NCBI GenBank assembly: GCA_019359615.1
Contig: JAHHHA010000031.1
Span: forward strand, 1-64,000
DNA from: Cyanosarcina radialis HA8281-LM2
Lineage (GTDB): Bacteria > Cyanobacteriota > Cyanobacteriia > Cyanobacteriales > CCAP-1448
Direction of reading: 5' to 3'
Length of the DNA stretch: 64,000 nucleotides
In this document: positions 1 to 64,000 of the stretch, one piece after another
Position numbering within the stretch: the stretch's first letter is position 1
Layout: each line of letters starts with the position of its first letter
Translations under genes and position numbers: made by a program
The notes under the pieces: model-generated
Databases searched by the model: none
What the model was told of the DNA's origin: nothing
Seen by the model: the letters and a program-made list of their open reading frames with translations, nothing else

Positions 1-75
1 ACAATAAAATTAAATTGATTATTAGACAAAGCTATGGCTTTAATACCTTTGATTCTTTACGAGAGAAGCTATTAG

Positions 76-495
76 CTTGCTTATTTAAATAAGATTTGCT
101 TATCACCCTATGTACGGGAGAGCCCATACCTCGAACCTCAATGGCACGGTAGCGAAGCAGAACTCTTAGCTTTTGTCAGAGAAACAGCTAAATCTGCACC
201 TCAAGGATCGGCGCTACCGATGTTAATCGTAACGGCTCACGATGCTTTATGCGGTTATAGCGGTCTAAGCCACAAAGACTATATTAGTCGTCCTGAAGTG
301 TGGCAAGAAGTTCAAGCAAGTTACGAACGTTTAATCAAAGAACAGCCCGAATCGGGATTCTATGCCTTTAAATACGGAGAAATAGCCCGTCAAATCGGAC
401 GGGAAGATATTGCCCAATATAACTACAATGTCGCTTGGCAGCGCGAAGCCGACCATCCTGTCATCTATAAGACGCTATCTCCACTGATTCGTTAA
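76..495 (+). pseudogene. DUF4034-like C-terminal fragment, no start codon
   Basis: The frame is open from the stop at 73-75 to the TAA at 493-495, but no ATG or GTG is present before the ATG at 220, which lies in the middle of the conserved stretch. The upstream part reads PQWHGSEAELLAFVRETA and the downstream part VWQEVQASYERLIKEQPE, followed by alternating helices. This pattern (GS-x-AEL-x-AFVRE, then a TPR-like tail) recalls the DUF4034 family, whose members are much longer. Seen: an open frame without a start. Inferred: the 3' remnant of a larger gene whose 5' part was lost or lies out of frame upstream. A short protein from Met220 (91 residues) is possible but would lack the N-terminal half of the domain. 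The family assignment is from memory and is tentative. Confidence 0.4.
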
Positions 496-612
496 ATCTT
501 GGCAGAAGTCGATAACACATCGAAATTATCTGCGTTTATCCGCGTGCATCTGCTGTGCATCTGCGTTGTATAGCTTTTCCACTCGATTCGCAGCTTTTGC
601 CCTCACCCCCAA

Positions 613-634
613 CCCCTCTCCCACGGGAGAGGGG
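613..634. repeat. C-rich palindromic repeat
   Basis: A 10-bp perfect inverted repeat (CCCCTCTCCC, 2-nt loop, GGGAGAGGGG) lies inside a CCTCACCCCCAACCCC tract. A second copy at 13138-13163 has AAGCTT at its centre. It is a dispersed palindromic repeat of cyanobacterial type and no gene is implied. Confidence 0.7.
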
Positions 635-701
635 AGCCGGAAATGTTACAACCAATTTAGTATGGCTTTTTCGCCAGTCCAAAAATTACCCTTGCCAACC
701 C

Positions 702-729
702 TTGACATTTTTGTAGTATGTTGTAGTAT
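702..729 (+). promoter_or_regulatory. Sigma70-like promoter for the first structured RNA
   Basis: A perfect TTGACA lies at 702-707. After a 16-nt spacer comes TAGTAT at 724-729, a 4/6 match to the -10 consensus, with overlapping TATATA and TATAAA at 727-734. Transcription would begin near 736-741, just before the terminal stem of the RNA at 749. No protein gene follows within 390 bases, so the promoter fits a non-coding transcript. Confidence 0.5.
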
Positions 730-740
730 ATAAATATCAA

Positions 741-880
741 GAGGTTTCGACTTCGCGCCCAGACGGACGAAGCTTACATACTAGCTCATTAGGATAGAGC
801 GATCGACAGTCAATCGATAGGTAGCAGGTTCGACTCCTGCGTATAACACCAACAGCTTTTTCAACTTGCGCGAAGTCACG
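741..880 (+). ncRNA. Y RNA-like structured RNA 1 with tRNA-like core
   Basis: The ends form a perfect 10-bp helix, 749-758 (GACTTCGCGC) with 868-877 (GCGCGAAGTC). Inside it are a second helix, 769-774 with 854-859 (GAAGCT with AGCTTT, one G-U pair), then a 4-bp helix, 778-781 with 841-844, and then three arms of a cloverleaf (784-840). The terminal helix is supported by compensatory changes in the neighbouring copy at 956-1048. Established knowledge: bacterial Y RNAs (YrlA type) have a terminal Ro-binding stem and a tRNA-mimicking module, and are encoded beside the Ro60 orthologue Rsr. The next gene here, at 1140, is Ro60-like. Inference: this is a cyanobacterial Y RNA or a relative. CGAAG at 768-772 recalls the CGAAGG of animal Y-RNA stems, but that similarity is short. 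The exact transcript ends are unknown. The alternative is a decayed tRNA gene that happens to be flanked by complementary sequences. Confidence 0.6.
775..851 (+). other. tRNA-like module inside structured RNA 1
   Basis: In tRNA numbering, the D-stem GCTC (784-787) pairs with GAGC (797-800). The anticodon-type stem ATCGA (802-806) pairs with TCGAT (814-818) around the 7-nt loop CAGTCAA. A 5-nt variable region follows. The T-stem GCAGG (824-828) pairs with CCTGC (836-840) around the canonical T-loop TTCGACT. CCA at 849-851 stands where an encoded tRNA tail would be. Against a working tRNA, the three outermost acceptor pairs are broken (T775/C847, A776/A846, C777/A845) and position 33 of the loop is A instead of the near-universal U. 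The loop would give anticodon GTC (Asp), but the body is unlike a bacterial tRNA-Asp. Confidence 0.6.
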
Positions 881-955
881 ATCTTAAGAAGTTCAGAATA
901 CAGAAGTTCAGGAGTTCAGAATAATTCCGAATTCCGAACTCATATTATTAATTTT

Positions 956-1048
956 TCCACCTCGTGCCCTAACCCAGAGAGCTTACATACTTACCCTTCC
1001 ACGGTAAAACCAAAACCAAAAAGCTTTCTCAACTTGCACGGGCTGATA
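956..1048 (+). ncRNA. Y RNA-like structured RNA 2, short form
   Basis: This second copy shares GCTTACATACT (981-991; also 772-782) and AGCTTTYTCAACTTGC (1022-1037; also 854-869) with the first RNA. The terminal stem 958-967 with 1036-1045 forms nine of ten pairs. Relative to copy 1, three pairs differ by change on both sides, one is a G-U wobble and one is mismatched. The inner helix 976-983 with 1022-1029 has 8 bp. In place of the cloverleaf there is a single hairpin, TTACC (991-995) with GGTAA (1003-1007), with a 7-nt loop. Bacteria with Ro orthologues often encode two Y RNAs side by side. No clear promoter is visible for this copy, so it could be processed from a longer transcript. Confidence 0.5.
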
Positions 1049-1112
1049 TCTTTTATTTGGCGTGGAGACGTGCCATAGTGCGTCTCTACAGCCCAGATTT
1101 GAGACGAGGTGA

Positions 1113-2573
<1,461 letters not shown>

Positions 2574-2626
2574 CATCCCCGCCAGCACGCCCGCCAGGGG
2601 GTTCAAAACCCCCTGGCTAACATTCA

Positions 2627-2686
2627 CCTGGCGAATGAATTCGCGGCTATACAAACAAAGTCCGCCTACGCGGACTCAAGAATAAA
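2627..2686. repeat. 60-bp dispersed repeat, copy 1
   Basis: This segment, containing GCGGCTATACAAACAAAG then TCCGCCT, recurs with small changes at 5469-5528. Here it lies just downstream of the Ro-like gene and contains a short GTCCGC/GCGGAC inverted repeat. It is an intergenic cyanobacterial repeat; the second copy has entered or truncated a small reading frame. Confidence 0.7.
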
Positions 2687-2784
2687 CGGTTTAGCCAGAT
2701 ATGGGTAGGTTGGGTTGAACGAAGTGAAACCCAACAAATGGTTTGAAAGATGAAGTTTTCTAATGCTGCGATCGCATGACAACA

Positions 2785-3351
2785 TTAGAAGAATGGGAAA
2801 GTCAATTGCTCGACTTGAAATTGGAATCCCGTCAGAGGAATTCCAGTAGGATTCTTAATGCTTCCATCGGGCATAATGGTGTTTCTAAAGCGACCAGATC
2901 GCCATAGATCTGCGTCAATTGTAGCTCCTCTCAAATTATTCTCCCAGAATTGGCTATCTAGCAAATGCGCCCCTATCAAATCTGCTCCCCTCAAGTCAAC
3001 CCTATCGAAGTGAGCCTCTTGAAGATAGGCTCCACTCAAATTAGCCAAAGTCAGGTTGGTATCTTCAAAAGTAGCTCTCCAAAAATCGGTGCTACTCAAG
3101 TTGGTTCCGCTCAAGTTAGATCTAACAAACCACGGTCTATCGATGTTAAGTCCACTCAAATTAGCTCGACTCAAATCGACTTCATATAAGTCAAGTATCC
3201 CAAACTCAGTATCTCTAAAATCAGATCCACTCAAATCAACTCCACTCAAATAATAAGGATCGAGGGAGCTAATTGCCAATCCAGTAAAATCTCGTTCACC
3301 AGCAGCATACAACTCCAAGATTTCATTGATTGTGATAAGTCGTCTGAACAT
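2785..3351 (-). CDS. Pentapeptide repeat protein
   Basis: The 188-residue protein has pentapeptide repeats of the A(D/N)LSG type from about residue 30 to 150 (DLSGSDF, DLSRANLSGLN, NLSGTNLS, NLTLANLSGAYL, DLRGADLIGAHL). These fold as a right-handed quadrilateral beta-helix. A short helical N-terminus (INEILELYAAGERDF) resembles the cap found in many cyanobacterial members. Function differs between members and cannot be read from the repeats. There is no signal peptide, so it is probably cytoplasmic. It stands alone on the minus strand between plus-strand genes. The family call is secure; the role is unknown. Confidence 0.85.
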   Translation of the reverse strand: MFRRLITINEILELYAAGERDFTGLAISSLDPYYLSGVDLSGSDFRDTEFGILDLYEVDLSRANLSGLNIDRPWFVRSNLSGTNLSSTDFWRATFEDTNLTLANLSGAYLQEAHFDRVDLRGADLIGAHLLDSQFWENNLRGATIDADLWRSGRFRNTIMPDGSIKNPTGIPLTGFQFQVEQLTFPFF

Positions 3352-3477
3352 GAAACTACTTCTATATACATCTCTACTCTTAACTCTACCGCTTTTGGAA
3401 AAATCTTTTTCAATCTTCGTGAGATGGACAGCGAAACCAACTTAACCAAACACCTAAACATAGCAAATTAAACCAAC

Positions 3478-3936
3478 ATAAAATTATCTGAAGCTTTAAT
3501 TTTGAGAGCAGATTGCCAGAAACGCATTCAACAATTGCGAGAAAGGTTGGAAAGAAGTGCCAAAGTTCAAGAAGGAGAAACACCTTTTGAAGAGCCACAA
3601 GCACTGATTGCTGAGTTAGATTCAACTGTAAGTCAACTCACTGAGTTAATCCAAAAAATTAATAAAACCAATTCTTTGACTGAGCTTGAAGGCGATCTGA
3701 CTATATCAGATGCTTTAGCTCAAAGAGACTTACTGATACTCAAACGCAGTGTATATAGTTCTTTGGTGCAAGCAGCGGCTACTCAAGAATATAGATATAG
3801 CCGTTCTGAAATTAAATCTTTCAGTACGGTGAATATTGCGCAATTGCAAGCCCAAGTCGATCGAATGTCTAGAGATTACCGCGAGTTAGACACCAAGATT
3901 CAACAAGCAAACTGGAATACTGAATTAGTCGATTGA
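3478..3936 (+). CDS. DIP1984-family protein with ATA at the expected start
   Basis: The product matches the DIP1984 (septicolysin-like) family: KLSEALILRADCQKRIQQLR, then KVQEGETPFEEP, then SRSEIKSFSTV, ending RELDTKIQQANWNTEL. The family normally begins M-K-L-x-E-A-L; here the equivalent Met codon is ATA (3478-3480), and an in-frame TAA lies at 3469-3471. The first conventional start is TTG 3502, which would remove the first eight residues of the conserved helix. Either initiation is weak at ATA or TTG, or the gene lost its start by one substitution. The remaining frame is intact, so decay would be recent. Function of the family is not established. Confidence 0.7.
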   Translation: MKLSEALILRADCQKRIQQLRERLERSAKVQEGETPFEEPQALIAELDSTVSQLTELIQKINKTNSLTELEGDLTISDALAQRDLLILKRSVYSSLVQAAATQEYRYSRSEIKSFSTVNIAQLQAQVDRMSRDYRELDTKIQQANWNTELVD

Positions 3937-4223
3937 AAAAGTTGGTAGCCAAGATAATAGAAGCGAGTACAACCCACCAACAGGGAAAGTTGGGCTTAGT
4001 AGGGTAAAACCCTATTCGCAGGCAAAAGGGGCAAATGCCAAAGGTAACAATTTAGCCCAGTACCAATTACAAGCGTACAGGGTATTGTTAAAGTTACTAC
4101 CGCGTACTGATCTATAGATTTTGGTGAGGGCGGGCAAGGGGATTTTTCGATCGAAATTGTAGAGACGCGAGATCTCGCGTCTCTCGTCTGGACAAAATTC
4201 ACAATAGTTTATAAGGAGGGAAT
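3937..4223. other. Gap upstream of rsgA
   Basis: No protein gene is seen. The gap holds a 24-bp perfect palindrome at 4161-4184 of the GTAGAGACG family and a strong AAGGAGG (about 4213-4219) that serves the small frame at 4224. Confidence 0.6.
4161..4184. repeat. AGAGACGCG palindrome, copy 1
   Basis: AGAGACGCGAGA is followed directly by its reverse complement. The same 24 bases, extended to 28, lie inside thrB at 39376-39403. Relatives with other centres are at 1066-1087 (imperfect), 15665-15686 and 31375-31410. It is a dispersed palindromic repeat. Confidence 0.8.
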
Positions 4224-4322
4224 ATGAAAGTTAAATTTGCCATCAACAAAGTGATAAAAATTCAGAACATTTTGAGATTTAAAGGACATCGACATGAAAT
4301 TAGAATTGTTAGGCTGGAATGA
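4224..4322 (+). CDS. Small frame overlapping the rsgA start, possible leader peptide
   Basis: A 32-codon frame beginning [19 protein letters not shown] has one of the best ribosome binding sites in the window (AAGGAGG with near-ideal spacing). It runs 29 bases past the rsgA ATG in another frame. The peptide is basic and lysine-rich. It could couple translation to rsgA or be a chance frame. No family is recognised. Confidence 0.3.
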
Positions 4323-5355
4323 TTTTTTTGCCAATGGTTTTGCTGGCAACCTACAACAAGAATATACAGTTGGTAGAGTTGCTGTAGAGCATAAAAATTC
4401 CTACATTCTCTACTCTGAATATGGAGAGATAACGGCCGAAGTTACGGGCAAACTGCGATATCAAGCTACTGGATACCAAGATTTTCCGGCAGTGGGCGAT
4501 TGGGTGGTAATTCAAGTTAGAGAGGCAGAGAAAAAGGCTACTATTTACGATATCTTGCCCAGAAAAAGTAAATTTTCTCGAAAAATATCGGGATCGACAA
4601 CTGAAGAACAAATCGTAGCGACAAATATCGATACAGTATTTTTAGTCTCAGGACTAGATAAAGATTTTAGCCTCAGAAGGATAGAGCGATATCTGATTCT
4701 AGCTTGGGAAAGTGGAGCGAATCCCGTCATCGTTTTGAATAAAGCAGATTTGGGCGAAGGTATCGATCGCACTGTCTTAGAAGTAGAAGGAATCGCTCCT
4801 GGAGTTCCGATTATTCCCGTAAGCGCGATCGATCGTCAAGGATTAGAGGCTTTAAACGACTATCTGCAACCAGGAAAAACAGTAGCCTTACTCGGTTCGT
4901 CTGGAGTCGGTAAATCAACTATTACTAATCAATTAATAGACACAAAAATTCAGACAACTCAATCGGTGCGTCAAGGAGACAGTCGCGGCAGACATACTAC
5001 TACTCATCGAGAATTAATTTTGCTCCCTTCAGGAGGGTTAATAATCGATACTCCTGGAATGCGAGAAATTCAAATGTGGGGTGGCGATGAAGGTTTACAA
5101 GAAACGTTTACAGATATTGAAACTTTATCTCAGCAATGTCATTTCCGCAATTGTCAGCATCAAAACGAACCTGGTTGCGCCGTGCGACAAGCACTAAATG
5201 AAGGAACGCTCGATCGCCAAAGGTTTAGCAACTATCAAAAATTACAAAAAGAAATCAGTTTCTTAGCGAGAAAGCAAGATAAAAAAGCATCTTTAGCTGA
5301 GAAAGAAAAATGGAAAAAGATTCATAAAGAAATGCGAAATTATAAGAAGAGGTAG
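4294..5355 (+). CDS. rsgA: Ribosome small-subunit GTPase RsgA
   Basis: This is a circularly permuted GTPase that acts late in 30S maturation. In order it shows an N-terminal OB-fold (about 1-95), the permuted G motifs with NKAD (about 149), the P-loop GSSGVGKST (about 202), a DTPGMRE switch, and a C-terminal zinc knuckle [14 protein letters not shown] (about 280-295) followed by a lysine-rich helix. At 353 residues it is the usual length. The start ATG 4294 has AAAGGA nine bases upstream. The preceding small frame overlaps it. The assignment is secure. Confidence 0.95.
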
Positions 5356-5359
5356 CCAT

Positions 5360-5539
5360 ATGAGCGATTTACAGAAAGTCTATCGAGCGATCGCCCAAGA
5401 AGTGCAACAGCAATTACTGGAAAAATACGCGATCGAACCAGCATCAACTGGCAAAAAAATCAAGAGTTCCTGGCGATTGAAATCGCGGCTATACAAACAA
5501 AGTCCGCCTGCACGAACTAAAAGAATAAAGTGTAATTAA
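5360..5539 (+). CDS. Small protein, C-terminus made of a dispersed repeat
   Basis: Four bases after the rsgA stop a 59-codon frame starts at ATG 5360 with MSDLQKVYRAIAQEVQQQLL. From about residue 37 its coding sequence is the 60-bp repeat also found at 2627-2686. The N-terminal helix looks like genuine protein and the tail does not. Likely a gene cut short by repeat insertion, possibly co-transcribed with rsgA. No family recognised. Confidence 0.35.
   Translation: MSDLQKVYRAIAQEVQQQLLEKYAIEPASTGKKIKSSWRLKSRLYKQSPPARTKRIKCN
5469..5528. repeat. 60-bp dispersed repeat, copy 2
   Basis: This is the second copy of the segment at 2627-2686; both contain GGCTATACAAACAAAGTCCG. It supplies the last third of the small frame at 5360-5539. 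Confidence 0.7.
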
Positions 5540-5581
5540 TCTTGTAATTGCGAATTGCGAATTGAAAATTGCGAATTGAAC

Positions 5582-6574
5582 ATGAGCATATTTAAAGTAG
5601 AAGCAGTCAGAATCGATCGCATTGCCAATCATCCCAATGCTGACAGACTAGAAATAGCCAGCATTGAAGGTATGGCTTATCAAGTTATTACTGCTAAAGG
5701 TAATTTGCAAGTAGGAGATTTAGCATTTTATTTTCCGATCGATAGCGTAATTCCCGACGAACATCTAGATGTATTTGGAATTCGTCCTTACTATTCTAAA
5801 AAACTCAGAGCCGCTAGACTGCGAGGGATTTTTTCAGAAGGTTTGCTGATTTCTGTAGGAGAAAACTTTACTGGCAACGTCGGAGATGACTATACAGAAT
5901 ACTTTGGCGTTACCAAATATGAATATCCTCTACCTCAAAGCATGAGTGGTGAGGCAGAAAGCTCGATCGGACAGCATAAATTCCCTAGTCCAGAGAACTT
6001 AAAACGTTATCGAGATGTAATTCAAGAAGGAGAAGAAGTAATCATCACTGAGAAAATTCATGGGACTAACTTTACCCTCTTAGTAGATGATGATGGCACT
6101 ATTCATGTTGGCAGCCATCACTACTTCTGGAAAAACAACGACAATAACAAAAATCTGGTCTACATCCGCGCTTATAACGAAAATCCTGCGCTACACAAAC
6201 TACCATCAAATACTCAAGTGTTTGGAGAAATTTATGGAGTGCAAGACATTAAGTATGGGTTGAGTAATGGCAACGTAGCGATCGCTCTATTTGGGGTCCG
6301 GCAACACGGTAAGTTTCTCAACTACAGCGAATTTGTAGAGTTTTGCGAGGAGTTTAATTTGCCTAAAGTTCCGACGCTATATATGGGCGCTTACAGTTGG
6401 GAAGTAGTGTCTGGATTTAACAATGCTGACAGCGTTCTTTGTCCTGCGGTAATGATGGAAGGGGTTGTCATCCAACCCTTAGTAGAACGGACGCATCCAG
6501 AAATCGGGCGAGTAGTGTTGAAATCCATTAGCGATCGCTATCTGCTGCGTCAAGAAGGTACCGAACTCCATTAA
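5582..6574 (+). CDS. ATP-dependent RNA ligase, DraRnl/Rnl5 type
   Basis: The 330-residue protein has an N-terminal OB-like domain (about 1-120, beginning MSIFKVEAVRIDRIANHPNA) and a C-terminal nucleotidyltransferase domain. The ligase motifs are in order: motif I TEKIHGTN with nucleophile Lys158, motif III FGEIYG (214-219), motif IV EGVVIQP (293-299) and motif V LKSIS (313-317). The N-terminal OB domain ahead of the ligase core is the arrangement of Deinococcus radiodurans DraRnl (Rnl5), which seals nicked RNA. The start is ATG 5582; the upstream in-frame TTG lies in a GAATTGCGAATTG repeat. Its location 3 kb from the Ro60-like gene suggests an RNA-repair theme, but the two are separated by unrelated genes and are not one operon. 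Confidence 0.85.
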   Translation: MSIFKVEAVRIDRIANHPNADRLEIASIEGMAYQVITAKGNLQVGDLAFYFPIDSVIPDEHLDVFGIRPYYSKKLRAARLRGIFSEGLLISVGENFTGNVGDDYTEYFGVTKYEYPLPQSMSGEAESSIGQHKFPSPENLKRYRDVIQEGEEVIITEKIHGTNFTLLVDDDGTIHVGSHHYFWKNNDNNKNLVYIRAYNENPALHKLPSNTQVFGEIYGVQDIKYGLSNGNVAIALFGVRQHGKFLNYSEFVEFCEEFNLPKVPTLYMGAYSWEVVSGFNNADSVLCPAVMMEGVVIQPLVERTHPEIGRVVLKSISDRYLLRQEGTELH

Positions 6575-6702
6575 CGACCTCACTACCAGACCCTCTCTTA
6601 GCGATCGCATTTCTTTCTTTAATTAGATAAGAAGACGATCGCTTTTGTCTATCATGACAAAAGGAAATATTCTCAGCTAGAATCGCCTTATGATTAGATA
6701 TA

Positions 6703-6867
6703 ATCTCTGCTTGACGACCCAGAAGCTAAAACCGAATGGTGGAGTCAATATATTCTAGCTAACTCACTGGATGAAGCCCGTAGGAAGTGCGATGGAATTC
6801 AACTAACAAGCGATCGCAATCCCAACGGGATTTACGCAAATCGCGGTCTAGTACACAATTGGTAGGG
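6703..6867 (+). pseudogene. Gene fragment without start
   Basis: The frame after the stop TAA at about 6700 reads LDDPEAKTEWWSQYILANS then LDEARRKCDGIQL, with codon use like a real protein, but it has no ATG or GTG and ends at a TAG inside a palindromic repeat. It looks like an internal piece of a lost gene. Family not recognised. Confidence 0.35.
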
Positions 6868-6889
6868 GCGCAATGCATTGCGCCCCTAC
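6862..6889. repeat. GTAGGGGCGCAA palindrome, copy 1
   Basis: A perfect 28-bp palindrome built on GTAGGGGCGCAATG and its complement. Close copies are at 35011-35038 and 38778-38805, and a degraded one at about 11178-11252. Confidence 0.8.
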
Positions 6890-7298
6890 TCGTCGTTTTC
6901 GGGGAAAGTCCTATAAAAACTACCCAAAAGGGTAGGACACCTTCTCTGAGTTATCGCTTACAACATAAATAGAAAACGATTTCATCGTTCGCTCCTCGAT
7001 TGAATTGGTTGAGATTTAGCGATCGCCTTCTTTCTTTAATTAGATAAGAGGAACGATCGCTTTTTTGTGTCGATTTGGCAAAACGGAAATTAATGGGCGA
7101 TACGTTGCTGAAGCAACACGCTACGCGAACGAAACAAACTACCCTTTTGTGTAGGACACCCCCTCTCGATCGTCGCTTATAACAGAATTATGAAACGAAA
7201 TTGCTTTTTCAGCAAGCTCGCTTCTAGAACAATATCTAACAATAAAAGGACAAAAAAATGAACACAAAAAAGCGATTGTTGCTCTAGCTACAACGTTG

Positions 7299-7424
7299 AT
7301 GTCTACTGATCGCATCCTACTTGAGTTTTTCACGCCGGAATTTGTCCCCCAATATTTGCAGACTATGCAACCAGAAGCGATCGAACGAATTCTCGGTCAG
7401 CCGATCGAGCTTATGGCAGTTTGA
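7299..7424 (+). pseudogene. Small frame, probable 3' end of a lost gene
   Basis: The 41-codon frame from ATG 7299 includes LEFFTPEFVPQYLQTMQPE then AIERILGQPIEL. It has natural-looking protein composition but no ribosome binding site, and an in-frame stop lies just upstream. It is probably the tail of a decayed gene. No family recognised. Confidence 0.3.
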
Positions 7425-7511
7425 GGAAGATTTAGGCGATACGTGCTAACGCACACGCTACGCGAACGCTTCCACGTAATTCTTAAAGAACGATCGAATT
7501 AGGAGGAAATA

Positions 7512-7964
7512 ATGGACTTATCGCATGGTTTTTTATTATTATGCACTCTACTCGTTTTCTATATTCTCGGCGTGAGTTGGCTGGTGCAAATCGTCGTTTA
7601 TCCCCTCTTTGCCAAGGTAAGTTCGGAGGGATACGTCGCTTACCACACTTTCTATACCAGCCGAATATCTCTGCCAGTTATCGTTCCAGGATTTGCCAGT
7701 TTTCTTTTGCCCCTGGCACTGATTTTCCTGCGTCCTGAGTCAGTGCCACTGTGGATTGCTCTGGCAAATGCAGTCTGCGGGCTGCTGTCGCTGTTCGTGA
7801 CTGTGGCGCTAGCAATACCCCGCCATAACCAACTGGAGCGCCATGGCAAGCAGGAGCGCGTTATCCAGGAGTTAATTCTCTATAACTGGCTGCGAACTTT
7901 CGGTGTCACGGGTTCTGCCGCCTTAACGCTGGCGATGCTGACCTTGGCATTCTTGCCAGCATAA
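7512..7964 (+). CDS. Four-helix membrane protein, DUF1772-like
   Basis: The 150-residue protein has four hydrophobic segments (about 6-30, 52-73, 79-102 and 128-149). A QIVVYPLF motif follows the first helix and an RHNQLERHG loop precedes the last. The length and topology fit the DUF1772 (anthrone-oxygenase-like) membrane family, whose role in bacteria is unclear. AGGAGG lies six bases before the ATG. It is followed 40 bases on by the DUF924 gene, so the two may be co-transcribed. Confidence 0.6.
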   Translation: MDLSHGFLLLCTLLVFYILGVSWLVQIVVYPLFAKVSSEGYVAYHTFYTSRISLPVIVPGFASFLLPLALIFLRPESVPLWIALANAVCGLLSLFVTVALAIPRHNQLERHGKQERVIQELILYNWLRTFGVTGSAALTLAMLTLAFLPA

Positions 7965-8004
7965 CGATCGCGCTATCTTCATTTTCATCGGGAGAAGTAA
8001 CGCC

Positions 8005-8721
8005 ATGATAAACGATGCCATCGACAAACAAGGTCAATCGGCTGAAATATGGGATTGCCGCTCGCAACAAGTTTTGCAATTTTGGTTTCCCAACCTGCCC
8101 AAAGGCGATACGTGCTACGCACAGGCACGCCAACGCGCGGCGATGGTACGTCAGTGGGAATGGTGGTTTCGGGGTGGAGCGGATGCCGAAATCGTCGATC
8201 GTTTTGCCCCGCTGTTAGAACGAGCGACACAGGGCGAACTCGATTCTTGGTCTAGCGAACCGCGATCGCGTTTGGCACTAATCTTGATACTCGACCAGTT
8301 TCCGCGATCGCTCTATCGAGGTACTGCACTGGCATTCGCCCAGGACTCAAAAGCTTGTAATCTGGCTCTTGAAGGGATTGATATCGGCCACTATGCAGCC
8401 CTGGAAACCCCTTGGGAGAAGACCTTTTTCTTCCTCCCCTTGGGGCATTCCGAGAGTCTCAGAAACTTAGATCTAGCGGTCAAACTGGCAGAAAATCTCG
8501 TGCCAGGAGCATCCCAGGAGGAGCGCGGATTTCTAGAGTTCTCCGCCGAACAAGCCAGCAGACATCGAGAGATTATTGCCCGTTTCGGTCGCCATCCCCA
8601 TCGCAACGAGGTACTAGGCAGGCGATCGACTCCGGCTGAATTAGAATACCTGGCCCGCGGGCAACTCGTACATCAGCGATCCTTCCCACCCCAGTTATCG
8701 CAGTTTCTCTCTAAAACTTAA
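8005..8721 (+). CDS. DUF924 family protein
   Basis: The protein carries DUF924 signatures: VLQFWFP near the N-terminus, LALILILDQFPRSLYRG in the centre, and ALETPWEKTFFFLPLGHSES downstream, all in helical context. Members are TPR-like helical proteins of unknown biochemical function. At about residues 33-44 the coding sequence contains GCGATACGTGCTACGCACAG, a dispersed cyanobacterial repeat, which inserts extra residues (GDTCYAQARQRA) without breaking the frame. The gene sits between the DUF1772-like and GST genes in a probable same-strand run. Confidence 0.85.
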   Translation: MINDAIDKQGQSAEIWDCRSQQVLQFWFPNLPKGDTCYAQARQRAAMVRQWEWWFRGGADAEIVDRFAPLLERATQGELDSWSSEPRSRLALILILDQFPRSLYRGTALAFAQDSKACNLALEGIDIGHYAALETPWEKTFFFLPLGHSESLRNLDLAVKLAENLVPGASQEERGFLEFSAEQASRHREIIARFGRHPHRNEVLGRRSTPAELEYLARGQLVHQRSFPPQLSQFLSKT

Positions 8722-8754
8722 AGTAATCTCTTCTAGAATATAAGGAATTTCCTG

Positions 8755-9405
8755 ATGTCTGAAATCGAAATCTATAGCGCCGTTCTTTGTCCTTTTGCCC
8801 ATCGATCGCGCTTAACCTTGCTAGAAAAAGGAATTCCTTTTAAAGCGATCGAAATCGACTTGCAAAACAAGCCCGCCAACTTTGCCGAAATTTCTCCTTA
8901 CGGTAAAGTTCCCGTTCTCAAGCATGGGAATAACCGAGTCTGGGAATCTGCGATCGTTAATGAATATTTAGATGAAACCTTTCCAGAACCACCGCTGTTG
9001 CCCAAAACACCAATGCAGCGGGCCGAAGCGCGAATTTGGATTAATTTCGCCGATACCCGATTGTTTGCTACTACTGGCAAGTTGTTATACAGCCGAGATC
9101 CACAACCGCAAACGGCAGTATTGCAAGAGCTAGCCGAACACCTGCAATTTATCGAACATCAAGGGCTGGCAAAAATGTCTGATAGCGGCCCCTACTGGTT
9201 GGGAAAAGAACTGAGTTTAGTCGATCTGACTTTTTATCCTTGGTTCGAGCAATTAGCCGTGCTAGAGCATTTCCGAGGCTTCCAATTACCCCCTGGACTC
9301 GATCGCCTAAAACAATGGTGGGAAACAGTAGCAGAACGCGAATCTGTCAGATCGATCGCCAAGTCGCCAGAATTTTATCTCGAACGTTATGCTCGGTTAG
9401 CTTAA
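8755..9405 (+). CDS. Glutathione S-transferase family protein
   Basis: The N-terminal thioredoxin-fold domain begins IEIYSAVLCPFAHRSRLTL, giving a CPFA motif in the usual active-site position. It contains the cis-proline glutathione-binding segment GKVPVLKHG and ESAIVNEYLDE. The C-terminal half is an all-alpha domain with VDLTFYPWF. At 216 residues it is standard length. The Cys suggests an omega- or dehydroascorbate-reductase-like thiol-transferase activity, but the substrate cannot be inferred. AAGGAA precedes the ATG. Confidence 0.85.
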   Translation: MSEIEIYSAVLCPFAHRSRLTLLEKGIPFKAIEIDLQNKPANFAEISPYGKVPVLKHGNNRVWESAIVNEYLDETFPEPPLLPKTPMQRAEARIWINFADTRLFATTGKLLYSRDPQPQTAVLQELAEHLQFIEHQGLAKMSDSGPYWLGKELSLVDLTFYPWFEQLAVLEHFRGFQLPPGLDRLKQWWETVAERESVRSIAKSPEFYLERYARLA

Positions 9406-9494
9406 TTTAGCTCCAGGCGCGATCGCTTGCACTCTTTCTCTAATTTGTTGTATAGAGCAATAATAACTCTAGCGATCGAACTCAACGAGGAACT

Positions 9495-11099
9495 GTGGCA
9501 CGTACTTTACTGTTTCAAAAATTAGTCCGCGCCTTACAGCAAGCACGCCGCGAAAACCTTAAGGCGGAAGGGAAACCCCTACCGCTAACCAAAGAACAAT
9601 TTAAATGGACTAGAAGACGATTTATTCGTTCCGCAGCTTTAGCTGGAGGCGCTGCTGTTACCACGACCACATTGTCTCGCGCCCAAAACCCCGATCGCAA
9701 CCATCGTCAACCGCAGATCGCGATCGTCGGTGGCGGAATTGCCGGACTCAATGCCGCCTACCAACTCAAAAAAGCTGGTTTCGCTGCAACTGTATACGAA
9801 GCTAGCTCCCGCTTGGGCGGACGGATGCTATCGGAAACAGGAATCGTTGGTGCTGGTTTAGTAACTGACTTGGGCGGTTCGTTTATTAATAGCGATCACG
9901 AAGATATTCTAGGGTTAGCGAGAGAATTCGATCTAAAACTCTTCGATCGCGTCAAAGATGCTCAAGAGTTTTCCTTTCCTGATGTCGGATACTTTTTTGA
10001 CGGCAAAGTGCGCTCGGAAGCTGAAGTCGCCCGAAAATTGCGACCCCTGGCCAAACAAATCGGTCGAGATGCAGCCCTGATTGACGAAGATTTCGATCGC
10101 TATGCCCCAGAACTCGATCGCCTATCGGTGGCTCAATATCTAAACAAACACGCCGATAAAATTCCCGAACCTTTTATCCGCGAACTGATTGCCAACTCGA
10201 TTCGCACCGAATACGGCGTGGAAGCAAACGAGTCTTCCTCATTGCAACTGCTGTTTAACCTGCCTACCGTCAACGGACAAGAAGTAGAAGTATTAGGTGA
10301 AAGCGATGAAACTTTTATGGTCAAAGCAGGAAGCGGCCAGATTATCGATCGCCTCGCATCAAATCTCAGGGATCGGATTCGCACTCGGATGAAGCTGACC
10401 GCAATTCGATCGCGAGGCAGAGGCTTCAAATTGACCTTTAACGATCGCCACGAAGTCAATGCCGATTACGTCATTATCGCCATTCCGTTTACCGTTCTGC
10501 GCCACCTCAAGCTAGAAGTGAATTTAAAGCCTAAATTGAGACGCTTCATCAACGAAGCCGATCTCGGTCTAAATGAAAAGCTATTTGCTGGTTTCGCTCA
10601 GAAAATTTGGCAGAAAGAAGCAGGATTTATCAACGAAATTTGGACCGATCTCGGCTTTGCCGAAGCCTGGGATGAAACCCAGCGGCAACCAAATAGGCAA
10701 GAGGGTATCCTCACTTTCTTCTTAGGTGGCAAACAAGTAAAAGCGATTCGATCGAGCAGTCCTGCATCTATAGGTAAGGAATTTGTTAACCAATTTAATG
10801 CGATCGTTCCAGGAGCTAAAAATGCCGCTACTAACAAGTTTTTGCTGACGCAATGGTATAAAAATCCCTTTGCCAGAGGAGGATACACTAACTTCAGACC
10901 CGGACAACTGACAGAATTTGGCGAATTTCTTTATATTGAGTCAGATAACCCCGAAGAACGCCAAGATGTCGGCGTGGGAAATTTGGCCTTTGCTGGCGAG
11001 CATTTGAGCGATGAATTCTATGGATTTATGAACGGTGCTGCCCAAACCGGCCGACTTGCTGCCGCACTCATCATCAGGAGAATTCAAAAGCGAGCATAG
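9495..11099 (+). CDS. Tat-exported flavin amine oxidase
   Basis: The 534-residue protein has an N-terminal twin-arginine signal (RRRFIRSAALAGGAAV, about residues 36-51, with a possible cut after SRA). Next comes the FAD-binding GGGIAGLNAAYQLKKAG, YEASSRLGGRM, and the C-terminal FAD motif GNLAFAGEHLSDEFYGFMNG. This is the amine-oxidase/L-amino-acid-oxidase superfamily, which oxidises amines or amino acids to give hydrogen peroxide. The signal is preceded by about 35 residues, an extended n-region; the GTG start at 9495 with GAGGA upstream was chosen because no later start keeps the twin arginine. The precise substrate is unknown. Confidence 0.8.
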   Translation: MARTLLFQKLVRALQQARRENLKAEGKPLPLTKEQFKWTRRRFIRSAALAGGAAVTTTTLSRAQNPDRNHRQPQIAIVGGGIAGLNAAYQLKKAGFAATVYEASSRLGGRMLSETGIVGAGLVTDLGGSFINSDHEDILGLAREFDLKLFDRVKDAQEFSFPDVGYFFDGKVRSEAEVARKLRPLAKQIGRDAALIDEDFDRYAPELDRLSVAQYLNKHADKIPEPFIRELIANSIRTEYGVEANESSSLQLLFNLPTVNGQEVEVLGESDETFMVKAGSGQIIDRLASNLRDRIRTRMKLTAIRSRGRGFKLTFNDRHEVNADYVIIAIPFTVLRHLKLEVNLKPKLRRFINEADLGLNEKLFAGFAQKIWQKEAGFINEIWTDLGFAEAWDETQRQPNRQEGILTFFLGGKQVKAIRSSSPASIGKEFVNQFNAIVPGAKNAATNKFLLTQWYKNPFARGGYTNFRPGQLTEFGEFLYIESDNPEERQDVGVGNLAFAGEHLSDEFYGFMNGAAQTGRLAAALIIRRIQKRA

Positions 11100-11552
11100 A
11101 AGGGCGATAAGATGGCAAGCAGCAAACGAGAATTGAGAAGGCCTAAAAATTCTCGATATCATCCTCGATACATCCTGGGTAGGGTTGCAATGCTTTGCGG
11201 AGGTCGCGGTTTTGTCGTCGCACGGCAAAACTTCAGCGACCGTCCCCTACACGTAATTGCTGTGTAGCAAGTATTTAGCAAAATGGCATGAAGATTAAAC
11301 GAACTGATAACCCGTTGGCGCAAACAGCCCGTATTTCATGGGCTAGGATAAAGTAGCAAGCGATCGCCTAAAATTAGGGACAAGCTTCTAAATCAATTTA
11401 GTTTAAACAAGTCCTTCAACAGAATATATAAGTTAAAAGGCATAGGTCATGGGGCATAGGGCATGGGCAAAGATTATTCCCGCTCTCTCCCCCTCTCCCT
11501 CTCTTCCCCTTCTTCCCCCTCTTCCCCTTAACCCATTGAGCTTGAGAATTTC
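11100..11552. other. Intergenic repeats between the oxidase and S2P genes
   Basis: No gene is seen in this gap of about 450 bases. It contains a degraded GTAGGGG palindrome copy (about 11178-11252), a CATAGGTCATGGGGCATAGG run (about 11441-11465) and a CCCTCTCCCTCTC tract ending just before the next start. Confidence 0.6.
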
Positions 11553-13025
11553 ATGTATTGGTTGCTCCTAATTGTTCTAGGGCTAATCACCTACTCGCTG
11601 GTACAACGTTCTGTCGCCAGGATCACCCGAACGCCAGTATGGATTTTGTGGTCGGTATTGATGCTACCAGCCCTAATATGGGGGGTTTGGATAACAGCAT
11701 ACGGGGAAAAAACGCAGATGCCACCAGGGCTGATGTTTGGCTCGTTTGTCATCTGCTCGGTGTTATATTGGCTGCTAATTCAATGGGGGCGCGTAGAACC
11801 ATCAGAGAAAGCCGTACCGGAGACAGAGTCGAATGGATCGGAGGATGCTAAGAACGCAACTCCAGCTTTGCCGTTACGTCCGATTGACACTGCGGAAGAA
11901 GAACGCCTGAAAAACTGTTTTCCTTGGTCGATTTACTATTTAGAAAAAATTGAATATCTCCCCCAAGCAGTCGTCTGTAAAGGAAAACTCCGCTCTAATC
12001 CAGAAGAGGCATATAAAACAATTCGGGGCAATATAGAGCAGATCTTTGACGATCGCTTCTTTATCATCTTCCAAGAAAGCTTTAGCGGCAAACCGTTTTT
12101 TGCCTTAGTTCCCAACCCGCAAGCGAAATCTACTGCACGCTCTAGGGAACCTGTAACTAGACCGGGGATTGCTTTGGTCCTGCTGCTTTTGACTTTGCTG
12201 ACCACAACCCTCAGCGGGGCGGAGTTTGCTGGCGTGACTGCCGAAAAATTGCAAGCCGACCCTGCTGTTTTGTTGCAAGGACTGCCTTATGCTTTAGCAC
12301 TCATTACTATTCTGGGAATTCACGAATTCGGTCACTATCTGACGGCTAAAGCTTACAAAATTCGCACGACGCTGCCTTACTTCATTCCAGTCCCCTTTTT
12401 TCTAGGAACTTTTGGCGCTTTTATCCAAATGCGATCGCCTTCTCCCAATCGGAAAGCTTTATTTGACGTTGGTATCGCCGGACCGATAGCAGGTTTGGTG
12501 GCAACTATACCCGTGCTGCTTTGGGGCTTGGCTCACTCTGAGGTGGTAAAGTTGCCGGAAGCGTCAGGGCTTTTGAGTTTTAATGCTCTCAATCCTCGAT
12601 TTTCTCTGTTGTTAACCGTGTTATCGAAATGGGCTTTGGGCAGCCAATTAACTCCCCAGAGCGCGATCGATCTCCATCCAGTGGCGTATGCGGGTTACAT
12701 CGGTTTGTTAGTCACGGCTTTAAATTTAATGCCAGTGGGACAACTTGATGGCGGGCACATCGTCCACGCCATGTTCGGACAAAAAAATGGAGCGGCGATC
12801 GGTCAAATTACCAGAATTTTAGTTCTCATACTGGCTTTGGTTCATCCAGGGTTGCTACCGTGGGCAATTATTTTATTGTTTATGCCCTTGATGGACGAAC
12901 CCGCTCTTAACGACGTAACAGAACTCGACAACGGCCGCGACTTTTTAGGATTGCTGTCTTTGGCAATTTTGATCGCTATACTTTTGCCCGTACCCCCAGC
13001 TATCTCCCAATGGTTGAACGTCTAG
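11553..13025 (+). CDS. Site-2 protease (M50) of the EGY type
   Basis: The 490-residue polytopic zinc protease has two N-terminal membrane segments (about 1-25 and 28-75), then a soluble region with LKNCFPWSIYYLEKIEYLPQ. The M50 core follows: HEFGHYLTAK at about 258 with both His ligands and the catalytic Glu, GPIAGLVATIPVLLWG, and NLMPVGQLDGGHIVHAMFG with the Asp ligand at about 398. The long soluble N-terminal domain is typical of cyanobacterial and chloroplast EGY proteins, which act in thylakoid or plasma membrane. The start codon follows a CT-rich repeat and has only a weak ribosome binding site. Confidence 0.88.
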   Translation: MYWLLLIVLGLITYSLVQRSVARITRTPVWILWSVLMLPALIWGVWITAYGEKTQMPPGLMFGSFVICSVLYWLLIQWGRVEPSEKAVPETESNGSEDAKNATPALPLRPIDTAEEERLKNCFPWSIYYLEKIEYLPQAVVCKGKLRSNPEEAYKTIRGNIEQIFDDRFFIIFQESFSGKPFFALVPNPQAKSTARSREPVTRPGIALVLLLLTLLTTTLSGAEFAGVTAEKLQADPAVLLQGLPYALALITILGIHEFGHYLTAKAYKIRTTLPYFIPVPFFLGTFGAFIQMRSPSPNRKALFDVGIAGPIAGLVATIPVLLWGLAHSEVVKLPEASGLLSFNALNPRFSLLLTVLSKWALGSQLTPQSAIDLHPVAYAGYIGLLVTALNLMPVGQLDGGHIVHAMFGQKNGAAIGQITRILVLILALVHPGLLPWAIILLFMPLMDEPALNDVTELDNGRDFLGLLSLAILIAILLPVPPAISQWLNV

Positions 13026-13137
13026 ATCGCTGAAGGCGGAAAAAATTCATGGCTTGGATTGCCGTTTGGCCTGCAAGCAATTATACCAAATCCACTTAGT
13101 CAAAGTTGGTTTGCCCTCAAAGAAGCCCTAACGGGCA

Positions 13138-13163
13138 CCCCTCTCCCAAGCTTGGGAGAGGGG
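13138..13163. repeat. C-rich palindromic repeat, copy 2
   Basis: A 26-bp perfect palindrome with AAGCTT in the middle, flanked by GCCCT/AGGGC arms. It is related to 613-634. It could act as a transcription terminator between the converging genes on each side, but no T-run follows. Confidence 0.7.
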
Positions 13164-13215
13164 ACGGGGGTGAGGGCTGGATTCATGGTTTCAAAAACCG
13201 GATTTAGTATTAGAA

Positions 13216-13665
13216 CTAAGCGACTCTAACAAAATCCTGGATTTGAAAAATCTGACTTTTGCCGTCGCGTAGTTTGTGGGTAATTATCCGCCGCTGGTTG
13301 GGATCGATGAAGTAATGATTGTTGTAAATAATCGACTGAGATACGGTACTTTCAACTTGAAAAATATAGTTATAGGCAGTCAATTCAATTCCTTGAATCT
13401 TAAGTTGAGCATTTTCCCCATAGCAAGTTTTTCCAGTCACTTTAATCGGGCAATCAAAGACAGCTTTACCGTACCCATAAAGATTGTCAAATTCTTCGTG
13501 AAACTGCCAAATATCGTCAGCAGCCCAGTAAATATCAGCGCGTACCGCCGCAGATTCCATAAATTTTCCAGCTAGATCGAAGGTCTTACACAACCCTTCC
13601 CATTGACCCATAAAACACTGAAAAGGTCGTGGATTTAAGAATCCACAATCTTTCATTTTTTCCAT
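13216..13665 (-). CDS. DUF3598-like lipocalin-type protein
   Basis: The 149-residue beta-rich protein contains MGQWEGLCKTFDLAGKFME near the N-terminus, then alternating strands (DIYWAADDIWQFHEEFDNL, TAYNYIFQVESTVSQS) and the ending RDGKSQIFQIQDFVRV. The QWEG motif and barrel-like pattern recall the cyanobacterial DUF3598 or CpeT-like lipocalin-fold proteins. It has no signal peptide. It is close to the convergent S2P gene and separate from the FIST gene. Function not inferred. Confidence 0.5.
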   Translation of the reverse strand: MEKMKDCGFLNPRPFQCFMGQWEGLCKTFDLAGKFMESAAVRADIYWAADDIWQFHEEFDNLYGYGKAVFDCPIKVTGKTCYGENAQLKIQGIELTAYNYIFQVESTVSQSIIYNNHYFIDPNQRRIITHKLRDGKSQIFQIQDFVRVA

Positions 13666-13738
13666 GCGCCTAATTTGTTGCGTTTCCTAAATTTCTTCTC
13701 CTTAGCTTAAAACTCCACACTTAAAACTCCACACTTCC

Positions 13739-15004
13739 TTAAGGTTGTCTGCAAATCCCAAAAACGGAAGTGTAGCCATGTAGAAAGGTACTGCCGCTTA
13801 CCGGCCCGATTTCTCCATTACAGAAGAAACCGCCTATAGGAATATTTTTTAAATAACGATGGAAGAGGCGAGAGTCAAAGTTGGGTTCGCCATAGAGTCG
13901 TTCTCCCCTACCCAAACAAGAAAACATCAAGGCCCCCACGGCCGAAGGATTGGAGCTATTATCTTGGTAATTTTGGAGCAAAAGCTCTAAATCTTCGGCT
14001 GAGGCTTGCGCGTCTCGCAAGTGGAATTGAATCCGCTGACCGGGACGAACGCGATCGCCTATTGCCAGGGCCCCGACTCTGGGATCTACTCCCAACAGGT
14101 TGCGAATCAGAAAGTCGCCGCGTCCTAACTGCTGCTTGAATTCATCCCTAGCAATGCCGACGAAAAGCGAATTGTTTTGGGCTAACTCTCGATCGGTTTC
14201 GCTTAAATCTTGAATTAGTTGGCGCAAGACTTCTAACGCCGCTTTTCCTGGTTGATTAGAAATCATCGGAGCCATGCTATCGTCTTCCGTCAGTTCCAAG
14301 ACGATATTGCGCTCTCCTTTGGCAACTTGATAGACTTGCCCGATCGGACGACAGCCTTGAGCTACAACTGTTTCTAAAACAATATCCCCCGTCAGGGCTA
14401 CCCCAACTGTGCCCTCGCGGTGCAGATGGTAGTTACAAAACAAGCCAGTTCTAACTCCCATTAAGCCTGCACTGGCTAACCCTCCAACTTTGATCGCCCC
14501 TGGATAAGCAAAGTCTAAGCCCTCCAGCAGTTCGTTAATTTTGGCAGAGAAAGGATCGGACAACAAAATAAACTGCGGTTGCGCTTGTGGAGAAACGCCA
14601 ATTAGTTCCACCCAGGCATCCGGGCGACTGTCGATATCTGGTAGATCGTCAGCGGTAATATGAAAGGCATGAACTCCGACGTTAGGTAGGTGCATTAAAG
14701 TTAAGCTTAATGCTGGTTCTCCCTCTATTTCTTGCGCTTCCCCATGACGATCGATCCCGACAATTCCACCGCCGCTGCAACCGATTAGGGCTGGAATCTG
14801 AAGGCGTTCTCGCAACAAAGGCATCAGTCGAGAATATTCGCTAGTGTAGGCAGATGAAATAAACACTAGCCCTAAATCGGCAGGAGCCTGCAACGACTCT
14901 CGGGCCTGGTCTACTACCTCTGCGATCGCAGCTTCCAACGAGGGACGAGTTGATAAAGCATTCGCCCACTTAATTTGGTTAGTCACTAATTTGGCAGTAT
15001 CCAT
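13739..15004 (-). CDS. FIST N plus FIST C sensory protein
   Basis: The 421-residue soluble protein begins with a FIST N domain (DLGLVFISSAYTSEY at about 44, IPALIGCSGGGIVG at about 70-83, and the ligand-type segment DLPDIDSRPDAWVELIGVS). It ends with a FIST C domain (VGALMFSCLGRGERLYG, then IPIGGFFCNGEIGPVSG and FLHGYTSVFGIC). FIST modules are proposed small-ligand sensors in signal transduction. No output domain is attached, so partners would act in trans. It is transcribed divergently from cp12 with a 417-base gap. Confidence 0.9.
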   Translation of the reverse strand: MDTAKLVTNQIKWANALSTRPSLEAAIAEVVDQARESLQAPADLGLVFISSAYTSEYSRLMPLLRERLQIPALIGCSGGGIVGIDRHGEAQEIEGEPALSLTLMHLPNVGVHAFHITADDLPDIDSRPDAWVELIGVSPQAQPQFILLSDPFSAKINELLEGLDFAYPGAIKVGGLASAGLMGVRTGLFCNYHLHREGTVGVALTGDIVLETVVAQGCRPIGQVYQVAKGERNIVLELTEDDSMAPMISNQPGKAALEVLRQLIQDLSETDRELAQNNSLFVGIARDEFKQQLGRGDFLIRNLLGVDPRVGALAIGDRVRPGQRIQFHLRDAQASAEDLELLLQNYQDNSSNPSAVGALMFSCLGRGERLYGEPNFDSRLFHRYLKNIPIGGFFCNGEIGPVSGSTFLHGYTSVFGICRQP

Positions 15005-15421
15005 TGGCTTGCGGGGAGAACTTAAAAATAACAGAAATTAATTAACTGTCTGCGATCGACATAACACCACCAATCCTAACAACAACTTTAGCCCGATCGA
15101 TCTTCTTACTATCCCGATGAGAGGAATTAACCGGAGGTGGACTCGATCTCTAGAAGTAGTCATTTATGCTTAATATAAGTTAATATATGGATACATAACT
15201 CGTCTTTGGGTCAACAGACTGGAGAAAACAAAAAAGGTAAAATCTTAAAACATCAAGATAAATTCCATCCAGCGCCCGCAGTTTCGGATATGACAGATAA
15301 AGTAGGATGACGGGAAAATAACTCGATCGTCCAACCAAACCCCAGATAAAACAGATCCAACTACTGCCAAACCAAAGCGGGTTACTGGGAAATAAGCAAG
15401 CAAAAAGGGACAACAAGATCG
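15005..15421. other. Divergent promoter region of the FIST gene and cp12
   Basis: No gene is seen. The region is moderately AT-rich and should hold the promoters for the minus-strand FIST gene and plus-strand cp12. I could not pick out a convincing -10/-35 pair or a known regulator site. Confidence 0.5.
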
Positions 15422-15643
15422 ATGACTAACATTCAACAGCAAATCGAAAAAGAGCGCGAGGAAGCTCGTGCAGTTTGCGACACCAGCGGTTCCACCTCGC
15501 CTGAGTGTGCTGCTGCTTGGGATGCAGTAGAAGAAATGCAAGCCGAAGCCTCCCATCAGAAGCAAAGCAAACCGAAGAACTCTCTAGAGAAGTATTGCGA
15601 TGATAATCCTGATGCGGCTGAGTGCAGGCTCTACGAAGACTAG
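15422..15643 (+). CDS. cp12: Calvin-cycle regulatory protein CP12
   Basis: The 73-residue protein is CP12, the redox-controlled linker that joins GAPDH and phosphoribulokinase and switches off carbon fixation in the dark. The N-terminal cysteine pair (VCDTSGSTSPEC) and C-terminal pair (YCDDNPDAAECRLYED) are both present, as is the AWDAVEEMQAEA core helix. The length and ending are canonical. It stands alone with its own upstream region. Confidence 0.95.
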   Translation: MTNIQQQIEKEREEARAVCDTSGSTSPECAAAWDAVEEMQAEASHQKQSKPKNSLEKYCDDNPDAAECRLYED

Positions 15644-15664
15644 TACCGCTGCGGGAAAGTTGTA

Positions 15665-15686
15665 GAGACGCGCCATGGCGCGTCTC
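15665..15686. repeat. GAGACGCG palindrome with CCATGG centre
   Basis: A 22-bp perfect palindrome, GAGACGCGCCA followed by its complement. It belongs to the same family as 4161-4184 and 39376-39403 but has a different centre. Confidence 0.8.
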
Positions 15687-15820
15687 AGGTATAACCGCCG
15701 TACAAATCCAATTAACTCCAGCGTCGCGATCGAGAGGCAAGTCACCAGAGGAGAGTAAAACTCAAAATCGGGGGCTTGCCTTTTCGATTGGTGGTTCTCG
15801 ATCGAGTGAAGTAAATTCTT

Positions 15821-15870
15821 ATAAGGTAGGCAAGATGCCTACCTTATGGGACAGCCCAGAGGGCTATCCC
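15821..15870. repeat. Twin adjoining hairpins
   Basis: The first hairpin has 12 perfect pairs (ATAAGGTAGGCA with TGCCTACCTTAT, loop AGA). The second, directly next to it, has GGGACAGCCC with GGGCTATCCC (one mismatch, loop AGA). The identical AGA loops suggest a two-part repeat element. Confidence 0.7.
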
Positions 15871-15967
15871 ACAAGAGGATTCTACACAAATGCAAACTGC
15901 TATGAGACTTGGAACCAGCATCCAGCTAAAATTAGGTGGAAAGTCATAGCTTTAATTATTCTGCGTA

Positions 15968-16561
15968 ATGCCAATTGAACTCTTACGACCGCTAGTTTGG
16001 ATGGATTATCGGCTGGCGATTTTACTGATAGCGATCGTTCCTTTAACTCTATTGATTTGGGCGCTGTTTAAGAGAGTTGAATCTATTCAACGCCTGTTAT
16101 TTATCTACTGGCGGGTGGCTCTTTTAGTACCGATTACGATCTACTTAGCGATCGCCTCCTGGCCGATATCTTTTGTGACTGGAGCGATCGCTCGCATTCT
16201 CATTCCGATCTGCCTGTGGTTTTGGGTCGATATCAACGAAGAAATCGAGGATCTTGGCTCGCGTCCCATCAAGCTAGCTCTGACAGCATGGCGCTGGGCA
16301 GTCAGCGTCTACTGCGTATTGGGTGCTGTGTCAATGATTCCATTTTTGCCTTGTGCCTTTACCGCTGGGGCAATCAAGCAACCATTTTGTCAAGTTTGGT
16401 TAGAAGCGCCTTGGAAATTTATGGAAACTTTCCATAGAAACTCCGATCCTCGCTCTTTAGGATTTGTCGGGTTGTTAGGGCTAATAATTTATCTGTTCTA
16501 TTTAAGCTATTTTGTGGTGATTCGTCTGGGCAAGCAGGGACGTTTGGCGATACCACAGTAG
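15968..16561 (+). CDS. DUF3177 membrane protein
   Basis: The 197-residue membrane protein has about five hydrophobic segments (16-36, 47-66, 69-87, 105-125 and 168-186). Between them are LVWMDYRLA at the start, VDINEEIEDL in a cytoplasmic loop and PCAFTAGAIKQPFCQVWLEAP before the last helix. It fits the cyanobacteria-specific DUF3177 family. Function is unknown. It is followed by a conserved small gene at 16669. Confidence 0.75.
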   Translation: MPIELLRPLVWMDYRLAILLIAIVPLTLLIWALFKRVESIQRLLFIYWRVALLVPITIYLAIASWPISFVTGAIARILIPICLWFWVDINEEIEDLGSRPIKLALTAWRWAVSVYCVLGAVSMIPFLPCAFTAGAIKQPFCQVWLEAPWKFMETFHRNSDPRSLGFVGLLGLIIYLFYLSYFVVIRLGKQGRLAIPQ

Positions 16562-16668
16562 TTCGAGAAGTGTTGAGTGTTGAGTGTTGAGTTAAAAATA
16601 ACTCCGAACTCCGAACTCACCTCTCGCCCTCTTCGCCCTCTCGCCCTCTCGTCCTCTCCCCTAGTCAT

Positions 16669-16968
16669 ATGACCAACTCGATCGGCTGGCGTTTAGAACA
16701 ATACACTCTCAAGCGTCCCCAAGAAGTGCTGATGGTGACGGCAGAAGTGGCAGGGGTTGAAGATCGAATAGCAATTTTTCGGGGATATTCTAGTTCTTTA
16801 GTGCAATCGACACCTTTTGATGCTGATGTACCCGTACTGCCCGACGAGGCTGAGATTATCTCGATCGATCGCCTTGCAGCCCCCTACAATCCTGAAAATC
16901 CTCGATATCTCCAGCAGGGCTTAACCTGGGAGGCAATGGAACCGCTGTTATTGGCAGTAGGAGTTTGA
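16669..16968 (+). CDS. Conserved small cyanobacterial protein (DUF7734-like)
   Basis: The 99-residue protein begins near WRLEQYTLKRPQEVLMVTAE, then DRIAIFRGYSSSLVQST, and ends ENPRYLQQGLTWEAMEPLL. This compact pattern is conserved in cyanobacteria and plastids as I recall it (DUF7734); the number is given from memory. It has no signal or membrane segment. It lies 65 bases before the M20 peptidase gene and may share its transcript. Confidence 0.55.
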   Translation: MTNSIGWRLEQYTLKRPQEVLMVTAEVAGVEDRIAIFRGYSSSLVQSTPFDADVPVLPDEAEIISIDRLAAPYNPENPRYLQQGLTWEAMEPLLLAVGV

Positions 16969-17032
16969 GCAGTCCGCGTCAGCCTGAAACTCTTATCATG
17001 GGGAAAAGCTCAACAACCAAACTTAGCGATCG

Positions 17033-18235
17033 ATGCTAGACCAGATTAAAGACTTAGCAGAGAAACTGGCACCGCGCTTAATTGAAATTCGCCGTCACCT
17101 GCACTCGCACCCAGAACTGAGCGGACAAGAGTACCAAACAGCTACTTATGTAGCTGGAGTTCTTTCTTCTTGCGGCATCCAGGTGCGAGAATCTGTGGGC
17201 AAAACTGGAGTGGTGGGAGAATTAAACGCCTCTGTTGGCGATCGACGATTGGCAATTCGGACCGATATGGATGCCCTCCCGATCGCAGAACGCACTGGCT
17301 TAGATTTTGCTTCTCGCCAACCTGGGGTGATGCACGCTTGCGGGCACGACGTTCACACTACTGTGGGGTTAGGAACGGCAATGGTACTGTCTCAGTTAGG
17401 AGAGGCTTTTCCTGGCAGTATCCGCTTTTTGTTCCAACCAGCCGAAGAGATCGCGCGAGGTGCTAGCTGGATGGTAGCTGATGGAGCGATGGAGGGCGTA
17501 AATGCAGTTTTAAGCTTGCACGTTTTTCCTACTATTCCCGCTGGCTCTGTTGGGGTTCGTTATGGCACCTTAACCGCCGCTGCTGACGATCTGAGGATTG
17601 TCATTATTGGCGAATCAGGTCATGGGGCGCGTCCTCACGAAGCTAAAGATGCAATTTGGATCGCCGCTCAAGTCATTACTTCCCTTCAGCAAGCGATTTG
17701 CCGAACTCAAAATCCTTTGCGTCCGGTGGTGTTAACGATCGGGAAAATGACTGGTGGCAGGGCACCGAATGTAATTGCCGATCGCGTGGAAATGTTAGGC
17801 ACGGTGCGATCGCTCCATCCCGAAACCCATACCAATTTGCCCCAGTGGATCGAGCGGATCGTTACCAATATTTGTCAGACTTACGGGGCTAGCTGCGAGG
17901 TCGAATACAAGCGGGGAGTGCCAGGAGTTCAAAACGATACGGGACTGACGCAGTTACTAGAAGCTGCTGCTAAGGAAGCCTGGGGCAGCGATCGCGTGAC
18001 TATTCTCCTGGAACCATCTTTGGGAGCAGAAGATTTTTCTTTGTATTTACAACACGCCCCTGGGGCGATGTTTCGCTTGGGCGTAGGACATCACGACAAG
18101 CCTAACTATCCTTTGCACCATCCTCAATTTGATGTCGATGAGTCGGCGATCGTCACTGGCGTTGTTACTATGGCTTATGCTGCTTACAAATACTGGCAGC
18201 ACGCTGGAGAGAAGGGCATAGGGCATAGGGCATAG
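17033..18235 (+). CDS. M20-family amidohydrolase
   Basis: The 400-residue metal-dependent hydrolase is of the IAA-amino-acid hydrolase/hippuricase group. The metal sites are visible in HACGHDVHTTVGLG (about 101), QPAEEIARGA (about 136) and LSLHVFPTIPAGSVGVRYG (about 160-178). The lid domain contains GESGHGARPHEAKDAI, and the final His lies in HHPQFDVDE. It cleaves N-acyl amino acids; the substrate is unknown. The last few codons (GIGHRA) are encoded by a GGGCATAGGGCATAGG run, so the native C-terminus has been rewritten by a tandem repeat. Confidence 0.85.
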   Translation: MLDQIKDLAEKLAPRLIEIRRHLHSHPELSGQEYQTATYVAGVLSSCGIQVRESVGKTGVVGELNASVGDRRLAIRTDMDALPIAERTGLDFASRQPGVMHACGHDVHTTVGLGTAMVLSQLGEAFPGSIRFLFQPAEEIARGASWMVADGAMEGVNAVLSLHVFPTIPAGSVGVRYGTLTAAADDLRIVIIGESGHGARPHEAKDAIWIAAQVITSLQQAICRTQNPLRPVVLTIGKMTGGRAPNVIADRVEMLGTVRSLHPETHTNLPQWIERIVTNICQTYGASCEVEYKRGVPGVQNDTGLTQLLEAAAKEAWGSDRVTILLEPSLGAEDFSLYLQHAPGAMFRLGVGHHDKPNYPLHHPQFDVDESAIVTGVVTMAYAAYKYWQHAGEKGIGHRA

Positions 18236-18388
18236 GGCATCGGCCGCTACGGAAAGCTCATTCTTCACTCCACACTTGTACGGGTGAAGCATTTGGTGAA
18301 TAAACCTTAACTCTGACCATTAATTTATTACCTCAATGCTTTGCCCCTACTGAACTTCTAAACTTCTAAACTCCTAGATTTCTCATTC

Positions 18389-19057
18389 ATGACCAGAGTT
18401 CGAGTTCGCCAACACGTTAATCCACTGTGTCAGAAGTATCAAACGATCGCTACTCTTCCCGATTGGGAAAAAGTTTATGTCGATCGCCTACAGCCTCTAC
18501 ATTTAGATATTGGCTGCGCCAGGGGACGATTTTTGCTCAAAATGGCGATCGAGCAACCCAAGTGTAATTTTTTAGGTTTGGAAATTCGCGAACCGCTGGT
18601 AGATGAGGCCAACCGCCAACGAGACGAACTAGGTTTGACCAATCTCTACTTTTTGTTTGCTAATGCGAACAACTCTTTGGGTTCTATTCTGCAATCGTTA
18701 CCGTCAGGAACTTTGCAAAGAGTGACAATTCAGTTTCCCGATCCTTGGTTTAAGAGAAAACACGCTAAAAGACGGGTAGTGAAGCCAGAAATAGTAGACA
18801 TTTTGGCAACTTTTTTGGTACTAGGAGGAGAAGTATTTTTGCAATCGGATGTGGAAGAGGTGGCCATTGAAATGCGCGATCGCTTCCTCTCGCATCCAGC
18901 CTTTCAACTTACCCATTTTGACTGGCTAGCAACTAATCCCTTACCCGTACCAACCGAACGCGAAATTGCTACTCTAGCGCACCAAGAACCCGTTTATCGG
19001 GCTTTGTTCCAACGGATTAATTCTTCAAAACTGACGCACGGACATAACATATCATAG
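18389..19057 (+). CDS. trmB: tRNA (guanine-N7)-methyltransferase
   Basis: The 222-residue SAM-dependent enzyme methylates G46 in the tRNA variable loop. Motifs: LHLDIGCARGRFLLKMA (SAM-binding glycine loop, about 36), NFLGLEIREPLV, and the TrmB signature IQFPDPWFKRKHAKRRVV (about 113). Length and order are canonical. The start ATG 18389 follows a short repeat-rich gap. Confidence 0.93.
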   Translation: MTRVRVRQHVNPLCQKYQTIATLPDWEKVYVDRLQPLHLDIGCARGRFLLKMAIEQPKCNFLGLEIREPLVDEANRQRDELGLTNLYFLFANANNSLGSILQSLPSGTLQRVTIQFPDPWFKRKHAKRRVVKPEIVDILATFLVLGGEVFLQSDVEEVAIEMRDRFLSHPAFQLTHFDWLATNPLPVPTEREIATLAHQEPVYRALFQRINSSKLTHGHNIS

Positions 19058-19312
19058 GGCGCAATGTTGTTCCTGAGCGTTCGACTGAGCTTGCGCCGAA
19101 GTCTTGCCGAAGGATTACGCTTCTACCAAAGGCGATCCTCCTTCGGTCAGGCGATCTGGGGATTTGAACGATCGAAAGTGAGTCCAGACAAGATTGCTGC
19201 AAATTGCGATCCCCCCACAGAGCGATCGATGATTGGAACAGAATCTAATAGGTGTTGGCGATCGAGGATTGGAGCTATTATAACTTTCAAACTTTGAGAA
19301 CAGGTAAAGTTT

Positions 19313-19759
19313 ATGGGTCAACTCATAGCCTTGTCGGGGACAGCAAGCAACGTCAATTATTTCTCAAAAACCTCTGGAGATATCAAAGTTCGGCAGGGGA
19401 CAGGTTCGGGAACGATTCGGACTAAACATACAATTTCATTTCGGGTAGACAACAAGCCAGCTTCTTTTCCTGGAAGACCCGATCTAGGGGAAGGAGATCG
19501 GGTAACTATTATTGGCAGCAATACTAGTGGAGGAGTTGCAGCCTTAATTGTCATCAATCATTCAACTGGGATTGAATACTCTAATTTATGGCCAGTAACC
19601 CTGAAAAACATATGGGGGGGAGCTTTGATTTTTATCGGATTAACTTTCCTTTCAACCAATGGTGGCTTTGCTTTCTTGCTGATGAGTCTTGGCGTTTGGC
19701 TGATATATCTGGGAAGACAACAGAAGCAGACGATCGATCGTCTAAAGGCAGCAAGCTAG
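19313..19759 (+). CDS. Small membrane protein with N-terminal beta domain
   Basis: The 148-residue protein has an N-terminal beta-strand region (about 1-85: LIALSGTASNVNYFS, TISFRVDNKPASF, GDRVTIIGS) resembling an OB-like fold. Two closely spaced hydrophobic helices follow (about 97-134) and then a short basic tail (LIYLGRQQKQTIDRLKAAS). The soluble domain should face one side of the membrane. No family recognised. It stands alone between trmB and the ClC channel. Confidence 0.55.
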   Translation: MGQLIALSGTASNVNYFSKTSGDIKVRQGTGSGTIRTKHTISFRVDNKPASFPGRPDLGEGDRVTIIGSNTSGGVAALIVINHSTGIEYSNLWPVTLKNIWGGALIFIGLTFLSTNGGFAFLLMSLGVWLIYLGRQQKQTIDRLKAAS

Positions 19760-20198
19760 AAAGTGGCAAATAAACGAGCAGGAAATTAAATAGTTTAGCT
19801 TGCAAGCAAGGCAGTAAGTACGGTTGATTCCTGATGACAAAGGAATAATTGGCTCTCAAGTAATTTCCAGGATTGCGGCCAGCAGTAGCCGCGTTGCTAG
19901 AATTTGACCTCGCTGCTGTTGTCGGTAGTTTGCAACTGGGATGGCACGCACTAGAACATCAAACTTTTAAATAGCAATTGAGCCGCCAAACAAAATCTGA
20001 GATCTAGTTGCAGAATTGCTTCCTGATATACCAGAATTGAAGATAAGAAACAATATTTAACCTTTCTCTCATTTTTCCTCTTTCGACGCTTCGATGACAA
20101 TTTCAAAGCGATTGAGTTCATTTATGGCTAAAAAGTAGGCATTTTCTTTATAGATCTACGGGGTTTTCATAATTCGTAATTCATAATTCATAATTCAG
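19760..20198. other. Gap with a decayed coding fragment
   Basis: Apart from the remnant at 19864-19974, I see only AT-rich sequence and an ATTCATAATTCATAATTCA run (about 20169-20196) directly before the ClC start. No intact gene. Confidence 0.55.
19864..19974 (+). pseudogene. Short coding remnant
   Basis: Between a TAA at 19861 and a TAG at 19972 the frame reads PGLRPAVAALLEFDLAAVV then GSLQLGWHALEHQTFK. The composition is protein-like but there is no start. Probably a fragment of a lost gene. Family not recognised. Confidence 0.3.
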
Positions 20199-22100
20199 AT
20201 GACCGCAACTCCTCCTGCCAACGCCCTGCTACCAGAACCGCCCGACCTGTCTACGCCTGCTTCTCGCCTCACTCATCTCCTCAACCGCCTTCAACCATCT
20301 CCCGAAGCGATCGCGCTGATTCTAGCCGTTTTAATCGGCAGCATCACTGGGATCGGGGTGGTCATCTTCCATTACTTAATCGAGTTGGTTCACAACTTGT
20401 TACTGGAAGATGTCATGGGAGTTCTCTATAAATGGGGACCCTGGACTCTAGCTTGCGTCCCGACTATTGGCGGTGCGATCGTCGGTTTGATGCGCTGGCG
20501 CTGGCCGGACTTCGGACCGAGTATGTCTTCTCTGATTGCGGCTTCTCAGGGGACGAAAAAACCTTTAGCTTTAAGACCTGCAATCAAAATGGTCGCAGCG
20601 GCCGTTTCCCTCGGCAGCGGTGCCTCTTTGGGGCCAGAGGGACCGAGCGTAGAAATTGGAGCTAATTTCGGCAGTTTGCTTTCCCAAGCACTGCAAGTAT
20701 CTAAAGAAAGGCGGCAGTTACTTCTGGGTGCTGGGGCAGCGGCGGGCTTAGCCGCTGGATTTAACGCCCCGATCGCCGGAGTGTTTTTGGCGCTGGAGTT
20801 AGTGCTGGGAACGACTTTTGCTACTTCTGCTGTCAGCGTGGTCTTGCTAGCGGCAGTCGTGGCCTCGTTAATCGCTCAAATCGGTTTGGGCGCTCAACCT
20901 GCTTTTACCCTGCCAGCCTATGAAGTCCGCAGTCCCCTGGAATTTCCTTTATATATGGGATTGGGGGTATTGGCAAGTTTAGTTTCAGTGGTTTATATCC
21001 AATCGATTCAAGTGGCTCGGCGCTGCTTTCGCGGACAAGTGCAGCCCTTTAGCTGGATGGCTGGGTGGCCGCGATCGCTTACTCCGGCTATTGGCGGGTT
21101 GCTGGTCGGGTTAACGGCGCTGGTGTGGCCGCAAATCATGGGCATCGGCTACGAAACGATCGAAGCCATGTTGCAAGATGTCAAGTTTTCTCTGCCTTTA
21201 CTGCTCGGTTTGCTGGCAGTGAAGTTAATCGCGACTGCCATTAGTCTCGGTAGTGGCTTTGTCGGGGGAATTTTTGCCCCTGCCATGTTCTTAGGAGCGT
21301 CTTTGGGGGCTGCTTACGGCAAAATTTTAGCGGCTCTCTTGCCCGCCTCTATGGTCAGCATTGCTGCCCCACCAGCTTACGCCATGGTAGGCATGGCAGC
21401 AGTATTAGCTGGGAGTGCTAGGGCCCCGCTGACCTCGATTTTGCTGCTATTTGAACTCACGCGCGACTATCGGATCGTGCTGCCGTTGATGGCGGCAGTC
21501 GGTTTGAGTATCTGGTTGGTAGAATTATTGCAACCGACACCCGATCGAGGTCAAAATCTGCAACAACTGGGGTTGAATTTCGAGAAAGGACAGAATTTAG
21601 AAATTTTGCAATCCCTGTCTGTAGCCGAGGCTATGCAAGAGACTGGAGCTATGTTTCTCGATTCGACCAGCGTAATCGAAGCCGCCTCAGCTTTAACTAA
21701 CGATCGAGGTCGCAGCGCCTTGGTAGTTAACGACAGCGGCCATCTGGTCGGAATCGTGACCTTACAAGACCTCAAACGAGCGATCGCTCAGTTAGATTCT
21801 TCGACTGACGACGATAGCGGCATTCCTCCTACTGTCGGCAGCGTTTGTACCACCGATTTGCTCTATGCTTACCCAGATGAATTAGTGGCGGAAGCTCTCG
21901 ATCGTATGGCAGCTAGAGGACTTCACCAGTTACCAGTAGTAGAGCGAGATAATATCCATCGGGTTTTGGGGGTGCTAGAACGCGATGGCATCGACTTAGC
22001 TTGTAGCGTCGCTGCTACCCGCCAAGTTTTGCATCAGCATCTCTCTCAAACGGGAATGCGATCGCCTATAAGCTTACCTGTCTTCAAACAATCCGTTTAA
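20199..22100 (+). CDS. ClC chloride channel or antiporter with CBS pair
   Basis: The 633-residue protein has ten or more membrane helices with ClC signatures: GSGASLGPEGPSVEIG with the gating Glu (about 145-160), GFNAPIAGVFLALEL (about 189) and GSGFVGGIFAPAMFLG (about 352). A cytoplasmic tail with two CBS domains (about 475-610: VNDSGHLVGIVTLQDL and VLGVLERDGI) probably senses nucleotides or ionic strength. It transports chloride or other anions, possibly in exchange for protons, since the gating Glu is kept. Confidence 0.93.
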   Translation: MTATPPANALLPEPPDLSTPASRLTHLLNRLQPSPEAIALILAVLIGSITGIGVVIFHYLIELVHNLLLEDVMGVLYKWGPWTLACVPTIGGAIVGLMRWRWPDFGPSMSSLIAASQGTKKPLALRPAIKMVAAAVSLGSGASLGPEGPSVEIGANFGSLLSQALQVSKERRQLLLGAGAAAGLAAGFNAPIAGVFLALELVLGTTFATSAVSVVLLAAVVASLIAQIGLGAQPAFTLPAYEVRSPLEFPLYMGLGVLASLVSVVYIQSIQVARRCFRGQVQPFSWMAGWPRSLTPAIGGLLVGLTALVWPQIMGIGYETIEAMLQDVKFSLPLLLGLLAVKLIATAISLGSGFVGGIFAPAMFLGASLGAAYGKILAALLPASMVSIAAPPAYAMVGMAAVLAGSARAPLTSILLLFELTRDYRIVLPLMAAVGLSIWLVELLQPTPDRGQNLQQLGLNFEKGQNLEILQSLSVAEAMQETGAMFLDSTSVIEAASALTNDRGRSALVVNDSGHLVGIVTLQDLKRAIAQLDSSTDDDSGIPPTVGSVCTTDLLYAYPDELVAEALDRMAARGLHQLPVVERDNIHRVLGVLERDGIDLACSVAATRQVLHQHLSQTGMRSPISLPVFKQSV

Positions 22101-22416
22101 AAGTCGATCGAGAAGACTGGGGTATGAAGAGTGGAGAAAATCTATCTACTTCGCTGTTGGCGAGCAAACGAAGCAGGCTATTCGACACTCAAGTACCGTC
22201 CTTTTCAAAAGCGGTAATTTCGGGCTTCAGGTTTCACTCTTCACGATCGAGTCGATCGATCGAACCAATTCAGAATTTTGAAATCTGAATTAGGAATCCC
22301 GCTCGGTAGCAAGTTTGTGCTGCCACCGAGCGGGCGATCGTTGAATTGAAAATTTAGTTTAGACTTGTATCCTCGTTAACTCCGAATTCCGAACTCTGAA
22401 TTCCGAATTCATCTGG
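22101..22416. other. Gap between convergent ClC and cyAbrB genes
   Basis: No gene is seen. It contains a strong hairpin (22298-22334) and a run of GAATTCCGAACTC-type short repeats (about 22383-22409). Confidence 0.6.
22298..22334. terminator. Possible bidirectional terminator hairpin
   Basis: CCCGCTCGGT (22298-22307) pairs perfectly with ACCGAGCGGG (22325-22334). It lies between the converging ClC and cyAbrB genes. There is no clear T-run, so factor-independent termination is uncertain. Confidence 0.45.
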
Positions 22417-22827
22417 TCATTCTTCATCCCCAGAGTCGGATGAGCCGTCTTCGCGATCGATTTGTTTGAGATGGATGTGCTTGCGTCCTAGAGAGATTTC
22501 AAATTCATCTCCTTGTTGGAGTCCCATTTGTTTAGTGTAGGCCGAGCCGATCAATAGGTTGCCGTTAGACTGCACGCTAATTCGGTAGCTGGCACTGCGT
22601 CCGCCGCGTCCGTGACCGTTTTGTTTGCTGTCTAACTTAATTCCTTCAGCATCGATCAGAGCGTTGAGAAACTTCATCATATTTACGCGCTCTACACCGT
22701 TTTTTGTAACGGTATAGTAGCCGCAGGCTCTGGCTTTTTCTTCTTTACTGAGGTTTCCTAGCTCTTTGACTTTCTTGACTAGCTCTTCACCTGTGAGAGG
22801 ATCGGGTTTTTTCTTTTTATTCATCAA
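22417..22827 (-). CDS. cyAbrB-type transcription regulator
   Basis: The 136-residue protein begins with DPLTGEELVKKVKELGN, then ACGYYTVTKNGVERVNMMKF, and ends with an AbrB-like DNA-binding half (SYRISVQSNGNLLIGSAYT then KQMGLQQGDEFEI). This is the cyanobacterial cyAbrB family (CalA or its paralogue), which controls carbon and nitrogen balance, hydrogenase genes and other targets. Unlike Bacillus AbrB, the DNA-binding part is C-terminal. The clade looks like CalA, but this is not certain from one sequence. Confidence 0.88.
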   Translation of the reverse strand: MMNKKKKPDPLTGEELVKKVKELGNLSKEEKARACGYYTVTKNGVERVNMMKFLNALIDAEGIKLDSKQNGHGRGGRSASYRISVQSNGNLLIGSAYTKQMGLQQGDEFEISLGRKHIHLKQIDREDGSSDSGDEE

Positions 22828-23171
22828 CTTCAGTCTAAAAGTAATCCGTCAATTGGCATGAAGGCGTTTAGTTTTTGCTGAGGGCCAGTTCGGATATTCC
22901 TTGCTAGCTTCGTATCAGCATCCACAGTTATTGTACGCCAACTAGTCAACATAGTTAACTAGATTTTTTCAATATATCATCTTTTTTATCGAAGGGTGTT
23001 AATTAAAGATAAACGTCTAGGGGTTGGCAACAACAACCACTACCTCTTATAAGGGTGAGGTAAGAGTGCGATCGTCCTTTGGATGACAATTGCTGCTAAC
23101 GGCGATCGTCGAGCGTCGCTAACTAAAACTCCCCCAAGATCGCTACCGAAGACATCAAATTTATCCTGAGT
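22828..23171. other. Divergent upstream region of cyAbrB and Rrf2 genes
   Basis: No gene is seen. The region is AT-rich with TAGTTAACTAG (22961-22971), a possible operator palindrome, and the direct repeat ACTAGTCAACATAGTTAACTAG around it. It should contain both divergent promoters. Confidence 0.5.
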
Positions 23172-23615
23172 ATGAAACTCACAACTCGCGGACATTATAG
23201 CGTTAAGGCCCTATTAGATTTGAGCCTTCAAGCTAACTACGGGCCAAGTTCGGTCCGTTCGATCGCTGGCCGTCAAGATTTACCAGCACCATATTTAGAA
23301 AAGCTACTAATAGAAATGCGTCGCGCTGGCTTAATTCGCTCGGTGAGGGGAAACCAAGGAGGATATCAACTAATGCGATCGCCAACAGAAATTTCTTTGG
23401 GGCAAATCTTAGAAGCCGTAGGAGAAACGATCGAACCCTTGCCACGCCAAGCACCTGATGCTAATTTGGCAGAAGACTGGGTAACGTTTAGTCTCTGGCG
23501 GCGGTTGCATACCAAACTCAAAGAAGCTTTATACGGTATAACTCTGGCAGACCTTTATTACGATGCTCGCAGTTGGCAAGCATCTCAAGGCGAAGACAGC
23601 AGTTTTATAGTTTAG
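23172..23615 (+). CDS. Rrf2-family transcription regulator
   Basis: The 147-residue winged-helix protein starts MKLTTRGHYSVKALLDLSLQ, has the recognition segment LPAPYLEKLLIEMRRAGLI and the wing SVRGNQGGYQLMRSPTEI. The three cysteines that bind the iron-sulfur cluster in IscR or NsrR are absent (the region after about residue 90 has none), so it is unlikely to use a conventional Rrf2 cluster. Targets are unknown. It sits next to the divergent cyAbrB gene. Confidence 0.85.
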   Translation: MKLTTRGHYSVKALLDLSLQANYGPSSVRSIAGRQDLPAPYLEKLLIEMRRAGLIRSVRGNQGGYQLMRSPTEISLGQILEAVGETIEPLPRQAPDANLAEDWVTFSLWRRLHTKLKEALYGITLADLYYDARSWQASQGEDSSFIV

Positions 23616-23755
23616 GAGTTCAGAAGTTCAGAAGTTGTAGGGGCAAAGCATTCGATCGATAACGCAGCGGTTAGACGCAAAATTTTTTTACCAAATGCTA
23701 AGTGCAAAGCACAGGCTGCGCCAACGCTCGTTCAGGAGGAAAAGAAGTTAGTAGG

Positions 23756-24142
23756 ATGACGATAATAAACGAATCGGTTAGTTATGAAGGTGGTTGTCAC
23801 TGTGGTGCTGTTCGGTTTCGAGTAGTTGTCGATCGGCATGAAGCCATAGAATGTAACTGCTCTATTTGTAGAAAGAAGGGCTTTTTACATCTCATCGTGC
23901 CTAGCGATCGCTTTATTTTGCTGCAAGGAGATGAAGCTTTAAGTACATATACCTTTAACACGGGGATTGCGAAACACACTTTTTGTCGGCACTGTGGAAT
24001 TCACTCTTTTTATCGTCCCCGTTCTCACCCTCAAGATTTTGATGTCAACGTCCGCTGTCTCGATGGAGACGTTATCTCTCGATTTGAAATCGTCCCCTTC
24101 GATGGTGTCAACTGGGAAGATAATGTAGAGCAAATTAGTTAG
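23756..24142 (+). CDS. GFA/CENP-V-type zinc protein
   Basis: The 128-residue protein has the full set of zinc cysteines of the glutathione-dependent formaldehyde-activating (GFA) fold: GGCHCGAVRF (about 10), CNCSICRKKGF (about 33) and FCRHCGIHSF (about 76). Family members act as lyases on small thiol adducts in some cases, but most are uncharacterised. The start ATG 23756 is chosen because the upstream in-frame codons from 23702 are a dispersed GCACAGGCTGCGCCAACGC repeat. Confidence 0.8.
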   Translation: MTIINESVSYEGGCHCGAVRFRVVVDRHEAIECNCSICRKKGFLHLIVPSDRFILLQGDEALSTYTFNTGIAKHTFCRHCGIHSFYRPRSHPQDFDVNVRCLDGDVISRFEIVPFDGVNWEDNVEQIS

Positions 24143-24266
24143 GAGTTTTAGAAGTGTGGAGTGTTAAGTGTGGAGTGTGGAGTTAAAAATTCTCCCCTGC
24201 TCCCCTGCCTCCCCTGCCTCCCCTGCTTCACCCTCTAGGCCATCTCCCCCCTCTTCCCCCTCTTCC

Positions 24267-25229
24267 TTGTCTCCCTCAATCCTCCTCCTAGCTGCCAGTC
24301 TCGACTATCTAATTGGCGATCCGTGGAATTGGCCGCACCCAGTTAAAGTGATGGGTGGGGCGATCGCTCGTTTTACCCAAATTACCCTCAAACATTTATC
24401 TACTCCATTAAGTAAGCGACTCGCTGGGGTAATTTTGACTGTAGGACTGATAACTGCCAGTGGTGCAATCGGATGGTTACTTGTCCGAGTTAGCGATCGA
24501 CTTCATCCCTTGGTGGGGATTAGTATAGAGAGCATTTTGCTAGCTAGCTGTTTTGCTGGTCGCAGTTTGAGAGCGGCCGCAGAGGATGTTTTACAACCTT
24601 TAGAACATGGAGATTTAGCTGAGGCTCGTCGCCGATTGAGTCGATATGTGGGGCGCGACACCGAAAACCTGTCAGCAGATGAAATCTACCGTGCAGTCTT
24701 GGAAACAGTTGCCGAAAACGCTACAGATGGAGTTATGGCACCTTTGTTCTATGCGATCGTCGGCGCTGTTTTAACTCCTGTGGGCAGCGTGCCATTGGCT
24801 TTAGCCTACAAAGCGGCTAGCACTATAGATTCTATGGTGGGCTATCGACAAGAACCTTACACCGATCTAGGCTGGTTCGGCGCTAAATTGGAAGACTACC
24901 TCACCTGGCTACCATGTCGATTAACAGTAATTACTCTCGGAGCGATCGCTCTGATGCCGCAAAAAGTCTGGGGCAGTTGTCGCTGCGATGCGGTTAAAGA
25001 TCCTAGCCCTAACTCTGGCTGGAGCGAATGCGCTTACGCCACCATCTTAGGAGTTCAGTTGGGCGGAACTAATTACTATCAAGGTGTTGCCAAATTTAAA
25101 CCGCTGTTGGGAGAACCCATCCACCCGATTACTATCAAGACGATCGAGCGAGGGCTGCAATTGACGCGGTATAGCTTTTTAATTTGGCTGGCAATTGCGA
25201 TCGCACTTCAACTCGCCTTCTCAGGCTGA
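24267..25229 (+). CDS. cbiB: Adenosylcobinamide-phosphate synthase CbiB/CobD
   Basis: This membrane enzyme attaches the aminopropanol arm in cobalamin synthesis. Motifs: SLDYLIGDPWNWPHPVKVMG at the N-terminus, VAENATDGVMAPLFYA (about 155), YKAASTIDSMVGYR and FGAKLEDYLTWLP. The frame is open from GTG 24168, but the first 33 codons are a CCCCTGCCTCCCCTGC repeat tract encoding Pro-Ala-Ser residues. TTG 24267 would give MSPSILLLAASLDYL, which fits the family start. The original start codon may have been overwritten by the repeat. No other cobalamin gene is adjacent. Confidence 0.88.
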   Translation: MSPSILLLAASLDYLIGDPWNWPHPVKVMGGAIARFTQITLKHLSTPLSKRLAGVILTVGLITASGAIGWLLVRVSDRLHPLVGISIESILLASCFAGRSLRAAAEDVLQPLEHGDLAEARRRLSRYVGRDTENLSADEIYRAVLETVAENATDGVMAPLFYAIVGAVLTPVGSVPLALAYKAASTIDSMVGYRQEPYTDLGWFGAKLEDYLTWLPCRLTVITLGAIALMPQKVWGSCRCDAVKDPSPNSGWSECAYATILGVQLGGTNYYQGVAKFKPLLGEPIHPITIKTIERGLQLTRYSFLIWLAIAIALQLAFSG

Positions 25230-25251
25230 AGTGCTTGGCCGTAGTAAGCTG

Positions 25252-25572
25252 CTAGAGAGGTTTTCTGGTTGGCATCAGAGTCGCTTGGCGTTCCCGATAG
25301 ATGCGAGCATTGTGCGACTGCCGCTCTAGGGCTGCCCGAAAATTCTTTTTGCTGACTCTTTCTCCTAATGCTTCTGAAAGCAGTTTCCAGAACTTCGGGC
25401 CGACATCGTGTTTGAGGTATTCAGCCGTGCAGCCATACCTGTTGGCAATTTCCTGATATTTTTGTCCCTGGCACGCGCCTCGAAGTATTGCTACTTCTAC
25501 ATCTTTCAGATGCCTTTCGCTCTTGGCAAAAACTACTGAATCTGCTGTATGAAACACTTCCTCAAAGTTCAT
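25252..25572 (-). CDS. Stand-alone vMAP-type HTH domain protein
   Basis: The 106-residue protein matches the N-terminal helix-turn-helix domain found at the front of many large cyanobacterial NB-ARC, AAA or WD40 proteins (vWA-MoxR-associated, vMAP): ERHLKDVEVAILRGACQGQ, YQEIANRYGCTAEYLKHDV and KFWKLLSEALGERVSKKNF. Here the protein stops right after the domain. It is either a free-standing regulator or the 5' remnant of a larger gene whose 3' part is gone; the region downstream (25230-25251) holds no continuation. Function unknown. Confidence 0.6.
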   Translation of the reverse strand: MNFEEVFHTADSVVFAKSERHLKDVEVAILRGACQGQKYQEIANRYGCTAEYLKHDVGPKFWKLLSEALGERVSKKNFRAALERQSHNARIYRERQATLMPTRKPL

Positions 25573-26247
25573 AGTTTAGAAATCCATCCGATAGTTATGA
25601 GTTTGCTTGCTTTTACTTACTCTAGCTAGAGAATTTTACTTAGATCGATTTAATTTTTATTTGACAGAAGATAACCAAAAAGAGGGTCGCAGCCTCACGG
25701 CTGTAGCACTACTATGGTTATTTCTTCAATAGGGTTAATAGGGTTAGTCTTCAGTATTTATGCAAGAGACGACTACGAGCATACTGGCTCGCAACCAAAA
25801 AACGTTTTTTCTCCCCCTTTGTCCCTTGCCTAACCTGCGTCCTCTACTTCCCCTACAATTTTCAAAATCGCTCTAACAAGCAATCCCAATTTGTTCTGAG
25901 TTGATGCTCGTTTTCCAGACCAAAAAGCGACTGCTTTTTGCTCGTGCTAGAGGAGCGCAGCTACAAATCTATCGTTATCCCTGAAAGACAGGGATACATA
26001 AACTACAACTGGCGATCGACTCTTTCCAGATACTTTCATCAAAGATTAATTTTCTGCCGTGTCATCCTTTTGAATTCTGGTTTATTTGCCCAGTCACCTT
26101 AACTTTACTGACCTTTTATTAGCTTTTTACCATCGACACCTTTAAATTCATATGGCAACTTGTTAATAACGGTTCAGAAACAAATTGAATTTTGTCTCTG
26201 GCTCGATCGTTTTCATGCCCATTGAGATTTAACTATGCCATTCTAAT
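25573..26247. other. 675-base gap before the peptide-export cluster
   Basis: No credible gene on either strand. It holds an 8-bp hairpin (TATCCCTG and CAGGGATA, 25976-25996), a GGTTAATAGGGTTAG direct repeat (about 25729-25744) and long AT-rich sequence before ATG 26248 that probably carries the cluster promoter. Confidence 0.5.
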
Positions 26248-26790
26248 ATGAATGCTAACGAACCAAATTCCACTACTGAAGGTCAGTATTTGACCCCATT
26301 TCAACGAAAACTTTTGCAAAAAAATCTGCAAGCTGATTTGTCAGAAAAGCACAAAATGCGTCTGAAAATTATGTTGCTAGTAGATGAAGGCAAAACTCAA
26401 GCTGAAATTTGTCAAGTATTAGGATGTTCTCAAGCAACAGCCAGACATTGGATGTTGATGGCTCGCACGGGACAGGCGCACGACTGGCTCTCTAGCCCCA
26501 TAGGTCGTCCTAAAGCTGCCAGCGATGAATATATCAGACGCTTGCAGGAACTAGTCGGCGAGAGTCCGAGAGCGTTTGGCTATGGTTTTAAACGTTGGAC
26601 GGCTAACTGGTTGAGCAAACATTTAGAAAAAGAATTTGGCATTGAGGTGAGCGATCGCCATATCAATCGGTTACTCAAACAGATGGGGTTATCTAATCGC
26701 CAGCAACCAGGAGAAACAAATTATCACCAAGGCGATCGCATTGCGATTAACAATTTAGAAGCAATCTCTTTGTCTGAATTAGAGTTTTAG
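26248..26790 (+). CDS. IS630-like HTH protein without transposase domain
   Basis: The 180-residue protein has two helix-turn-helix units like those at the N-terminus of IS630-family transposases: MLLVDEGKTQAEICQVLGC then SQATARHWMLMA (about 50-75), and LSKHLEKEFGIEVSDRHINR then LLKQMGLS (about 131-158). The DDE catalytic part is absent and no terminal repeats are visible. Similar stand-alone proteins accompany C39-peptidase ABC transporters in cyanobacteria as I recall. Inference: a domesticated DNA-binding regulator of the export cluster that follows 109 bases on. Confidence 0.6.
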   Translation: MNANEPNSTTEGQYLTPFQRKLLQKNLQADLSEKHKMRLKIMLLVDEGKTQAEICQVLGCSQATARHWMLMARTGQAHDWLSSPIGRPKAASDEYIRRLQELVGESPRAFGYGFKRWTANWLSKHLEKEFGIEVSDRHINRLLKQMGLSNRQQPGETNYHQGDRIAINNLEAISLSELEF

Positions 26791-26899
26791 GGCATAGGGC
26801 ATGGGGCATAGGTCATAGGAATAGCCATTCATCATTTATTTCAACATTTTTACGTCCATTATTTCATAGGGCAGTAATTTTATAATTAACAATTTAGCT

Positions 26900-29611
26900 A
26901 TGATTTCAAACATATCGATAATTTCCCATCAACAATTAGATGAAATTATAGGCTATTCATTGTCGGCAGAAGAGTTTAATGGTTGCTGTCAACAACTAAA
27001 AATTCTCGAACCGAAGATGGGACTGTTTTGGGAAGCTACTACCTCCGAACCTGGGATCTACAGGGTAATTACGGGTAAAGTCAGACTGATTAATAGTGCG
27101 GGAGACTTAATCGCCACCCTAGAGGCTCAAGACTATTTTGGGGAATCTACTTTATTTCCCGAAGCGGCTTTTACCCCTTACTCAGCTAGAGCATCTCAAC
27201 ATCTGAAACTCTGTTATTTGCCATCGGAGTTGTTATTTTTTCTGATGCGCCAACACCCGCAAATTAGAGAGTCTCTCGCTCGTCGGGCGCAGAAGCGCGA
27301 GGCCCTGTGGTTTAACTCCGATCGATCGCTTGCAACTCCAGAACCAGCTACACCTGAAACTTCTCTCCCCGCTGGACCGCCAGCAAGCGAGAATAAGATC
27401 CGGCAAGCCTACTTTCCCAGTCCCAGCCAGCAAGCGAGCCATTGGTGGCGACGGGCGGTGCGGCGCTATCCCTTTTTTGCTCAGCAGAGTGCTTCTGACT
27501 GCGGTGCTGCTTGTTTGGTGATGGTGGCTCGTTACTGGGGGAAAAAGTTTAGCCTCAATCGCCTGCGGGATATTGCTAATGTCGATCGCAACGGGGCTTC
27601 GCTGCGAGGACTGTCCGCTGCTGCTGAAAGTTTGGGGTTTTCTACCAGGCCTGTAAAAGCTAATTTGACCCAGCTATCTAAACAACCGCTACCAGCTATT
27701 GCCCATTGGCAAGGGAAACACTACGTCGTCGTGTATCGAGTTACGCGCCAGCAAGTAATTATTGCCGATCCCGCTATAGGTCAGAAATCCCTCAGCTACA
27801 AGGAATTTCAAGCAGGTTGGACGGGTTATGCCCTGCTGTTGACTCCTACGGCGTTGTTGCGAGAGGCCCGAGAAAGTACGACTGCCCTTTGGCAATTTTG
27901 GGGGTTACTCAAACCCCATCGGTTAGTGTTGCTAGAAGTGTTTATGGCTTCGGTGTTTATCCAAATCTTTGGACTGATTACACCGATATTAACTCAGCTA
28001 TTGCTCGATCGGGTGGTAGTCAACCAGTCGCAGCTAACTTTAACCACGTTGGGAATCGGCTTGCTGGCGTTCGGTCTGTGCCGCGTTGCCATGATGGGTT
28101 TGCGGCAATATTTGTTAGACCATACAGCTAACAAGATCGACTTGGCACTGATTGTGGGGTTTATTCGCCATACCTTGCGCTTACCCTTGAGTTTCTTTGA
28201 GTCTCGTTATGTGGGAGATATTAGCTCTAGGGTGCAGGAAAACCGGAAAATTCAGCGATTTCTTACGGGTGAGGCGCTGTCGATCTTGCTAGATTTACTG
28301 ACAATTTTTATCTACGTGGGATTGATGCTTTGGTATAGCTGGAAAATGACACTTTTAGTATTAGCGATCGCTCCGCCATTTTGCTTGCTAGCGTTAATTG
28401 CCACTCCAGTTTTAAAGCAGATTTCTCGCGAAATCTTTAGCACGATGGTTAAAGAGAGCAGCTATCTAATCGAACTTATTTCTGGGGTTCGCACTATTAA
28501 GTCTACAGCCGTCGAGCAAACGGTACGCTGGCGCTGGGAAGAACTATTATATCAGGAGATTAGGACTAACTTTTCGGGGCAAAAGATTCGCAATCAACTC
28601 CAAATATTTAGCAACACCATTGAAGCCGTAATTACTACCGCTGTCCTGTGGTTTGGGGCGTGGCTGGTGATGCAAAATCAGCTTAGTATCGGGCAATTAG
28701 TAGCTTTTAATCTGCTGCTGGCTAATGCAATTAGACCTTTCCAGCGGCTAACTTTGCTGTGGAATGAGTTACAGGAAGTAGCGATCGCAGTTGAGCGCCT
28801 CAACGATGTTCTCGATTACGAACCAGAAGAGGATTTACAAAACCAAGTTCGTCAATCTTTACCCTTATTGCGCGGTGACATTCAATTTGAAAACGTTACG
28901 TTCCGCTATCATCCAGAAACTGATATTAACGTCCTTCAAAATCTCAGCTTTGAATTGAAACCGGGACAAATGGTAGCGTTAGTCGGGCGCAGCGGTTCGG
29001 GAAAAACTACCGTTTCCAAGTTAATGTTGGGGCTGTATCCAGCTACTACTGGCAAGGTGTCGATCGACGGGCAAAATATCACCAGTTTGGCTTTGCGATC
29101 GCTCAGGCAGCAAATCGGGGTGGTGGATCAAGATACCTTTTTATTTGGAGGTACGATTCGAGAAAATATTAGTCTCAGTCATCCAGCAGCCACCTTAGAA
29201 GAAATCATTGAGGTGGCACGATTAGCGGGTGCGGACGAGTTTATTCAAAAGTTGCCCGCAGGTTATGAAACTCAAATTGGTGAAGGGGGCGGACTGTTAT
29301 CTGGAGGACAGCGACAGCGACTAGCGATCGCTCGTGCTTTGTTAGGAAATCCTCGGCTGTTGATTTTAGATGAAGCGACTTCTCATCTCGATGCTGAATC
29401 AGAGCGAATTATTCAAACTAATCTTCAGACTATTCTCAAAAATCGCACTACTTTAGTTATCGCTCATCGGCTTTCTACTATTCGTCACGCTGACTTAATT
29501 TTAGTTCTCGATCGAGGGATTTTAATTGAGAGTGGAACTCACGAAGAATTAATGAGAAAGCGAGGGCATTATTTCTATCTCAATCAGCAGCAGTTAGCAG
29601 TTGTCAATTGA
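26900..29611 (+). CDS. C39 peptidase-ABC exporter with cNMP-type N-domain
   Basis: The 903-residue exporter trims and secretes peptides with double-glycine leaders. Order: a cyclic-nucleotide-binding-like domain (about 30-135; YRVITGKVRLINSAGDLIA), a C39 peptidase (about 190-310; QQSASDCGAACLVM with catalytic Cys201, His274 in GKHYVVVY, Asp290 in IADPAIG), a six-helix transmembrane domain (about 335-620) and an ABC ATPase (GRSGSGKTTVSK, LSGGQRQRLAIARALL, LILDEATSHLD). HetC/SunT-like cyanobacterial transporters share this plan. A matching precursor is encoded at 31486-31644 on the other strand. The start region is AT-rich with no strong ribosome binding site. Confidence 0.9.
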   Translation: MISNISIISHQQLDEIIGYSLSAEEFNGCCQQLKILEPKMGLFWEATTSEPGIYRVITGKVRLINSAGDLIATLEAQDYFGESTLFPEAAFTPYSARASQHLKLCYLPSELLFFLMRQHPQIRESLARRAQKREALWFNSDRSLATPEPATPETSLPAGPPASENKIRQAYFPSPSQQASHWWRRAVRRYPFFAQQSASDCGAACLVMVARYWGKKFSLNRLRDIANVDRNGASLRGLSAAAESLGFSTRPVKANLTQLSKQPLPAIAHWQGKHYVVVYRVTRQQVIIADPAIGQKSLSYKEFQAGWTGYALLLTPTALLREARESTTALWQFWGLLKPHRLVLLEVFMASVFIQIFGLITPILTQLLLDRVVVNQSQLTLTTLGIGLLAFGLCRVAMMGLRQYLLDHTANKIDLALIVGFIRHTLRLPLSFFESRYVGDISSRVQENRKIQRFLTGEALSILLDLLTIFIYVGLMLWYSWKMTLLVLAIAPPFCLLALIATPVLKQISREIFSTMVKESSYLIELISGVRTIKSTAVEQTVRWRWEELLYQEIRTNFSGQKIRNQLQIFSNTIEAVITTAVLWFGAWLVMQNQLSIGQLVAFNLLLANAIRPFQRLTLLWNELQEVAIAVERLNDVLDYEPEEDLQNQVRQSLPLLRGDIQFENVTFRYHPETDINVLQNLSFELKPGQMVALVGRSGSGKTTVSKLMLGLYPATTGKVSIDGQNITSLALRSLRQQIGVVDQDTFLFGGTIRENISLSHPAATLEEIIEVARLAGADEFIQKLPAGYETQIGEGGGLLSGGQRQRLAIARALLGNPRLLILDEATSHLDAESERIIQTNLQTILKNRTTLVIAHRLSTIRHADLILVLDRGILIESGTHEELMRKRGHYFYLNQQQLAVVN

Positions 29612-29742
29612 TAGATAGTAGGCGATCGAATTGAAGGGGATACTTAATAAATAATAACCACAGATGAACACAGATAAACACAGATGGAATTGATAAGCTA
29701 TCGGTTGGTAAAAATATAAACTTTGATCGTATAGGTCAATTT

Positions 29743-30369
29743 ATGCCTAGTTCTCCAATACTAAATAACCATAAGCCGCCAAAACTAGTAGAAGCTGGCG
29801 ATCGCAGTGACGATTTTATCAGTCAAATAGATGCTAATGGCACTAATAACGGACAGATCCCTAAAAATGATGATTGGTCTGATGCTACCGAGCAGCTTCT
29901 CGATAGTTTACCACCAGTCTGGACGCGAGGATTACTGTATTTTTTGATGGTATTTTTCGGAATCGCCTTACCTTGGTTAATCTGCTCTCAAGTAGATGAA
30001 TCAGTAACTTCTAGAGGTCAATTAGAGCTACAAAAAGAAACTGTAAAAGCTTCTTCGATCGTGCGAGCGGAGATTTCGATGAAAGATAGTGCTTTTTTAG
30101 AAGTAGGAATGCCAGTCAAGATTAAGTTTGATGCCTATCCCTTTCAAAATTATGGAGTGGCGACGGGGAGGTTAGTAGAGATTTTACTCCCGGCTGAGAT
30201 CGCGAGTAATAACCTCGATCGAGTACCTAAATATCAGTTGCGAATTAAGCTCGATCGAGCTTGTCTTCCTACAGCTACCAAATGCCTGAATTTACGTCCT
30301 GGAGAAACCGCAACTGTTGAAATCGTTATTCGTCAGCGCCGCTTGATAGATTATGTTACTAATCTCTAA
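29743..30369 (+). CDS. Short HlyD-type adaptor lacking the coiled-coil hairpin
   Basis: The 208-residue protein has a cytoplasmic N-terminus, one membrane helix (about 66-85, GLLYFLMVFFGIALPWLI), the start of the HlyD periplasmic part (SQVDESVTSRGQLELQK), then jumps straight to the C-terminal beta-barrel (FLEVGMPVKIKFDAYPFQNYG, then LRPGETATVEIVIRQRR). Full HlyD adaptors of this group have roughly 250 extra residues between these parts, making the lipoyl domain and the long hairpin that reaches the outer-membrane channel. The reading frame is intact, so this is a natural mini-adaptor or an internal in-frame deletion. It lies between the exporter and the parvulin gene. Confidence 0.75.
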   Translation: MPSSPILNNHKPPKLVEAGDRSDDFISQIDANGTNNGQIPKNDDWSDATEQLLDSLPPVWTRGLLYFLMVFFGIALPWLICSQVDESVTSRGQLELQKETVKASSIVRAEISMKDSAFLEVGMPVKIKFDAYPFQNYGVATGRLVEILLPAEIASNNLDRVPKYQLRIKLDRACLPTATKCLNLRPGETATVEIVIRQRRLIDYVTNL

Positions 30370-30567
30370 ATGTAGTGATACGACACACCTAAAATGGTGC
30401 GTTACGACGGACTCTTAAATTTAAGTCAGAGCAAAGATTATCGCCGTCTAACGCACCCTACAGTTAGAGATTAGTAGGGTGCGTATAGCCTGCGGCATGG
30501 CTTCGCTAAAGCACAGCGTAACGCACCAAGATCGACTGTAATTAGTAAACCAACCAAAAGGAAAACC
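30370..30567. repeat. GGTGCGTTACG repeat elements
   Basis: The spacer between the HlyD and parvulin genes is made of several copies of TAGGGTGCGT / GGTGCGTTACG and their complements (about 30392-30402, 30448-30462, 30476-30485 and 30508-30519). These can form hairpins. No gene. Confidence 0.6.
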
Positions 30568-31305
30568 ATGTCACCAACGATCGCTATTACCAATGAAGAC
30601 GTTCTGCATCAAATTAAGCTATCGCGGAAATTTCCAGAAGTAGTTAGAGAAATTGTCACTCGCCATATTCTGAAAAAATCTTTGGCTGAAGCGGGTATCG
30701 AAGTCGAAACTCAAGAACTTCAGCAGGAAGCAGATAAATTTCGCTTGCTCAATCAACTTCGCAATGCAGATACTACTTGGAAATGGCTGGAAACGCACCA
30801 TTTATCCTTAGAAGATTTTGAAGAAATTGCTTACGTCAATCGGATTTATACCAAGTTAGCAGAACATCTATTTGCCGAGCGAGTAGAATCCTACTTCTTT
30901 GAACATCAATTAGATTACGCCGGAGCAGTTATATATGAAGTAGTCTTAGATGACGAAGATTTAGCGATCGAACTTTTTTATGGCATTCAAGCAGGCGAAA
31001 TCAATTTCTACGATGTGGCTCACCAATATATTAAAGATAAAGAATTACGGCGAGTGAAGGGATATCGAGGAATTGTCAATCGCCAACAACTGAATCCAGA
31101 AATTTCTGCCGCTGTTTTTGCCGCTAATCCACCTCAGCTTCTGAAACCGATCGTCACTTCTAAAGGAGTACACCTAATTTTGGTAGATGAAATCATTCAA
31201 GCCGAATTAGATATTAAGCTACGCTGGAAAATCATGCTAGATTTATTTGCTGAATGGCTGAACAAACAAGTTGAGGAAGCAATCTTAGTTTATCAAGAGG
31301 TGTAA
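30568..31305 (+). CDS. PpiC/SurA-like peptidyl-prolyl isomerase
   Basis: The 245-residue protein has a helical N-terminal part (about 1-115) and a parvulin-like domain (about 116-215: VIYEVVLDDEDLAIELFYGIQ, GYRGIVNRQQLNPEISAAVF and PIVTSKGVHLILVDEI). It has no signal peptide, so it should be cytoplasmic or reach the membrane with the exporter. Parvulin-like proteins are common beside C39 exporters and HlyD genes in cyanobacteria; a role in peptide folding or delivery is inferred. AAAGGAAAA precedes the ATG. Confidence 0.75.
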   Translation: MSPTIAITNEDVLHQIKLSRKFPEVVREIVTRHILKKSLAEAGIEVETQELQQEADKFRLLNQLRNADTTWKWLETHHLSLEDFEEIAYVNRIYTKLAEHLFAERVESYFFEHQLDYAGAVIYEVVLDDEDLAIELFYGIQAGEINFYDVAHQYIKDKELRRVKGYRGIVNRQQLNPEISAAVFAANPPQLLKPIVTSKGVHLILVDEIIQAELDIKLRWKIMLDLFAEWLNKQVEEAILVYQEV

Positions 31306-31372
31306 TAGCTGTAGGTTGGGTGAAGGGCAGGAAACCCAACATTACTTTGTTATTTAGTCGTCTTGGCTGTAA

Positions 31373-31412
31373 ATGTAGAGACGCAATAACCAAGTCATCG
31401 CGTCTCTACAGG
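31373..31412. repeat. GTAGAGACGC imperfect palindrome
   Basis: GTAGAGACGC (from 31375) and GCGTCTCTAC (ending 31410) flank a 16-base centre. It belongs to the same family as 4161-4184. It lies between the convergent parvulin and precursor-peptide genes and could serve as a terminator. Confidence 0.6.
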
Positions 31413-31485
31413 AGGCATAATCTCTATCTTTTTAGTACCACGAATAGGATTCATGGTACTACTGCAATTAAAGCGTCAGTTACTT

Positions 31486-31644
31486 CTACAGAGATGTAGT
31501 ACCGCAGCCACCCGCACAAGCAGCCCTGCAACCTAAACCACCCATTACAGCCGCTAATTCTTGCGCGTTGAGATCGTTTAGATTGGCAACCAAGCTTTCG
31601 TATTCTTGGGGAAGAATTAGATCCGAAATTGTAATCTTAGACAT
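31486..31644 (-). CDS. Double-glycine precursor peptide, probable exported RiPP or bacteriocin
   Basis: The 52-residue peptide starts at 31644 with AAGGAG eight bases upstream. The leader ends LNAQELAAVMGG, the amphipathic pattern plus Gly-Gly that C39 peptidases recognise (cleavage after Gly36). The predicted mature part is LGCRAACAGGCGTTSL, with cysteines at positions 39, 43 and 47, evenly spaced by four. The exporter, HlyD and parvulin genes lie just beyond on the other strand, converging on it. Established: such leader peptides are matured and exported by C39-ABC transporters. Inferred: this is the cluster's substrate. No lanthionine, YcaO or radical-SAM modification gene is adjacent, so the cysteines may be disulfide-bonded or unmodified. 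Confidence 0.8.
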   Translation of the reverse strand: MSKITISDLILPQEYESLVANLNDLNAQELAAVMGGLGCRAACAGGCGTTSL

Positions 31645-32021
31645 GGGAAAATCTCCTTAGAGGTAAGTATTTTATTGAGTTATGAGGTATTTAATTTCCT
31701 CATCTCCTTATCATATTGAACGATATTTTCTAGCTTTTCAATAGGTTTACCCTGCTAAAAAAGACAAAAAAATCGCACTTATTGATGGCGATAATTACTT
31801 ATTTTTTTATCGAACAAACGATTCGCACATGAATTTTAAAATAACTAAGATTATTGCGTTTGTCCGATCTATATCGGCATTATTTTTCTGTCTCTATATA
31901 GCTATCTTCATAGAATTATCGGACAAAATAGTTAGCTTTATGTCTTTTATATTTAGCAGAATTATAGACATTAATAATAAACGTTGATTAGAATGCGGTT
32001 AGTAATAAAGGAGAGAACATA
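31645..32021. other. AT-rich divergent region between peptide and arsenic genes
   Basis: This gap of 377 bases separates the minus-strand peptide from the plus-strand arsenic genes. It is strongly AT-rich. It contains a 10-bp inverted repeat (31859-31927, separate entry) and AAGGAG just before the 32022 start. Confidence 0.6.
31859..31927. promoter_or_regulatory. Widely spaced inverted repeat upstream of arsenic genes
   Basis: TTTGTCCGAT (31859-31868) is repeated inverted as ATCGGACAAA (31918-31927). The 49-base centre is AT-rich and holds TATATAG. It could be paired operator sites or a transcript hairpin controlling the operon at 32022. It does not look like a typical ArsR/SmtB site. Confidence 0.4.
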
Positions 32022-32348
32022 ATGAAGAAAGTATATATTTACGACAAAAGTTGCTGTCACGCAAATGCGATCGAAGAATTAGCATCATCCATTAGAGAAA
32101 GATTTGCCGACGAGACTGAAGTAAAAGTGTTCGATCTGAATCAAAAAGATCGGTCAGTACCGATTCCGCGATCGCTCTTTATGAAAATGCAAACCGATGG
32201 CGGTAAATGTTTGCCAGCGATAGTTGTCGATAATTCTATTGTGACACTCGGTAAGTTACCCAAATTGGAAGAGGCAATAGAAGCGATCCGCAGTGGCAAA
32301 CCGATTCAAACTTCTCAAAATTGTGGTTGCGAACAAAGTTGTTGTTAA
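32022..32348 (+). CDS. ArsD-like thioredoxin-fold metallochaperone
   Basis: The 108-residue protein opens KKVYIYDKSCCHANAIEELA, placing a Cys pair at residues 11-12 after the first strand as in ArsD-type or thioredoxin-like metal carriers, and ends with CGCEQSCC. LPAIVVDNSIVTLGKLP gives the cis-Pro and following strand of a thioredoxin fold. The Cys-rich tail and the next genes (ArsI-type, ArsM) suggest arsenic binding or delivery. It differs from classical ArsD in lacking the usual second half, so the name is by similarity only. AAGGAG precedes the ATG. Confidence 0.6.
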   Translation: MKKVYIYDKSCCHANAIEELASSIRERFADETEVKVFDLNQKDRSVPIPRSLFMKMQTDGGKCLPAIVVDNSIVTLGKLPKLEEAIEAIRSGKPIQTSQNCGCEQSCC

Positions 32349-32374
32349 ACGTTGCTAAATAACGGGAGAATTAG

Positions 32375-33670
32375 ATGAAAATAGATATTTACGTCCAAGG
32401 CGATCGAGATCTCGCTGTTGCCAACAGCTTAAGCGATTCATATCTGCTAAAACAGTCAGACTTTCAGTTAGCTGGCATAAATTTAGATGAATCAGAAGAA
32501 ATTCCGGCATCTGTTTTAGAAGTGATGATGTTAAAAAAAGAAAAAACTTTTCCTTTGACTCTAGCTAACGGATATCCAGTTTTAAGCGGCAGATTTCCCC
32601 AGGCAGAAGAGATCGATCGCTTGGCAACAGAAGGGATTGAAAAACCAGCAGTTTTAGTCGATCGCGCTTTGAGTGCGGTGCATTTTTCTACTGAGAAGCG
32701 GATTCATTGCAATATTATTGTCCGCGACGTTTATCGATCGGTAGTGTTTTACCGTACCTTATTCAACCAAAATCCAGTCAAACATAAAAAAGATTACGCC
32801 AAATTTGAATTAGAAGAACCGCCGTTAAACCTCAGCCTGCTTCAAAATGAAGAATTCGGTAATTCGGGCCAAGGTTCGATCAACCATCTAGGAATCCAAG
32901 TCAAAGATAGCAATGCAATTCTTGAAGCTAAGGAAAGACTGACTAAAGCTGGATTCAAATTTGAAGAAGAAGTAGAAACCGCTGGCTGTTACGCAGTGCA
33001 AACCAAAATCTGGGTTCCCGATCCAGATGGCAACTTATGGGAGGTATTTCTGGTAATCGAACCAGAAGCAACCCAAGGTTGCACTTCAGAGTGCATTTGT
33101 TATCAAGAGATGTCTCAAAATAGTGTGGGTTCAGTTACAGAAAACTGTTGCCAACCAACTACAAATAATGGCGATTATCAGCGAGTATTCAGTGCCGTCG
33201 ATTTTCCCGGAGAAAAGCGCATTCACGCCAACATTATTACTCGCGATGTCAAACGTTCTTTGGCTTACTACCAAACTTTGTTCGATGCCAAACCAGTCAA
33301 AATTAAGAGCGACTACGCTAAATTTGAAATTGACGAACCGCGACTTAACCTCAGCATTCTCCAGAAAGATGATATCGATGACTTTGGCGAAGGTTTGATC
33401 AATCATCTGGGAATTCAAGTTAAAGATAGCGAGGCGATCGCTGAAGTTAAAGAACGCCTGATTCAAGCTGGTTTGAATTTTGAAGAAGAGAAACAAGAAG
33501 CCTGCTGTTATGCCGTCCAAACTAAAATTTGGGCACCCGATCCAGATGGTAATCGCTGGGAAGTATTTATAGTCGTTGAAGCTGAAGCTGATGAAGGCTG
33601 CGGCCCCGATTGTATTTGCTACTACGAAATGATGCAAAATGCTGATGTTAAAGCATCTGTAGCTGCCTGA
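32375..33670 (+). CDS. ArsD-like domain fused to two ArsI (CadI-type) lyase domains
   Basis: The 431-residue protein has an N-terminal thioredoxin-like segment (1-90) without cysteines, then two VOC-fold ArsI domains (about 108-245 and 281-415). ArsI breaks the carbon-arsenic bond of trivalent organoarsenicals using Fe(II). The metal ligands are kept in both domains: His111, His171, Glu223 and His284, His344, Glu396. The vicinal arsenic-binding Cys pair is present only in domain 2 (EACCYAVQ, 377-378); domain 1 has Gly-Cys (AGCYAVQ, 204-205). Each domain is followed by a Cys-rich motif (CTSECICYQEM, CGPDCICYYEM). It lies 26 bases after the ArsD-like gene. Confidence 0.8.
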   Translation: MKIDIYVQGDRDLAVANSLSDSYLLKQSDFQLAGINLDESEEIPASVLEVMMLKKEKTFPLTLANGYPVLSGRFPQAEEIDRLATEGIEKPAVLVDRALSAVHFSTEKRIHCNIIVRDVYRSVVFYRTLFNQNPVKHKKDYAKFELEEPPLNLSLLQNEEFGNSGQGSINHLGIQVKDSNAILEAKERLTKAGFKFEEEVETAGCYAVQTKIWVPDPDGNLWEVFLVIEPEATQGCTSECICYQEMSQNSVGSVTENCCQPTTNNGDYQRVFSAVDFPGEKRIHANIITRDVKRSLAYYQTLFDAKPVKIKSDYAKFEIDEPRLNLSILQKDDIDDFGEGLINHLGIQVKDSEAIAEVKERLIQAGLNFEEEKQEACCYAVQTKIWAPDPDGNRWEVFIVVEAEADEGCGPDCICYYEMMQNADVKASVAA

Positions 33671-33771
33671 GAAAATCGCCTACCAATTCAAGTTGGGTTT
33701 CGCCATCGCTCAACCCAACCTACGAAATTCCAACCCAAACGACAAAATTGCCAATCCAAGGAAACATCAAT

Positions 33772-34965
33772 ATGAAAGAATTAACTCAATCGCTGGAATA
33801 CGATATTGAAAGTGCCGTACAAGAAAAATATCAAGTTGCGGCTCGTCAAGTCTCAGTTGGCTTGTGTTTTCCAGCAGAATACAATAAACAAGATCTACAA
33901 CACTTACCTGAAGAAATCGTTCAAAAAGATTACGGTTGTGGCGATCCGACGCGCTATGTATCTGCTGGTGAAACCGTGGTCGATCTGGGTTCTGGTGTAG
34001 GCAAGAATTGTTATATCATTGCCAAAAAAGTCGGTGTTAGTGGGCAAGTAATTGGAGTTGATTTTAATGACGAAATGCTGGGAACTGCCCGCAAATATTT
34101 AGATAAGGTTGCTAACGAAATCGGATATCAAAACGTTCGATTTGTCAAAGGAAAAATCCAAGATCTAAAGCTGGATTTGGATTTAACTCAAGCTTGGTTA
34201 AAAGAACATCCGATCGCATCTTTAGAAGAAGTAATGAAGTTTGAGAATGAATGCGATCGCCTCAGACAACAACAGCCTCTTATTCCCGATAACAGCGTCG
34301 ATGTTGTCGTCTCTAGCTGCGTTCTGAATCTAGTTCGACCGGAAGATAAACAGCAATTGTTCCAAGAAATCTATCGCGTCCTCAAACCGGGCGGGAGAGT
34401 GGTTATTTCTGATGTGGTCTGCGACGAAGAGCCCACGCCAGAAATGTTGAATAACCCTCAGCTTTGGAGTGCTTGTATTTCTGGTGCTTTTCGAGAAGAT
34501 GTTTTTGTCAAGATGTTCGATCGAGTTGGTTTCTACGGAATTGAAATTATCAAGCGTAATCCCAACCCTTCAGAAGTAATTGATGGGATTGAATTTCGTT
34601 CTGTCACCGTTCGAGCGTTTAAGGGTAAAGAAGGTGACTGTTGGGAATGCAATCAAGCAGTAATTTATAAAGGCCCTTGGCAACAGGTTCGCGACGACGA
34701 CAATCACGTTTTTAAGCGCGGTCAAAGGACGGCTGTTTGCGACAAAACCTACCGGATTTTAACCAATCCCAAAGGACCCTATCACCAAGAATTTTTTCCA
34801 GTTCCACCCCATCAAGAAATTCCTTTAGAAGCAGCCTTGCCGTTTGACTGTCAAGGTTCTAGTATTCGCCATCCGCGAGAAACGAAAGGTCTAGATTATC
34901 AAATAACTACTTCTGGTGCTGGTTCGTGCTGTAGTCCCGATACCTCAAATAGTTGTTGTTCGTAA
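33772..34965 (+). CDS. arsM: Arsenite methyltransferase ArsM
   Basis: The 397-residue SAM enzyme methylates trivalent arsenic. The SAM loop VVDLGSGVGKNCYIIAKKVG lies near residue 67. The arsenic-binding cysteines are visible in DYGCGDP (about 55) and VVSSCVLNLV (about 185), with a further Cys in DVVCDEEP (about 219). A C-terminal extension holds CWECNQAVIYKGPW and ends in SCCSPDTSNSCCS. The start ATG 33772 has AAGGA upstream; an in-frame TTG at 33748 is less likely. It is third in the arsenic operon. Confidence 0.85.
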   Translation: MKELTQSLEYDIESAVQEKYQVAARQVSVGLCFPAEYNKQDLQHLPEEIVQKDYGCGDPTRYVSAGETVVDLGSGVGKNCYIIAKKVGVSGQVIGVDFNDEMLGTARKYLDKVANEIGYQNVRFVKGKIQDLKLDLDLTQAWLKEHPIASLEEVMKFENECDRLRQQQPLIPDNSVDVVVSSCVLNLVRPEDKQQLFQEIYRVLKPGGRVVISDVVCDEEPTPEMLNNPQLWSACISGAFREDVFVKMFDRVGFYGIEIIKRNPNPSEVIDGIEFRSVTVRAFKGKEGDCWECNQAVIYKGPWQQVRDDDNHVFKRGQRTAVCDKTYRILTNPKGPYHQEFFPVPPHQEIPLEAALPFDCQGSSIRHPRETKGLDYQITTSGAGSCCSPDTSNSCCS

Positions 34966-35010
34966 TTAAGGAAAATAAGGAGCAGGGGTTACGCACAAAG
35001 AATACATCCA

Positions 35011-35038
35011 GTAGGGGTGCAATGCATTGCGCCCCTAC
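35011..35038. repeat. GTAGGGGTGCAATG palindrome, copy 2
   Basis: A copy of the palindrome at 6862-6889 with one change (GGGGTGC). It lies between arsM and pstS. Confidence 0.8.
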
Positions 35039-35103
35039 CGAGGTTATACATTCCTAAATTTGTGTAATTCCTGTCAGCGTCAAACCATTTAACCAACATT
35101 AGT

Positions 35104-35961
35104 ATGAAAAACCAACAAAAATATACTGCTTTAGCAGTCACTCTATCGCTAGGGATGTTGCTATCAGCTTGCCAGCAGAATTCGCCAAAAACTCAACTAA
35201 CTTTGACGGGTTCGAGTACCGTAGCTCCGCTAACTAGTGAAATTGCCAAACGCTTTGAAGCCAAACATCCTGGCGTTCGCATTGATGTCCAAACCGGAGG
35301 TTCGTCGCGAGGATTAGCCGATGCCCGATCGAGATTGGCGAATATTGGCATGGTATCTCGCAATTTGAAAGGAAATGAAACAGGAGAATTTCAAAGCTTT
35401 GCGATCGCCCGCGACGGCATTAGTATCATTCTCAATACTAATAATCCCGTCAAAATCCTGAGTAATGAGCAAATACTCAATATCTATCAAGGCAAGATCG
35501 AGAATTGGAAACAGGTAGGCGGTAAAGACGCACCGATTACAGTTGTCAACAAAGCCGAAGGACGATCGACTTTAGAACTATTTTTGGGTTATTTCAAGCT
35601 GGAAAATTCTCAAATTAAAGCCGATGTAGTCATCGGAGATAACCAACAGGGAATCAAAACTGTAGCTGGCAATCCCAATGCGATCGGCTACGTCTCGATC
35701 GGCACGGCGGAATACGATATCGAGCGCGGCGTACCGATTCAATTGCTGCCAATTGGCGGCGTGGAAGCAAGTACGAAAACCGTGCAAAATGGCACTTTTC
35801 CCTTGTCTCGTCCCCTGCTATTGGTGACAGCTAAACCGCCATCGGGATTGACTAAAGAATTTATTGATTTCGCCCAATCTCAGGAAGTCTATGACATCGT
35901 TAAACAGCAGAACTTCGTCCCGATCGCTACCAAAAATGTCGCTAAAACCTCAGTCCGCTGA
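35104..35961 (+). CDS. pstS: Phosphate-binding lipoprotein PstS
   Basis: The 285-residue substrate-binding protein of the Pst phosphate transporter has a lipoprotein signal (LGMLLSACQQ, Cys about 23). Phosphate-binding loops are present: TGSSTVAPLTSEIAKRFE, GGSSRGLADARS and VVNKAEGRSTLELFLGYF. It is the short PstS type. The last 26 bases overlap pstC. Proximity to arsenic genes is notable because arsenate is a phosphate analogue that enters by Pst. Confidence 0.92.
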   Translation: MKNQQKYTALAVTLSLGMLLSACQQNSPKTQLTLTGSSTVAPLTSEIAKRFEAKHPGVRIDVQTGGSSRGLADARSRLANIGMVSRNLKGNETGEFQSFAIARDGISIILNTNNPVKILSNEQILNIYQGKIENWKQVGGKDAPITVVNKAEGRSTLELFLGYFKLENSQIKADVVIGDNQQGIKTVAGNPNAIGYVSIGTAEYDIERGVPIQLLPIGGVEASTKTVQNGTFPLSRPLLLVTAKPPSGLTKEFIDFAQSQEVYDIVKQQNFVPIATKNVAKTSVR

Positions 35962-36796
35962 CTGGCTGCTGCTGTGGACTCTCAGATGCTTGGGGGCAAT
36001 TGCGGGGGCAATCGTCATCGCGATCGTTATCTTCTTAGTTTTAGAAGCACTGCCAGTCCTGCAACAAGTAGGAATTGGACGCTTTGTTACCGATCCTTCC
36101 TGGCATCCTGCCGAAGGATTCTACAACCTGATGCCCATGTTATGGGGAACTCTGCTGGCGATGGGCGGTTCGGTTTTAATCGCCACCCCCTTGGGCATTC
36201 TCTCTGCCATCTTCTGCCAATACTATGCCCCCAAATGGCTAGCCAATCTTTACCGCCGACTCATCGAGCTACTGGCAGGAATTCCTTCTGTAGTTTATGG
36301 CTTCTGGGGATTAGTGGTCCTAGTACCCCTAATTAATCGCCTGCATCCCCCAGGAACCAGCTTGCTGGCTGGAATTGCCATTCTGACAATTATGATTCTC
36401 CCCACGATCGCCCTTACCGCCGATGCCAGTTTTACCAAAATTCCGTCGTCATACTTGCTAGGGGCAGCTTCCTTGGGTTTATCTCGTTGGGGAACCATCT
36501 GCGGGATAGTATTGCCAGCGGCCAAATCCGGGCTGTTTACGGGGGTAATTCTAGAAACCGGACGAGCGATTGGAGAAACCATGGCAGTGCTGATGGTTTG
36601 CGGAAACGTCGTCCAAACCCCCCACAGTTTGTTCGATCCGATTCGCACCCTCACCGCCAACATTGCTTTAGAAATGGCTTACGCGCTAGGAAATCATCGT
36701 TCTGCCCTGTTTGTCAGCGGCTTAGTTCTGATGGGTGCGATCGCGCTTCTAGTCGTAATCGCAGAAGCGATTAGTCAGGAGGAAATCTATGGCTAA
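35936..36796 (+). CDS. pstC: Phosphate ABC transporter permease PstC
   Basis: The 286-residue inner-membrane permease has six membrane segments. The start ATG 35936 gives MSLKPQSADWLLLW, and the frame is also open upstream inside pstS. Signatures: YNLMPMLWGTLLAMGGSVLI, IELLAGIPSVVYGFWGLVVL and the EAA-type loop LGAASLGLSRWGTICGIVLP. It overlaps pstS by 26 bases and pstA by 8, so translation is coupled. Confidence 0.92.
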   Translation: MSLKPQSADWLLLWTLRCLGAIAGAIVIAIVIFLVLEALPVLQQVGIGRFVTDPSWHPAEGFYNLMPMLWGTLLAMGGSVLIATPLGILSAIFCQYYAPKWLANLYRRLIELLAGIPSVVYGFWGLVVLVPLINRLHPPGTSLLAGIAILTIMILPTIALTADASFTKIPSSYLLGAASLGLSRWGTICGIVLPAAKSGLFTGVILETGRAIGETMAVLMVCGNVVQTPHSLFDPIRTLTANIALEMAYALGNHRSALFVSGLVLMGAIALLVVIAEAISQEEIYG

Positions 36797-37739
36797 GAAG
36801 AAAGGAGTTCAGAAGTCAGAAGTCAGAAGTCAGAAGTCAGAAGTTAATTTCCTCCCTTGCTCCCCTGCCTCCCCTGCTTCCCCATCTCCCCATCTCCCCA
36901 TCTCCCCATCTCCCCCTCCCCTCTCCCTCCTCCCTACTATCACTGTTTGGGCAATCGCCCTGTTAGTCACTGCCACGTTCGCTTGGATTGTCGGAGATAT
37001 CATTTGGCACGGTGCTGGCACGATTTCCTGGGAATTTCTCACCACCGCCCCCAAAAACTCCGGGCGAGAGGGAGGTATTGCCCCGATTCTGGTGGCTACC
37101 GGACTGATTTTAGGAGTTTGTCTGGCAGTGTCTTTACCTCTAGGAATAGGAACGGCAATTCTGCTAGCAGAATTTACCCCTACTGACAGTTGGTTTGGGC
37201 GCTTGGTGCGGCGCAGCCTCGATGTCCTCGCTGGAGTGCCGTCGATCGTCTTTGGGCTGTTTGGCAATGTCTTCTTTGCCCGCACTTTGGGATTGGGTTT
37301 TTCCATTCTCTCTGGGGGACTAACCCTAGCTTGTATGGTGTTACCGATTCTGATTCGATCGGCCGAAGAAGGATTGCGTGCCGTCCCCAACGATTATCGC
37401 TTGGCGGCTGCTTCCTTGGGCTTGTCTCGGACTACAACCTTATGGCAACTACTTTTACCCGCTGCTGTTCCAGGATTATTAGTGGGATTGGTACTGGGAA
37501 TTGGGCGGGCGATGGCTGAAACTGCTGCCCTAATTTTTACTAGCGGCTATGTCGATCGAATGCCGCAATCTCTTTTCGATTCCGGACGTGCCCTTTCTAT
37601 CCATATTTTCGATCTGTCGATGAACGTTTCTGGAGGCGATACCAACGCTTATGGTTCAGCCTTAGTTTTGGTTGTCTTGCTATTGCTGATTAACGGTACG
37701 GCTGCACAAATAGCCGATCGATGGTTGCATAAGTTTTAA
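36789..37739 (+). CDS. pstA: Phosphate ABC transporter permease PstA
   Basis: The 316-residue permease pairs with PstC. Signatures: WEFLTTAPKNSGREGGIAPI, LDVLAGVPSIVFGLFGNVFF and LAAASLGLSRTTTLWQLLLP. The first 45 residues are not family-like: codons 7-20 are GTCAGAA repeats (VQKSEVRSQKSEV) and codons 21-45 are a CCCCTGCC/CCCCATCTC tract (Pro-Ser-rich). Two classes of dispersed repeat have therefore entered the 5' end in frame, or the true start lies after them. It overlaps pstC by 8 bases. Confidence 0.9.
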   Translation: MAKKKGVQKSEVRSQKSEVNFLPCSPASPASPSPHLPISPSPPPLSLLPTITVWAIALLVTATFAWIVGDIIWHGAGTISWEFLTTAPKNSGREGGIAPILVATGLILGVCLAVSLPLGIGTAILLAEFTPTDSWFGRLVRRSLDVLAGVPSIVFGLFGNVFFARTLGLGFSILSGGLTLACMVLPILIRSAEEGLRAVPNDYRLAAASLGLSRTTTLWQLLLPAAVPGLLVGLVLGIGRAMAETAALIFTSGYVDRMPQSLFDSGRALSIHIFDLSMNVSGGDTNAYGSALVLVVLLLLINGTAAQIADRWLHKF

Positions 37740-37912
37740 CGAACCACATAGACGCGCCAGCGGCTTCCCGCAGGGTAGGCACAAAGAACATCAAGAGAAG
37801 AGATCTTTTGTCTAAGTCGATACTTATCAAAATCATCTGCGTTTATCTGCGTTTATCTGTGGTTAATCTGCGTTCTAAATCTAAATACATTTAACATTTA
37901 TACTTCACCAAG

Positions 37913-38743
37913 ATGAAAACCAGTCTGAATTCAACCCCATCTGTACGCCCCTGTACCCCCACACCATCGCATCACCAAGAGACTTTCATCCAAACGGAAC
38001 GATTGAGCTTGCGGTATGGATGTAAAACGGCTTTTTGTGATGTCAACCTCTCAATTCCGGTCGGTTGTATCACAGCTTTAGTCGGCCCTTCTGGATGTGG
38101 GAAAAGCAGCTTTCTCTGTTGCTTGAATCGGCTTACAGATCTGATTCCTTGCTGCCAAGTATCGGGAAAAGTTCGGTTAGGTAAACTCGACATTCTCAAT
38201 CCGAAAATCGATCCGATTGCTCTGCGGCGGCGAGTTAGTTTGATTTCTCAAAAGCCCAACCCTTTCCCCCTCTCAATTTGGCAAAACATCGCCTTACCCT
38301 TGAAAGAACATGGCCTCAGAAATCGCGAAGAAATCGATCGAATAGTCGAACAAAGTTTGCGAGATGTGGGCTTATGGGATGAGGTTAAAGATCGACTGAA
38401 AGATAGCGCCCTTGCCCTTTCTGGCGGTCAACAGCAACGCCTGTGCATTGCCCGCGCCCTAGCCCTCAAACCAGAGGCCCTGCTGCTGGACGAGCCTTGC
38501 AGCGCCCTCGATCCGATTTCTAGCAGCGTGGTGGAAGACTTAATTGTCAGTTTGAAGCACCATTACACTTTATTAATTGTCACTCACAACTTAGCCCAAG
38601 CTCGACGCATTGCTGACTATGTTGCCTGTTTTTGGGTAAAAGATGACAGCGGACAATTAATTGAATGCGGTTCCGCCGAACAAGTTTTTGCCGATCCGCA
38701 AAGCCCAATTACCGCCGCCTATGTCAATGGGATTCGAGGATAA
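37913..38743 (+). CDS. pstB: Phosphate ABC transporter ATPase PstB
   Basis: The 276-residue ATPase shows Walker A GPSGCGKSSFLCCLNRL (about 60), the Q-loop SLISQKPNPFPLSIWQN, the signature ALSGGQQQRLCIARAL, Walker B LLLDEPCSALDP and the switch His in IVTHNLAQARR. It powers PstC/PstA. It is separated from pstA by 173 bases of short repeats (ATCTGCGTTTATCTG). No phoU follows. Confidence 0.93.
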   Translation: MKTSLNSTPSVRPCTPTPSHHQETFIQTERLSLRYGCKTAFCDVNLSIPVGCITALVGPSGCGKSSFLCCLNRLTDLIPCCQVSGKVRLGKLDILNPKIDPIALRRRVSLISQKPNPFPLSIWQNIALPLKEHGLRNREEIDRIVEQSLRDVGLWDEVKDRLKDSALALSGGQQQRLCIARALALKPEALLLDEPCSALDPISSSVVEDLIVSLKHHYTLLIVTHNLAQARRIADYVACFWVKDDSGQLIECGSAEQVFADPQSPITAAYVNGIRG

Positions 38744-38777
38744 TACCATTTTGTTTTTTAGATGCAACACATCCTGA

Positions 38778-38805
38778 GTAGGGGCGCAAAGCATTGCGCC
38801 CCTAC
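38778..38805. repeat. GTAGGGGCGCAAAG palindrome, copy 3
   Basis: A third copy of the palindrome at 6862-6889, with one central change. It is followed by ATTTAGCAAAA-like sequence also seen after the degraded copy near 11250. Confidence 0.8.
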
Positions 38806-38919
38806 AGGGGAATTCATATGTAGCAGGTATTAAGCAAAACGGTATAGGAGATGGTCGATCGATTGAGAAAAAGTAGACTCCTGAAACTGCTAATCTGGTG
38901 TTAATTACCCCAGATACTA

Positions 38920-39858
38920 ATGAATTCTCTCGATCGCGTTACGGTTATCGTTCCAGCTACCACAGCTAATTTAGGTCCTGGTTTTGACTGCCTCGGTGCA
39001 GCTTTAAGGCTATATAACGAGTTTTCTTTCTCTCGCCAAGAATCGGGAGAAATCGCGATCGCCGTGACTGGTTCTGAAGCTAAGCGAGTCAGTACAGATC
39101 GCCACAACCTCGCTTATAAAGCTGTAGTCAAGTTTTACCAACATATAGAGCAAACCCCGCCACCACTAAAAATAGAAATTAAGTTGGGCGTGCCCTTAGC
39201 CAGGGGTTTGGGCAGTTCAGCCACAGCGATCGTCGGTGGGTTAGTCGGTGCCAATTTACTAGCTGGCGAACCCTTGAATCAGTCGCAGGTAATGGCATTA
39301 GCGATCGCCATGGAAGGACATCCAGATAACGTCGTTCCTGCCCTGTTGGGCGGTTGTCGGTTGGCAGCAACAAATGTAGAGACGCGAGATCTCGCGTCTC
39401 TACCAAATTGGGAAATTTGCGATATTCCTTGGCACGACGATGTGGTTCCGGTGGTGGCGATTCCCGATTTTGAACTGCCTACCGCCCAAGCGCGGCAAGT
39501 GCTACCCGCACAATACAGTCGCGCCGATGCGATTTTTAATACCGCCCATTTAGGTTTGCTGTTGCGAGGGTTGGAAACAGGTAAAGGGGACTGGTTGCGA
39601 TCGGCATTGCAAGATCGAATCCATCAGCCTTACCGTCAAGCCTTGATTCCTGGGTATGAAGCAGTAAAGGCAGTAGCGATCGCATCTGGCGCTTACGGAA
39701 TGGTAATTAGCGGGGCCGGCCCCACTTTGTTAGCTTTAGCCGATCGAACCGATGCCGATGCAGTAGCAACGGCCATGAAGTCAGCTTGGCAACAAGCCGG
39801 GATTAAAGCCGAAGCCATGGCGCTGGCCCTCGATCGCCAAGGTGCAAGAAGGGAATAA
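38920..39858 (+). CDS. thrB: Homoserine kinase
   Basis: The GHMP kinase phosphorylates homoserine in threonine synthesis. It shows [20 protein letters not shown] at the N-terminus, the ATP loop [16 protein letters not shown] (about 92) and [14 protein letters not shown] near the C-terminus. At codons 153-162 the 28-bp palindrome (39376-39403) is inserted in frame and encodes VETRDLASL between CRLAATN and [10 protein letters not shown]. The palindrome adds about ten residues to a surface loop; the rest of the enzyme is intact. Confidence 0.92.
39376..39403. repeat. GTAGAGACGCGAGA palindrome inside thrB
   Basis: A perfect 28-bp palindrome, identical over 24 bases to 4161-4184, sits in the coding sequence of thrB and is read through in frame. 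This is direct evidence that the repeat inserts, or has inserted, into genes. Confidence 0.85.
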
Positions 39859-39917
39859 GGGAGAGTTGGATTTGACAATTAACAGCGCCCACCAAACATG
39901 GCTAAGGTTAATTTAGT

Positions 39918-40694
39918 CTAAGTTTGCTTCTTTCTTAGAACTATCCGACTCTCAATTTGTAACTCCAACTCGAAGTCATCCGACATTCCTCGCCTTTCTA
40001 GTGCTTTCTGTACAGCATCGCGAGAGCAATAAATTTGCTGTACGCGCTTTTGGTGTGAAACACTTCCTAAGTGGCTGCGATAGTAATAAAGTGGTTTTGG
40101 TAAATGTGTAAACGCTGTAACCTCTGAAAGCTTTAAACACAGATCGTAATCTACAGCACACTCCAATGATTCATCTGCGCCACCTACTTGCTCAAAAAAA
40201 CAACGTCGGAATAAGCGGAAATGAAAGGTCATGAAGCTTAGTAATAGTTTCTCCTTAGAGTAAGGAATGGTACAACGCCCTCCGTACTTCCTTTGTTTCC
40301 CCAATCCATCAATAACGATGTAATCGGTGTATACAAGTCCTGTTTCTTGATGAGTGTCTAATACTAACTTCGCTTCTTGTAAAGCTGTTGGTGCTAGCAA
40401 ATCATCGCTATCTACGCAGCCAATATACGTTCCTGTTGTCCGAGCAATAGCGGCATTGATAGAAGCTGCAATACCTCTATGCTCCGCAGCTATTACCTTT
40501 ACTCGTTTATCGGATTTAGCGTATCTATAAGCAATATCTAGAGAGTTATCTAGCGAGCCATCATCCCAAACTATCAGTTCAAAATCTGGCATAGTTTGTG
40601 CGAGAACGCTTTCAATTGCAGCACTCAGATAGCGTTCTCCGTTGTAAACAGGTATGATGATTGAAGTCTTCAGCACCACGGAAATTCCTTTCAA
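39918..40694 (-). CDS. Family 2 glycosyltransferase
   Basis: The 258-residue GT-A enzyme shows KTSIIIPVYNGERYLSAAIE at the N-terminus, ELIVWDDGSLDNS (nucleotide-binding DDGS), GCVDSDDLLAPTALQ (the DxD metal motif) and AVDYDLCLKLSE. The acceptor and donor sugars cannot be told. Its ATG overlaps the stop of the secreted protein at 40691 by four bases, so the two are translated together. Confidence 0.85.
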   Translation of the reverse strand: MKGISVVLKTSIIIPVYNGERYLSAAIESVLAQTMPDFELIVWDDGSLDNSLDIAYRYAKSDKRVKVIAAEHRGIAASINAAIARTTGTYIGCVDSDDLLAPTALQEAKLVLDTHQETGLVYTDYIVIDGLGKQRKYGGRCTIPYSKEKLLLSFMTFHFRLFRRCFFEQVGGADESLECAVDYDLCLKLSEVTAFTHLPKPLYYYRSHLGSVSHQKRVQQIYCSRDAVQKALERRGMSDDFELELQIESRIVLRKKQT

Positions 40695-41356
40695 TCAAGG
40701 AAATCATTACCAAATCCATAACCCCAATCGACGACTGAGGGAGATGGAGAAATTGCAGGGGCAGTAGTTTTGGCAACCTGCTCGTCTTGACCTTCAACCG
40801 CTAAGGAAGGAGAGTTAGATGTAGCAATAATTTTACCTTGTAAATGACGACGATCCAATCCTAATTTAAAGACATCGTCTAGATTATCGAGTGAAGTGCA
40901 GTAAAGGTTTGGACAGAAATCACCACAGGCAGTATCAAACGATGGAATCTCATAAATTGCAATATCACCAGTACGACTAGTACTTACTGGACTACTTGGT
41001 GGGATATACACATAAACTAGACCTGCTAATGATGCCTTGTTTGAATACTTATTTATTACGGTGCCAGTGGAATAGCGAGTTCGCGCGGGCCTAACAAATC
41101 TAATATCTGATAGTTGTTCTCTATCAAGAAAAATGACAGTGTTTACAAAAAAAATTCTTTCTCGATAATATGTTTCTGCACTGTAGGCCACCCCAGTAGT
41201 AGTCTTGTCGTTAAAAAGATCGCAACTTAAAGTTGCCCTTCCACGATACAAATCTTGAACTGCTGTAGCAGCAAACCCTATCTTTACTGTTGACAGATAC
41301 AAGCTACAGGTACAAATTAGATACGCAATTTTACGGGAGACAGATAGTTTAAACAT
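40691..41356 (-). CDS. Secreted hypothetical protein
   Basis: The 221-residue protein starts at ATG 41356 with a signal peptide (SRKIAYLICTCSLYLSTV then KIGFAA, cut near residue 31). The mature part has six cysteines, including DTACGDFCPNLYCTSLDNL, which suggests disulfides, and a low-complexity acidic tail. No family recognised. It is upstream of, and overlaps, the glycosyltransferase gene. An upstream in-frame ATG at 41416 lacks a plausible signal. Confidence 0.5.
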   Translation of the reverse strand: MFKLSVSRKIAYLICTCSLYLSTVKIGFAATAVQDLYRGRATLSCDLFNDKTTTGVAYSAETYYRERIFFVNTVIFLDREQLSDIRFVRPARTRYSTGTVINKYSNKASLAGLVYVYIPPSSPVSTSRTGDIAIYEIPSFDTACGDFCPNLYCTSLDNLDDVFKLGLDRRHLQGKIIATSNSPSLAVEGQDEQVAKTTAPAISPSPSVVDWGYGFGNDFLD

Positions 41357-41712
41357 AGTTAAGCCTTCAGATAAAAAATAACTAGTTACAGGAAATTGGT
41401 GCAATGATTCCAACATTAATACAATTTAAATACACGACAATTTAGTAGGTATATACTCTCTCGATAACAGTCTCTCTAGCACGATTTTACTAAACTGTTT
41501 GATAGAAATTTACAGTTCTCTATCTACTATATACTTCAGGATTTCTAGATAGTTAGAATGGTAATTCGTCGATAGCCAAACTCTATTCTGTCGTGTTTTA
41601 TCAATGCAAATGCAAGTAAAATACACTAAAAACTTGGTTGCTCAACTCTTCTTCCATTAGGCAAGATTAGTGTTTCTCCAGGTAGCATCCTCAATCCGTT
41701 AGGTCTAAAAAG
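41357..41712. other. Gap including the readthrough tail of the next gene
   Basis: AT-rich and without an intact gene. Positions 41626-41712 (minus strand) continue the frame of the gene at 41713 beyond its stop codon (see that entry). The remainder shows no recognisable element. Confidence 0.5.
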
Positions 41713-42045
41713 TTACACTCCCTTTAATTCTCCACTAGGAAGTTGTATGAGAGGTTGAAGTTTTAATCCCTCAGTTGTAGTAATTGTTCCATTCGGTTCA
41801 ATTTTAGTTCCATCTGGCAAAATAACAGTTTGTCTCCCTAAAGGAATTTGAATCATATGGGGGCGAACTATTACAAAAGGAGGTAGTGGTAAAGTAGGCT
41901 TTTGAGTTGATTCTGCCTTAATTGAGCTAGCATCACGATCGTTATTAGAATTATTTTCAATCGACAAAAGCTTAGCTTGTTGGCTTCCTAATATAATACT
42001 AGCTAATAGCACGGTAGAAATAGTTGACAATCCAATTTTTTGCAT
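41713..42045 (-). CDS. Small secreted protein, possibly truncated by a stop codon
   Basis: The 110-residue protein has an N-terminal signal (IGLSTISTVLLASIILGSQQ) and a Pro-rich middle. It has repeated strand-turn motifs, RQTVILPDGTKIEPNG and GLKLQPLIQLPSGE. After the TAA at 41713-41715 the same frame stays open for 28 more codons reading LFRPNGLRMLPGETLILPN then GRRVEQPSF, which repeats the same motif, and ends at 41626. A sense-to-TAA change may have shortened the gene. No family recognised. Confidence 0.5.
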   Translation of the reverse strand: MQKIGLSTISTVLLASIILGSQQAKLLSIENNSNNDRDASSIKAESTQKPTLPLPPFVIVRPHMIQIPLGRQTVILPDGTKIEPNGTITTTEGLKLQPLIQLPSGELKGV

Positions 42046-42259
42046 TTAACTTTTAACCCTAACTTACTTTGGCTGCGTTATCGCTAATATGCCCATAATC
42101 AAATAGCAGTCGCTCTCTTCTTAAAAAACTTTACAAAACAATAATTAGGATTTTTTTTGTTACTTTTGATGGATAGAATTTAAGATATCTAGTTTTTATT
42201 CTAAATTATTTAAGTAAGGATACCAAAACTATTATTTGCGAAAAAATTGGAGAATTATT

Positions 42260-43045
42260 GTGTTTAACATATTAGAGACTCCCTCTTTCCCTATACATTA
42301 TGGCTTTAGCCCAGACCTCGACTTTTGCATATGGACGCTAGAAGTAGACGGCTTACAGGTTTTTCCTTTTGACAAGCACCTAGAGGGCAATGGAGTTCTA
42401 AGAGCTAAAGGAATGAACGCCCAGTCTTGGCAGGATTGGGTGAGAAAAATTGTTTTACTTTCAGACCAACGTTTGAACTGGCACGTAGAAGATATCGAGG
42501 GGAAAGTCTCACAACAACTAGCTGCCCACCAAAAAGGGGCGGCTGTAGCTGCAACAAGGTATCCACACCTTCACTTTCCTGCAATTGATGACATACGTGC
42601 AGGCACATACAGATATTTAACTTGGCAAGAGGAGCAGTACCAACTAGCAGCGGCCGCTGCCAGACAAGTCGTGAGGGAGCCAGCTTCTCTCGAACGGCTA
42701 CCTGGCAGATGCGTAGATCTTTGGAATGGCGACCCAAATGTTGGGAAACGCCTCAAAGAGCTATGGCAGCAATACTATCCTGGTGGGTTCAGACAGCGAG
42801 AACGGGCCTGGGGTGGGGAAGTATTGACATCAGGCGAACCTCGATCGCTGTGGCACGTTTTGCAGCCATACCGCGAGCAGTTAGAAGCTCTAGAACTGTA
42901 TTTAGTTGCTTATCCAGAGCCAGCGGCATATTTAGTTCCACCAGCATCGGCCATCTTTTCAGTTACCAACCGACCAGATGGCAGCGATGCTTTCTTTGAG
43001 GGTGTAATTCAAGTAGTAGTAGAGCTAGCGGCGTTACCAAAGTGA
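42260..43045 (+). CDS. Hypothetical protein
   Basis: The 261-residue soluble protein starts at GTG 42260 with GGAG seven bases upstream (an in-frame TTG at 42236 is poorer). It has mixed helix and strand, with SFPIHYGFSPDLDFCIWTLE, HLHFPAIDDIRAGTYRYL and LWNGDPNVGKRLKELWQQYY. No nucleotide-binding or catalytic motif that I know, and no signal peptide. It is next to clpB on the opposite strand and convergent with it. No family recognised. Confidence 0.5.
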   Translation: MFNILETPSFPIHYGFSPDLDFCIWTLEVDGLQVFPFDKHLEGNGVLRAKGMNAQSWQDWVRKIVLLSDQRLNWHVEDIEGKVSQQLAAHQKGAAVAATRYPHLHFPAIDDIRAGTYRYLTWQEEQYQLAAAAARQVVREPASLERLPGRCVDLWNGDPNVGKRLKELWQQYYPGGFRQRERAWGGEVLTSGEPRSLWHVLQPYREQLEALELYLVAYPEPAAYLVPPASAIFSVTNRPDGSDAFFEGVIQVVVELAALPK

Positions 43046-43112
43046 GTCTAACTTTGGCAAATAGACCACCAAATTCGCGCATTCATAATTCTGAACGCTG
43101 AACTCCTCTCTT

Positions 43113-45737
43113 CTAAGATTGTGTTGTCAGTACCTCCGACGGCAAGCGTTTGAAGGCCAATCGTTCGTTTTGAACATCGACGAAGATGGTGTCGCCATCG
43201 CCAAATTCGGCTCGTAAGATACTCTTGGCGATCGGGGTTTCTAGTTCCCTCTGGATGGCCCGCTTTAAGGGACGCGCCCCAAATACAGGGTCGTAACCTA
43301 CATCGGCTAAGAAGTCGAGGGCTGCATCTGATAGTTTGAGGGAGATCTTGCGATCGCTCAATCTTTGGGCTAACCTTGCCGCCTGAATCTGGACGATCTG
43401 GCGCAACTCTGATTTTTGCAACCCGTGGAAGATGATAATTTCATCGATCCGATTGAGGAACTCTGGGCGGAAACTAGTCCGCATCGCTTCCATTACCCGC
43501 CCGCGCATTTCTTCATAGCGAGAGTCGTCGTCAGCAATGTCCAAGATGTATTGGGAACCGATGTTGCTGGTCATGATAATCACGCTATTCTTGAAGTCAA
43601 CCGTGTGACCTTGAGCGTCGGTGACTCGACCGTCATCAAGAATTTGCAGCAAGACGTTGAATACATCGGGATGTGCCTTTTCGATTTCGTCGAACAGAAT
43701 GACGGCATAAGGACGGCGGCGAATCGATTCTGTCAATTGTCCGCCTTCTTCGTAACCGACGTAGCCTGGAGGTGCGCCGATCAACCGCGAAACGGCGTGT
43801 TTCTCCATATATTCCGACATATCGATCCGTACCAGCGCCTCTTCGGTGTCGAACAGATAAGCGGCTAGGGCTTTGGCCAGTTCGGTTTTGCCTACGCCTG
43901 TCGGACCGAGGAAGATAAAGCTAGCGGTGGGACGATTGGGATCGGCTAAACCTGCCCGCGATCGCTGAATGGCATCGGCCACAGCAATTACCGCTTCATC
44001 TTGACCGATGACTCGTTTGTGCAGTTCGTCTTCGAGATGCAGGAGTTTTTCGGTTTCCGTTTCTACTAACTTACCGATGGGAATCCCCGTCCACTTGGAG
44101 ATGACTTCGGCAATGTCGCCTTCGGTGACTTCTTCCCGCAACAGAGATTTACCAGTCTTTTGAGTTTGCGTTAATTGCGCTTCGGCAGCTTCTAACTGGC
44201 GATGCAAATCCGTCAGCTTGCCGTATTTCAACTCGGCGGCGCGGTTGAGATCGTAGTCCCGTTCGGCTTGTTGCACTTCCACGTTGACGCGATCGATCTC
44301 TTCTTTGACGCTTTGAATCTTGTTAATGATTTCCTTCTCCGATTCCCATTGAGCGTTAAACTCTCGTTGTTCTTCTTTGAGATCGGCCAGTTCTTTTTCC
44401 AGTTTGCCCAAGCGTTCTTGAGAAGGTCGATCGCTTTCTTTTTGTAGCGATAGCCTCTCCATTTCTAATTGCAGAATTTTGCGATCGATTTCGTCGAGTT
44501 CTTCTGGTTTGGAGGTAATTTCCATCTTCAACCGGGCGGCGGCTTCATCCACTAAGTCGATGGCTTTGTCGGGTAAGAAGCGATCGCTGATATATCGACT
44601 CGACAAGGTAGCGGCTGCAACTAAAGCACTATCGGCAATCTTCACCCCATGGTGAACTTCGTAGCGTTCTTTGAGTCCCCGCAAAATCGAAATCGTATCT
44701 TCCACGCTGGGCTGATCGACGTATACCTGTTGAAAGCGTCGTTCTAAAGCTGCATCTTTCTCGATGTACTTGCGATATTCATCTAGGGTAGTCGCACCAA
44801 TACACCGCAGTTCGCCCCTCGCTAGCATCGGTTTGAGCAAATTGCCCGCATCCATTGCCCCTTGAGTAGCACCCGCACCGACAACGGTGTGGATTTCGTC
44901 GATGAAGAGGACGATCTTGCCTTGAGATTCGGTAACTTCTTTTAAAACCGCTTTCAGGCGTTCTTCAAATTCTCCTCGATACTTGGCCCCAGCGATCAAC
45001 GCACCCATATCTAAGGCGATCAATTGCCGATCTTTCAACGACTGCGGTACGTCGCCGCTGACAATGCGCTGGGCCAGTCCTTCGGCGATCGCAGTTTTCC
45101 CCACACCAGGTTCCCCAATTAACACCGGGTTATTCTTAGTGCGGCGCGAGAGAATTTGAATCGTGCGGCGAATCTCATCGTCGCGCCCGATTACGGGGTC
45201 GAGTTTACCTGCTTTGGCAGCTTCGGTGAGATCGCGTCCGTATTTTTCTAAAGATTCGTATTTGCCTTCAGGATTTTGGTCGGTCACTTTTTGACTCCCG
45301 CGAACTTGTTTGATTATCTCTTTAACTTGGGCTTCATTTAATTTAAATTCGGCAAATAAACCTTTACCAAAGCGATCGTCTTTGGCATAGGCTAGCAATA
45401 AATGTTCGATGGAAATAAAGTCGTCGTCGAATTCTTGGCGATATGCCTCGGCGCGATCGAGCAGCGTATCCAAGCTGCGTCCCAAATACACCGAAGTTCC
45501 AGCCCCCGACACTTTGGGCTGGCGCTGAATGAATTCGTCGGTGCGGGAACGCACCTTTTCCATGTTGGCCCCAGCTTTGTTGAGAATGCTGCTCGCGAGT
45601 CCTTCTTGTTCCAGCAGCGATTTCATCAGGTGTTCGCTTTCGATCTGCTGGTGCTGGGCGGCTTTAGCAATATCTGGAGTCCGGGCGATGGCTTCCCAGG
45701 CTTTCTCGGTAAATTGGTTGGGATTAGTTGGTTGCAT
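43113..45737 (-). CDS. clpB: Disaggregating chaperone ClpB
   Basis: The 874-residue Hsp100 disaggregase works with DnaK on heat-damaged proteins. Order: Clp N-domain (1-145), NBD1 with [19 protein letters not shown] (about 204), a long coiled-coil middle domain (about 405-525), NBD2 with [15 protein letters not shown] (about 607) and the C-terminal domain. All Walker motifs are intact. The region 45085-45849, covering its first 218 codons and upstream sequence, is present again at 49720-50484. Confidence 0.97.
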
Positions 45738-45849
45738 CCTTACTCTCTTCCCTAGTTGCTGCGATCGATCTAGATACAGCCATTGTAGAAATCTAGGAGG
45801 AAAAGGGTGATTCGGCGATCGCCACCTTTTTCGGTAGTTATTCCCGACT
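45085..45849. repeat. 765-bp direct repeat, left copy (clpB 5' part)
   Basis: This segment runs from a GCGATCGC octamer inside clpB NBD1 through the start codon and 112 bases of upstream sequence. The right copy at 49720-50484 has the same length and about seven differences by eye. The two copies are in the same orientation and enclose 45850-49719. Confidence 0.9.
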
Positions 45850-46057
45850 CAGTTTGGATAGTTGTCCAACGATCGACTTGCCAATTTTCATCATTCACAA
45901 CTTGCTTGACTAAAACATTTGTACTAAAATAATTTAATCAATTCATGGATCGTTAATGCTCGATATGCAGTCGTGACGATCTTGTTCCGCTGGAGCGCTA
46001 AACTCCAAAAAATCATTCTAAATAATATACTTGGACGGCTCAAAGGCCCCATAGGGT
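45738..46057. other. Divergent upstream region of clpB and the DACNV gene
   Basis: The first 112 bases belong to the duplicated segment and include AGATTTCTACAATGG upstream of clpB. After 45850 the sequence is unique and AT-rich. No CIRCE-type inverted repeat was found. Confidence 0.5.
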
Positions 46058-47278
46058 ATGAAGGATCGACCGATCGCAAAAGACTCCCCTTTTATCGCTT
46101 CACTCGTAAATGCAACTCCCTCACTTCGGCAGCAGATTGAAATCGGGATGCGCGAGCGTAATGGTTCAGACGATCTTCATGACAATGCCGAGCAGCTCTG
46201 TGACCTGGTAAATCAGTTGTTTTGGACAAGCCTTCACGTTGAGGAAGGCCGCCCAGTTCGCGGTACGCTTTGCATCTGCTCGCCAGATCCAGAGCAAACT
46301 CCTTGTTCGCGGGCTTTCGACGAACCTGTACCCCTTTCGGTCAAGAGTCTCATTAGTCTATTTACTGCCTCTCCGCGTGCGCCCCTTGCAGTACACGCTA
46401 ATGGTGACCGTATTGAAGTATGGGGAATGCTTGACTATACACCAATGTTCGTGCTTCGTCTTCGGATAGCAAGTACGGGCGTGGTAGTCGCATCGGAAAA
46501 CCAGGATGTCATTGCTGTTCTTGAACGGGAAGAAGTTCACATACCCAAGAGCGCCGGAGAATTCGACTTGACAATGATTGTGGCAAGGGCACTTGATGGG
46601 AATCGAGCGTTTTCCGATCGTCGCGAGCCTATTTTTCTTGCAGCGTTACTCCAGCGGGTCGTTATTGCCATGTATCGGCTGGGTCATGGAGGCACCCTAG
46701 TTGTTCTGCCATCCAAAAACAATGAGAGCTGGTCTGAGGATGTTTTATTTAAATATCGGTTTGACTCTGCTGGTACCAGAGCAGTGCGAGAACTATGGGC
46801 ACGATTCCGTGAAGCTCAAGAACGTCACCAGGAAATTCTACGTAGGCCGCCTAGCCAAGACATGGAGCCTTCTATGGTTCATACGATCGAGCTGTATAAA
46901 GAGTCTGTTATCGGCTACAGAGAGCAACTCAATTCACTGCTTCGTGCTGTAGGCGAACTGAGTGCAGTAGATGGTGCAGTGGTAATGGATGAGGAACTAA
47001 ATTTACTTGGCTTCGGTGCGAAACTTGTTAGTGAGGCAAAAAACATAAACGTGCTCGACTTTGACGCACTGAGCGGCCAAACAAAAACAACTGCTCTAGA
47101 AGAGCTTGGGGGCACGAGGCATCAATCAGCAGCCCGATTCGTTTCTAAAAACCGAGAGGCTATGGTCTTCGTTGCTTCGCAAGACGGGCGCTTAACGCTT
47201 CTATCTTGGGTCGTCGATCCTGGCAAAGTTGTAGCATTGCGTCGCCTAGAGCATTTTGTCTGGGAGTTCCAACCATAA
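46058..47278 (+). CDS. DACNV (DisA-like) nucleotide-cyclase-type sensor protein
   Basis: The 406-residue protein has a DisA_N-like domain at the C-terminus: VDGAVVMDEELNLLGFGAKL (DGA at 305-307) and GGTRHQSAARF (352-361), then MVFVASQDGRLTLLSWV. DGA and RHxxAA are the substrate-binding motifs of diadenylate cyclases. The N-terminal 290 residues (beta-rich, EPVPLSVKSLISLF, then IEVWGMLDYTPMFVL) match the layout of the DACNV sensors described in nucleotide-based conflict systems. It may make or sense cyclic di-AMP; activity is not proven. No GCGATCGC octamer occurs in 46058-48627, which contrasts with the flanks and suggests transfer. It begins a three-gene run. Confidence 0.65.
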   Translation: MKDRPIAKDSPFIASLVNATPSLRQQIEIGMRERNGSDDLHDNAEQLCDLVNQLFWTSLHVEEGRPVRGTLCICSPDPEQTPCSRAFDEPVPLSVKSLISLFTASPRAPLAVHANGDRIEVWGMLDYTPMFVLRLRIASTGVVVASENQDVIAVLEREEVHIPKSAGEFDLTMIVARALDGNRAFSDRREPIFLAALLQRVVIAMYRLGHGGTLVVLPSKNNESWSEDVLFKYRFDSAGTRAVRELWARFREAQERHQEILRRPPSQDMEPSMVHTIELYKESVIGYREQLNSLLRAVGELSAVDGAVVMDEELNLLGFGAKLVSEAKNINVLDFDALSGQTKTTALEELGGTRHQSAARFVSKNREAMVFVASQDGRLTLLSWVVDPGKVVALRRLEHFVWEFQP

Positions 47279-47349
47279 CCGCCCAACCCTAATACTACGT
47301 GAACCTACTCTGGAGAGATTAGTAAACCTTAAAGTATGGATTAAAGAAG

Positions 47350-48060
47350 TTGAAGCTTTACGAAAACATAGTTATTGGAAATTTCTTGTATGCACTTGGC
47401 TTTGCTATCCGAGCCAAGTCAGATCGTGGCATAGTTCCATCAGTGGTCAATTTGTTACAACAAACACCAGCCGATAAAGAATTAGCTGATGTGCTGCTAG
47501 AGTTCCCTGGAGTTGTACGCTTAATCGAATTTAAGCAACTGAGTAATAAATCAAAAAAAGAGCGTGGAAGGTATAAGGCGCTCAAAGCATCAATCGGAGA
47601 TAGTGAAGAGATGATAAGAATATCTAAATCCATTCATTGGTTTATTGAAACTAAGCCTAATAATAAGACATTTGTTTCGCGGATTGTTCCCTATCTGGAT
47701 GCCTATGCTGAGCCAATAGATAATAAAAAACATAGCCTTGAGCAATTTATCGAAGAAATTGCAGAAGAGGCTGTACATGGGAAAACAAAGTTCTCAAATG
47801 AAGAATTACGGCGCTATCTTTCATTCATTTCTAAATGTCAAGGTTCGGGTGAAGTTGGCACAGGCGGATTGCTTCTTGCTATTGATGCTCAGGGATACTT
47901 AAGATTTGTAGAGCTAACAGACATGATAGAACTGAGACTTCAGCATCGAGCTTTTGTTGAAAAGCTTATTAATGAAATGCAGCAGACGCTAGACCGCGAA
48001 TCCAAGCAAGAACTAACAACGAGAAATAGAAGCCTTACCGATACTAGTTTAGAATTGTAA
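47350..48060 (+). CDS. Unknown protein in DACNV gene group
   Basis: The 236-residue protein is preferably started at TTG 47350 (no ATG or GTG exists after the upstream stop at 47323). It is mostly helical: VVNLLQQTPADKELADVLLE, VVRLIEFKQLSNKSKKERG and RRYLSFISKCQGSGEVGTGG, then VELTDMIELRLQHRAFVEKL. VRLIEFKQ might mimic a nuclease E-x-K motif, but the context is not convincing. No family recognised. It lies 71 bases after the DACNV gene and 9 before the next. Confidence 0.5.
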   Translation: MKLYENIVIGNFLYALGFAIRAKSDRGIVPSVVNLLQQTPADKELADVLLEFPGVVRLIEFKQLSNKSKKERGRYKALKASIGDSEEMIRISKSIHWFIETKPNNKTFVSRIVPYLDAYAEPIDNKKHSLEQFIEEIAEEAVHGKTKFSNEELRRYLSFISKCQGSGEVGTGGLLLAIDAQGYLRFVELTDMIELRLQHRAFVEKLINEMQQTLDRESKQELTTRNRSLTDTSLEL

Positions 48061-48069
48061 TTGTTGATT

Positions 48070-48627
48070 ATGGAAAAATATGATGAGATTTTCGACGCAC
48101 TTAGACGAGTTTTAGAAGCGGCAGAGTACCATCAATCTGTTGCTGATAGCTCTATAAAAGCAATGACTGATGCAACTGCAAAGCTCGACCGTAAAGCTGA
48201 AGAATTAAAGGGTCAAATTCATAGGGAGATTGAAGCTTCCTTGAAATCCGCATCTGAACAAGCCGTTAATATTTTGACAAGAAAATTCCACAGTGCAAAT
48301 AAGTACGCTCAGCAGGCTACTGAGTGTTATAAGAGAGCAGTAAATTGGGCTGCCTGGAAGGTATTTGCTGTCGCAACAATAAGTGGACTTTTTGTGATTG
48401 GTTGCACAACCTTACTTTTGCAGCAAACTATTCCAACATATTCTGAGATCGAAGTCCTTCGAGAGGAAAAACTTCAATTAGAATCTGAAATCTCTGAGCT
48501 TGAAAAACTTAATCCTCAAATTAAATTTAGTAATTGTATAGATAATGGACGAAAGCGTTTGTGTGTCAAGACTGATGAGAAAGCACCAGTTTATGAGGAA
48601 GGCTACCGTATTTTAGCTGGTCATTGA
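48070..48627 (+). CDS. Single-pass coiled-coil membrane protein in DACNV group
   Basis: The 185-residue protein has a helical N-terminal half (about 1-95, probably coiled coil: DATAKLDRKAEELKGQIHRE), one membrane helix (about 97-119, VFAVATISGLFVIGCTTLLL), then another short coiled coil (EVLREEKLQLESEISELEKL) and a small tail (RKRLCVKTDEKAPVYEEGYR). The tail resembles that of some mobilisation-plasmid proteins, a weak similarity. As the last gene of a DACNV group it could be a membrane effector; this is inference. The start ATG 48070 is preferred to TTG 48061. Confidence 0.5.
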   Translation: MEKYDEIFDALRRVLEAAEYHQSVADSSIKAMTDATAKLDRKAEELKGQIHREIEASLKSASEQAVNILTRKFHSANKYAQQATECYKRAVNWAAWKVFAVATISGLFVIGCTTLLLQQTIPTYSEIEVLREEKLQLESEISELEKLNPQIKFSNCIDNGRKRLCVKTDEKAPVYEEGYRILAGH

Positions 48628-48696
48628 CAATCTCTTCAACAGGTTAGGAAGCAGAGCATAATGGCTCGGTTTGTAAGGTGCAATCTAATGTGCGAT

Positions 48697-48816
48697 CGCA
48701 TTTCTTGTGGCAATCTCCAACTACCAACGGACAGAGAAAAGTTACTATAGCTAAGTGCGATCGCGATCGGTGCAAAGGATAAGTGCGATCGCTCAGAGAA
48801 AAGTTGCTGTCACAGG
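48697..48816. repeat. Dispersed GGACAGAGAAAAGTTAC repeat
   Basis: Contains GGACAGAGAAAAGTT, GCGATCGCGATCGGTG and GGATAAGTGCGAT, the core of a repeat family also at 49552-49719, 51729-51842, 52661-53035 (tandem) and 54057-54111. It separates the DACNV group from the retropepsin pair. Confidence 0.75.
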
Positions 48817-48906
48817 GGGTAGAAGCTCCCGAACCGACCTACCGGGCTAGTCGGTAGAATAATGGATGCGAGCGATCGTCGCTGCCACAAGCCAGGAGAT
48901 TTTCAT

Positions 48907-49125
48907 ATGCCATTAGCTGAACTCATGTTGCAAATCCAGGAACTTCCAAAAATTGACAAACTTCGACTGATGCAATTTCTGGCAACAGAACTGGTCAAAG
49001 AGGAAGATGCCAACTTCTTTATTGCCAACCAAGAGTATCCCATCTGGTCGCCCTACAATTGCTCTGAGGCTGCCAATGTTTTAATGGATCTCCTAGCAAC
49101 AAAACAGCAAGAAAAGAATGGTTGA
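48907..49125 (+). CDS. Small helical partner of retropepsin-like protein, copy 1
   Basis: The 72-residue protein reads MPLAELMLQIQELPKIDKLR then LMQFLATELVKEE, then a spacer with IWSPYNCSEAANVLMDLLAT. The upstream codons (from 48862) are not family-like, so ATG 48907 is used. The paralogue at 51945 has the same pattern (L-DKLRL-FL, then VWSP and a final helix). It overlaps the following retropepsin gene by 8 bases. It resembles small type II antitoxins in size and in position before a downstream partner. Role unknown. Confidence 0.6.
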   Translation: MPLAELMLQIQELPKIDKLRLMQFLATELVKEEDANFFIANQEYPIWSPYNCSEAANVLMDLLATKQQEKNG

Positions 49126-49540
49126 CGCTCAAAAATTTCCCTACAAGATTATTGACAGCAGGCTTGGCATGGTCGATCGCATGGCTTATCTACCATTGAC
49201 ACTCAGCCTTAACGATCGATCTCTGAACGCCGAAGGTTTATTAGATACAGGTGCAAGCGTTAATGTTTTGCCATACGAATTGGGGCTACAACTGGGCTTG
49301 ATTTGGCAAAATGAGACGCTTTCGGTTCTATTAGCGGGAAACTTAGCTCGGTTTGAAGCTCGCGCTGTCGTTGTTGATGCTCAAGTCAGTTTATTTCCAA
49401 AGGTTAATCTAGCATTTGCCTGGACACAAGCAGCCGACGTACCTTTGATTTTGGGGCAAGCCAATTTCTTTTTTGAGTTTGAAGTCTGTTTCTTCCGTGC
49501 GCGTTCTGAATTTGAAGTTCGTCCTAAGCAGGTTGAATAG
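49118..49540 (+). CDS. Retropepsin-like aspartic protease, copy 1
   Basis: The 140-residue protein has the retroviral-protease-like core: EGLLDTGASVNVLPYELGLQ (active-site Asp43 in DTGA), FEARAVVVDAQVSLF and VPLILGQANFFFEFEVCF (the I-L-G motif that follows the second half). It would act as a homodimer. Such single-domain retropepsins are common in cyanobacteria but have no assigned role. The pair with the upstream small gene is repeated at 51945-52623 with diverged sequence, so the two genes travel together. Confidence 0.75.
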   Translation: MVDAQKFPYKIIDSRLGMVDRMAYLPLTLSLNDRSLNAEGLLDTGASVNVLPYELGLQLGLIWQNETLSVLLAGNLARFEARAVVVDAQVSLFPKVNLAFAWTQAADVPLILGQANFFFEFEVCFFRARSEFEVRPKQVE

Positions 49541-49551
49541 AAATATCGCCC

Positions 49552-49719
49552 GCCAGGAAAAGTTGCCCCAGCTAAGGGCGATCTCGATCGGTGTGAGGGA
49601 TGAGTGCGATACGTGCTACCGCACAGGCTAGCGCCAACGCCGATCTGGTGGCGATCTCCAACTACCAACAGACAGGGAAAAGTGACTACAACTAAGGGCG
49701 ATCGGTGTCAGGGATGAGT
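49552..49719. repeat. Dispersed repeat with GCGATACGTGCTACC module
   Basis: Same family as 48697-48816, here with the extra GCGATACGTGCTACCGCACA and GCTAGCGCCAACGCCGATC part. It ends at the GCGATCGC octamer that starts the right copy of the clpB duplication. Confidence 0.75.
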
Positions 49720-50372
49720 GCGATCGCAGTTTTACCGACACCAGGTTCCCCAATTAACACCGGGTTATTCTTGGTGCGGCGCGAGAGAATTTGAATCGTG
49801 CGGCGAATCTCATCGTCGCGCCCGATTACGGGGTCGAGTTTACCTGCTTTGGCAGCTTCGGTGAGATCGCGTCCGTATTTTTCTAAAGATTCGTACTTGC
49901 CTTCAGGATTTTGGTCGGTCACTTTTTGACTCCCGCGAACTTGTTTGATTATCTCTTTAACTTGGGCTTCATTTAATTTAAATTCGGCAAATAAACCTTT
50001 ACCAAAGCGATCGTCTTTGGCATAGGCTAGCAATAAATGTTCGATGGAAATAAAGTCGTCGTCGAATTCTTGGCGATATGCCTCGGCGCGATCGAGCAGC
50101 GTATCCAAGCTGCGTCCCAAATACACCGAAGTTCCAGCCCCCGACACTTTGGGCTGGCGCTGAATGAATTCGTCGGTGCGGGAACGCACCTTTTCCATGT
50201 TGGCCCCAGCTTTGTTGAGAATGCTGCTCGCGAGTCCTTCTTGTTCCAGCAGCGATTTCATCAGGTGTTCGCTTTCGATCTGCTGGTGCTGGGCGGCTTT
50301 AGCAATATCTGGAGTCCGGGCGATGGCTTCCCAGGCTTTCTCGGTAAATTGGTTGGGATTAGTTGGTTGCAT
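49692..50372 (-). pseudogene. Truncated clpB copy (first 218 codons)
   Basis: From 50372 the frame repeats ClpB residues 1-218 (whole Clp N-domain and NBD1 up to [11 protein letters not shown]), then leaves homology at a GCGATCGC octamer and ends LIPDTDRP. It keeps the clpB upstream 112 bases, so it may be expressed. A product would have the N-domain and a P-loop but no functional ATPase. Nucleotide identity to clpB is near 99 percent by eye, so the event is recent. Confidence 0.9.
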
Positions 50373-50484
50373 CCTTACTCTCTTCCCTAGTTGCTGCGAT
50401 CGATCTAGATACAGCCATTGTAGAAATCTAGGAGGAAAAGGGTGATTCGGCGATCGACACCTTTTTGGGTGGTTATTCCCGACT
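49720..50484. repeat. 765-bp direct repeat, right copy
   Basis: Same length as 45085-45849 without gaps. Its left boundary is the GCGATCGC at 49720; its right boundary is after TTATTCCCGACT. Recombination with the left copy would remove 4.6 kb and restore one intact clpB. Confidence 0.9.
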
Positions 50485-50576
50485 TTGAATCAATAGCCTT
50501 ATCTAGTTAGCTTTTGGGATCTGCTAAAATCGATCCCAATCCTAATTTATAACTAATCTCAAGTGCAGGTTTTTCT

Positions 50577-50798
50577 ATGACGACCTTGCCAGAAATTGAA
50601 GCAGCGATTAAACAATTGCCCGTAGGTGATATTCGCCAACTCTCAGGGTGGTTGCAAGAGTATTTGGATGAGATCTGGGATTGGCAAATTGAAGCCGATT
50701 TAGGAGCAGGTAAGTTAGACAAGCTAATCGATCGAGCCGAAGCGGATATTGCAGCCAACAGGGTGAGCGATCTTGATGAAATCCTTCACCACACCTGA
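50577..50798 (+). CDS. Antitoxin of a decayed toxin-antitoxin pair
   Basis: The 73-residue protein reads EIEAAIKQLPVGDIRQLSGW then LQEYLDEIWDWQIEADLGAG and LDKLIDRAEADIAANRVSDL. This is the short helical antitoxin type found before RelE/ParE-like toxins in cyanobacteria (DWQIE and a final helix). It overlaps the truncated toxin at 50776. The antitoxin is intact. Confidence 0.65.
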   Translation: MTTLPEIEAAIKQLPVGDIRQLSGWLQEYLDEIWDWQIEADLGAGKLDKLIDRAEADIAANRVSDLDEILHHT

Positions 50799-50889
50799 CT
50801 TTTGGGAAACATATTCCCAGTTAGCTCCCGAAGTAAAGGAACAAGCTCAAAAAGCGTATCAACTGTGGCAAGAGAATCCGGGGAAGTGA
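50776..50889 (+). pseudogene. Truncated RelE/ParE-type toxin
   Basis: The 37-codon frame reads MKSFTTPDFWETYSQLAPEV then KEQAQKAYQLWQENP, matching the first third of ParE/RelE-like toxins (usually about 90 residues). It then stops at TGA 50887. The catalytic core is missing. It overlaps the antitoxin stop, as expected for such a pair. Confidence 0.65.
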
Positions 50890-50898
50890 CTTACATGA

Positions 50899-51087
50899 AT
50901 GAAAAAAACTGATGACTCATTGACTGATAAGACGCATTTTACGGATAAATCAAAAAATAATTATGCTTCAAATCTTGAAGATAAAGACATCTTTAAAATG
51001 GCATTAGATATAAGAAACCTTGAAATTTCTTTGTTCTGGCAAAGATCGAACTATTTCCTTGTTCTAAATCTTCAACGATTGAGTTAA
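50899..51087 (+). pseudogene. 5' remnant of a RipA-like membrane protein gene
   Basis: The 62-codon frame includes FKMALDIRNLEISLFWQRSN then YFLVLNLQRLS. The A-x-x-I-R-N-x-E-I-x-L-F-W-x-R-S-N-Y-F pattern is the N-terminal signature I recall from the RipA family of octameric membrane proteins, which continue with two membrane helices. Here the frame ends before them. Likely a truncated gene. Confidence 0.45.
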
Positions 51088-51129
51088 AATCTCAGCAGTC
51101 GCTAGAGAAAACTAGATAAAGAAGACAAT

Positions 51130-51336
51130 ATGAATACGAAACTGGTGGAGTCGATCGTCCAAATAGTTTTATCTCTAACCACAGAAGAGCAGGAGCTTTT
51201 AACAGAAAAGTTGTCTGATTTTTTATCTGAACCTTCTACTGGCGAACTGGTACAACTGGCACAGAATGGAGGGGCGTTTAATTTTCTCGATAATGAGCCT
51301 GACTTATACACTCTGGCAGATGGAGAACCAGTCTAG
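51130..51336 (+). CDS. Antitoxin paired with a broken PemK-type toxin
   Basis: The 68-residue acidic protein (LTTEEQELLTEKLSDFLSE, ending DLYTLADGEPV) is a typical small antitoxin preceding PemK/MazF toxins. Its stop overlaps the toxin GTG start by one base (TAGTG). Intact itself. Confidence 0.65.
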   Translation: MNTKLVESIVQIVLSLTTEEQELLTEKLSDFLSEPSTGELVQLAQNGGAFNFLDNEPDLYTLADGEPV

Positions 51337-51686
51337 TGAATAAGGGTGATATCGTTTTAGTTTCCTTTCCTTTTACCGATCTAAGTCAGACTAAACTACG
51401 CCCTGCTGTCATTCTCTGAGCAGATCCTACAGGCAACGATGTTACGGTTTGTTTCATTTCTTCCCAAAGTGTTGAGAGTTTATATGAAGGGGAGTTCAGC
51501 CTCGATCCCTCTGATGAGGAGTTTAAAAGTACGGGGTTAAAAGTGGCTTCCAAGGTTAGGGTTACTAGAATTGTGACCATCGAGCGATCGCTTATTTCCA
51601 GACGATTAGGACGATTGGGAACCCGCCACATTCAGCAAATGAATGTGGCCATAATTCAGGCATTTAAGCTTTTAGATAGTCCTTGA
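51336..51686 (+). pseudogene. PemK/MazF-type toxin with in-frame stop
   Basis: The frame starts GTG with NKGDIVLVSFPFTDLSQTKL then RPAVIL, the standard MazF/PemK opening. Codon 28 is TGA (51417) where the family usually has Trp (TGG) before ADPTGNDVTVCFISSQ. After it the frame runs on to 51686 (RVTRIVTIERSLISRRLG, with the usual family ending). A single TGG-to-TGA change would account for the loss. The toxin is probably dead. Confidence 0.85.
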
Positions 51687-51944
51687 ATATAACAAACTAG
51701 GCAGCATTCACATTAGAGCGATCGCTTCGCAACCAGGAAAAAGTTGCTCCAGCTAAGGGCGATCTCGATCGGTGCGAGGAATAAGTGCGATACGTGCTAC
51801 CGCACAGGCTAGCGCCAACGCCGATCTGGTGGTTGTTTCCAACTCGATCGCATAACTTAGTTTGGCGCTATGAAACCCAAAATATTCTGCTCGACGATCG
51901 AGCAGCTAAAATAGAAGTCGATCGAAGCCTCTCAGACTAGCGAT
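51687..51944. other. Repeat-filled gap between toxin and retropepsin pairs
   Basis: Mostly the dispersed repeat family (51729-51842, with GCGATACGTGCTACCGCACA). The rest has ACGATCGAGCAGC-type GATCG sequence. No gene. Confidence 0.7.
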
Positions 51945-52205
51945 ATGCCTCTCAACGAACTTTTACCCAGCGTCAGCCAGCTATCTCATCAAGACAAACT
52001 GCGACTCATCCACTTTCTCCTACTAGCAGTTGCCAAAGAAGAAGGATGTAGCTTAGAAACTACTGAAGATAGCAATGAAGAGAACGCACTTCTCGATCGA
52101 CTGGCATCAACCGCAGCCGTTGTCTGGTCTCCTCAAGCAGATGGTAGATCGCTGCAAGCATTATCAGATCTTTTGGTAGCTGCCCAGGAATCGAATAATG
52201 CTTGA
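51945..52205 (+). CDS. Small helical partner of retropepsin-like protein, copy 2
   Basis: The 86-residue protein reads MPLNELLPSVSQLSHQDKLR then LIHFLLLAVAKEE, an acidic linker, then AVVWSPQADGRSLQALSDLL. It is a paralogue of 48907-49125: same start, same DKLRL-x-FL helix and the same W-S-P followed by a helix. It overlaps the protease gene by 8 bases exactly as in copy 1. Confidence 0.6.
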   Translation: MPLNELLPSVSQLSHQDKLRLIHFLLLAVAKEEGCSLETTEDSNEENALLDRLASTAAVVWSPQADGRSLQALSDLLVAAQESNNA

Positions 52206-52623
52206 TGGTCAAAGATTTCCCTTCACCGAACGAACCGATCGCCTTGGTAGATCGGCCTTCATGCTCTATTTACCGATCGCTCTCACCAACAGAAGTAATT
52301 CTGTAGAAGTAGTGGCATTGTTGGATACAGGAGCCAGTGTCAACGTTCTGCCCTATGACATTGGCATACAGCTAGGAGCAATCTGGGAAGAGCAAAGCCT
52401 TCAAATTGAATTGAGCGGGAATTTGGCTCCAAGTGAAGCGCGGGGGTTGGTACTGTCTGCCAGAGTTGCCCAGTTTTCGCCTGTCTTATTGGCATTTGCT
52501 TGGACGCAAGCGAGAGAAGTACCTGTAATCCTTGGACACCTGAATTTTTTCGCTGAGTTTAACGTCTGTTTTTATCGACACGAGTTAGCTTTTGAGGTTT
52601 GCCCAAGGGAAAAGCGACAATGA
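52198..52623 (+). CDS. Retropepsin-like aspartic protease, copy 2
   Basis: The 141-residue protein has LLDTGASVNVLPYDIGIQ with Asp43 at the same position as copy 1, then PSEARGLVLSARVAQF and FAWTQAREVPVILGHLNFFA. About half the residues match copy 1 by eye, so the duplication is old relative to the clpB copy and both are kept intact. Role unknown. Confidence 0.75.
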   Translation: MLDGQRFPFTERTDRLGRSAFMLYLPIALTNRSNSVEVVALLDTGASVNVLPYDIGIQLGAIWEEQSLQIELSGNLAPSEARGLVLSARVAQFSPVLLAFAWTQAREVPVILGHLNFFAEFNVCFYRHELAFEVCPREKRQ

Positions 52624-53102
52624 AACTCGGCTAGATCGGTAGTGCAATTGCACGACAGGAAAAGTTGCTTCAGTTAAGTGCGATTGCAATCGGTGTGAGG
52701 GATGAGTGCGATGCCTTTCTGGTGGTGATTTTCAACTACCAACTGACAGAGAAAAGCTACTACAGCTATGGGCGATCGCGATCGGTGCGAGGGATAAGTG
52801 CGATACGTGCTACCGCACAGGCTAGCGCCAACGCCGATCTTGTGGTTATTTCCAACTGCCAACGGACAGAGAAAAGTTACTACAGCTATGGGCGATCTCG
52901 ATCGGTGCGAGGGATAAGTGCGATACGTGCTACCGCACAGGCTAGCGCCAACGCCGATCTTGTGGTTATTTCCAAGTACCAACAGACAGGGAAAAGTTGC
53001 TCTAGCTAAGGGCGATGGCGATCGCCCCAAGGGAAGAAGCGATCGCTACCTTCAAGGATGGGTTAAGATCTGAGCATCGGCTTACTGATTAAGTGTACTC
53101 AA
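52624..53102. repeat. Tandem 120-bp repeats
   Basis: From about 52661 the dispersed repeat occurs in tandem with a 120-bp step: GACAGAGAAAAG at 52745 and 52865 and its variant GACAGGGAAAAG at 52985, each followed by TAGCTA and GGGCGAT. The first unit lacks the GCGATACGTGCTACC module. A 114-codon open frame across them is a consequence of the repeat length being a multiple of three and is not a gene. Confidence 0.85.
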
Positions 53103-53288
53103 ATGAGCGACAAAGAAGCAGTCATCGAACTTATAAATCGCCTTCAACCTGAAGTTTCAATTCGTGAAATCCTGCAAGAAATCGAATTTATCGCTGTCGT
53201 TAAATAAGGTTTAGATCGGATCGATCGAGGACAGGGTGTGTCGATCGAAGCTGTCGGGAAAATGATAGAAGCATGGACTACAACGTAA
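53103..53288 (+). pseudogene. Antitoxin gene with in-frame stop
   Basis: The frame reads MSDKEAVIELINRLQPEVSI then REILQEIEFIAVVK, then TAA at 53205. After it come GLDRIDRGQGVSIEAVGKMI then EAWTTT, the normal continuation of this antitoxin type. GAA-to-TAA would explain it. The stop falls after 34 codons. Confidence 0.7.
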
Positions 53289-53393
53289 TTCTATCGCCAA
53301 AATCCGTTGGAGATTTACAGGCGATCGCGATCGTATATTTCCCTTGGCAATCCTGATGCTGCCAAGAGAGTTGGGCAAAGTCTGCTTAAGTAA
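53273..53393 (+). pseudogene. RelE-type toxin with frameshift and truncation
   Basis: ATG 53273 overlaps the antitoxin tail. The first 18 codons read MDYNVILSPKSVGDLQAI; the homology then continues in another frame as SYISLGNPDAAKRVGQSLLK and ends at 53393. The shift lies in GCGATCGCGATCG, a HIP1-like motif, where one extra base is present. The remaining catalytic half is absent. Confidence 0.65.
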
Positions 53394-53440
53394 TCTAAGA
53401 TTGTGTAAATGGCAAGAACACAATGCCAATAATTTCAGTT

Positions 53441-53671
53441 ATGAACTATAAAGACTACATCACGATCGAACCAAATAAACGCGGTGGTAAGCCTTGTGTA
53501 CGTGGCTTACGAATTACGGTTTATGAAGTGCTTGAGTATTTAGCTTCCGAAATGACCGAAGCAGAAATTCTTGACGATTTTCCCGATCTGACACGAGAAG
53601 ATTTAAAAGCCTGTATTGCTTATGCTGCCGACCGCGAACGTCGGTTGATGACCGCTCCATTATCCGCATGA
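53441..53671 (+). CDS. DUF433 antitoxin
   Basis: The 76-residue protein reads MNYKDYITIEPNKRGGKPCV then RGLRITVYEVLEYLAS and DFPDLTREDLKACIAYAADR, the standard DUF433 pattern. DUF433 proteins are antitoxins of DUF5615 PIN-like toxins. ATG 53441 matches the family start; ATG 53423 is also in frame. The stop overlaps the toxin start by four bases. Confidence 0.85.
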   Translation: MNYKDYITIEPNKRGGKPCVRGLRITVYEVLEYLASEMTEAEILDDFPDLTREDLKACIAYAADRERRLMTAPLSA

Positions 53672-54000
53672 AATTACTGTTTGATGAAAACTTATCGCCT
53701 AAATTGCCGAACCGTTTGAGCGATCTTTTCCCAAACTCGCTTCACGTTCGAGACGTGGGCATGAAAGCGACAATCGACCCAATAGTTTGGAATTATGCTA
53801 AAGACAACGATCTGATGATTGTCTCGAAAGATGCCGATATGCACGATTTGAGCTTAGTATTTGGGAATCCACCAAAAGTCATTTGGCTTCGATTAGGAAA
53901 CTGTTCGACATTAGAAGTTGAAAATTTGCTGCGTCGGGAGTTTAACGCGATCGAATTATTTTACGAAGATGAAAGTCTATCGCTGCTGGCTTTATCATAA
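53668..54000 (+). CDS. DUF5615 PIN-like toxin
   Basis: The 110-residue protein is of the Mut7-C/PIN-like family: MKLLFDENLSPKLPNRLSDL, VRDVGMKATIDPIVWNYAKD and LMIVSKDADMHDLSLVFGNP, then VIWLRLGNCSTLEVENLLR. The acidic residues (D6, E7, then D in SKDADM) form the nuclease site. With the DUF433 gene it is the only toxin-antitoxin pair here in which both partners look intact. Confidence 0.85.
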   Translation: MKLLFDENLSPKLPNRLSDLFPNSLHVRDVGMKATIDPIVWNYAKDNDLMIVSKDADMHDLSLVFGNPPKVIWLRLGNCSTLEVENLLRREFNAIELFYEDESLSLLALS

Positions 54001-54111
54001 TGCGCTAATGGCTTTGGATCTCTAGGCGATCGGCAACATTAAATTTCGTCCGATCGCACGCCAAGAAAAGTTGCTATAGCTAAGCGCGATCTCGATCGGT
54101 GCAGGGGATAA

Positions 54112-54306
54112 GCAACAGCTAACCTCAAGAAGCATGGTATTCCTGATGCTAAATTACAGTTGTTCGATCGGTGTGGGCATTTGCCATATTTGGAGTATGC
54201 TGATGAGTTTAACCGAGCAGTGCTTGAGTTTCTATCGACTCAGCTTAAGCGCCAGCAGCCCAAAGAAAGTAATTTAATGCCGTTCAGTGAACCCGTCCAC
54301 AGATAA
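54112..54306 (+). pseudogene. 3' remnant of an alpha/beta hydrolase gene
   Basis: The frame following a TAA at 54109 reads LKKHGIPDAKLQLFDRCGHL then PYLEYADEFNRAVLEFLSTQ, the catalytic-His end of an alpha/beta hydrolase, with no start. The upstream end meets a dispersed repeat (54057-54111), so the 5' part was lost there. Confidence 0.65.
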
Positions 54307-54364
54307 CTCAGCCCCGAAAGTCGTTTAACGACATTAAAAGCCTCTTCAATCTGCCAACCCTAGA

Positions 54365-55267
54365 CTAATGGCTGACTTCTAAAAACTCCTGCACGCATTT
54401 GAGGTAGGTAGGAGCGTCTTCAAGCATGGGAAAGTGCCCTGTATGAGGAATTTCCACAAAATCGACTTTTTCGTTCAAAGCCGCAGCTTCCCGCCCCATG
54501 GCAGCAGGAATAATGCGATCGCGTTCCCCAGCAACAATCAGCGTCGGTACTGTTAGCTTCTTAAACTCTTGGGGCATTACCTGGGCGGCTGTCTGGCTCA
54601 CAGAAGTAAATATAGTGTTTAAAGCTGCTTCGTAATCTGCCACTAAAAAATCTGCTAAAAAAGCCTGACTGACTTCGGCAGGTAAGGGACGATATAAAAA
54701 TCGCTTCATAAACATCTTATCCGCGAAGGGAATCTGCCCTAGCCAGCGGGGGCGAAACTTGACCACGTAACCACCAAATTTATGAAAGGCAGCAAATAGC
54801 TTTTCGTCGTACTCAAAAATTCCACTACAGGTAAGAATTGCTTTTTCTGCTCTTTGGGGGTAGAGGTTGAGAAAAAAAGTCGCGATCGATGCCCCCATAG
54901 AATGGGCGTTGATATAGACGCGCTCTACTTCCAAAGCATCTAACAATACAGCTAAGTCTGCCGCATAATCTTCTAAGGCATAAGTTATTTCTGCCTTGGT
55001 CGGAGATGGTTCTGTTTGCAGAATAGTTTGAGATTCACTGGGGGTAGACTTGCCAGCAGCAGTTAGAAGCGATCGCCCAAATCCCCTCATATCGTAGAGC
55101 AAGCAATCGAACTTGTCAGCTAAAGCCTTAGCCGTACTCTCCCAATATTTAGCCGAACCGCACCAGCCGTGAACGAAAACCATTACTGGCTTGTTGCCGC
55201 TAGTTTCTGGCTGGCGAATCCATTCGTAGTAGTGTTCGAGTCCCCGAACGGAAATGTAAGACATCAA
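54365..55267 (-). CDS. Alpha/beta hydrolase
   Basis: The 300-residue hydrolase shows PVMVFVHGWCGSAKYWESTA (oxyanion loop), the nucleophile elbow INAHSMGASIATFFLNLYP (Ser about 123), Asp in LIVAGERDRIIP (about 250) and the catalytic His in EIPHTGHFPMLEDA. The nucleophile motif is A-H-S-M-G. Substrate unknown. It may relate to the remnant at 54112, but the two differ in sequence. Confidence 0.85.
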   Translation of the reverse strand: MMSYISVRGLEHYYEWIRQPETSGNKPVMVFVHGWCGSAKYWESTAKALADKFDCLLYDMRGFGRSLLTAAGKSTPSESQTILQTEPSPTKAEITYALEDYAADLAVLLDALEVERVYINAHSMGASIATFFLNLYPQRAEKAILTCSGIFEYDEKLFAAFHKFGGYVVKFRPRWLGQIPFADKMFMKRFLYRPLPAEVSQAFLADFLVADYEAALNTIFTSVSQTAAQVMPQEFKKLTVPTLIVAGERDRIIPAAMGREAAALNEKVDFVEIPHTGHFPMLEDAPTYLKCVQEFLEVSH

Positions 55268-55514
55268 TCAAGTCAAAAGTCAAAAGTTAAAAGTCAAAAG
55301 TCAAAAAGCTGCCAACGATCGACAATAGACCCCTTGTACAAATCGATAACTCATCAATTCCATCTGTGTTCATCTGTGTACCCTACTCTTCGAGAAGCCT
55401 ATCAGCTACGGGAAGCCGAAGAAAGCGTCTACATCTGTGGTTTTTATTAAAATTTCCCCCTGAAGCCAGAGGTCTAGCGAACACTTCCCAAGTTCTGAGC
55501 CTGACGAGCGACAA
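55268..55514. repeat. AAAAGTCAAAAGTC and TCATCTGTG short repeats
   Basis: A run of AGTCAAAAGTCAAAAGT units lies at 55270-55307 and an ATCTGTGTTCATCTGTG unit at about 55363-55379. No gene is supported. Confidence 0.65.
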
Positions 55515-56855
55515 TTAAGCCGATTCTGGTTTGGGTAAGGAAGAAGGATGAAGGAGCAATTCGGCAGTCGATCGCTTTTCTACCATTTCCTTAGTAATCG
55601 AGCAAACTTTCAGATCTTGGCGCGATGGGAATTCATACATTACGTCTAGCATCAATTCTTCTACTATCCCTCGCAGGGCGCGGGCCCCAGTTTTGCGGCG
55701 ATATGCTTCTCTGGCGATCGCTTGCAGCGCCTCTAGCTCGAATTCTAGTTGCACGCTGTCCATCTTTAACAGCTTTTCGTACTGCTTCACCAGGGCGTTA
55801 CGGGGCTGGGTCAAAATTGCCACGAGGGCCGCTTCATCCAAGGGTTCTACCGCCGCCATCACTGGGATGCGGCCGATAAACTCAGGAATCATGCCATATT
55901 TAACTAGATCTTCCGGTTCTAAGTGCCGTAGGGTGTCTGCCGTCCGTTTTTCTCGCGACTGAGCTTCTCCCGGTTGAATGAAGCCGATCGATTTTTTCCC
56001 CAAACGCTGTTCTACCACCTTTTCCAAACCGCCAAACGCACCACCACAGATAAACAGGATGTTGCTGGTATCGATTTGGATGCAGTCTTGATAGGGGTGC
56101 TTGCGCCCGCCTTGGGGAGGTACGTTGGCTGTGGTCCCCTCTAACATCTTCAGCAAAGCTTGCTGCACTCCCTCGCCGGATACGTCGCGGGTAATCGAAG
56201 GATTTTCGCTTTTGCGGGCAATCTTATCGATTTCGTCGATGTAAATAATTCCCCGCTGGGCTTCGTCTACATCAAAGTCGGCCACTTGCAGCAATCGCAA
56301 CAGAATATTCTCGACATCCTCTCCCACATACCCAGCTTCCGTTAGGGTAGTGGCATCGGCCACGGCAAAAGGTACGTCTAGAATTTTGGCTAGAGTTTGC
56401 GCCAGCAGGGTTTTGCCGCATCCAGTCGGACCGATCAAAAGAATGTTAGATTTTTGCAATTCTACTGGCTCTTCCAGGGTGGATGTGCCATTAACTTTAT
56501 CCTGGAGAAAACTGAGGCGCTTGTAGTGATTGTATACTCCTACAGATAAAATTTTCTTGGCTTCTTCCTGACCGATAACGTGGTCGTCTAAATGCCTTTT
56601 CAGTTCCGTCGGCTTGGGAATTTGCTCTAAAGACACCCCGCCAGGACGAGAGCGACGTTTGGGCGTTGTCTCCGAATGTCTGACTGGTTGAGGCATTGGG
56701 GCGTTTTGATCCACCAACTCCTCATCTAAAATTTCATTACACAAGTCAACGCATTCATCGCAAATATAAACCCCAGGACCCGCAATTAACTTGCGAACTT
56801 GCTCTTGGGACTTGCCACAGAACGAACATTTCAGATGGGAGTCGTATTTTGGCAT
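55515..56855 (-). CDS. clpX: ClpX ATPase
   Basis: The 446-residue unfoldase delivers substrates to ClpP. It has a zinc-binding domain ([15 protein letters not shown] and [12 protein letters not shown], about 10-40), Walker [19 protein letters not shown] (about 137), Walker [14 protein letters not shown], sensor and the IGF-type loop for ClpP binding (IGFIQPG). Length is normal. It is 11 bases downstream of clpP, forming an operon. No tig gene is upstream. Confidence 0.97.
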
Positions 56856-56866
56856 TAGTGTGCCTC

Positions 56867-57550
56867 TTAGTTCAGGGAGGTAACGGTTGAGGAGATCGCT
56901 TGTTGGGGTTTAATTGCCCGATCGATTAAACCATAGTCTTTCGCTTCTTCAGACGACATAAAGAAATCGCGTTCGGTATCCTCAGCTATTTTCTCTAGTG
57001 GTTGACCTGTATGGTGGGCGAGCAACTGGTTCAACTTATTCTTGTGGTAAAGAATCTCTTTGGCTTGAATTTCGATATCGACGGCTTGCCCTTGTGCCCC
57101 TCCTAAAGGCTGGTGAATCATGATCCTAGAACTGGGCAAGGCCATGCGCTTGCCAGGTGCGCCACCTGCCAGGAGAAATGCTCCCATACTGGCGGCTAAA
57201 CCAAAGCAGATCGTCACCACGTCGGGACGAATTTGCTGCATGGTGTCATAAATCGCCATGCCAGCGTAGATCGATCCTCCTGGAGAATTAATGTACAACT
57301 GGATGTCCTTTTCTGGATCTTCAGCTTCTAAAAATAGTAGTTGAGCCATGATGGTGTCAGCTACTTCATCAGTCACTTGGGTTCCCAAGAACACGATGCG
57401 TTCGCGCAGCAAGCGGGAGTAGATATCGAAAGCCTTCTCTCCCAAGCCCGACTGTTCTACTACCATGGGAATGACGGTGCCAGCAGCTAGGGAGTTAATT
57501 TCCAAGTTCTTCTGGCTGGCGATCGCGTAGGAGGATTGGGATCTGAGCAT
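56867..57550 (-). CDS. clpP: ClpP protease subunit
   Basis: The 227-residue serine protease shows the nucleophile in [15 protein letters not shown] (Ser about 119) and the catalytic His in [11 protein letters not shown] (about 144), followed by the Asp-containing [20 protein letters not shown]. The N-terminal propeptide ([17 protein letters not shown]) is longer than in E. coli. It is the first gene of the clpP-clpX operon. Confidence 0.96.
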
Positions 57551-57659
57551 AAGAATACAGGAGTTCAGAAGTTCAGGAGTTCAGAATGCCAGCTTGGTAA
57601 TCCGAGCGCAGCATTAGCGTAACTACATCCTATTCTATATCAGGTGTTTGGAGTTCGGA

Positions 57660-57797
57660 GTTCAAGAAGTCAGAAGTCAGGAGTCAGAAGTCAGGAGTCA
57701 GGAGTCAGGAGTTAATTTCCTCCTCTGCTCCCCATCTCCCCATCTCCCCATCTCCCCATCTCCCCATCCCCCCATCTCCCCATCTCCCCATCCCCAC
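57660..57797. repeat. AGTCAGGAGTC and CCCCATCTC tandem tract
   Basis: Copies of AGAAGTCAGGAGTC (57667-57711) are followed by about nine CCCCATCTC units (57729-57794). The same pair of tracts, in the same order, is in the 5' end of pstA (36808-36925). It lies between divergent clpP and the end of the DUF4335 gene. Confidence 0.85.
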
Positions 57798-57800
57798 CTC

Positions 57801-58823
57801 TCACCTCCACGGGCTAACATCGACCTGGCCGTTGGGCTTAAATACTACCTTGAATTCGGCGATCGCTTCTGGGGCAGTAGTTCCAGCGGCGGGAACTTCG
57901 GAAAGCTTTTTCAACGCCGAAGGGTTAGGCACAGCTTGGCCGATCGATTTGTAACCAACAATTTTGCCACCTTTGTTGACGCTCACCCGATAAACGACAT
58001 CTTTCGTAAACTCGTTTTTATTAGTCCAGGCGGTTTCTATCTGTTTTTGAGTTTGCTGCTGCAAAGATTTCACTACTGTCGGATCGGTAATTGACGGTAG
58101 CGTTGCCGGAACCGGACTAGTCGCGGGAGATGCGGCCGTCGTTGGCGTTGTCGGACTGACAGCAGGAGATCCAGTAGCAGTTGGTGGCTGGGGAACCGGA
58201 CTAGCTTGAGTTTGAGCTTGAGGAATTTTTGGCGGTTCGACTTTCTTCGGTATGGGTATGGCAAATAAAGCCGCCCCCGCCAGTGCTAAACCCGTAACTC
58301 CCAAAACTGCTGGCGCTACGCGCTCGCCTACAGACTGATGGGTGGCAGCATATTGCTTGGGAACTGAATTGAGGTTCAAGGCTACATCTGGCAAAGTGCG
58401 GCTATCTGCTAAGAACTGATCGACTGCCTCTAGCAAGTCAAATAACTGCACCGTGGTCAAATTTACTTGAATTGGCGATCGCCCGTTCGCCGCTTCCCCC
58501 TCTGGCTGTAAGGTTAAGGTGTGTAAATCTTCTTGCGGGCCTTTTTCTATCCGCACCAAATCCGGTTGAGCTTTCTGGGTTTTGGGATGCCCGATCCCGC
58601 TTAACAACTCTTGAGTATAGTTGCTGACAGCATTCACCAAACTCTCTAAAAAGTCTCGCCCCCCAACTAAGGGTTGCTCTAGATTGGGCAAATGACATTC
58701 GGCATTGACTAAAATTGGCATCAACGGTCTGGGATCTAAAGGATTGGTGTTAGTAGCATCGCTCACCCCTTCTAGAACTAACTTACAGTTAGGCAAATTA
58801 TATCGACGTTGTACGGTCGTCAT
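57801..58823 (-). CDS. DUF4335 membrane protein
   Basis: The 340-residue protein has an N-terminal soluble domain (QRRYNLPNCKLVLEGVSDAT, LPNLEQPLVGGRDFLESLV), one membrane helix (about 172-190, VAPAVLGVTGLALAGAALFA), a Pro-Thr-Ser-rich linker (about 195-245) and a C-terminal domain (VYRVSVNKGGKIVGYKSIGQ). This is the cyanobacterial DUF4335 family, always next to DUF3038 in genomes I recall. It touches that gene here (58824). Function unknown. Confidence 0.85.
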   Translation of the reverse strand: MTTVQRRYNLPNCKLVLEGVSDATNTNPLDPRPLMPILVNAECHLPNLEQPLVGGRDFLESLVNAVSNYTQELLSGIGHPKTQKAQPDLVRIEKGPQEDLHTLTLQPEGEAANGRSPIQVNLTTVQLFDLLEAVDQFLADSRTLPDVALNLNSVPKQYAATHQSVGERVAPAVLGVTGLALAGAALFAIPIPKKVEPPKIPQAQTQASPVPQPPTATGSPAVSPTTPTTAASPATSPVPATLPSITDPTVVKSLQQQTQKQIETAWTNKNEFTKDVVYRVSVNKGGKIVGYKSIGQAVPNPSALKKLSEVPAAGTTAPEAIAEFKVVFKPNGQVDVSPWR

Positions 58824-59450
58824 CTACTCGACTTCTCCATCAAACAAACTGCTCCACCATCTCGACATTCCCAACGTGCCAGTACAGAACAACAGTTGGC
58901 TCAGCAGGGACATGGCTAGTGCGTTCAATTTATCATTAGTGCTGTAAGCAGCTACCATCGCTCGGCGGGGGTTCATGCGACTGCGGAAGTGGGCCCGAAA
59001 TCTTTCGAGGTACTCAGACAAGCGAAAATTGCTTTCCCACGGAATCTGTTTTTCGTTGAGTTTCTGAGAAATCAATAGTAGCTCGCGGTTAGTTACCGTT
59101 AACCGCTTAGCCAGATGACAAGCGATCGCGACTAGAGCTTTGGCTTCTTCTAATTTTAGAGGTCGTCTGGCGTGCGCCCGCCGAATTGGATTAGTGCTGC
59201 GCAACCGCCAAAGTTGGACTCGATTTTTGATAATTTCGTCTAGTTCTAGCTGCTTCGCCACTCTCAGCATCTCTTCGGAGCCTCCAACTTCCAAGGCTTC
59301 GAGCGCTAGCAGCATCAAATCGATCTGCAATCTGGCGCGACGGGGAACGGCTTTATCGGCAATATGAGGATCGGCTAAGCTTTCTAAAATCAATGGTTGC
59401 GATCGATCTGAAGGGTTGTCTAAAGGGGTAACGCTGGCAGAAGAATTCAT
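58824..59450 (-). CDS. DUF3038 protein
   Basis: The 208-residue helical protein reads ARLQIDLMLLALEALEVGGS, RVQLWRLRSTNPIRRAHARR and AIACHLAKRLTVTNRELLLI. It belongs to the cyanobacteria-specific DUF3038 family. The DUF4335 gene begins directly after its stop, so they form an operon. No biochemical role is known. Confidence 0.85.
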   Translation of the reverse strand: MNSSASVTPLDNPSDRSQPLILESLADPHIADKAVPRRARLQIDLMLLALEALEVGGSEEMLRVAKQLELDEIIKNRVQLWRLRSTNPIRRAHARRPLKLEEAKALVAIACHLAKRLTVTNRELLLISQKLNEKQIPWESNFRLSEYLERFRAHFRSRMNPRRAMVAAYSTNDKLNALAMSLLSQLLFCTGTLGMSRWWSSLFDGEVE

Positions 59451-59632
59451 TATTTAGATATTTAGTTAGTAGCTACGAGGGTTAAATTATTCGAGCGTTG
59501 GCGCAGCCTGCTGCGGAGCAATGTATCGCTGAGTTGGAAGCAAATATAATATTTCTAACTCCACAGGAAAGTTTTTCGCTGCTGCGATTGAATGTACCTG
59601 CATAATATAGATTACCTAAATTCACGTTACCT

Positions 59633-60145
59633 ATGGATTTAAAATCTCTCATCCGTGAAATTCCAGATTTTCCCAAACCAGGCATTCTGTTTCGGGATAT
59701 TACCACTTTGCTGCGCCACCCAGACGGACTGCGCTGCACTATTGACAGCTTAACTGAGAAATGTCAAAGCTTATCACCAGAATATGTCGTCGGGATGGAG
59801 TCGCGCGGCTTTATGTTTGGTACTCCCTTAGCTTACAATCTGGGAGCCGGATTTATTCCAGTTCGCAAGCCCGGTAAGTTGCCAGCGGCCGTGCATACAG
59901 TAGAGTACGAATTAGAATACGGCACCGATCGCTTAGAGATCCACCAAGATGCTTTGCCCCCTGGATGCCGCGTACTGATCGTTGACGATCTGATTGCCAC
60001 GGGCGGAACTGCCAGCGCTACCGCTGAATTGCTCCAACAAATCGGCTGTCAATTAGTGGGTTTTGGATTCATCATTGAATTAAAAGATTTGGGCGGCCGT
60101 CAAAGACTGCCAGATGCCCCGATCGTAACTTTGGTTGAATACTAA
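59633..60145 (+). CDS. apt: Adenine phosphoribosyltransferase
   Basis: The 170-residue purine salvage enzyme converts adenine and PRPP to AMP. It shows the family start [20 protein letters not shown], then [20 protein letters not shown] and the PRPP loop [20 protein letters not shown] (about 118). Length is canonical. The start ATG 59633 follows an AT-rich upstream region. Confidence 0.96.
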
Positions 60146-60278
60146 AAAACAATTCGCAATTGACAATTCGCAATTGACAATTGTTTCGATCGAAAAATCC
60201 AAAATCCATGGTTCGGCCCTTTGACAGAGCTTCAGGACATCGCAAGTTCACCAACCAATCTAAAATCCTTTCATCGAT

Positions 60279-61316
60279 ATGACTTCTACTAGTGTGGCGG
60301 CTAAAGAGCGGCTGCGATCGCTAATTACAAGTGAAACCTTGCTCTACATCCTGCTCCGGTTGGGGCAAGGGATATTGACGCTGTTTTTGGTGTCGGTATT
60401 AAGTTTTGCGATCGTGCAAATGGCTCCAGGAGATTACCTCGAATTTATTAGAAATCAAAATCCTCGACTTCAAGAACGAATTGAGGAACTGCGGCAACAA
60501 TTCGGTTTAGACAAACCAGCAGTCGAACAATATTTTCGCTGGTTGTGGCAAGTAGTGCGCTACGGGGATTTTGGCTACAGTTTCCAGTATTTACGCCCGG
60601 TATCGTCTCTAATCTGGGAGCGCATCCCCAATACCTTGTTGCTGGCAATTTCCTCGTTTATCGTCACTTGGGCAATAGCGATTCCTTTAGGAATTATTGG
60701 GGCGGTGAATCAAAATCGGGCGAGCGATCGCATCTTGCGAGTCATTAGCTATATCGGTCAAGGGTTTCCCTCTTTTATCACCTCTTTACTGCTGCTAGTT
60801 GTGGCTCAAGTCACTTCTCCCTTATTTCCCATTGGCGGCCGCACTAGCATCAATCATGAAGAGTTATCTCCGCTAGGCCAAATGCTCGATGTGGCTTGGC
60901 ACATGATTTTGCCGACGCTGGCTTTGAGCATTACTAGCTTTGCTGGCTTGCAACGCATTACCAGGGGAGAGTTACTAGATGTGTTGCGTCAAGACTACAT
61001 CCAAACTGCTAGGGCGAAAGGATTACCAGAAAATCGAGTCATTTACGTCCACGCTCTCCGCAATGCGATTAACCCCTTGGTAACGTTACTAGGGTTTGAA
61101 TTTGCTGGCTTGCTCAGTGGAGCGTTTATTGCTGAATTTTTCTTCAATTGGCCGGGGTTGGGTCGTTTGACTTTGGATGCTGTCAACAAACAAGATCTCT
61201 ATCTAGTCATGGCCAGCCTGATGATGGGGGCTGCGATGCTAATTCTCGGCAACCTTTTAGCAGATCTGTTGCTCAAAACTGTCGATCCTCGGATTAAGTT
61301 GGCAGACCTGAAGTAA
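60279..61316 (+). CDS. DppB/OppB-type ABC permease
   Basis: The 345-residue membrane permease has six helices. It has the start LGQGILTLFLVSVLSFAIVQ, MAPGDYLEFIRNQNPRLQER (the DppB-type periplasmic region), and the EAA loop ARAKGLPENRVIYVHALRNA. It imports peptides, nickel or similar substrates, but no partner genes (second permease, ATPase, binding protein) are in this window, which is common for such genes in cyanobacteria. Confidence 0.88.
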   Translation: MTSTSVAAKERLRSLITSETLLYILLRLGQGILTLFLVSVLSFAIVQMAPGDYLEFIRNQNPRLQERIEELRQQFGLDKPAVEQYFRWLWQVVRYGDFGYSFQYLRPVSSLIWERIPNTLLLAISSFIVTWAIAIPLGIIGAVNQNRASDRILRVISYIGQGFPSFITSLLLLVVAQVTSPLFPIGGRTSINHEELSPLGQMLDVAWHMILPTLALSITSFAGLQRITRGELLDVLRQDYIQTARAKGLPENRVIYVHALRNAINPLVTLLGFEFAGLLSGAFIAEFFFNWPGLGRLTLDAVNKQDLYLVMASLMMGAAMLILGNLLADLLLKTVDPRIKLADLK

Positions 61317-61344
61317 AGAGGGGGAAGGAGAGGGCGAGAGGTGA

Positions 61345-61425
61345 CTTGTGGAGAATAACCCATGCCCCATGCCCTATGCCCCATGCCCCATGCCCTATGA
61401 CCCATGCCCTATGCCCCACTTATTA
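61345..61425. repeat. CCCATGCCCTATG tandem run
   Basis: About nine units of CCCCATGC / CCCTATGC, the complement of the GGGCATAGGGCATGG units at 11451, 18213 and 26791. Intergenic. Confidence 0.85.
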
Positions 61426-61531
61426 AAAAATCAGAGGTGACAGTTAGAAGTTTATGAATCAAAGTGCTAAACTTCAATTCTGAGCTTCCCAAATCCTACT
61501 TTTTAAGATAAATAAGAAAGACCTTCGAGCT

Positions 61532-63271
61532 ATGAAACCAGCGACGCAACTGGACGATTTACAGGTTCTAGAGAGCGTTTTGCGAGAGCGCCTGTGCTTA
61601 GAATTTCCGCAGATTATCTACTTTCAGGTGCAGTGCTTGCTCAAAGAGCGCAAGCTGATGGTGCTGGTTCAACACCCGGCGGAGGCGATGCCCGATCGCC
61701 AACAGGTTTTTCGCGTAGTCGAGGAAGTGCTGCGAGCCGCGCGATCGGAATTTTCGCTATCGGTCAACTTGTATATGCGAGTGGCGGGTAACGATCGACC
61801 TTATGCCTTCCACGAGTTTGCCTTGGAACCATCCAGCGGGGAACCGGGGGCGATCTCTTTGCCAGTCGATCGGGGCGATCTGGGGGCTAACCCTTGGGAT
61901 TCGCCTTCAGAAACCGAAGATCTCGAAGCCGAACTACTATCTGAGGAAGCGGTCGTACCGAGCAAATCTAGATCGCTATTGTCTTCGCCATTATTTATCG
62001 CTGGGGCTGGAGTGGCTGCTGTCGTTTTGGGTTTGAGCGTTTACGGATTGACCCGCCCTTGCGTCATCGGTGGCTGTCAAGAGATCCAAGTCGCTCAGCA
62101 ATTGAGCAAAGATGCGATGGCGAAGGAGAAAGCTGCTAAATCGGAAACAGAAATTATTGATGCCAAACAACGCTTGTCAACCGCGATCTCGTCACTGCAA
62201 AATATTCCTTCTTGGTCTGGTTCTCACCAGCAGGCTGGAGAGTTAATCGCCAGCTACCAAAAACAAGATCGATCGCTAGATACTCTCCTTCAAGGTTTGG
62301 AAGGGGGCAAAGCAGCAACATCGAAAGCCCAAAATCCTCCCCATACAGTGGCGGAGTGGAAGGAAATTCAGAAGTTGTGGCAAGATGCGATCGCCAATCT
62401 CCAACAAGTTCCTCCTGACAGCAATGCTTACTCTCTGGCAAATACCAAGCTGAAAGAGTATCAAGTTAACTTAGCACTAGCCAACCAGCAAGCGATCGGC
62501 GAAGAACAAGCACAAAAATACTTAGAAGCTGCTAAGGAAGAAGCCAGAGTAGCCAAGGCTTTGCAGGGAATCGCTCAGTCAGCCGCTCAATGGCAACAGG
62601 TGCAAACTGGGTGGCAAGCATCTGTCAGCCAACTCCAGCAAATCGAGCAAAGGACGACGGCTTACGAACAAGCGCAACCGCTGTTGAAGTCCCATCAGGC
62701 GCAACTAGCGATCGCTCAACAGCGATACAATCGCGAGCGAGATAGTGCTAGCAACTACAATTTGGCTCTCAGTTCGGCGCAAAAAGCTCAAAGTTTGTCT
62801 ACTGCAAGTAAATGGCCAGATGCGATCGCTCAGTGGCGGAATGCAGTCGGTTACTTAAAGCAGGTTCCTAAAGACACTTTGTATCACAGTAAAGTTCGGG
62901 GACTAACTGTTGCTTATACCCAATCGATCCAACAAAGCCAAGCGAAATTGCAGTTAAAGAATACCAAACTCAAGCAAGCTGACAAGGATTTACAGCAAAC
63001 TTGTGCGGCTACGCCTCGGATTTGTAGTTATACGATCGCCAATAATGCGATTAAGGTGAGGCTCACGCCCGACTACACTAAAACTCTCAAAGACACGGCG
63101 TTAACGGCTAGAGCTAAAGGCGACTACAATGCCCAGATTGCCGTAGTCGATCACGTCTTGATATTTGGAGAAGCTTTAGAGGCAATTAGCTACAACGCCG
63201 GACTGCGATTGGAAGTATACGGGGCTAATGGTGCTCTGATCCAAGCTTATAATCCAAATCCTGTTAGGTAG
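61532..63271 (+). CDS. Large coiled-coil membrane protein, unknown
   Basis: The 579-residue protein has a soluble N-terminal domain (1-90, LQVLESVLRERLCLEFPQII, HPAEAMPDRQQVFRVVEEVL), an acidic linker, one membrane helix (about 150-170), then a long Gln- and Ala-rich helical region (about 180-480) with repeated units of the form W-x-x-A-x-x-x-L-x-x-V/I-P (SSLQNIPSW, ANLQQVPPD, GYLKQVPKD). It ends with a small beta domain (LEVYGANGALIQAYNPNP). The repeats should form a helical array in the periplasm or lumen. No family named. Confidence 0.6.
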   Translation: MKPATQLDDLQVLESVLRERLCLEFPQIIYFQVQCLLKERKLMVLVQHPAEAMPDRQQVFRVVEEVLRAARSEFSLSVNLYMRVAGNDRPYAFHEFALEPSSGEPGAISLPVDRGDLGANPWDSPSETEDLEAELLSEEAVVPSKSRSLLSSPLFIAGAGVAAVVLGLSVYGLTRPCVIGGCQEIQVAQQLSKDAMAKEKAAKSETEIIDAKQRLSTAISSLQNIPSWSGSHQQAGELIASYQKQDRSLDTLLQGLEGGKAATSKAQNPPHTVAEWKEIQKLWQDAIANLQQVPPDSNAYSLANTKLKEYQVNLALANQQAIGEEQAQKYLEAAKEEARVAKALQGIAQSAAQWQQVQTGWQASVSQLQQIEQRTTAYEQAQPLLKSHQAQLAIAQQRYNRERDSASNYNLALSSAQKAQSLSTASKWPDAIAQWRNAVGYLKQVPKDTLYHSKVRGLTVAYTQSIQQSQAKLQLKNTKLKQADKDLQQTCAATPRICSYTIANNAIKVRLTPDYTKTLKDTALTARAKGDYNAQIAVVDHVLIFGEALEAISYNAGLRLEVYGANGALIQAYNPNPVR

Positions 63272-63394
63272 AGTGGGCGAGATGGGGAGATGGGGAGATG
63301 GGGGGATGGGGAGATGGGGGGATGGGGAGGAAATTAACTCCTGACTTCTGAACTTCTGACTTATTGAACTCCGAACTCCGAATTCCGAACTCAT
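63272..63394. repeat. GATGGGGAGATGGGG tract and GAACTCCGAACTC repeats
   Basis: About seven GAGATGGGG units (63279-63328), the complement of the tract at 57729, followed by ACTTCTGAAC and CCGAACTCCGAATTCC units. They lie between convergent genes. Confidence 0.85.
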
Positions 63395-64000
63395 TCACCT
63401 ATTTCCTGATTCTTTTTGCACGCGATCGATTTGAGCGGCGAAGTAACCTTCTTGGTACTTTAAGGCTGTGGCTATCTCTAAACCCTTTTGAAAAGCAGCT
63501 AAGGCTTGGGGATAGTCTTTCAACTCTAGATAGATCTGACCGATGCGATCGTATGTATTCATTAAGTCGTAAAAACTGTACGATCGCGGCTCTACTTGCA
63601 ATAGAACTCGATAGATTTGCAAAGCCGATTGGCGATCGCCGCGAGTATAGTAGAGATTAGCTAGTTTTTGTAATGCCTGACTGACATTGGCATACTGTTT
63701 GAGATCCCATGCTTGTTGGTAAGCTTCTTGATACGTGCGGCTGGCTTCATTTGGTTGCCCTAATAGTTCGTAGTCAGCCGCAATCTGAATTTTGAGGGCA
63801 GGGATTTTATCGACCTGATTGCTTTTGACGTAACTTTCTAACAATCTTTGCTTGGCGAGCAGAGCATTTTTCGGCTGTTTGGCGCGATCGTAAATATCGG
63901 CTAACTTTTGCACGTAAACTACTTGATTTAAGTAATCGCCTTGAGCTAAAGCATAATTCAATAATTCCTCATAAGTAGCTGCGGCTTTGGGATAGTCGAA
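63395..64000 (-). CDS. TPR protein, 5' end outside the window
   Basis: The frame is open to the last base of the window (upstream codons include YPKAAATYEELLNYALAQGD), so the start lies beyond 64000. It shows at least five TPR-like units: YLNQVVYVQKLADIYDRAKQ, LKIQIAADYELLGQPNEASR, YANVSQALQKLANLYYTRGD, NTYDRIGQIYLELKDYPQAL and FQKGLEIATALKYQEGYFAA. It is a helical scaffold for protein contacts; partner unknown. Confidence 0.8.
   Translation of the reverse strand, partial: FDYPKAAATYEELLNYALAQGDYLNQVVYVQKLADIYDRAKQPKNALLAKQRLLESYVKSNQVDKIPALKIQIAADYELLGQPNEASRTYQEAYQQAWDLKQYANVSQALQKLANLYYTRGDRQSALQIYRVLLQVEPRSYSFYDLMNTYDRIGQIYLELKDYPQALAAFQKGLEIATALKYQEGYFAAQIDRVQKESGNR

What the first reader, a model, noticed from the sequence alone, without database searches (positions are those of the whole stretch)
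775..851. tRNA-like core that cannot be a normal tRNA
The D-, anticodon-type and T-arms are all well formed with a canonical TTCGACT T-loop and an encoded CCA, but three acceptor pairs are broken and position 33 is A. Maintenance of arms with loss of the acceptor stem, inside a longer closing helix, fits tRNA mimicry (as in YrlA Y RNAs) better than a dying tRNA.
Basis: partly seen in the sequence, partly recalled or inferred. Interest (0 to 1): 0.75.

Follow-up and report, generated by a model that had tools for sequence, protein, structure and literature searches.

The report
Y-RNA-like tRNA mimic beside Ro60-like gene
This stretch encodes a small RNA that imitates a transfer RNA and very probably partners a distant bacterial relative of the Ro60 protein encoded next to it; in related cyanobacteria the same gene sits among similar RNAs that imitate other parts of the protein-making machinery.

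Summary
In detail: D, anticodon-type and T arms, three broken acceptor pairs, A33, and an outer helix (749-758/868-877). It is not a dying tRNA: 123 homologues of this type lie upstream of the same gene in 71 of 81 sources, and five of six helices covary. The gene (1140-2573) has no Pfam TROVE match, but its predicted structure is Ro60-like: the ten best structural matches are Ro60/Rsr/TROVE chains, Z 18-22. A second clamp without tRNA core (957-1047) lies in the gene's 5' leader.

Beyond the finding: relatives carry arrays of clamp RNAs with other heads: circularly permuted tRNAs, 23S H69-H71, and the GTPase-associated centre plus sarcin-ricin loop. Neighbours include an L7/L12 paralogue, RNA-repair enzymes and a likely ubiquitin-like/E1/JAB cassette, also in huge phages. 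Best reading: RNA baits or adaptors on a Ro particle. Transcription, binding and function are inferred, not shown.

The parts
702..729 (+). sigma-70-like promoter (TTGACA, 16 nt, TAGTAT) that would start RNA just before the outer helix
   Evidence: consensus scan, 10 of 12 matches; 2 promoter-like sites found in 560-1200 against 0.9 expected, so weak; no terminator-like site found
749..877 (+). T1 clamp RNA (Y-RNA-like), predicted transcript core
   Evidence: model R1 123.7 bits at 748-882; covariation on 27 homologues
749..774 (+). 5' strand of the clamp: outer helix 749-758, loop 759-765, inner helix 766-774
777..845 (+). tRNA-like head: acceptor-like CATAC/GTATA, D arm, anticodon arm, T arm
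   Evidence: Rfam tRNA 40.5 bits, ARAGORN, alignment A2
854..877 (+). 3' strand of the clamp: inner helix 854-862, conserved AACTT 863-867, outer helix 868-877
957..1047 (+). second clamp with a small hairpin in place of the tRNA head, in the 5' leader of the gene
   Evidence: R1 43.4 bits at 957-1050; RNAfold -21.4 kcal/mol, z -2.34; clamp scan
1104..1133 (+). segments that could compete for the leader's 5' strand: 1104-1111 complementary to 958-965 and Shine-Dalgarno GAGGTG 1128-1133 complementary to 958-963
   Evidence: read; not tested further
1140..2573 (+). divergent Ro60-like protein (helical repeat N half, vWA domain with DKSGSM); start inferred at ATG 1140 because homologues align from residue 4 of the GTG-started ORF 1131-2573
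5555..6574 (+). RNA ligase family protein; a homologue lies downstream of the Ro-like gene in 6 of 82 sources with mostly 3-kb flanks
   Evidence: PF09414 E 1.1e-20

Best explanation
The stretch is the head of a noncoding RNA of about 130 nt that binds the Ro60-like protein encoded some 260 nt downstream, as Y RNAs bind Ro60. The double-helical clamp (749-774/854-877) with its CCCUAAC/CAACUUG internal loop is the protein handle. The tRNA-like head shows a tRNA surface with an anticodon loop but no usable acceptor end, and serves as a bait or adaptor that brings tRNA-recognising proteins to the Ro particle. In relatives the same handle carries other translation-machine heads, and the gene's own leader carries the handle alone, which suggests autoregulation. 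Shown by comparison: RNA structure, genomic coupling; by prediction: Ro fold. Inferred: transcription, binding, the bait role, regulation.
For: 123 copies of this head type upstream of the same gene in 71 of 81 sources, 328 of 328 clamp elements on the gene's strand. 148 cells with changes on both sides against 43 in shuffles. Ro60/Rsr/TROVE chains fill the first 13 Foldseek rows and the first 10 VIA rows, Z 18.3-21.9 against 13.5 for the next. RNA and protein co-occur: 15 of 16 genomes with the RNA at >=75 bits have the protein; 1 of 273 genomes without the protein has the RNA (my tally). U33 in 114 of 119 with 31 triplets. Also in 5 of 7 phage loci.
Against: No expression or binding data. 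Clamp loop is not the published Ro motif as I recall it. Four of 19 genomes with the protein lack the RNA at >=75 bits (G116, and G125, G167, G203, whose gene matches are partial); 10 of 81 sources have no element classed T1. Ordinary gene finders call the window copy a tRNA. The window copy departs from the family at position 33 and has a weaker acceptor-like stem (4 pairs).
Confidence: 0.72

Rival explanations
1. RYPER-like adaptor: the tRNA-like head docks PNPase or another RNase so that the Ro ring feeds it structured RNA, as reported for Deinococcus Rsr and Y RNA; other heads dock other maturation or decay enzymes.
For: Y RNA tethers Rsr to PNPase (passages in PMC8394870, and PMC4726728). 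Same overall plan of clamp plus tRNA-like head.
Against: Does not explain heads that copy 23S functional centres, the L7/L12 paralogue or the ThiF/JAB genes. PNPase binding not tested.
Confidence: 0.2
2. A decaying tRNA gene whose acceptor stem has failed.
For: ARAGORN and Rfam call a tRNA; three acceptor pairs broken.
Against: Outer and inner helices around the core covary in 27 homologues; the acceptor-like CATAC/GTATG is conserved by sequence rather than decayed; multiple copies next to one gene.
Confidence: 0.02
3. A recombination cassette or mobile element with inverted-repeat ends that captures RNA genes, without a role for the Ro-like protein.
For: Inverted-repeat ends, tandem arrays, variable contents; presence on phage contigs and a plasmid.
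Against: Ends covary; one orientation, 328 of 328; recurrent rRNA and tRNA contents; tie to one gene.
Confidence: 0.04

Closest known systems
Bacterial Y RNAs (YrlA) with Rsr, including rsr-yrlBA-rtcBA RNA-repair operons
   Same: Basal stem for a Ro-type protein, tRNA-like head, gene beside the Ro-type gene, neighbouring RNA-repair genes (passages).
   Different: No Rfam match other than tRNA. Clamp loop CCCUAAC/CAACUUG. An anticodon-like arm with U33 is kept. Several heads on one handle, among them permuted tRNAs and 23S pieces. The protein is not matched by Pfam TROVE; ThiF- and JAB-type genes instead of rtcBA in the loci seen.
Ro60/Rsr (TROVE) proteins
   Same: Predicted full-length fold: helical ring plus vWA.
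   Different: 14-18% identity; no TROVE hit at E<=10. A separate TROVE protein occurs in 30 of 292 cyanobacterial genomes; in the 10 such loci scanned, with short flanks, model R1 found nothing above 50.1 bits.
tmRNA and viral tRNA-like structures (recalled)
   Same: RNAs that use a tRNA-like domain for a purpose other than decoding.
   Different: As I recall, those imitate the acceptor end; here it is where the handle joins (T1) or it is closed by a loop (T2).
Bacterial ubiquitin-like conjugation cassettes (PRTRC, E1/E2/JAB type)
   Same: ThiF/E1-like (PF00899), JAB-like, and a 66-aa protein with beta-grasp-like prediction ending in YG or FG.
   Different: Coupled to a Ro particle and clamp RNAs. 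PRTRC_ThiF matches only below cut-off and the 66- and 262-aa proteins match no NCBIfam PRTRC model.

Membership tests
canonical tRNA | seven-pair acceptor stem with free 3' CCA | tested here: not met
   4 of 7 pairs in the window, none of 27 homologues makes 7; CCA in 8 of 27 and embedded in a longer helix
canonical tRNA | D, anticodon and T arms with T-loop TTCNANT | tested here: met
canonical tRNA | conserved decoding identity | tested here: not met
   31 different triplets in 119 homologues
canonical tRNA | aminoacylation and ribosome use | not testable with these tools
   needs biochemistry
bacterial Y RNA (YrlA) | basal stem formed by the 5' and 3' ends | tested here: met
   helix 1: 8 of 10 pairs with changes on both sides, 93.3% of cells paired
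bacterial Y RNA (YrlA) | tRNA-like domain | tested here: met
bacterial Y RNA (YrlA) | encoded next to a Ro60 orthologue | tested here: met
   Ro fold by prediction only; 71 of 81 sources
bacterial Y RNA (YrlA) | published Ro-binding sequence motif of the stem | tested here: inconclusive
   conserved loop is CCCUAAC/CAACUUG; the published motif is only recalled, the primary papers are not held
bacterial Y RNA (YrlA) | physical binding to Ro protein | not testable with these tools
   needs pull-down
bacterial Y RNA (YrlA) | modification by tRNA enzymes (DusA, TruB) | not testable with these tools
   feature seen as a passage for YrlA
Ro60/TROVE protein | TROVE helical ring plus vWA fold | tested here: met
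   AlphaFold2 pLDDT 83.8; ten Ro chains Z 18.3-21.9 over 417-443 residues
Ro60/TROVE protein | match to the Pfam TROVE model | tested here: not met
   no PF05731 at E<=10 in three members; no match in G000. Two members match vWA_Ro60 below cut-off
ubiquitin-like conjugation cassette | ubiquitin-like protein, E1 and JAB together | tested here: inconclusive
   ThiF/E1 clear; JAB E 1.6e-4, below cut-off; 66-aa protein top Z 5.5 among mostly ubiquitin-fold chains but no Foldseek match at E<=0.001

The most novel reading that the evidence does not exclude
The window RNA is one part of a ribosome-mimicking decoy machine: a Ro-type particle that displays RNA copies of the translation apparatus (tRNAs in two topologies, 23S H69-H71, the GTPase-associated centre with the sarcin-ricin loop, helped by an L7/L12 paralogue) to capture proteins that attack or use the ribosome. 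A linked ubiquitin-like/E1/JAB cassette then tags what is captured, and RNA ligase, a CCA-type nucleotidyltransferase and Tpt1 mend damage. Huge phages carry a version of it. In short, bait-guided protein tagging in bacteria and phages.
Probability: 0.3. Interest if true: 0.97.

Novelty: new variant of a known kind. Interest (0 to 1): 0.86.

Why it matters
Bacterial Y RNAs are known as tRNA mimics with one kind of head. Here one protein handle carries a range of heads that copy functional centres of tRNA and 23S rRNA, including circularly permuted tRNAs, so a simple pull-down with each head can ask what it recruits. If the bait idea holds, it joins Ro particles, RNA repair and bacterial ubiquitin-like tagging in one system, with phage-encoded versions to compare. 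The leader copy of the handle predicts feedback control that a reporter could test.

Tried and rejected
Considered and rejected: tRNA pseudogene; tRNA-Asp identity (31 triplets); a known Rfam family other than tRNA; the GACGAAG near 766-772 as the Ro motif, which the printed relatives do not share. PADLOC matched only the ThiF protein, with E1-E2 models; the other eight proteins given had no match at E<=0.01. NCBIfam PRTRC models matched only ThiF proteins, below cut-off.

Led nowhere or against the reading: PDB sequence profile of the protein, best E 0.18 (single-sequence search 0.0068). The insert GGTGCGTA..GCAGGC of some leaders and the head type ACGTCTGAAGCCGTCTTCAGGC stay unidentified (no Rfam match in the 17 loci scanned; one example of each gave no match to 23S at E<=0.3). 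In the window's own genome the L7/L12 search gave one hit, taken to be ordinary rplL, and no ThiF or clamp RNA was found around its 262-aa homologue. The 23S search of G000 found nothing, so 23S came from another cyanobacterium. The sign of the leader switch could not be decided. Foldseek gave no match at E<=0.001 for the 66-aa model. A first 23S comparison used the wrong strand; one search replaces it.

Limits: R and S heads were picked by a short 23S-like word, so their H69-H71 and sarcin-ricin matches are partly selected; the GTPase-centre match (22 of 22 S elements, 74-84% identity) is not. T1/T2/other counts rest on word rules. The clamp scanner was trained on A2, which comes from the scanned loci. 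Most loci have 3-kb flanks, so counts of distant neighbours are lower bounds. The genome survey with R1 used stricter filters and scored at most 11 places per genome; ordinary tRNAs reach 50-odd bits with R1, so 75 bits was my cut. Two of the five phage loci score only 63-64 bits.

Full report
1. What is there. The 64-kb window is the start of contig C27 of a 6.5-Mb draft genome; the closest named homologues of its genes are cyanobacterial (Aphanothece, Trichocoleus). The reported features are all present. The core is embedded in two further helices, 749-758 with 868-877 (perfect 10 bp) and 766-774 with 854-862, separated by an internal loop. ARAGORN and Rfam report a tRNA, but only four of seven acceptor pairs form.

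2. Its neighbour. The ORF read here from 1140 to 2573 has no family name: Pfam gives only sub-threshold vWA matches for it, and two of three members scanned match vWA_Ro60 below the cut-off (counting L067 and L049). An AlphaFold2 model built from 27 homologues (pLDDT 83.8) has only Ro60, Rsr or TROVE structures in its first 13 Foldseek rows, E 1.7e-12 to 9.6e-10. VIA gives Z 18.3-21.9 over 417-443 residues for the ten Ro chains against 13.5 for the best isolated vWA domain. Identity is 14-18%. Canonical TROVE occurs in 30 of 292 cyanobacterial genomes, not in G000; in the ten such loci I scanned, all with short flanks, the RNA model found nothing above 50.1 bits. I take this as a separate Ro lineage.

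3. Conservation. Eighty homologous loci (the best 80 of 94 found) and the window were scanned. 328 clamp elements lie in 77 of these 81 sources, all on the gene's strand; 123 have the window's type of head (T1), in 71 of 81. On 27 T1 sequences chosen to be at most about 80% alike, 93.5% of cells pair, with 148 cells changed on both sides against 43 in shuffles. Five of six helices have such changes; the acceptor-like CATAC/GTATG is kept by sequence and has none. Of 119 T1 anticodon loops 114 have U33, with 31 different triplets, so the shape is kept and a decoding identity is not. In 292 genomes, by my comparison have the protein at E<=1e-15 and 16 the RNA at >=75 bits; 15 have both, 4 the protein alone (three of them with partial gene matches), 1 the RNA alone. 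The window's own genome holds a second site on contig C2 with one T1, three permuted-tRNA and one H69-type clamp RNA between genes for the 66-aa and 250-aa proteins, and one element on C37.

4. The leader. 957-1047 has the clamp with a small hairpin in place of the tRNA core and lies in the gene's 5' leader. A short clamp lies within 260 nt of the start codon in 48 of 80 relatives. Among 17 diverse ones an additional outer helix covaries: 31 cells changed on both sides against 10 in shuffles, although one of five measures, further pair types, is lower than in shuffles. Next to that helix sits an anti-Shine-Dalgarno: of 50 leaders with the motif 44 have at least 7 nt complementary to the last 22 nt before the start, and shuffled tails reach the observed length in 5.8% of trials on average. 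The window and its closest relatives L001 and L002 lack this form. In the window 958-965 could pair with 1104-1111, or 958-963 with the Shine-Dalgarno, instead of within the clamp (read). Autoregulation by the Ro-like protein is the likely sense; its sign is open.

5. Other heads. T2: 69 of 370 elements fit the order hairpin, T arm, acceptor 3' strand, loop, acceptor 5' strand, D arm. ARAGORN sees a tRNA in 0 of 69 as they stand and in 36 of 69 after rotation; the added tail makes no difference, rotation at random points gives 4-9 of 69 in five draws, and shuffles 0. They read as circularly permuted tRNA mimics with a closed acceptor end. R type: 30 of 30 match 23S H69-H71 (for example 28 nt at 96%, E 5.7e-9). 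S type: 22 of 22 match the GTPase-associated centre at 74-84% and 20 of 22 the sarcin-ricin loop at E<=0.05. The best E among 1,100 shuffled queries was 0.002. R and S were selected by a short 23S word, so only the GTPase-centre match is fully independent.

6. Neighbourhood. In the 82 sources (80 loci, window, L140) recurrent ORF families are a paralogue of ribosomal protein L7/L12 (32 sources; passes TIGR00855), an unknown 250-aa protein (38), a 262-aa protein (33) and a ThiF/E1-like protein (22). A 66-aa protein ending in YG is found by tblastn in 59 of 80 loci; its model is beta-grasp-like (pLDDT 89.9; top Z 5.5 among mostly ubiquitin-fold chains; inconclusive). One relative (L155) adds a CCA-type nucleotidyltransferase, DUF4291 and Tpt1. 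The window has an RNA ligase family gene at 5555-6574. Six IMG/VR contigs and a named 595-kb phage record, LR756511.1, encode the Ro-like protein at 43-49% identity. Of these seven loci all have the 262-aa protein, six a JAB-like protein, five ThiF and five the 66-aa protein within the stretches held, and five a clamp RNA at 62 bits or more. A plasmid of Kovacikia minuta, NZ_CP083583.1, shows T2, 66-aa gene, T2, T1, leader, Ro-like gene, S-type RNA, 262-aa gene and ThiF in one piece.

7. How it most likely works. Supported by comparison: RNA architecture, genomic coupling; by prediction: the Ro fold. Inferred: the clamp is the Ro handle; the head is a bait or adaptor for proteins that recognise tRNA; sister RNAs offer other translation-machine surfaces; RNA-repair and ubiquitin-like genes act on what is captured or on damage. 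Precedents, seen as passages: Y RNA tethers Rsr to PNPase and YrlA is a substrate of tRNA-modifying enzymes (PMC8394870; PMC4726728); YrlA is proposed as a possible competitive inhibitor of an anticodon nuclease, while it was not itself cleaved (PMC7790460); TROVE proteins are described as a platform for RNA repair with a tRNA-like partner (PMC7824862). The main rival is a RYPER-like RNase adaptor.

8. Novelty. The searches of the held library (listings with the starts of abstracts seen, passages in five papers) showed no paper on a cyanobacterial Ro/Y system of this type, on Y RNAs with 23S or permuted-tRNA heads, or on Ro with a ubiquitin-like cassette. Primary papers on bacterial Y RNAs and the 2016 RNA-repair survey are not held, so parts may be described there. 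The window RNA itself I rate a new variant of a known kind; the array with ribosomal heads goes further.

Noticed in passing
L014:5791-6003, L022:4290-4502, L177:9198-9407: Clamp RNA downstream of the Ro-like gene that carries copies of both the 23S GTPase-associated centre and the sarcin-ricin loop.
   Followed up: yes
L014:1404-1545, L140:6202-6352 and 67 others: Circularly permuted tRNA mimics whose acceptor end is closed by a loop.
   Followed up: yes
L065, L070, L071, L079 leaders (e.g. L065:2792-2943): Conserved insert GGTGCGTA..GGATACGCTGCAAGCCTGAGACCGATAGCAGGC in the apical loop of the leader clamp, of unknown origin.
   Followed up: partly
L031:659-771, L033:2603-2719, L077:2585-2701: Another head type with ACGTCTGAAGCCGTCTTCAGGCTTAT, unidentified.
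   Followed up: partly
L053:2368-2526, L029:297-460, L034:2266-2414, L044:2476-2639: T loops of some clamp RNAs interrupted by short palindromic inserts (GGTACCCT..CGGGAA..), perhaps a small mobile repeat.
   Followed up: no
L065:39-666, L071:98-1735, L079:33-824, L157:607-3536: Arrays of ordinary-looking tRNA genes near the clamp RNAs and the Ro-like gene in some cyanobacteria and one phage contig.
   Followed up: no
L067: A contig labelled Acidobacteria with a 71% identical Ro-like protein and clamp RNAs; transfer or mis-binning.
   Followed up: no
window 4294-5355: RsgA ribosome-assembly GTPase downstream of the Ro-like gene; also near it in L149 (745-1800); association not tested.
   Followed up: no
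L158-L161, L176: Phage cassettes Ro-like, 262-aa protein, JAB-like, ThiF in one orientation.
   Followed up: partly
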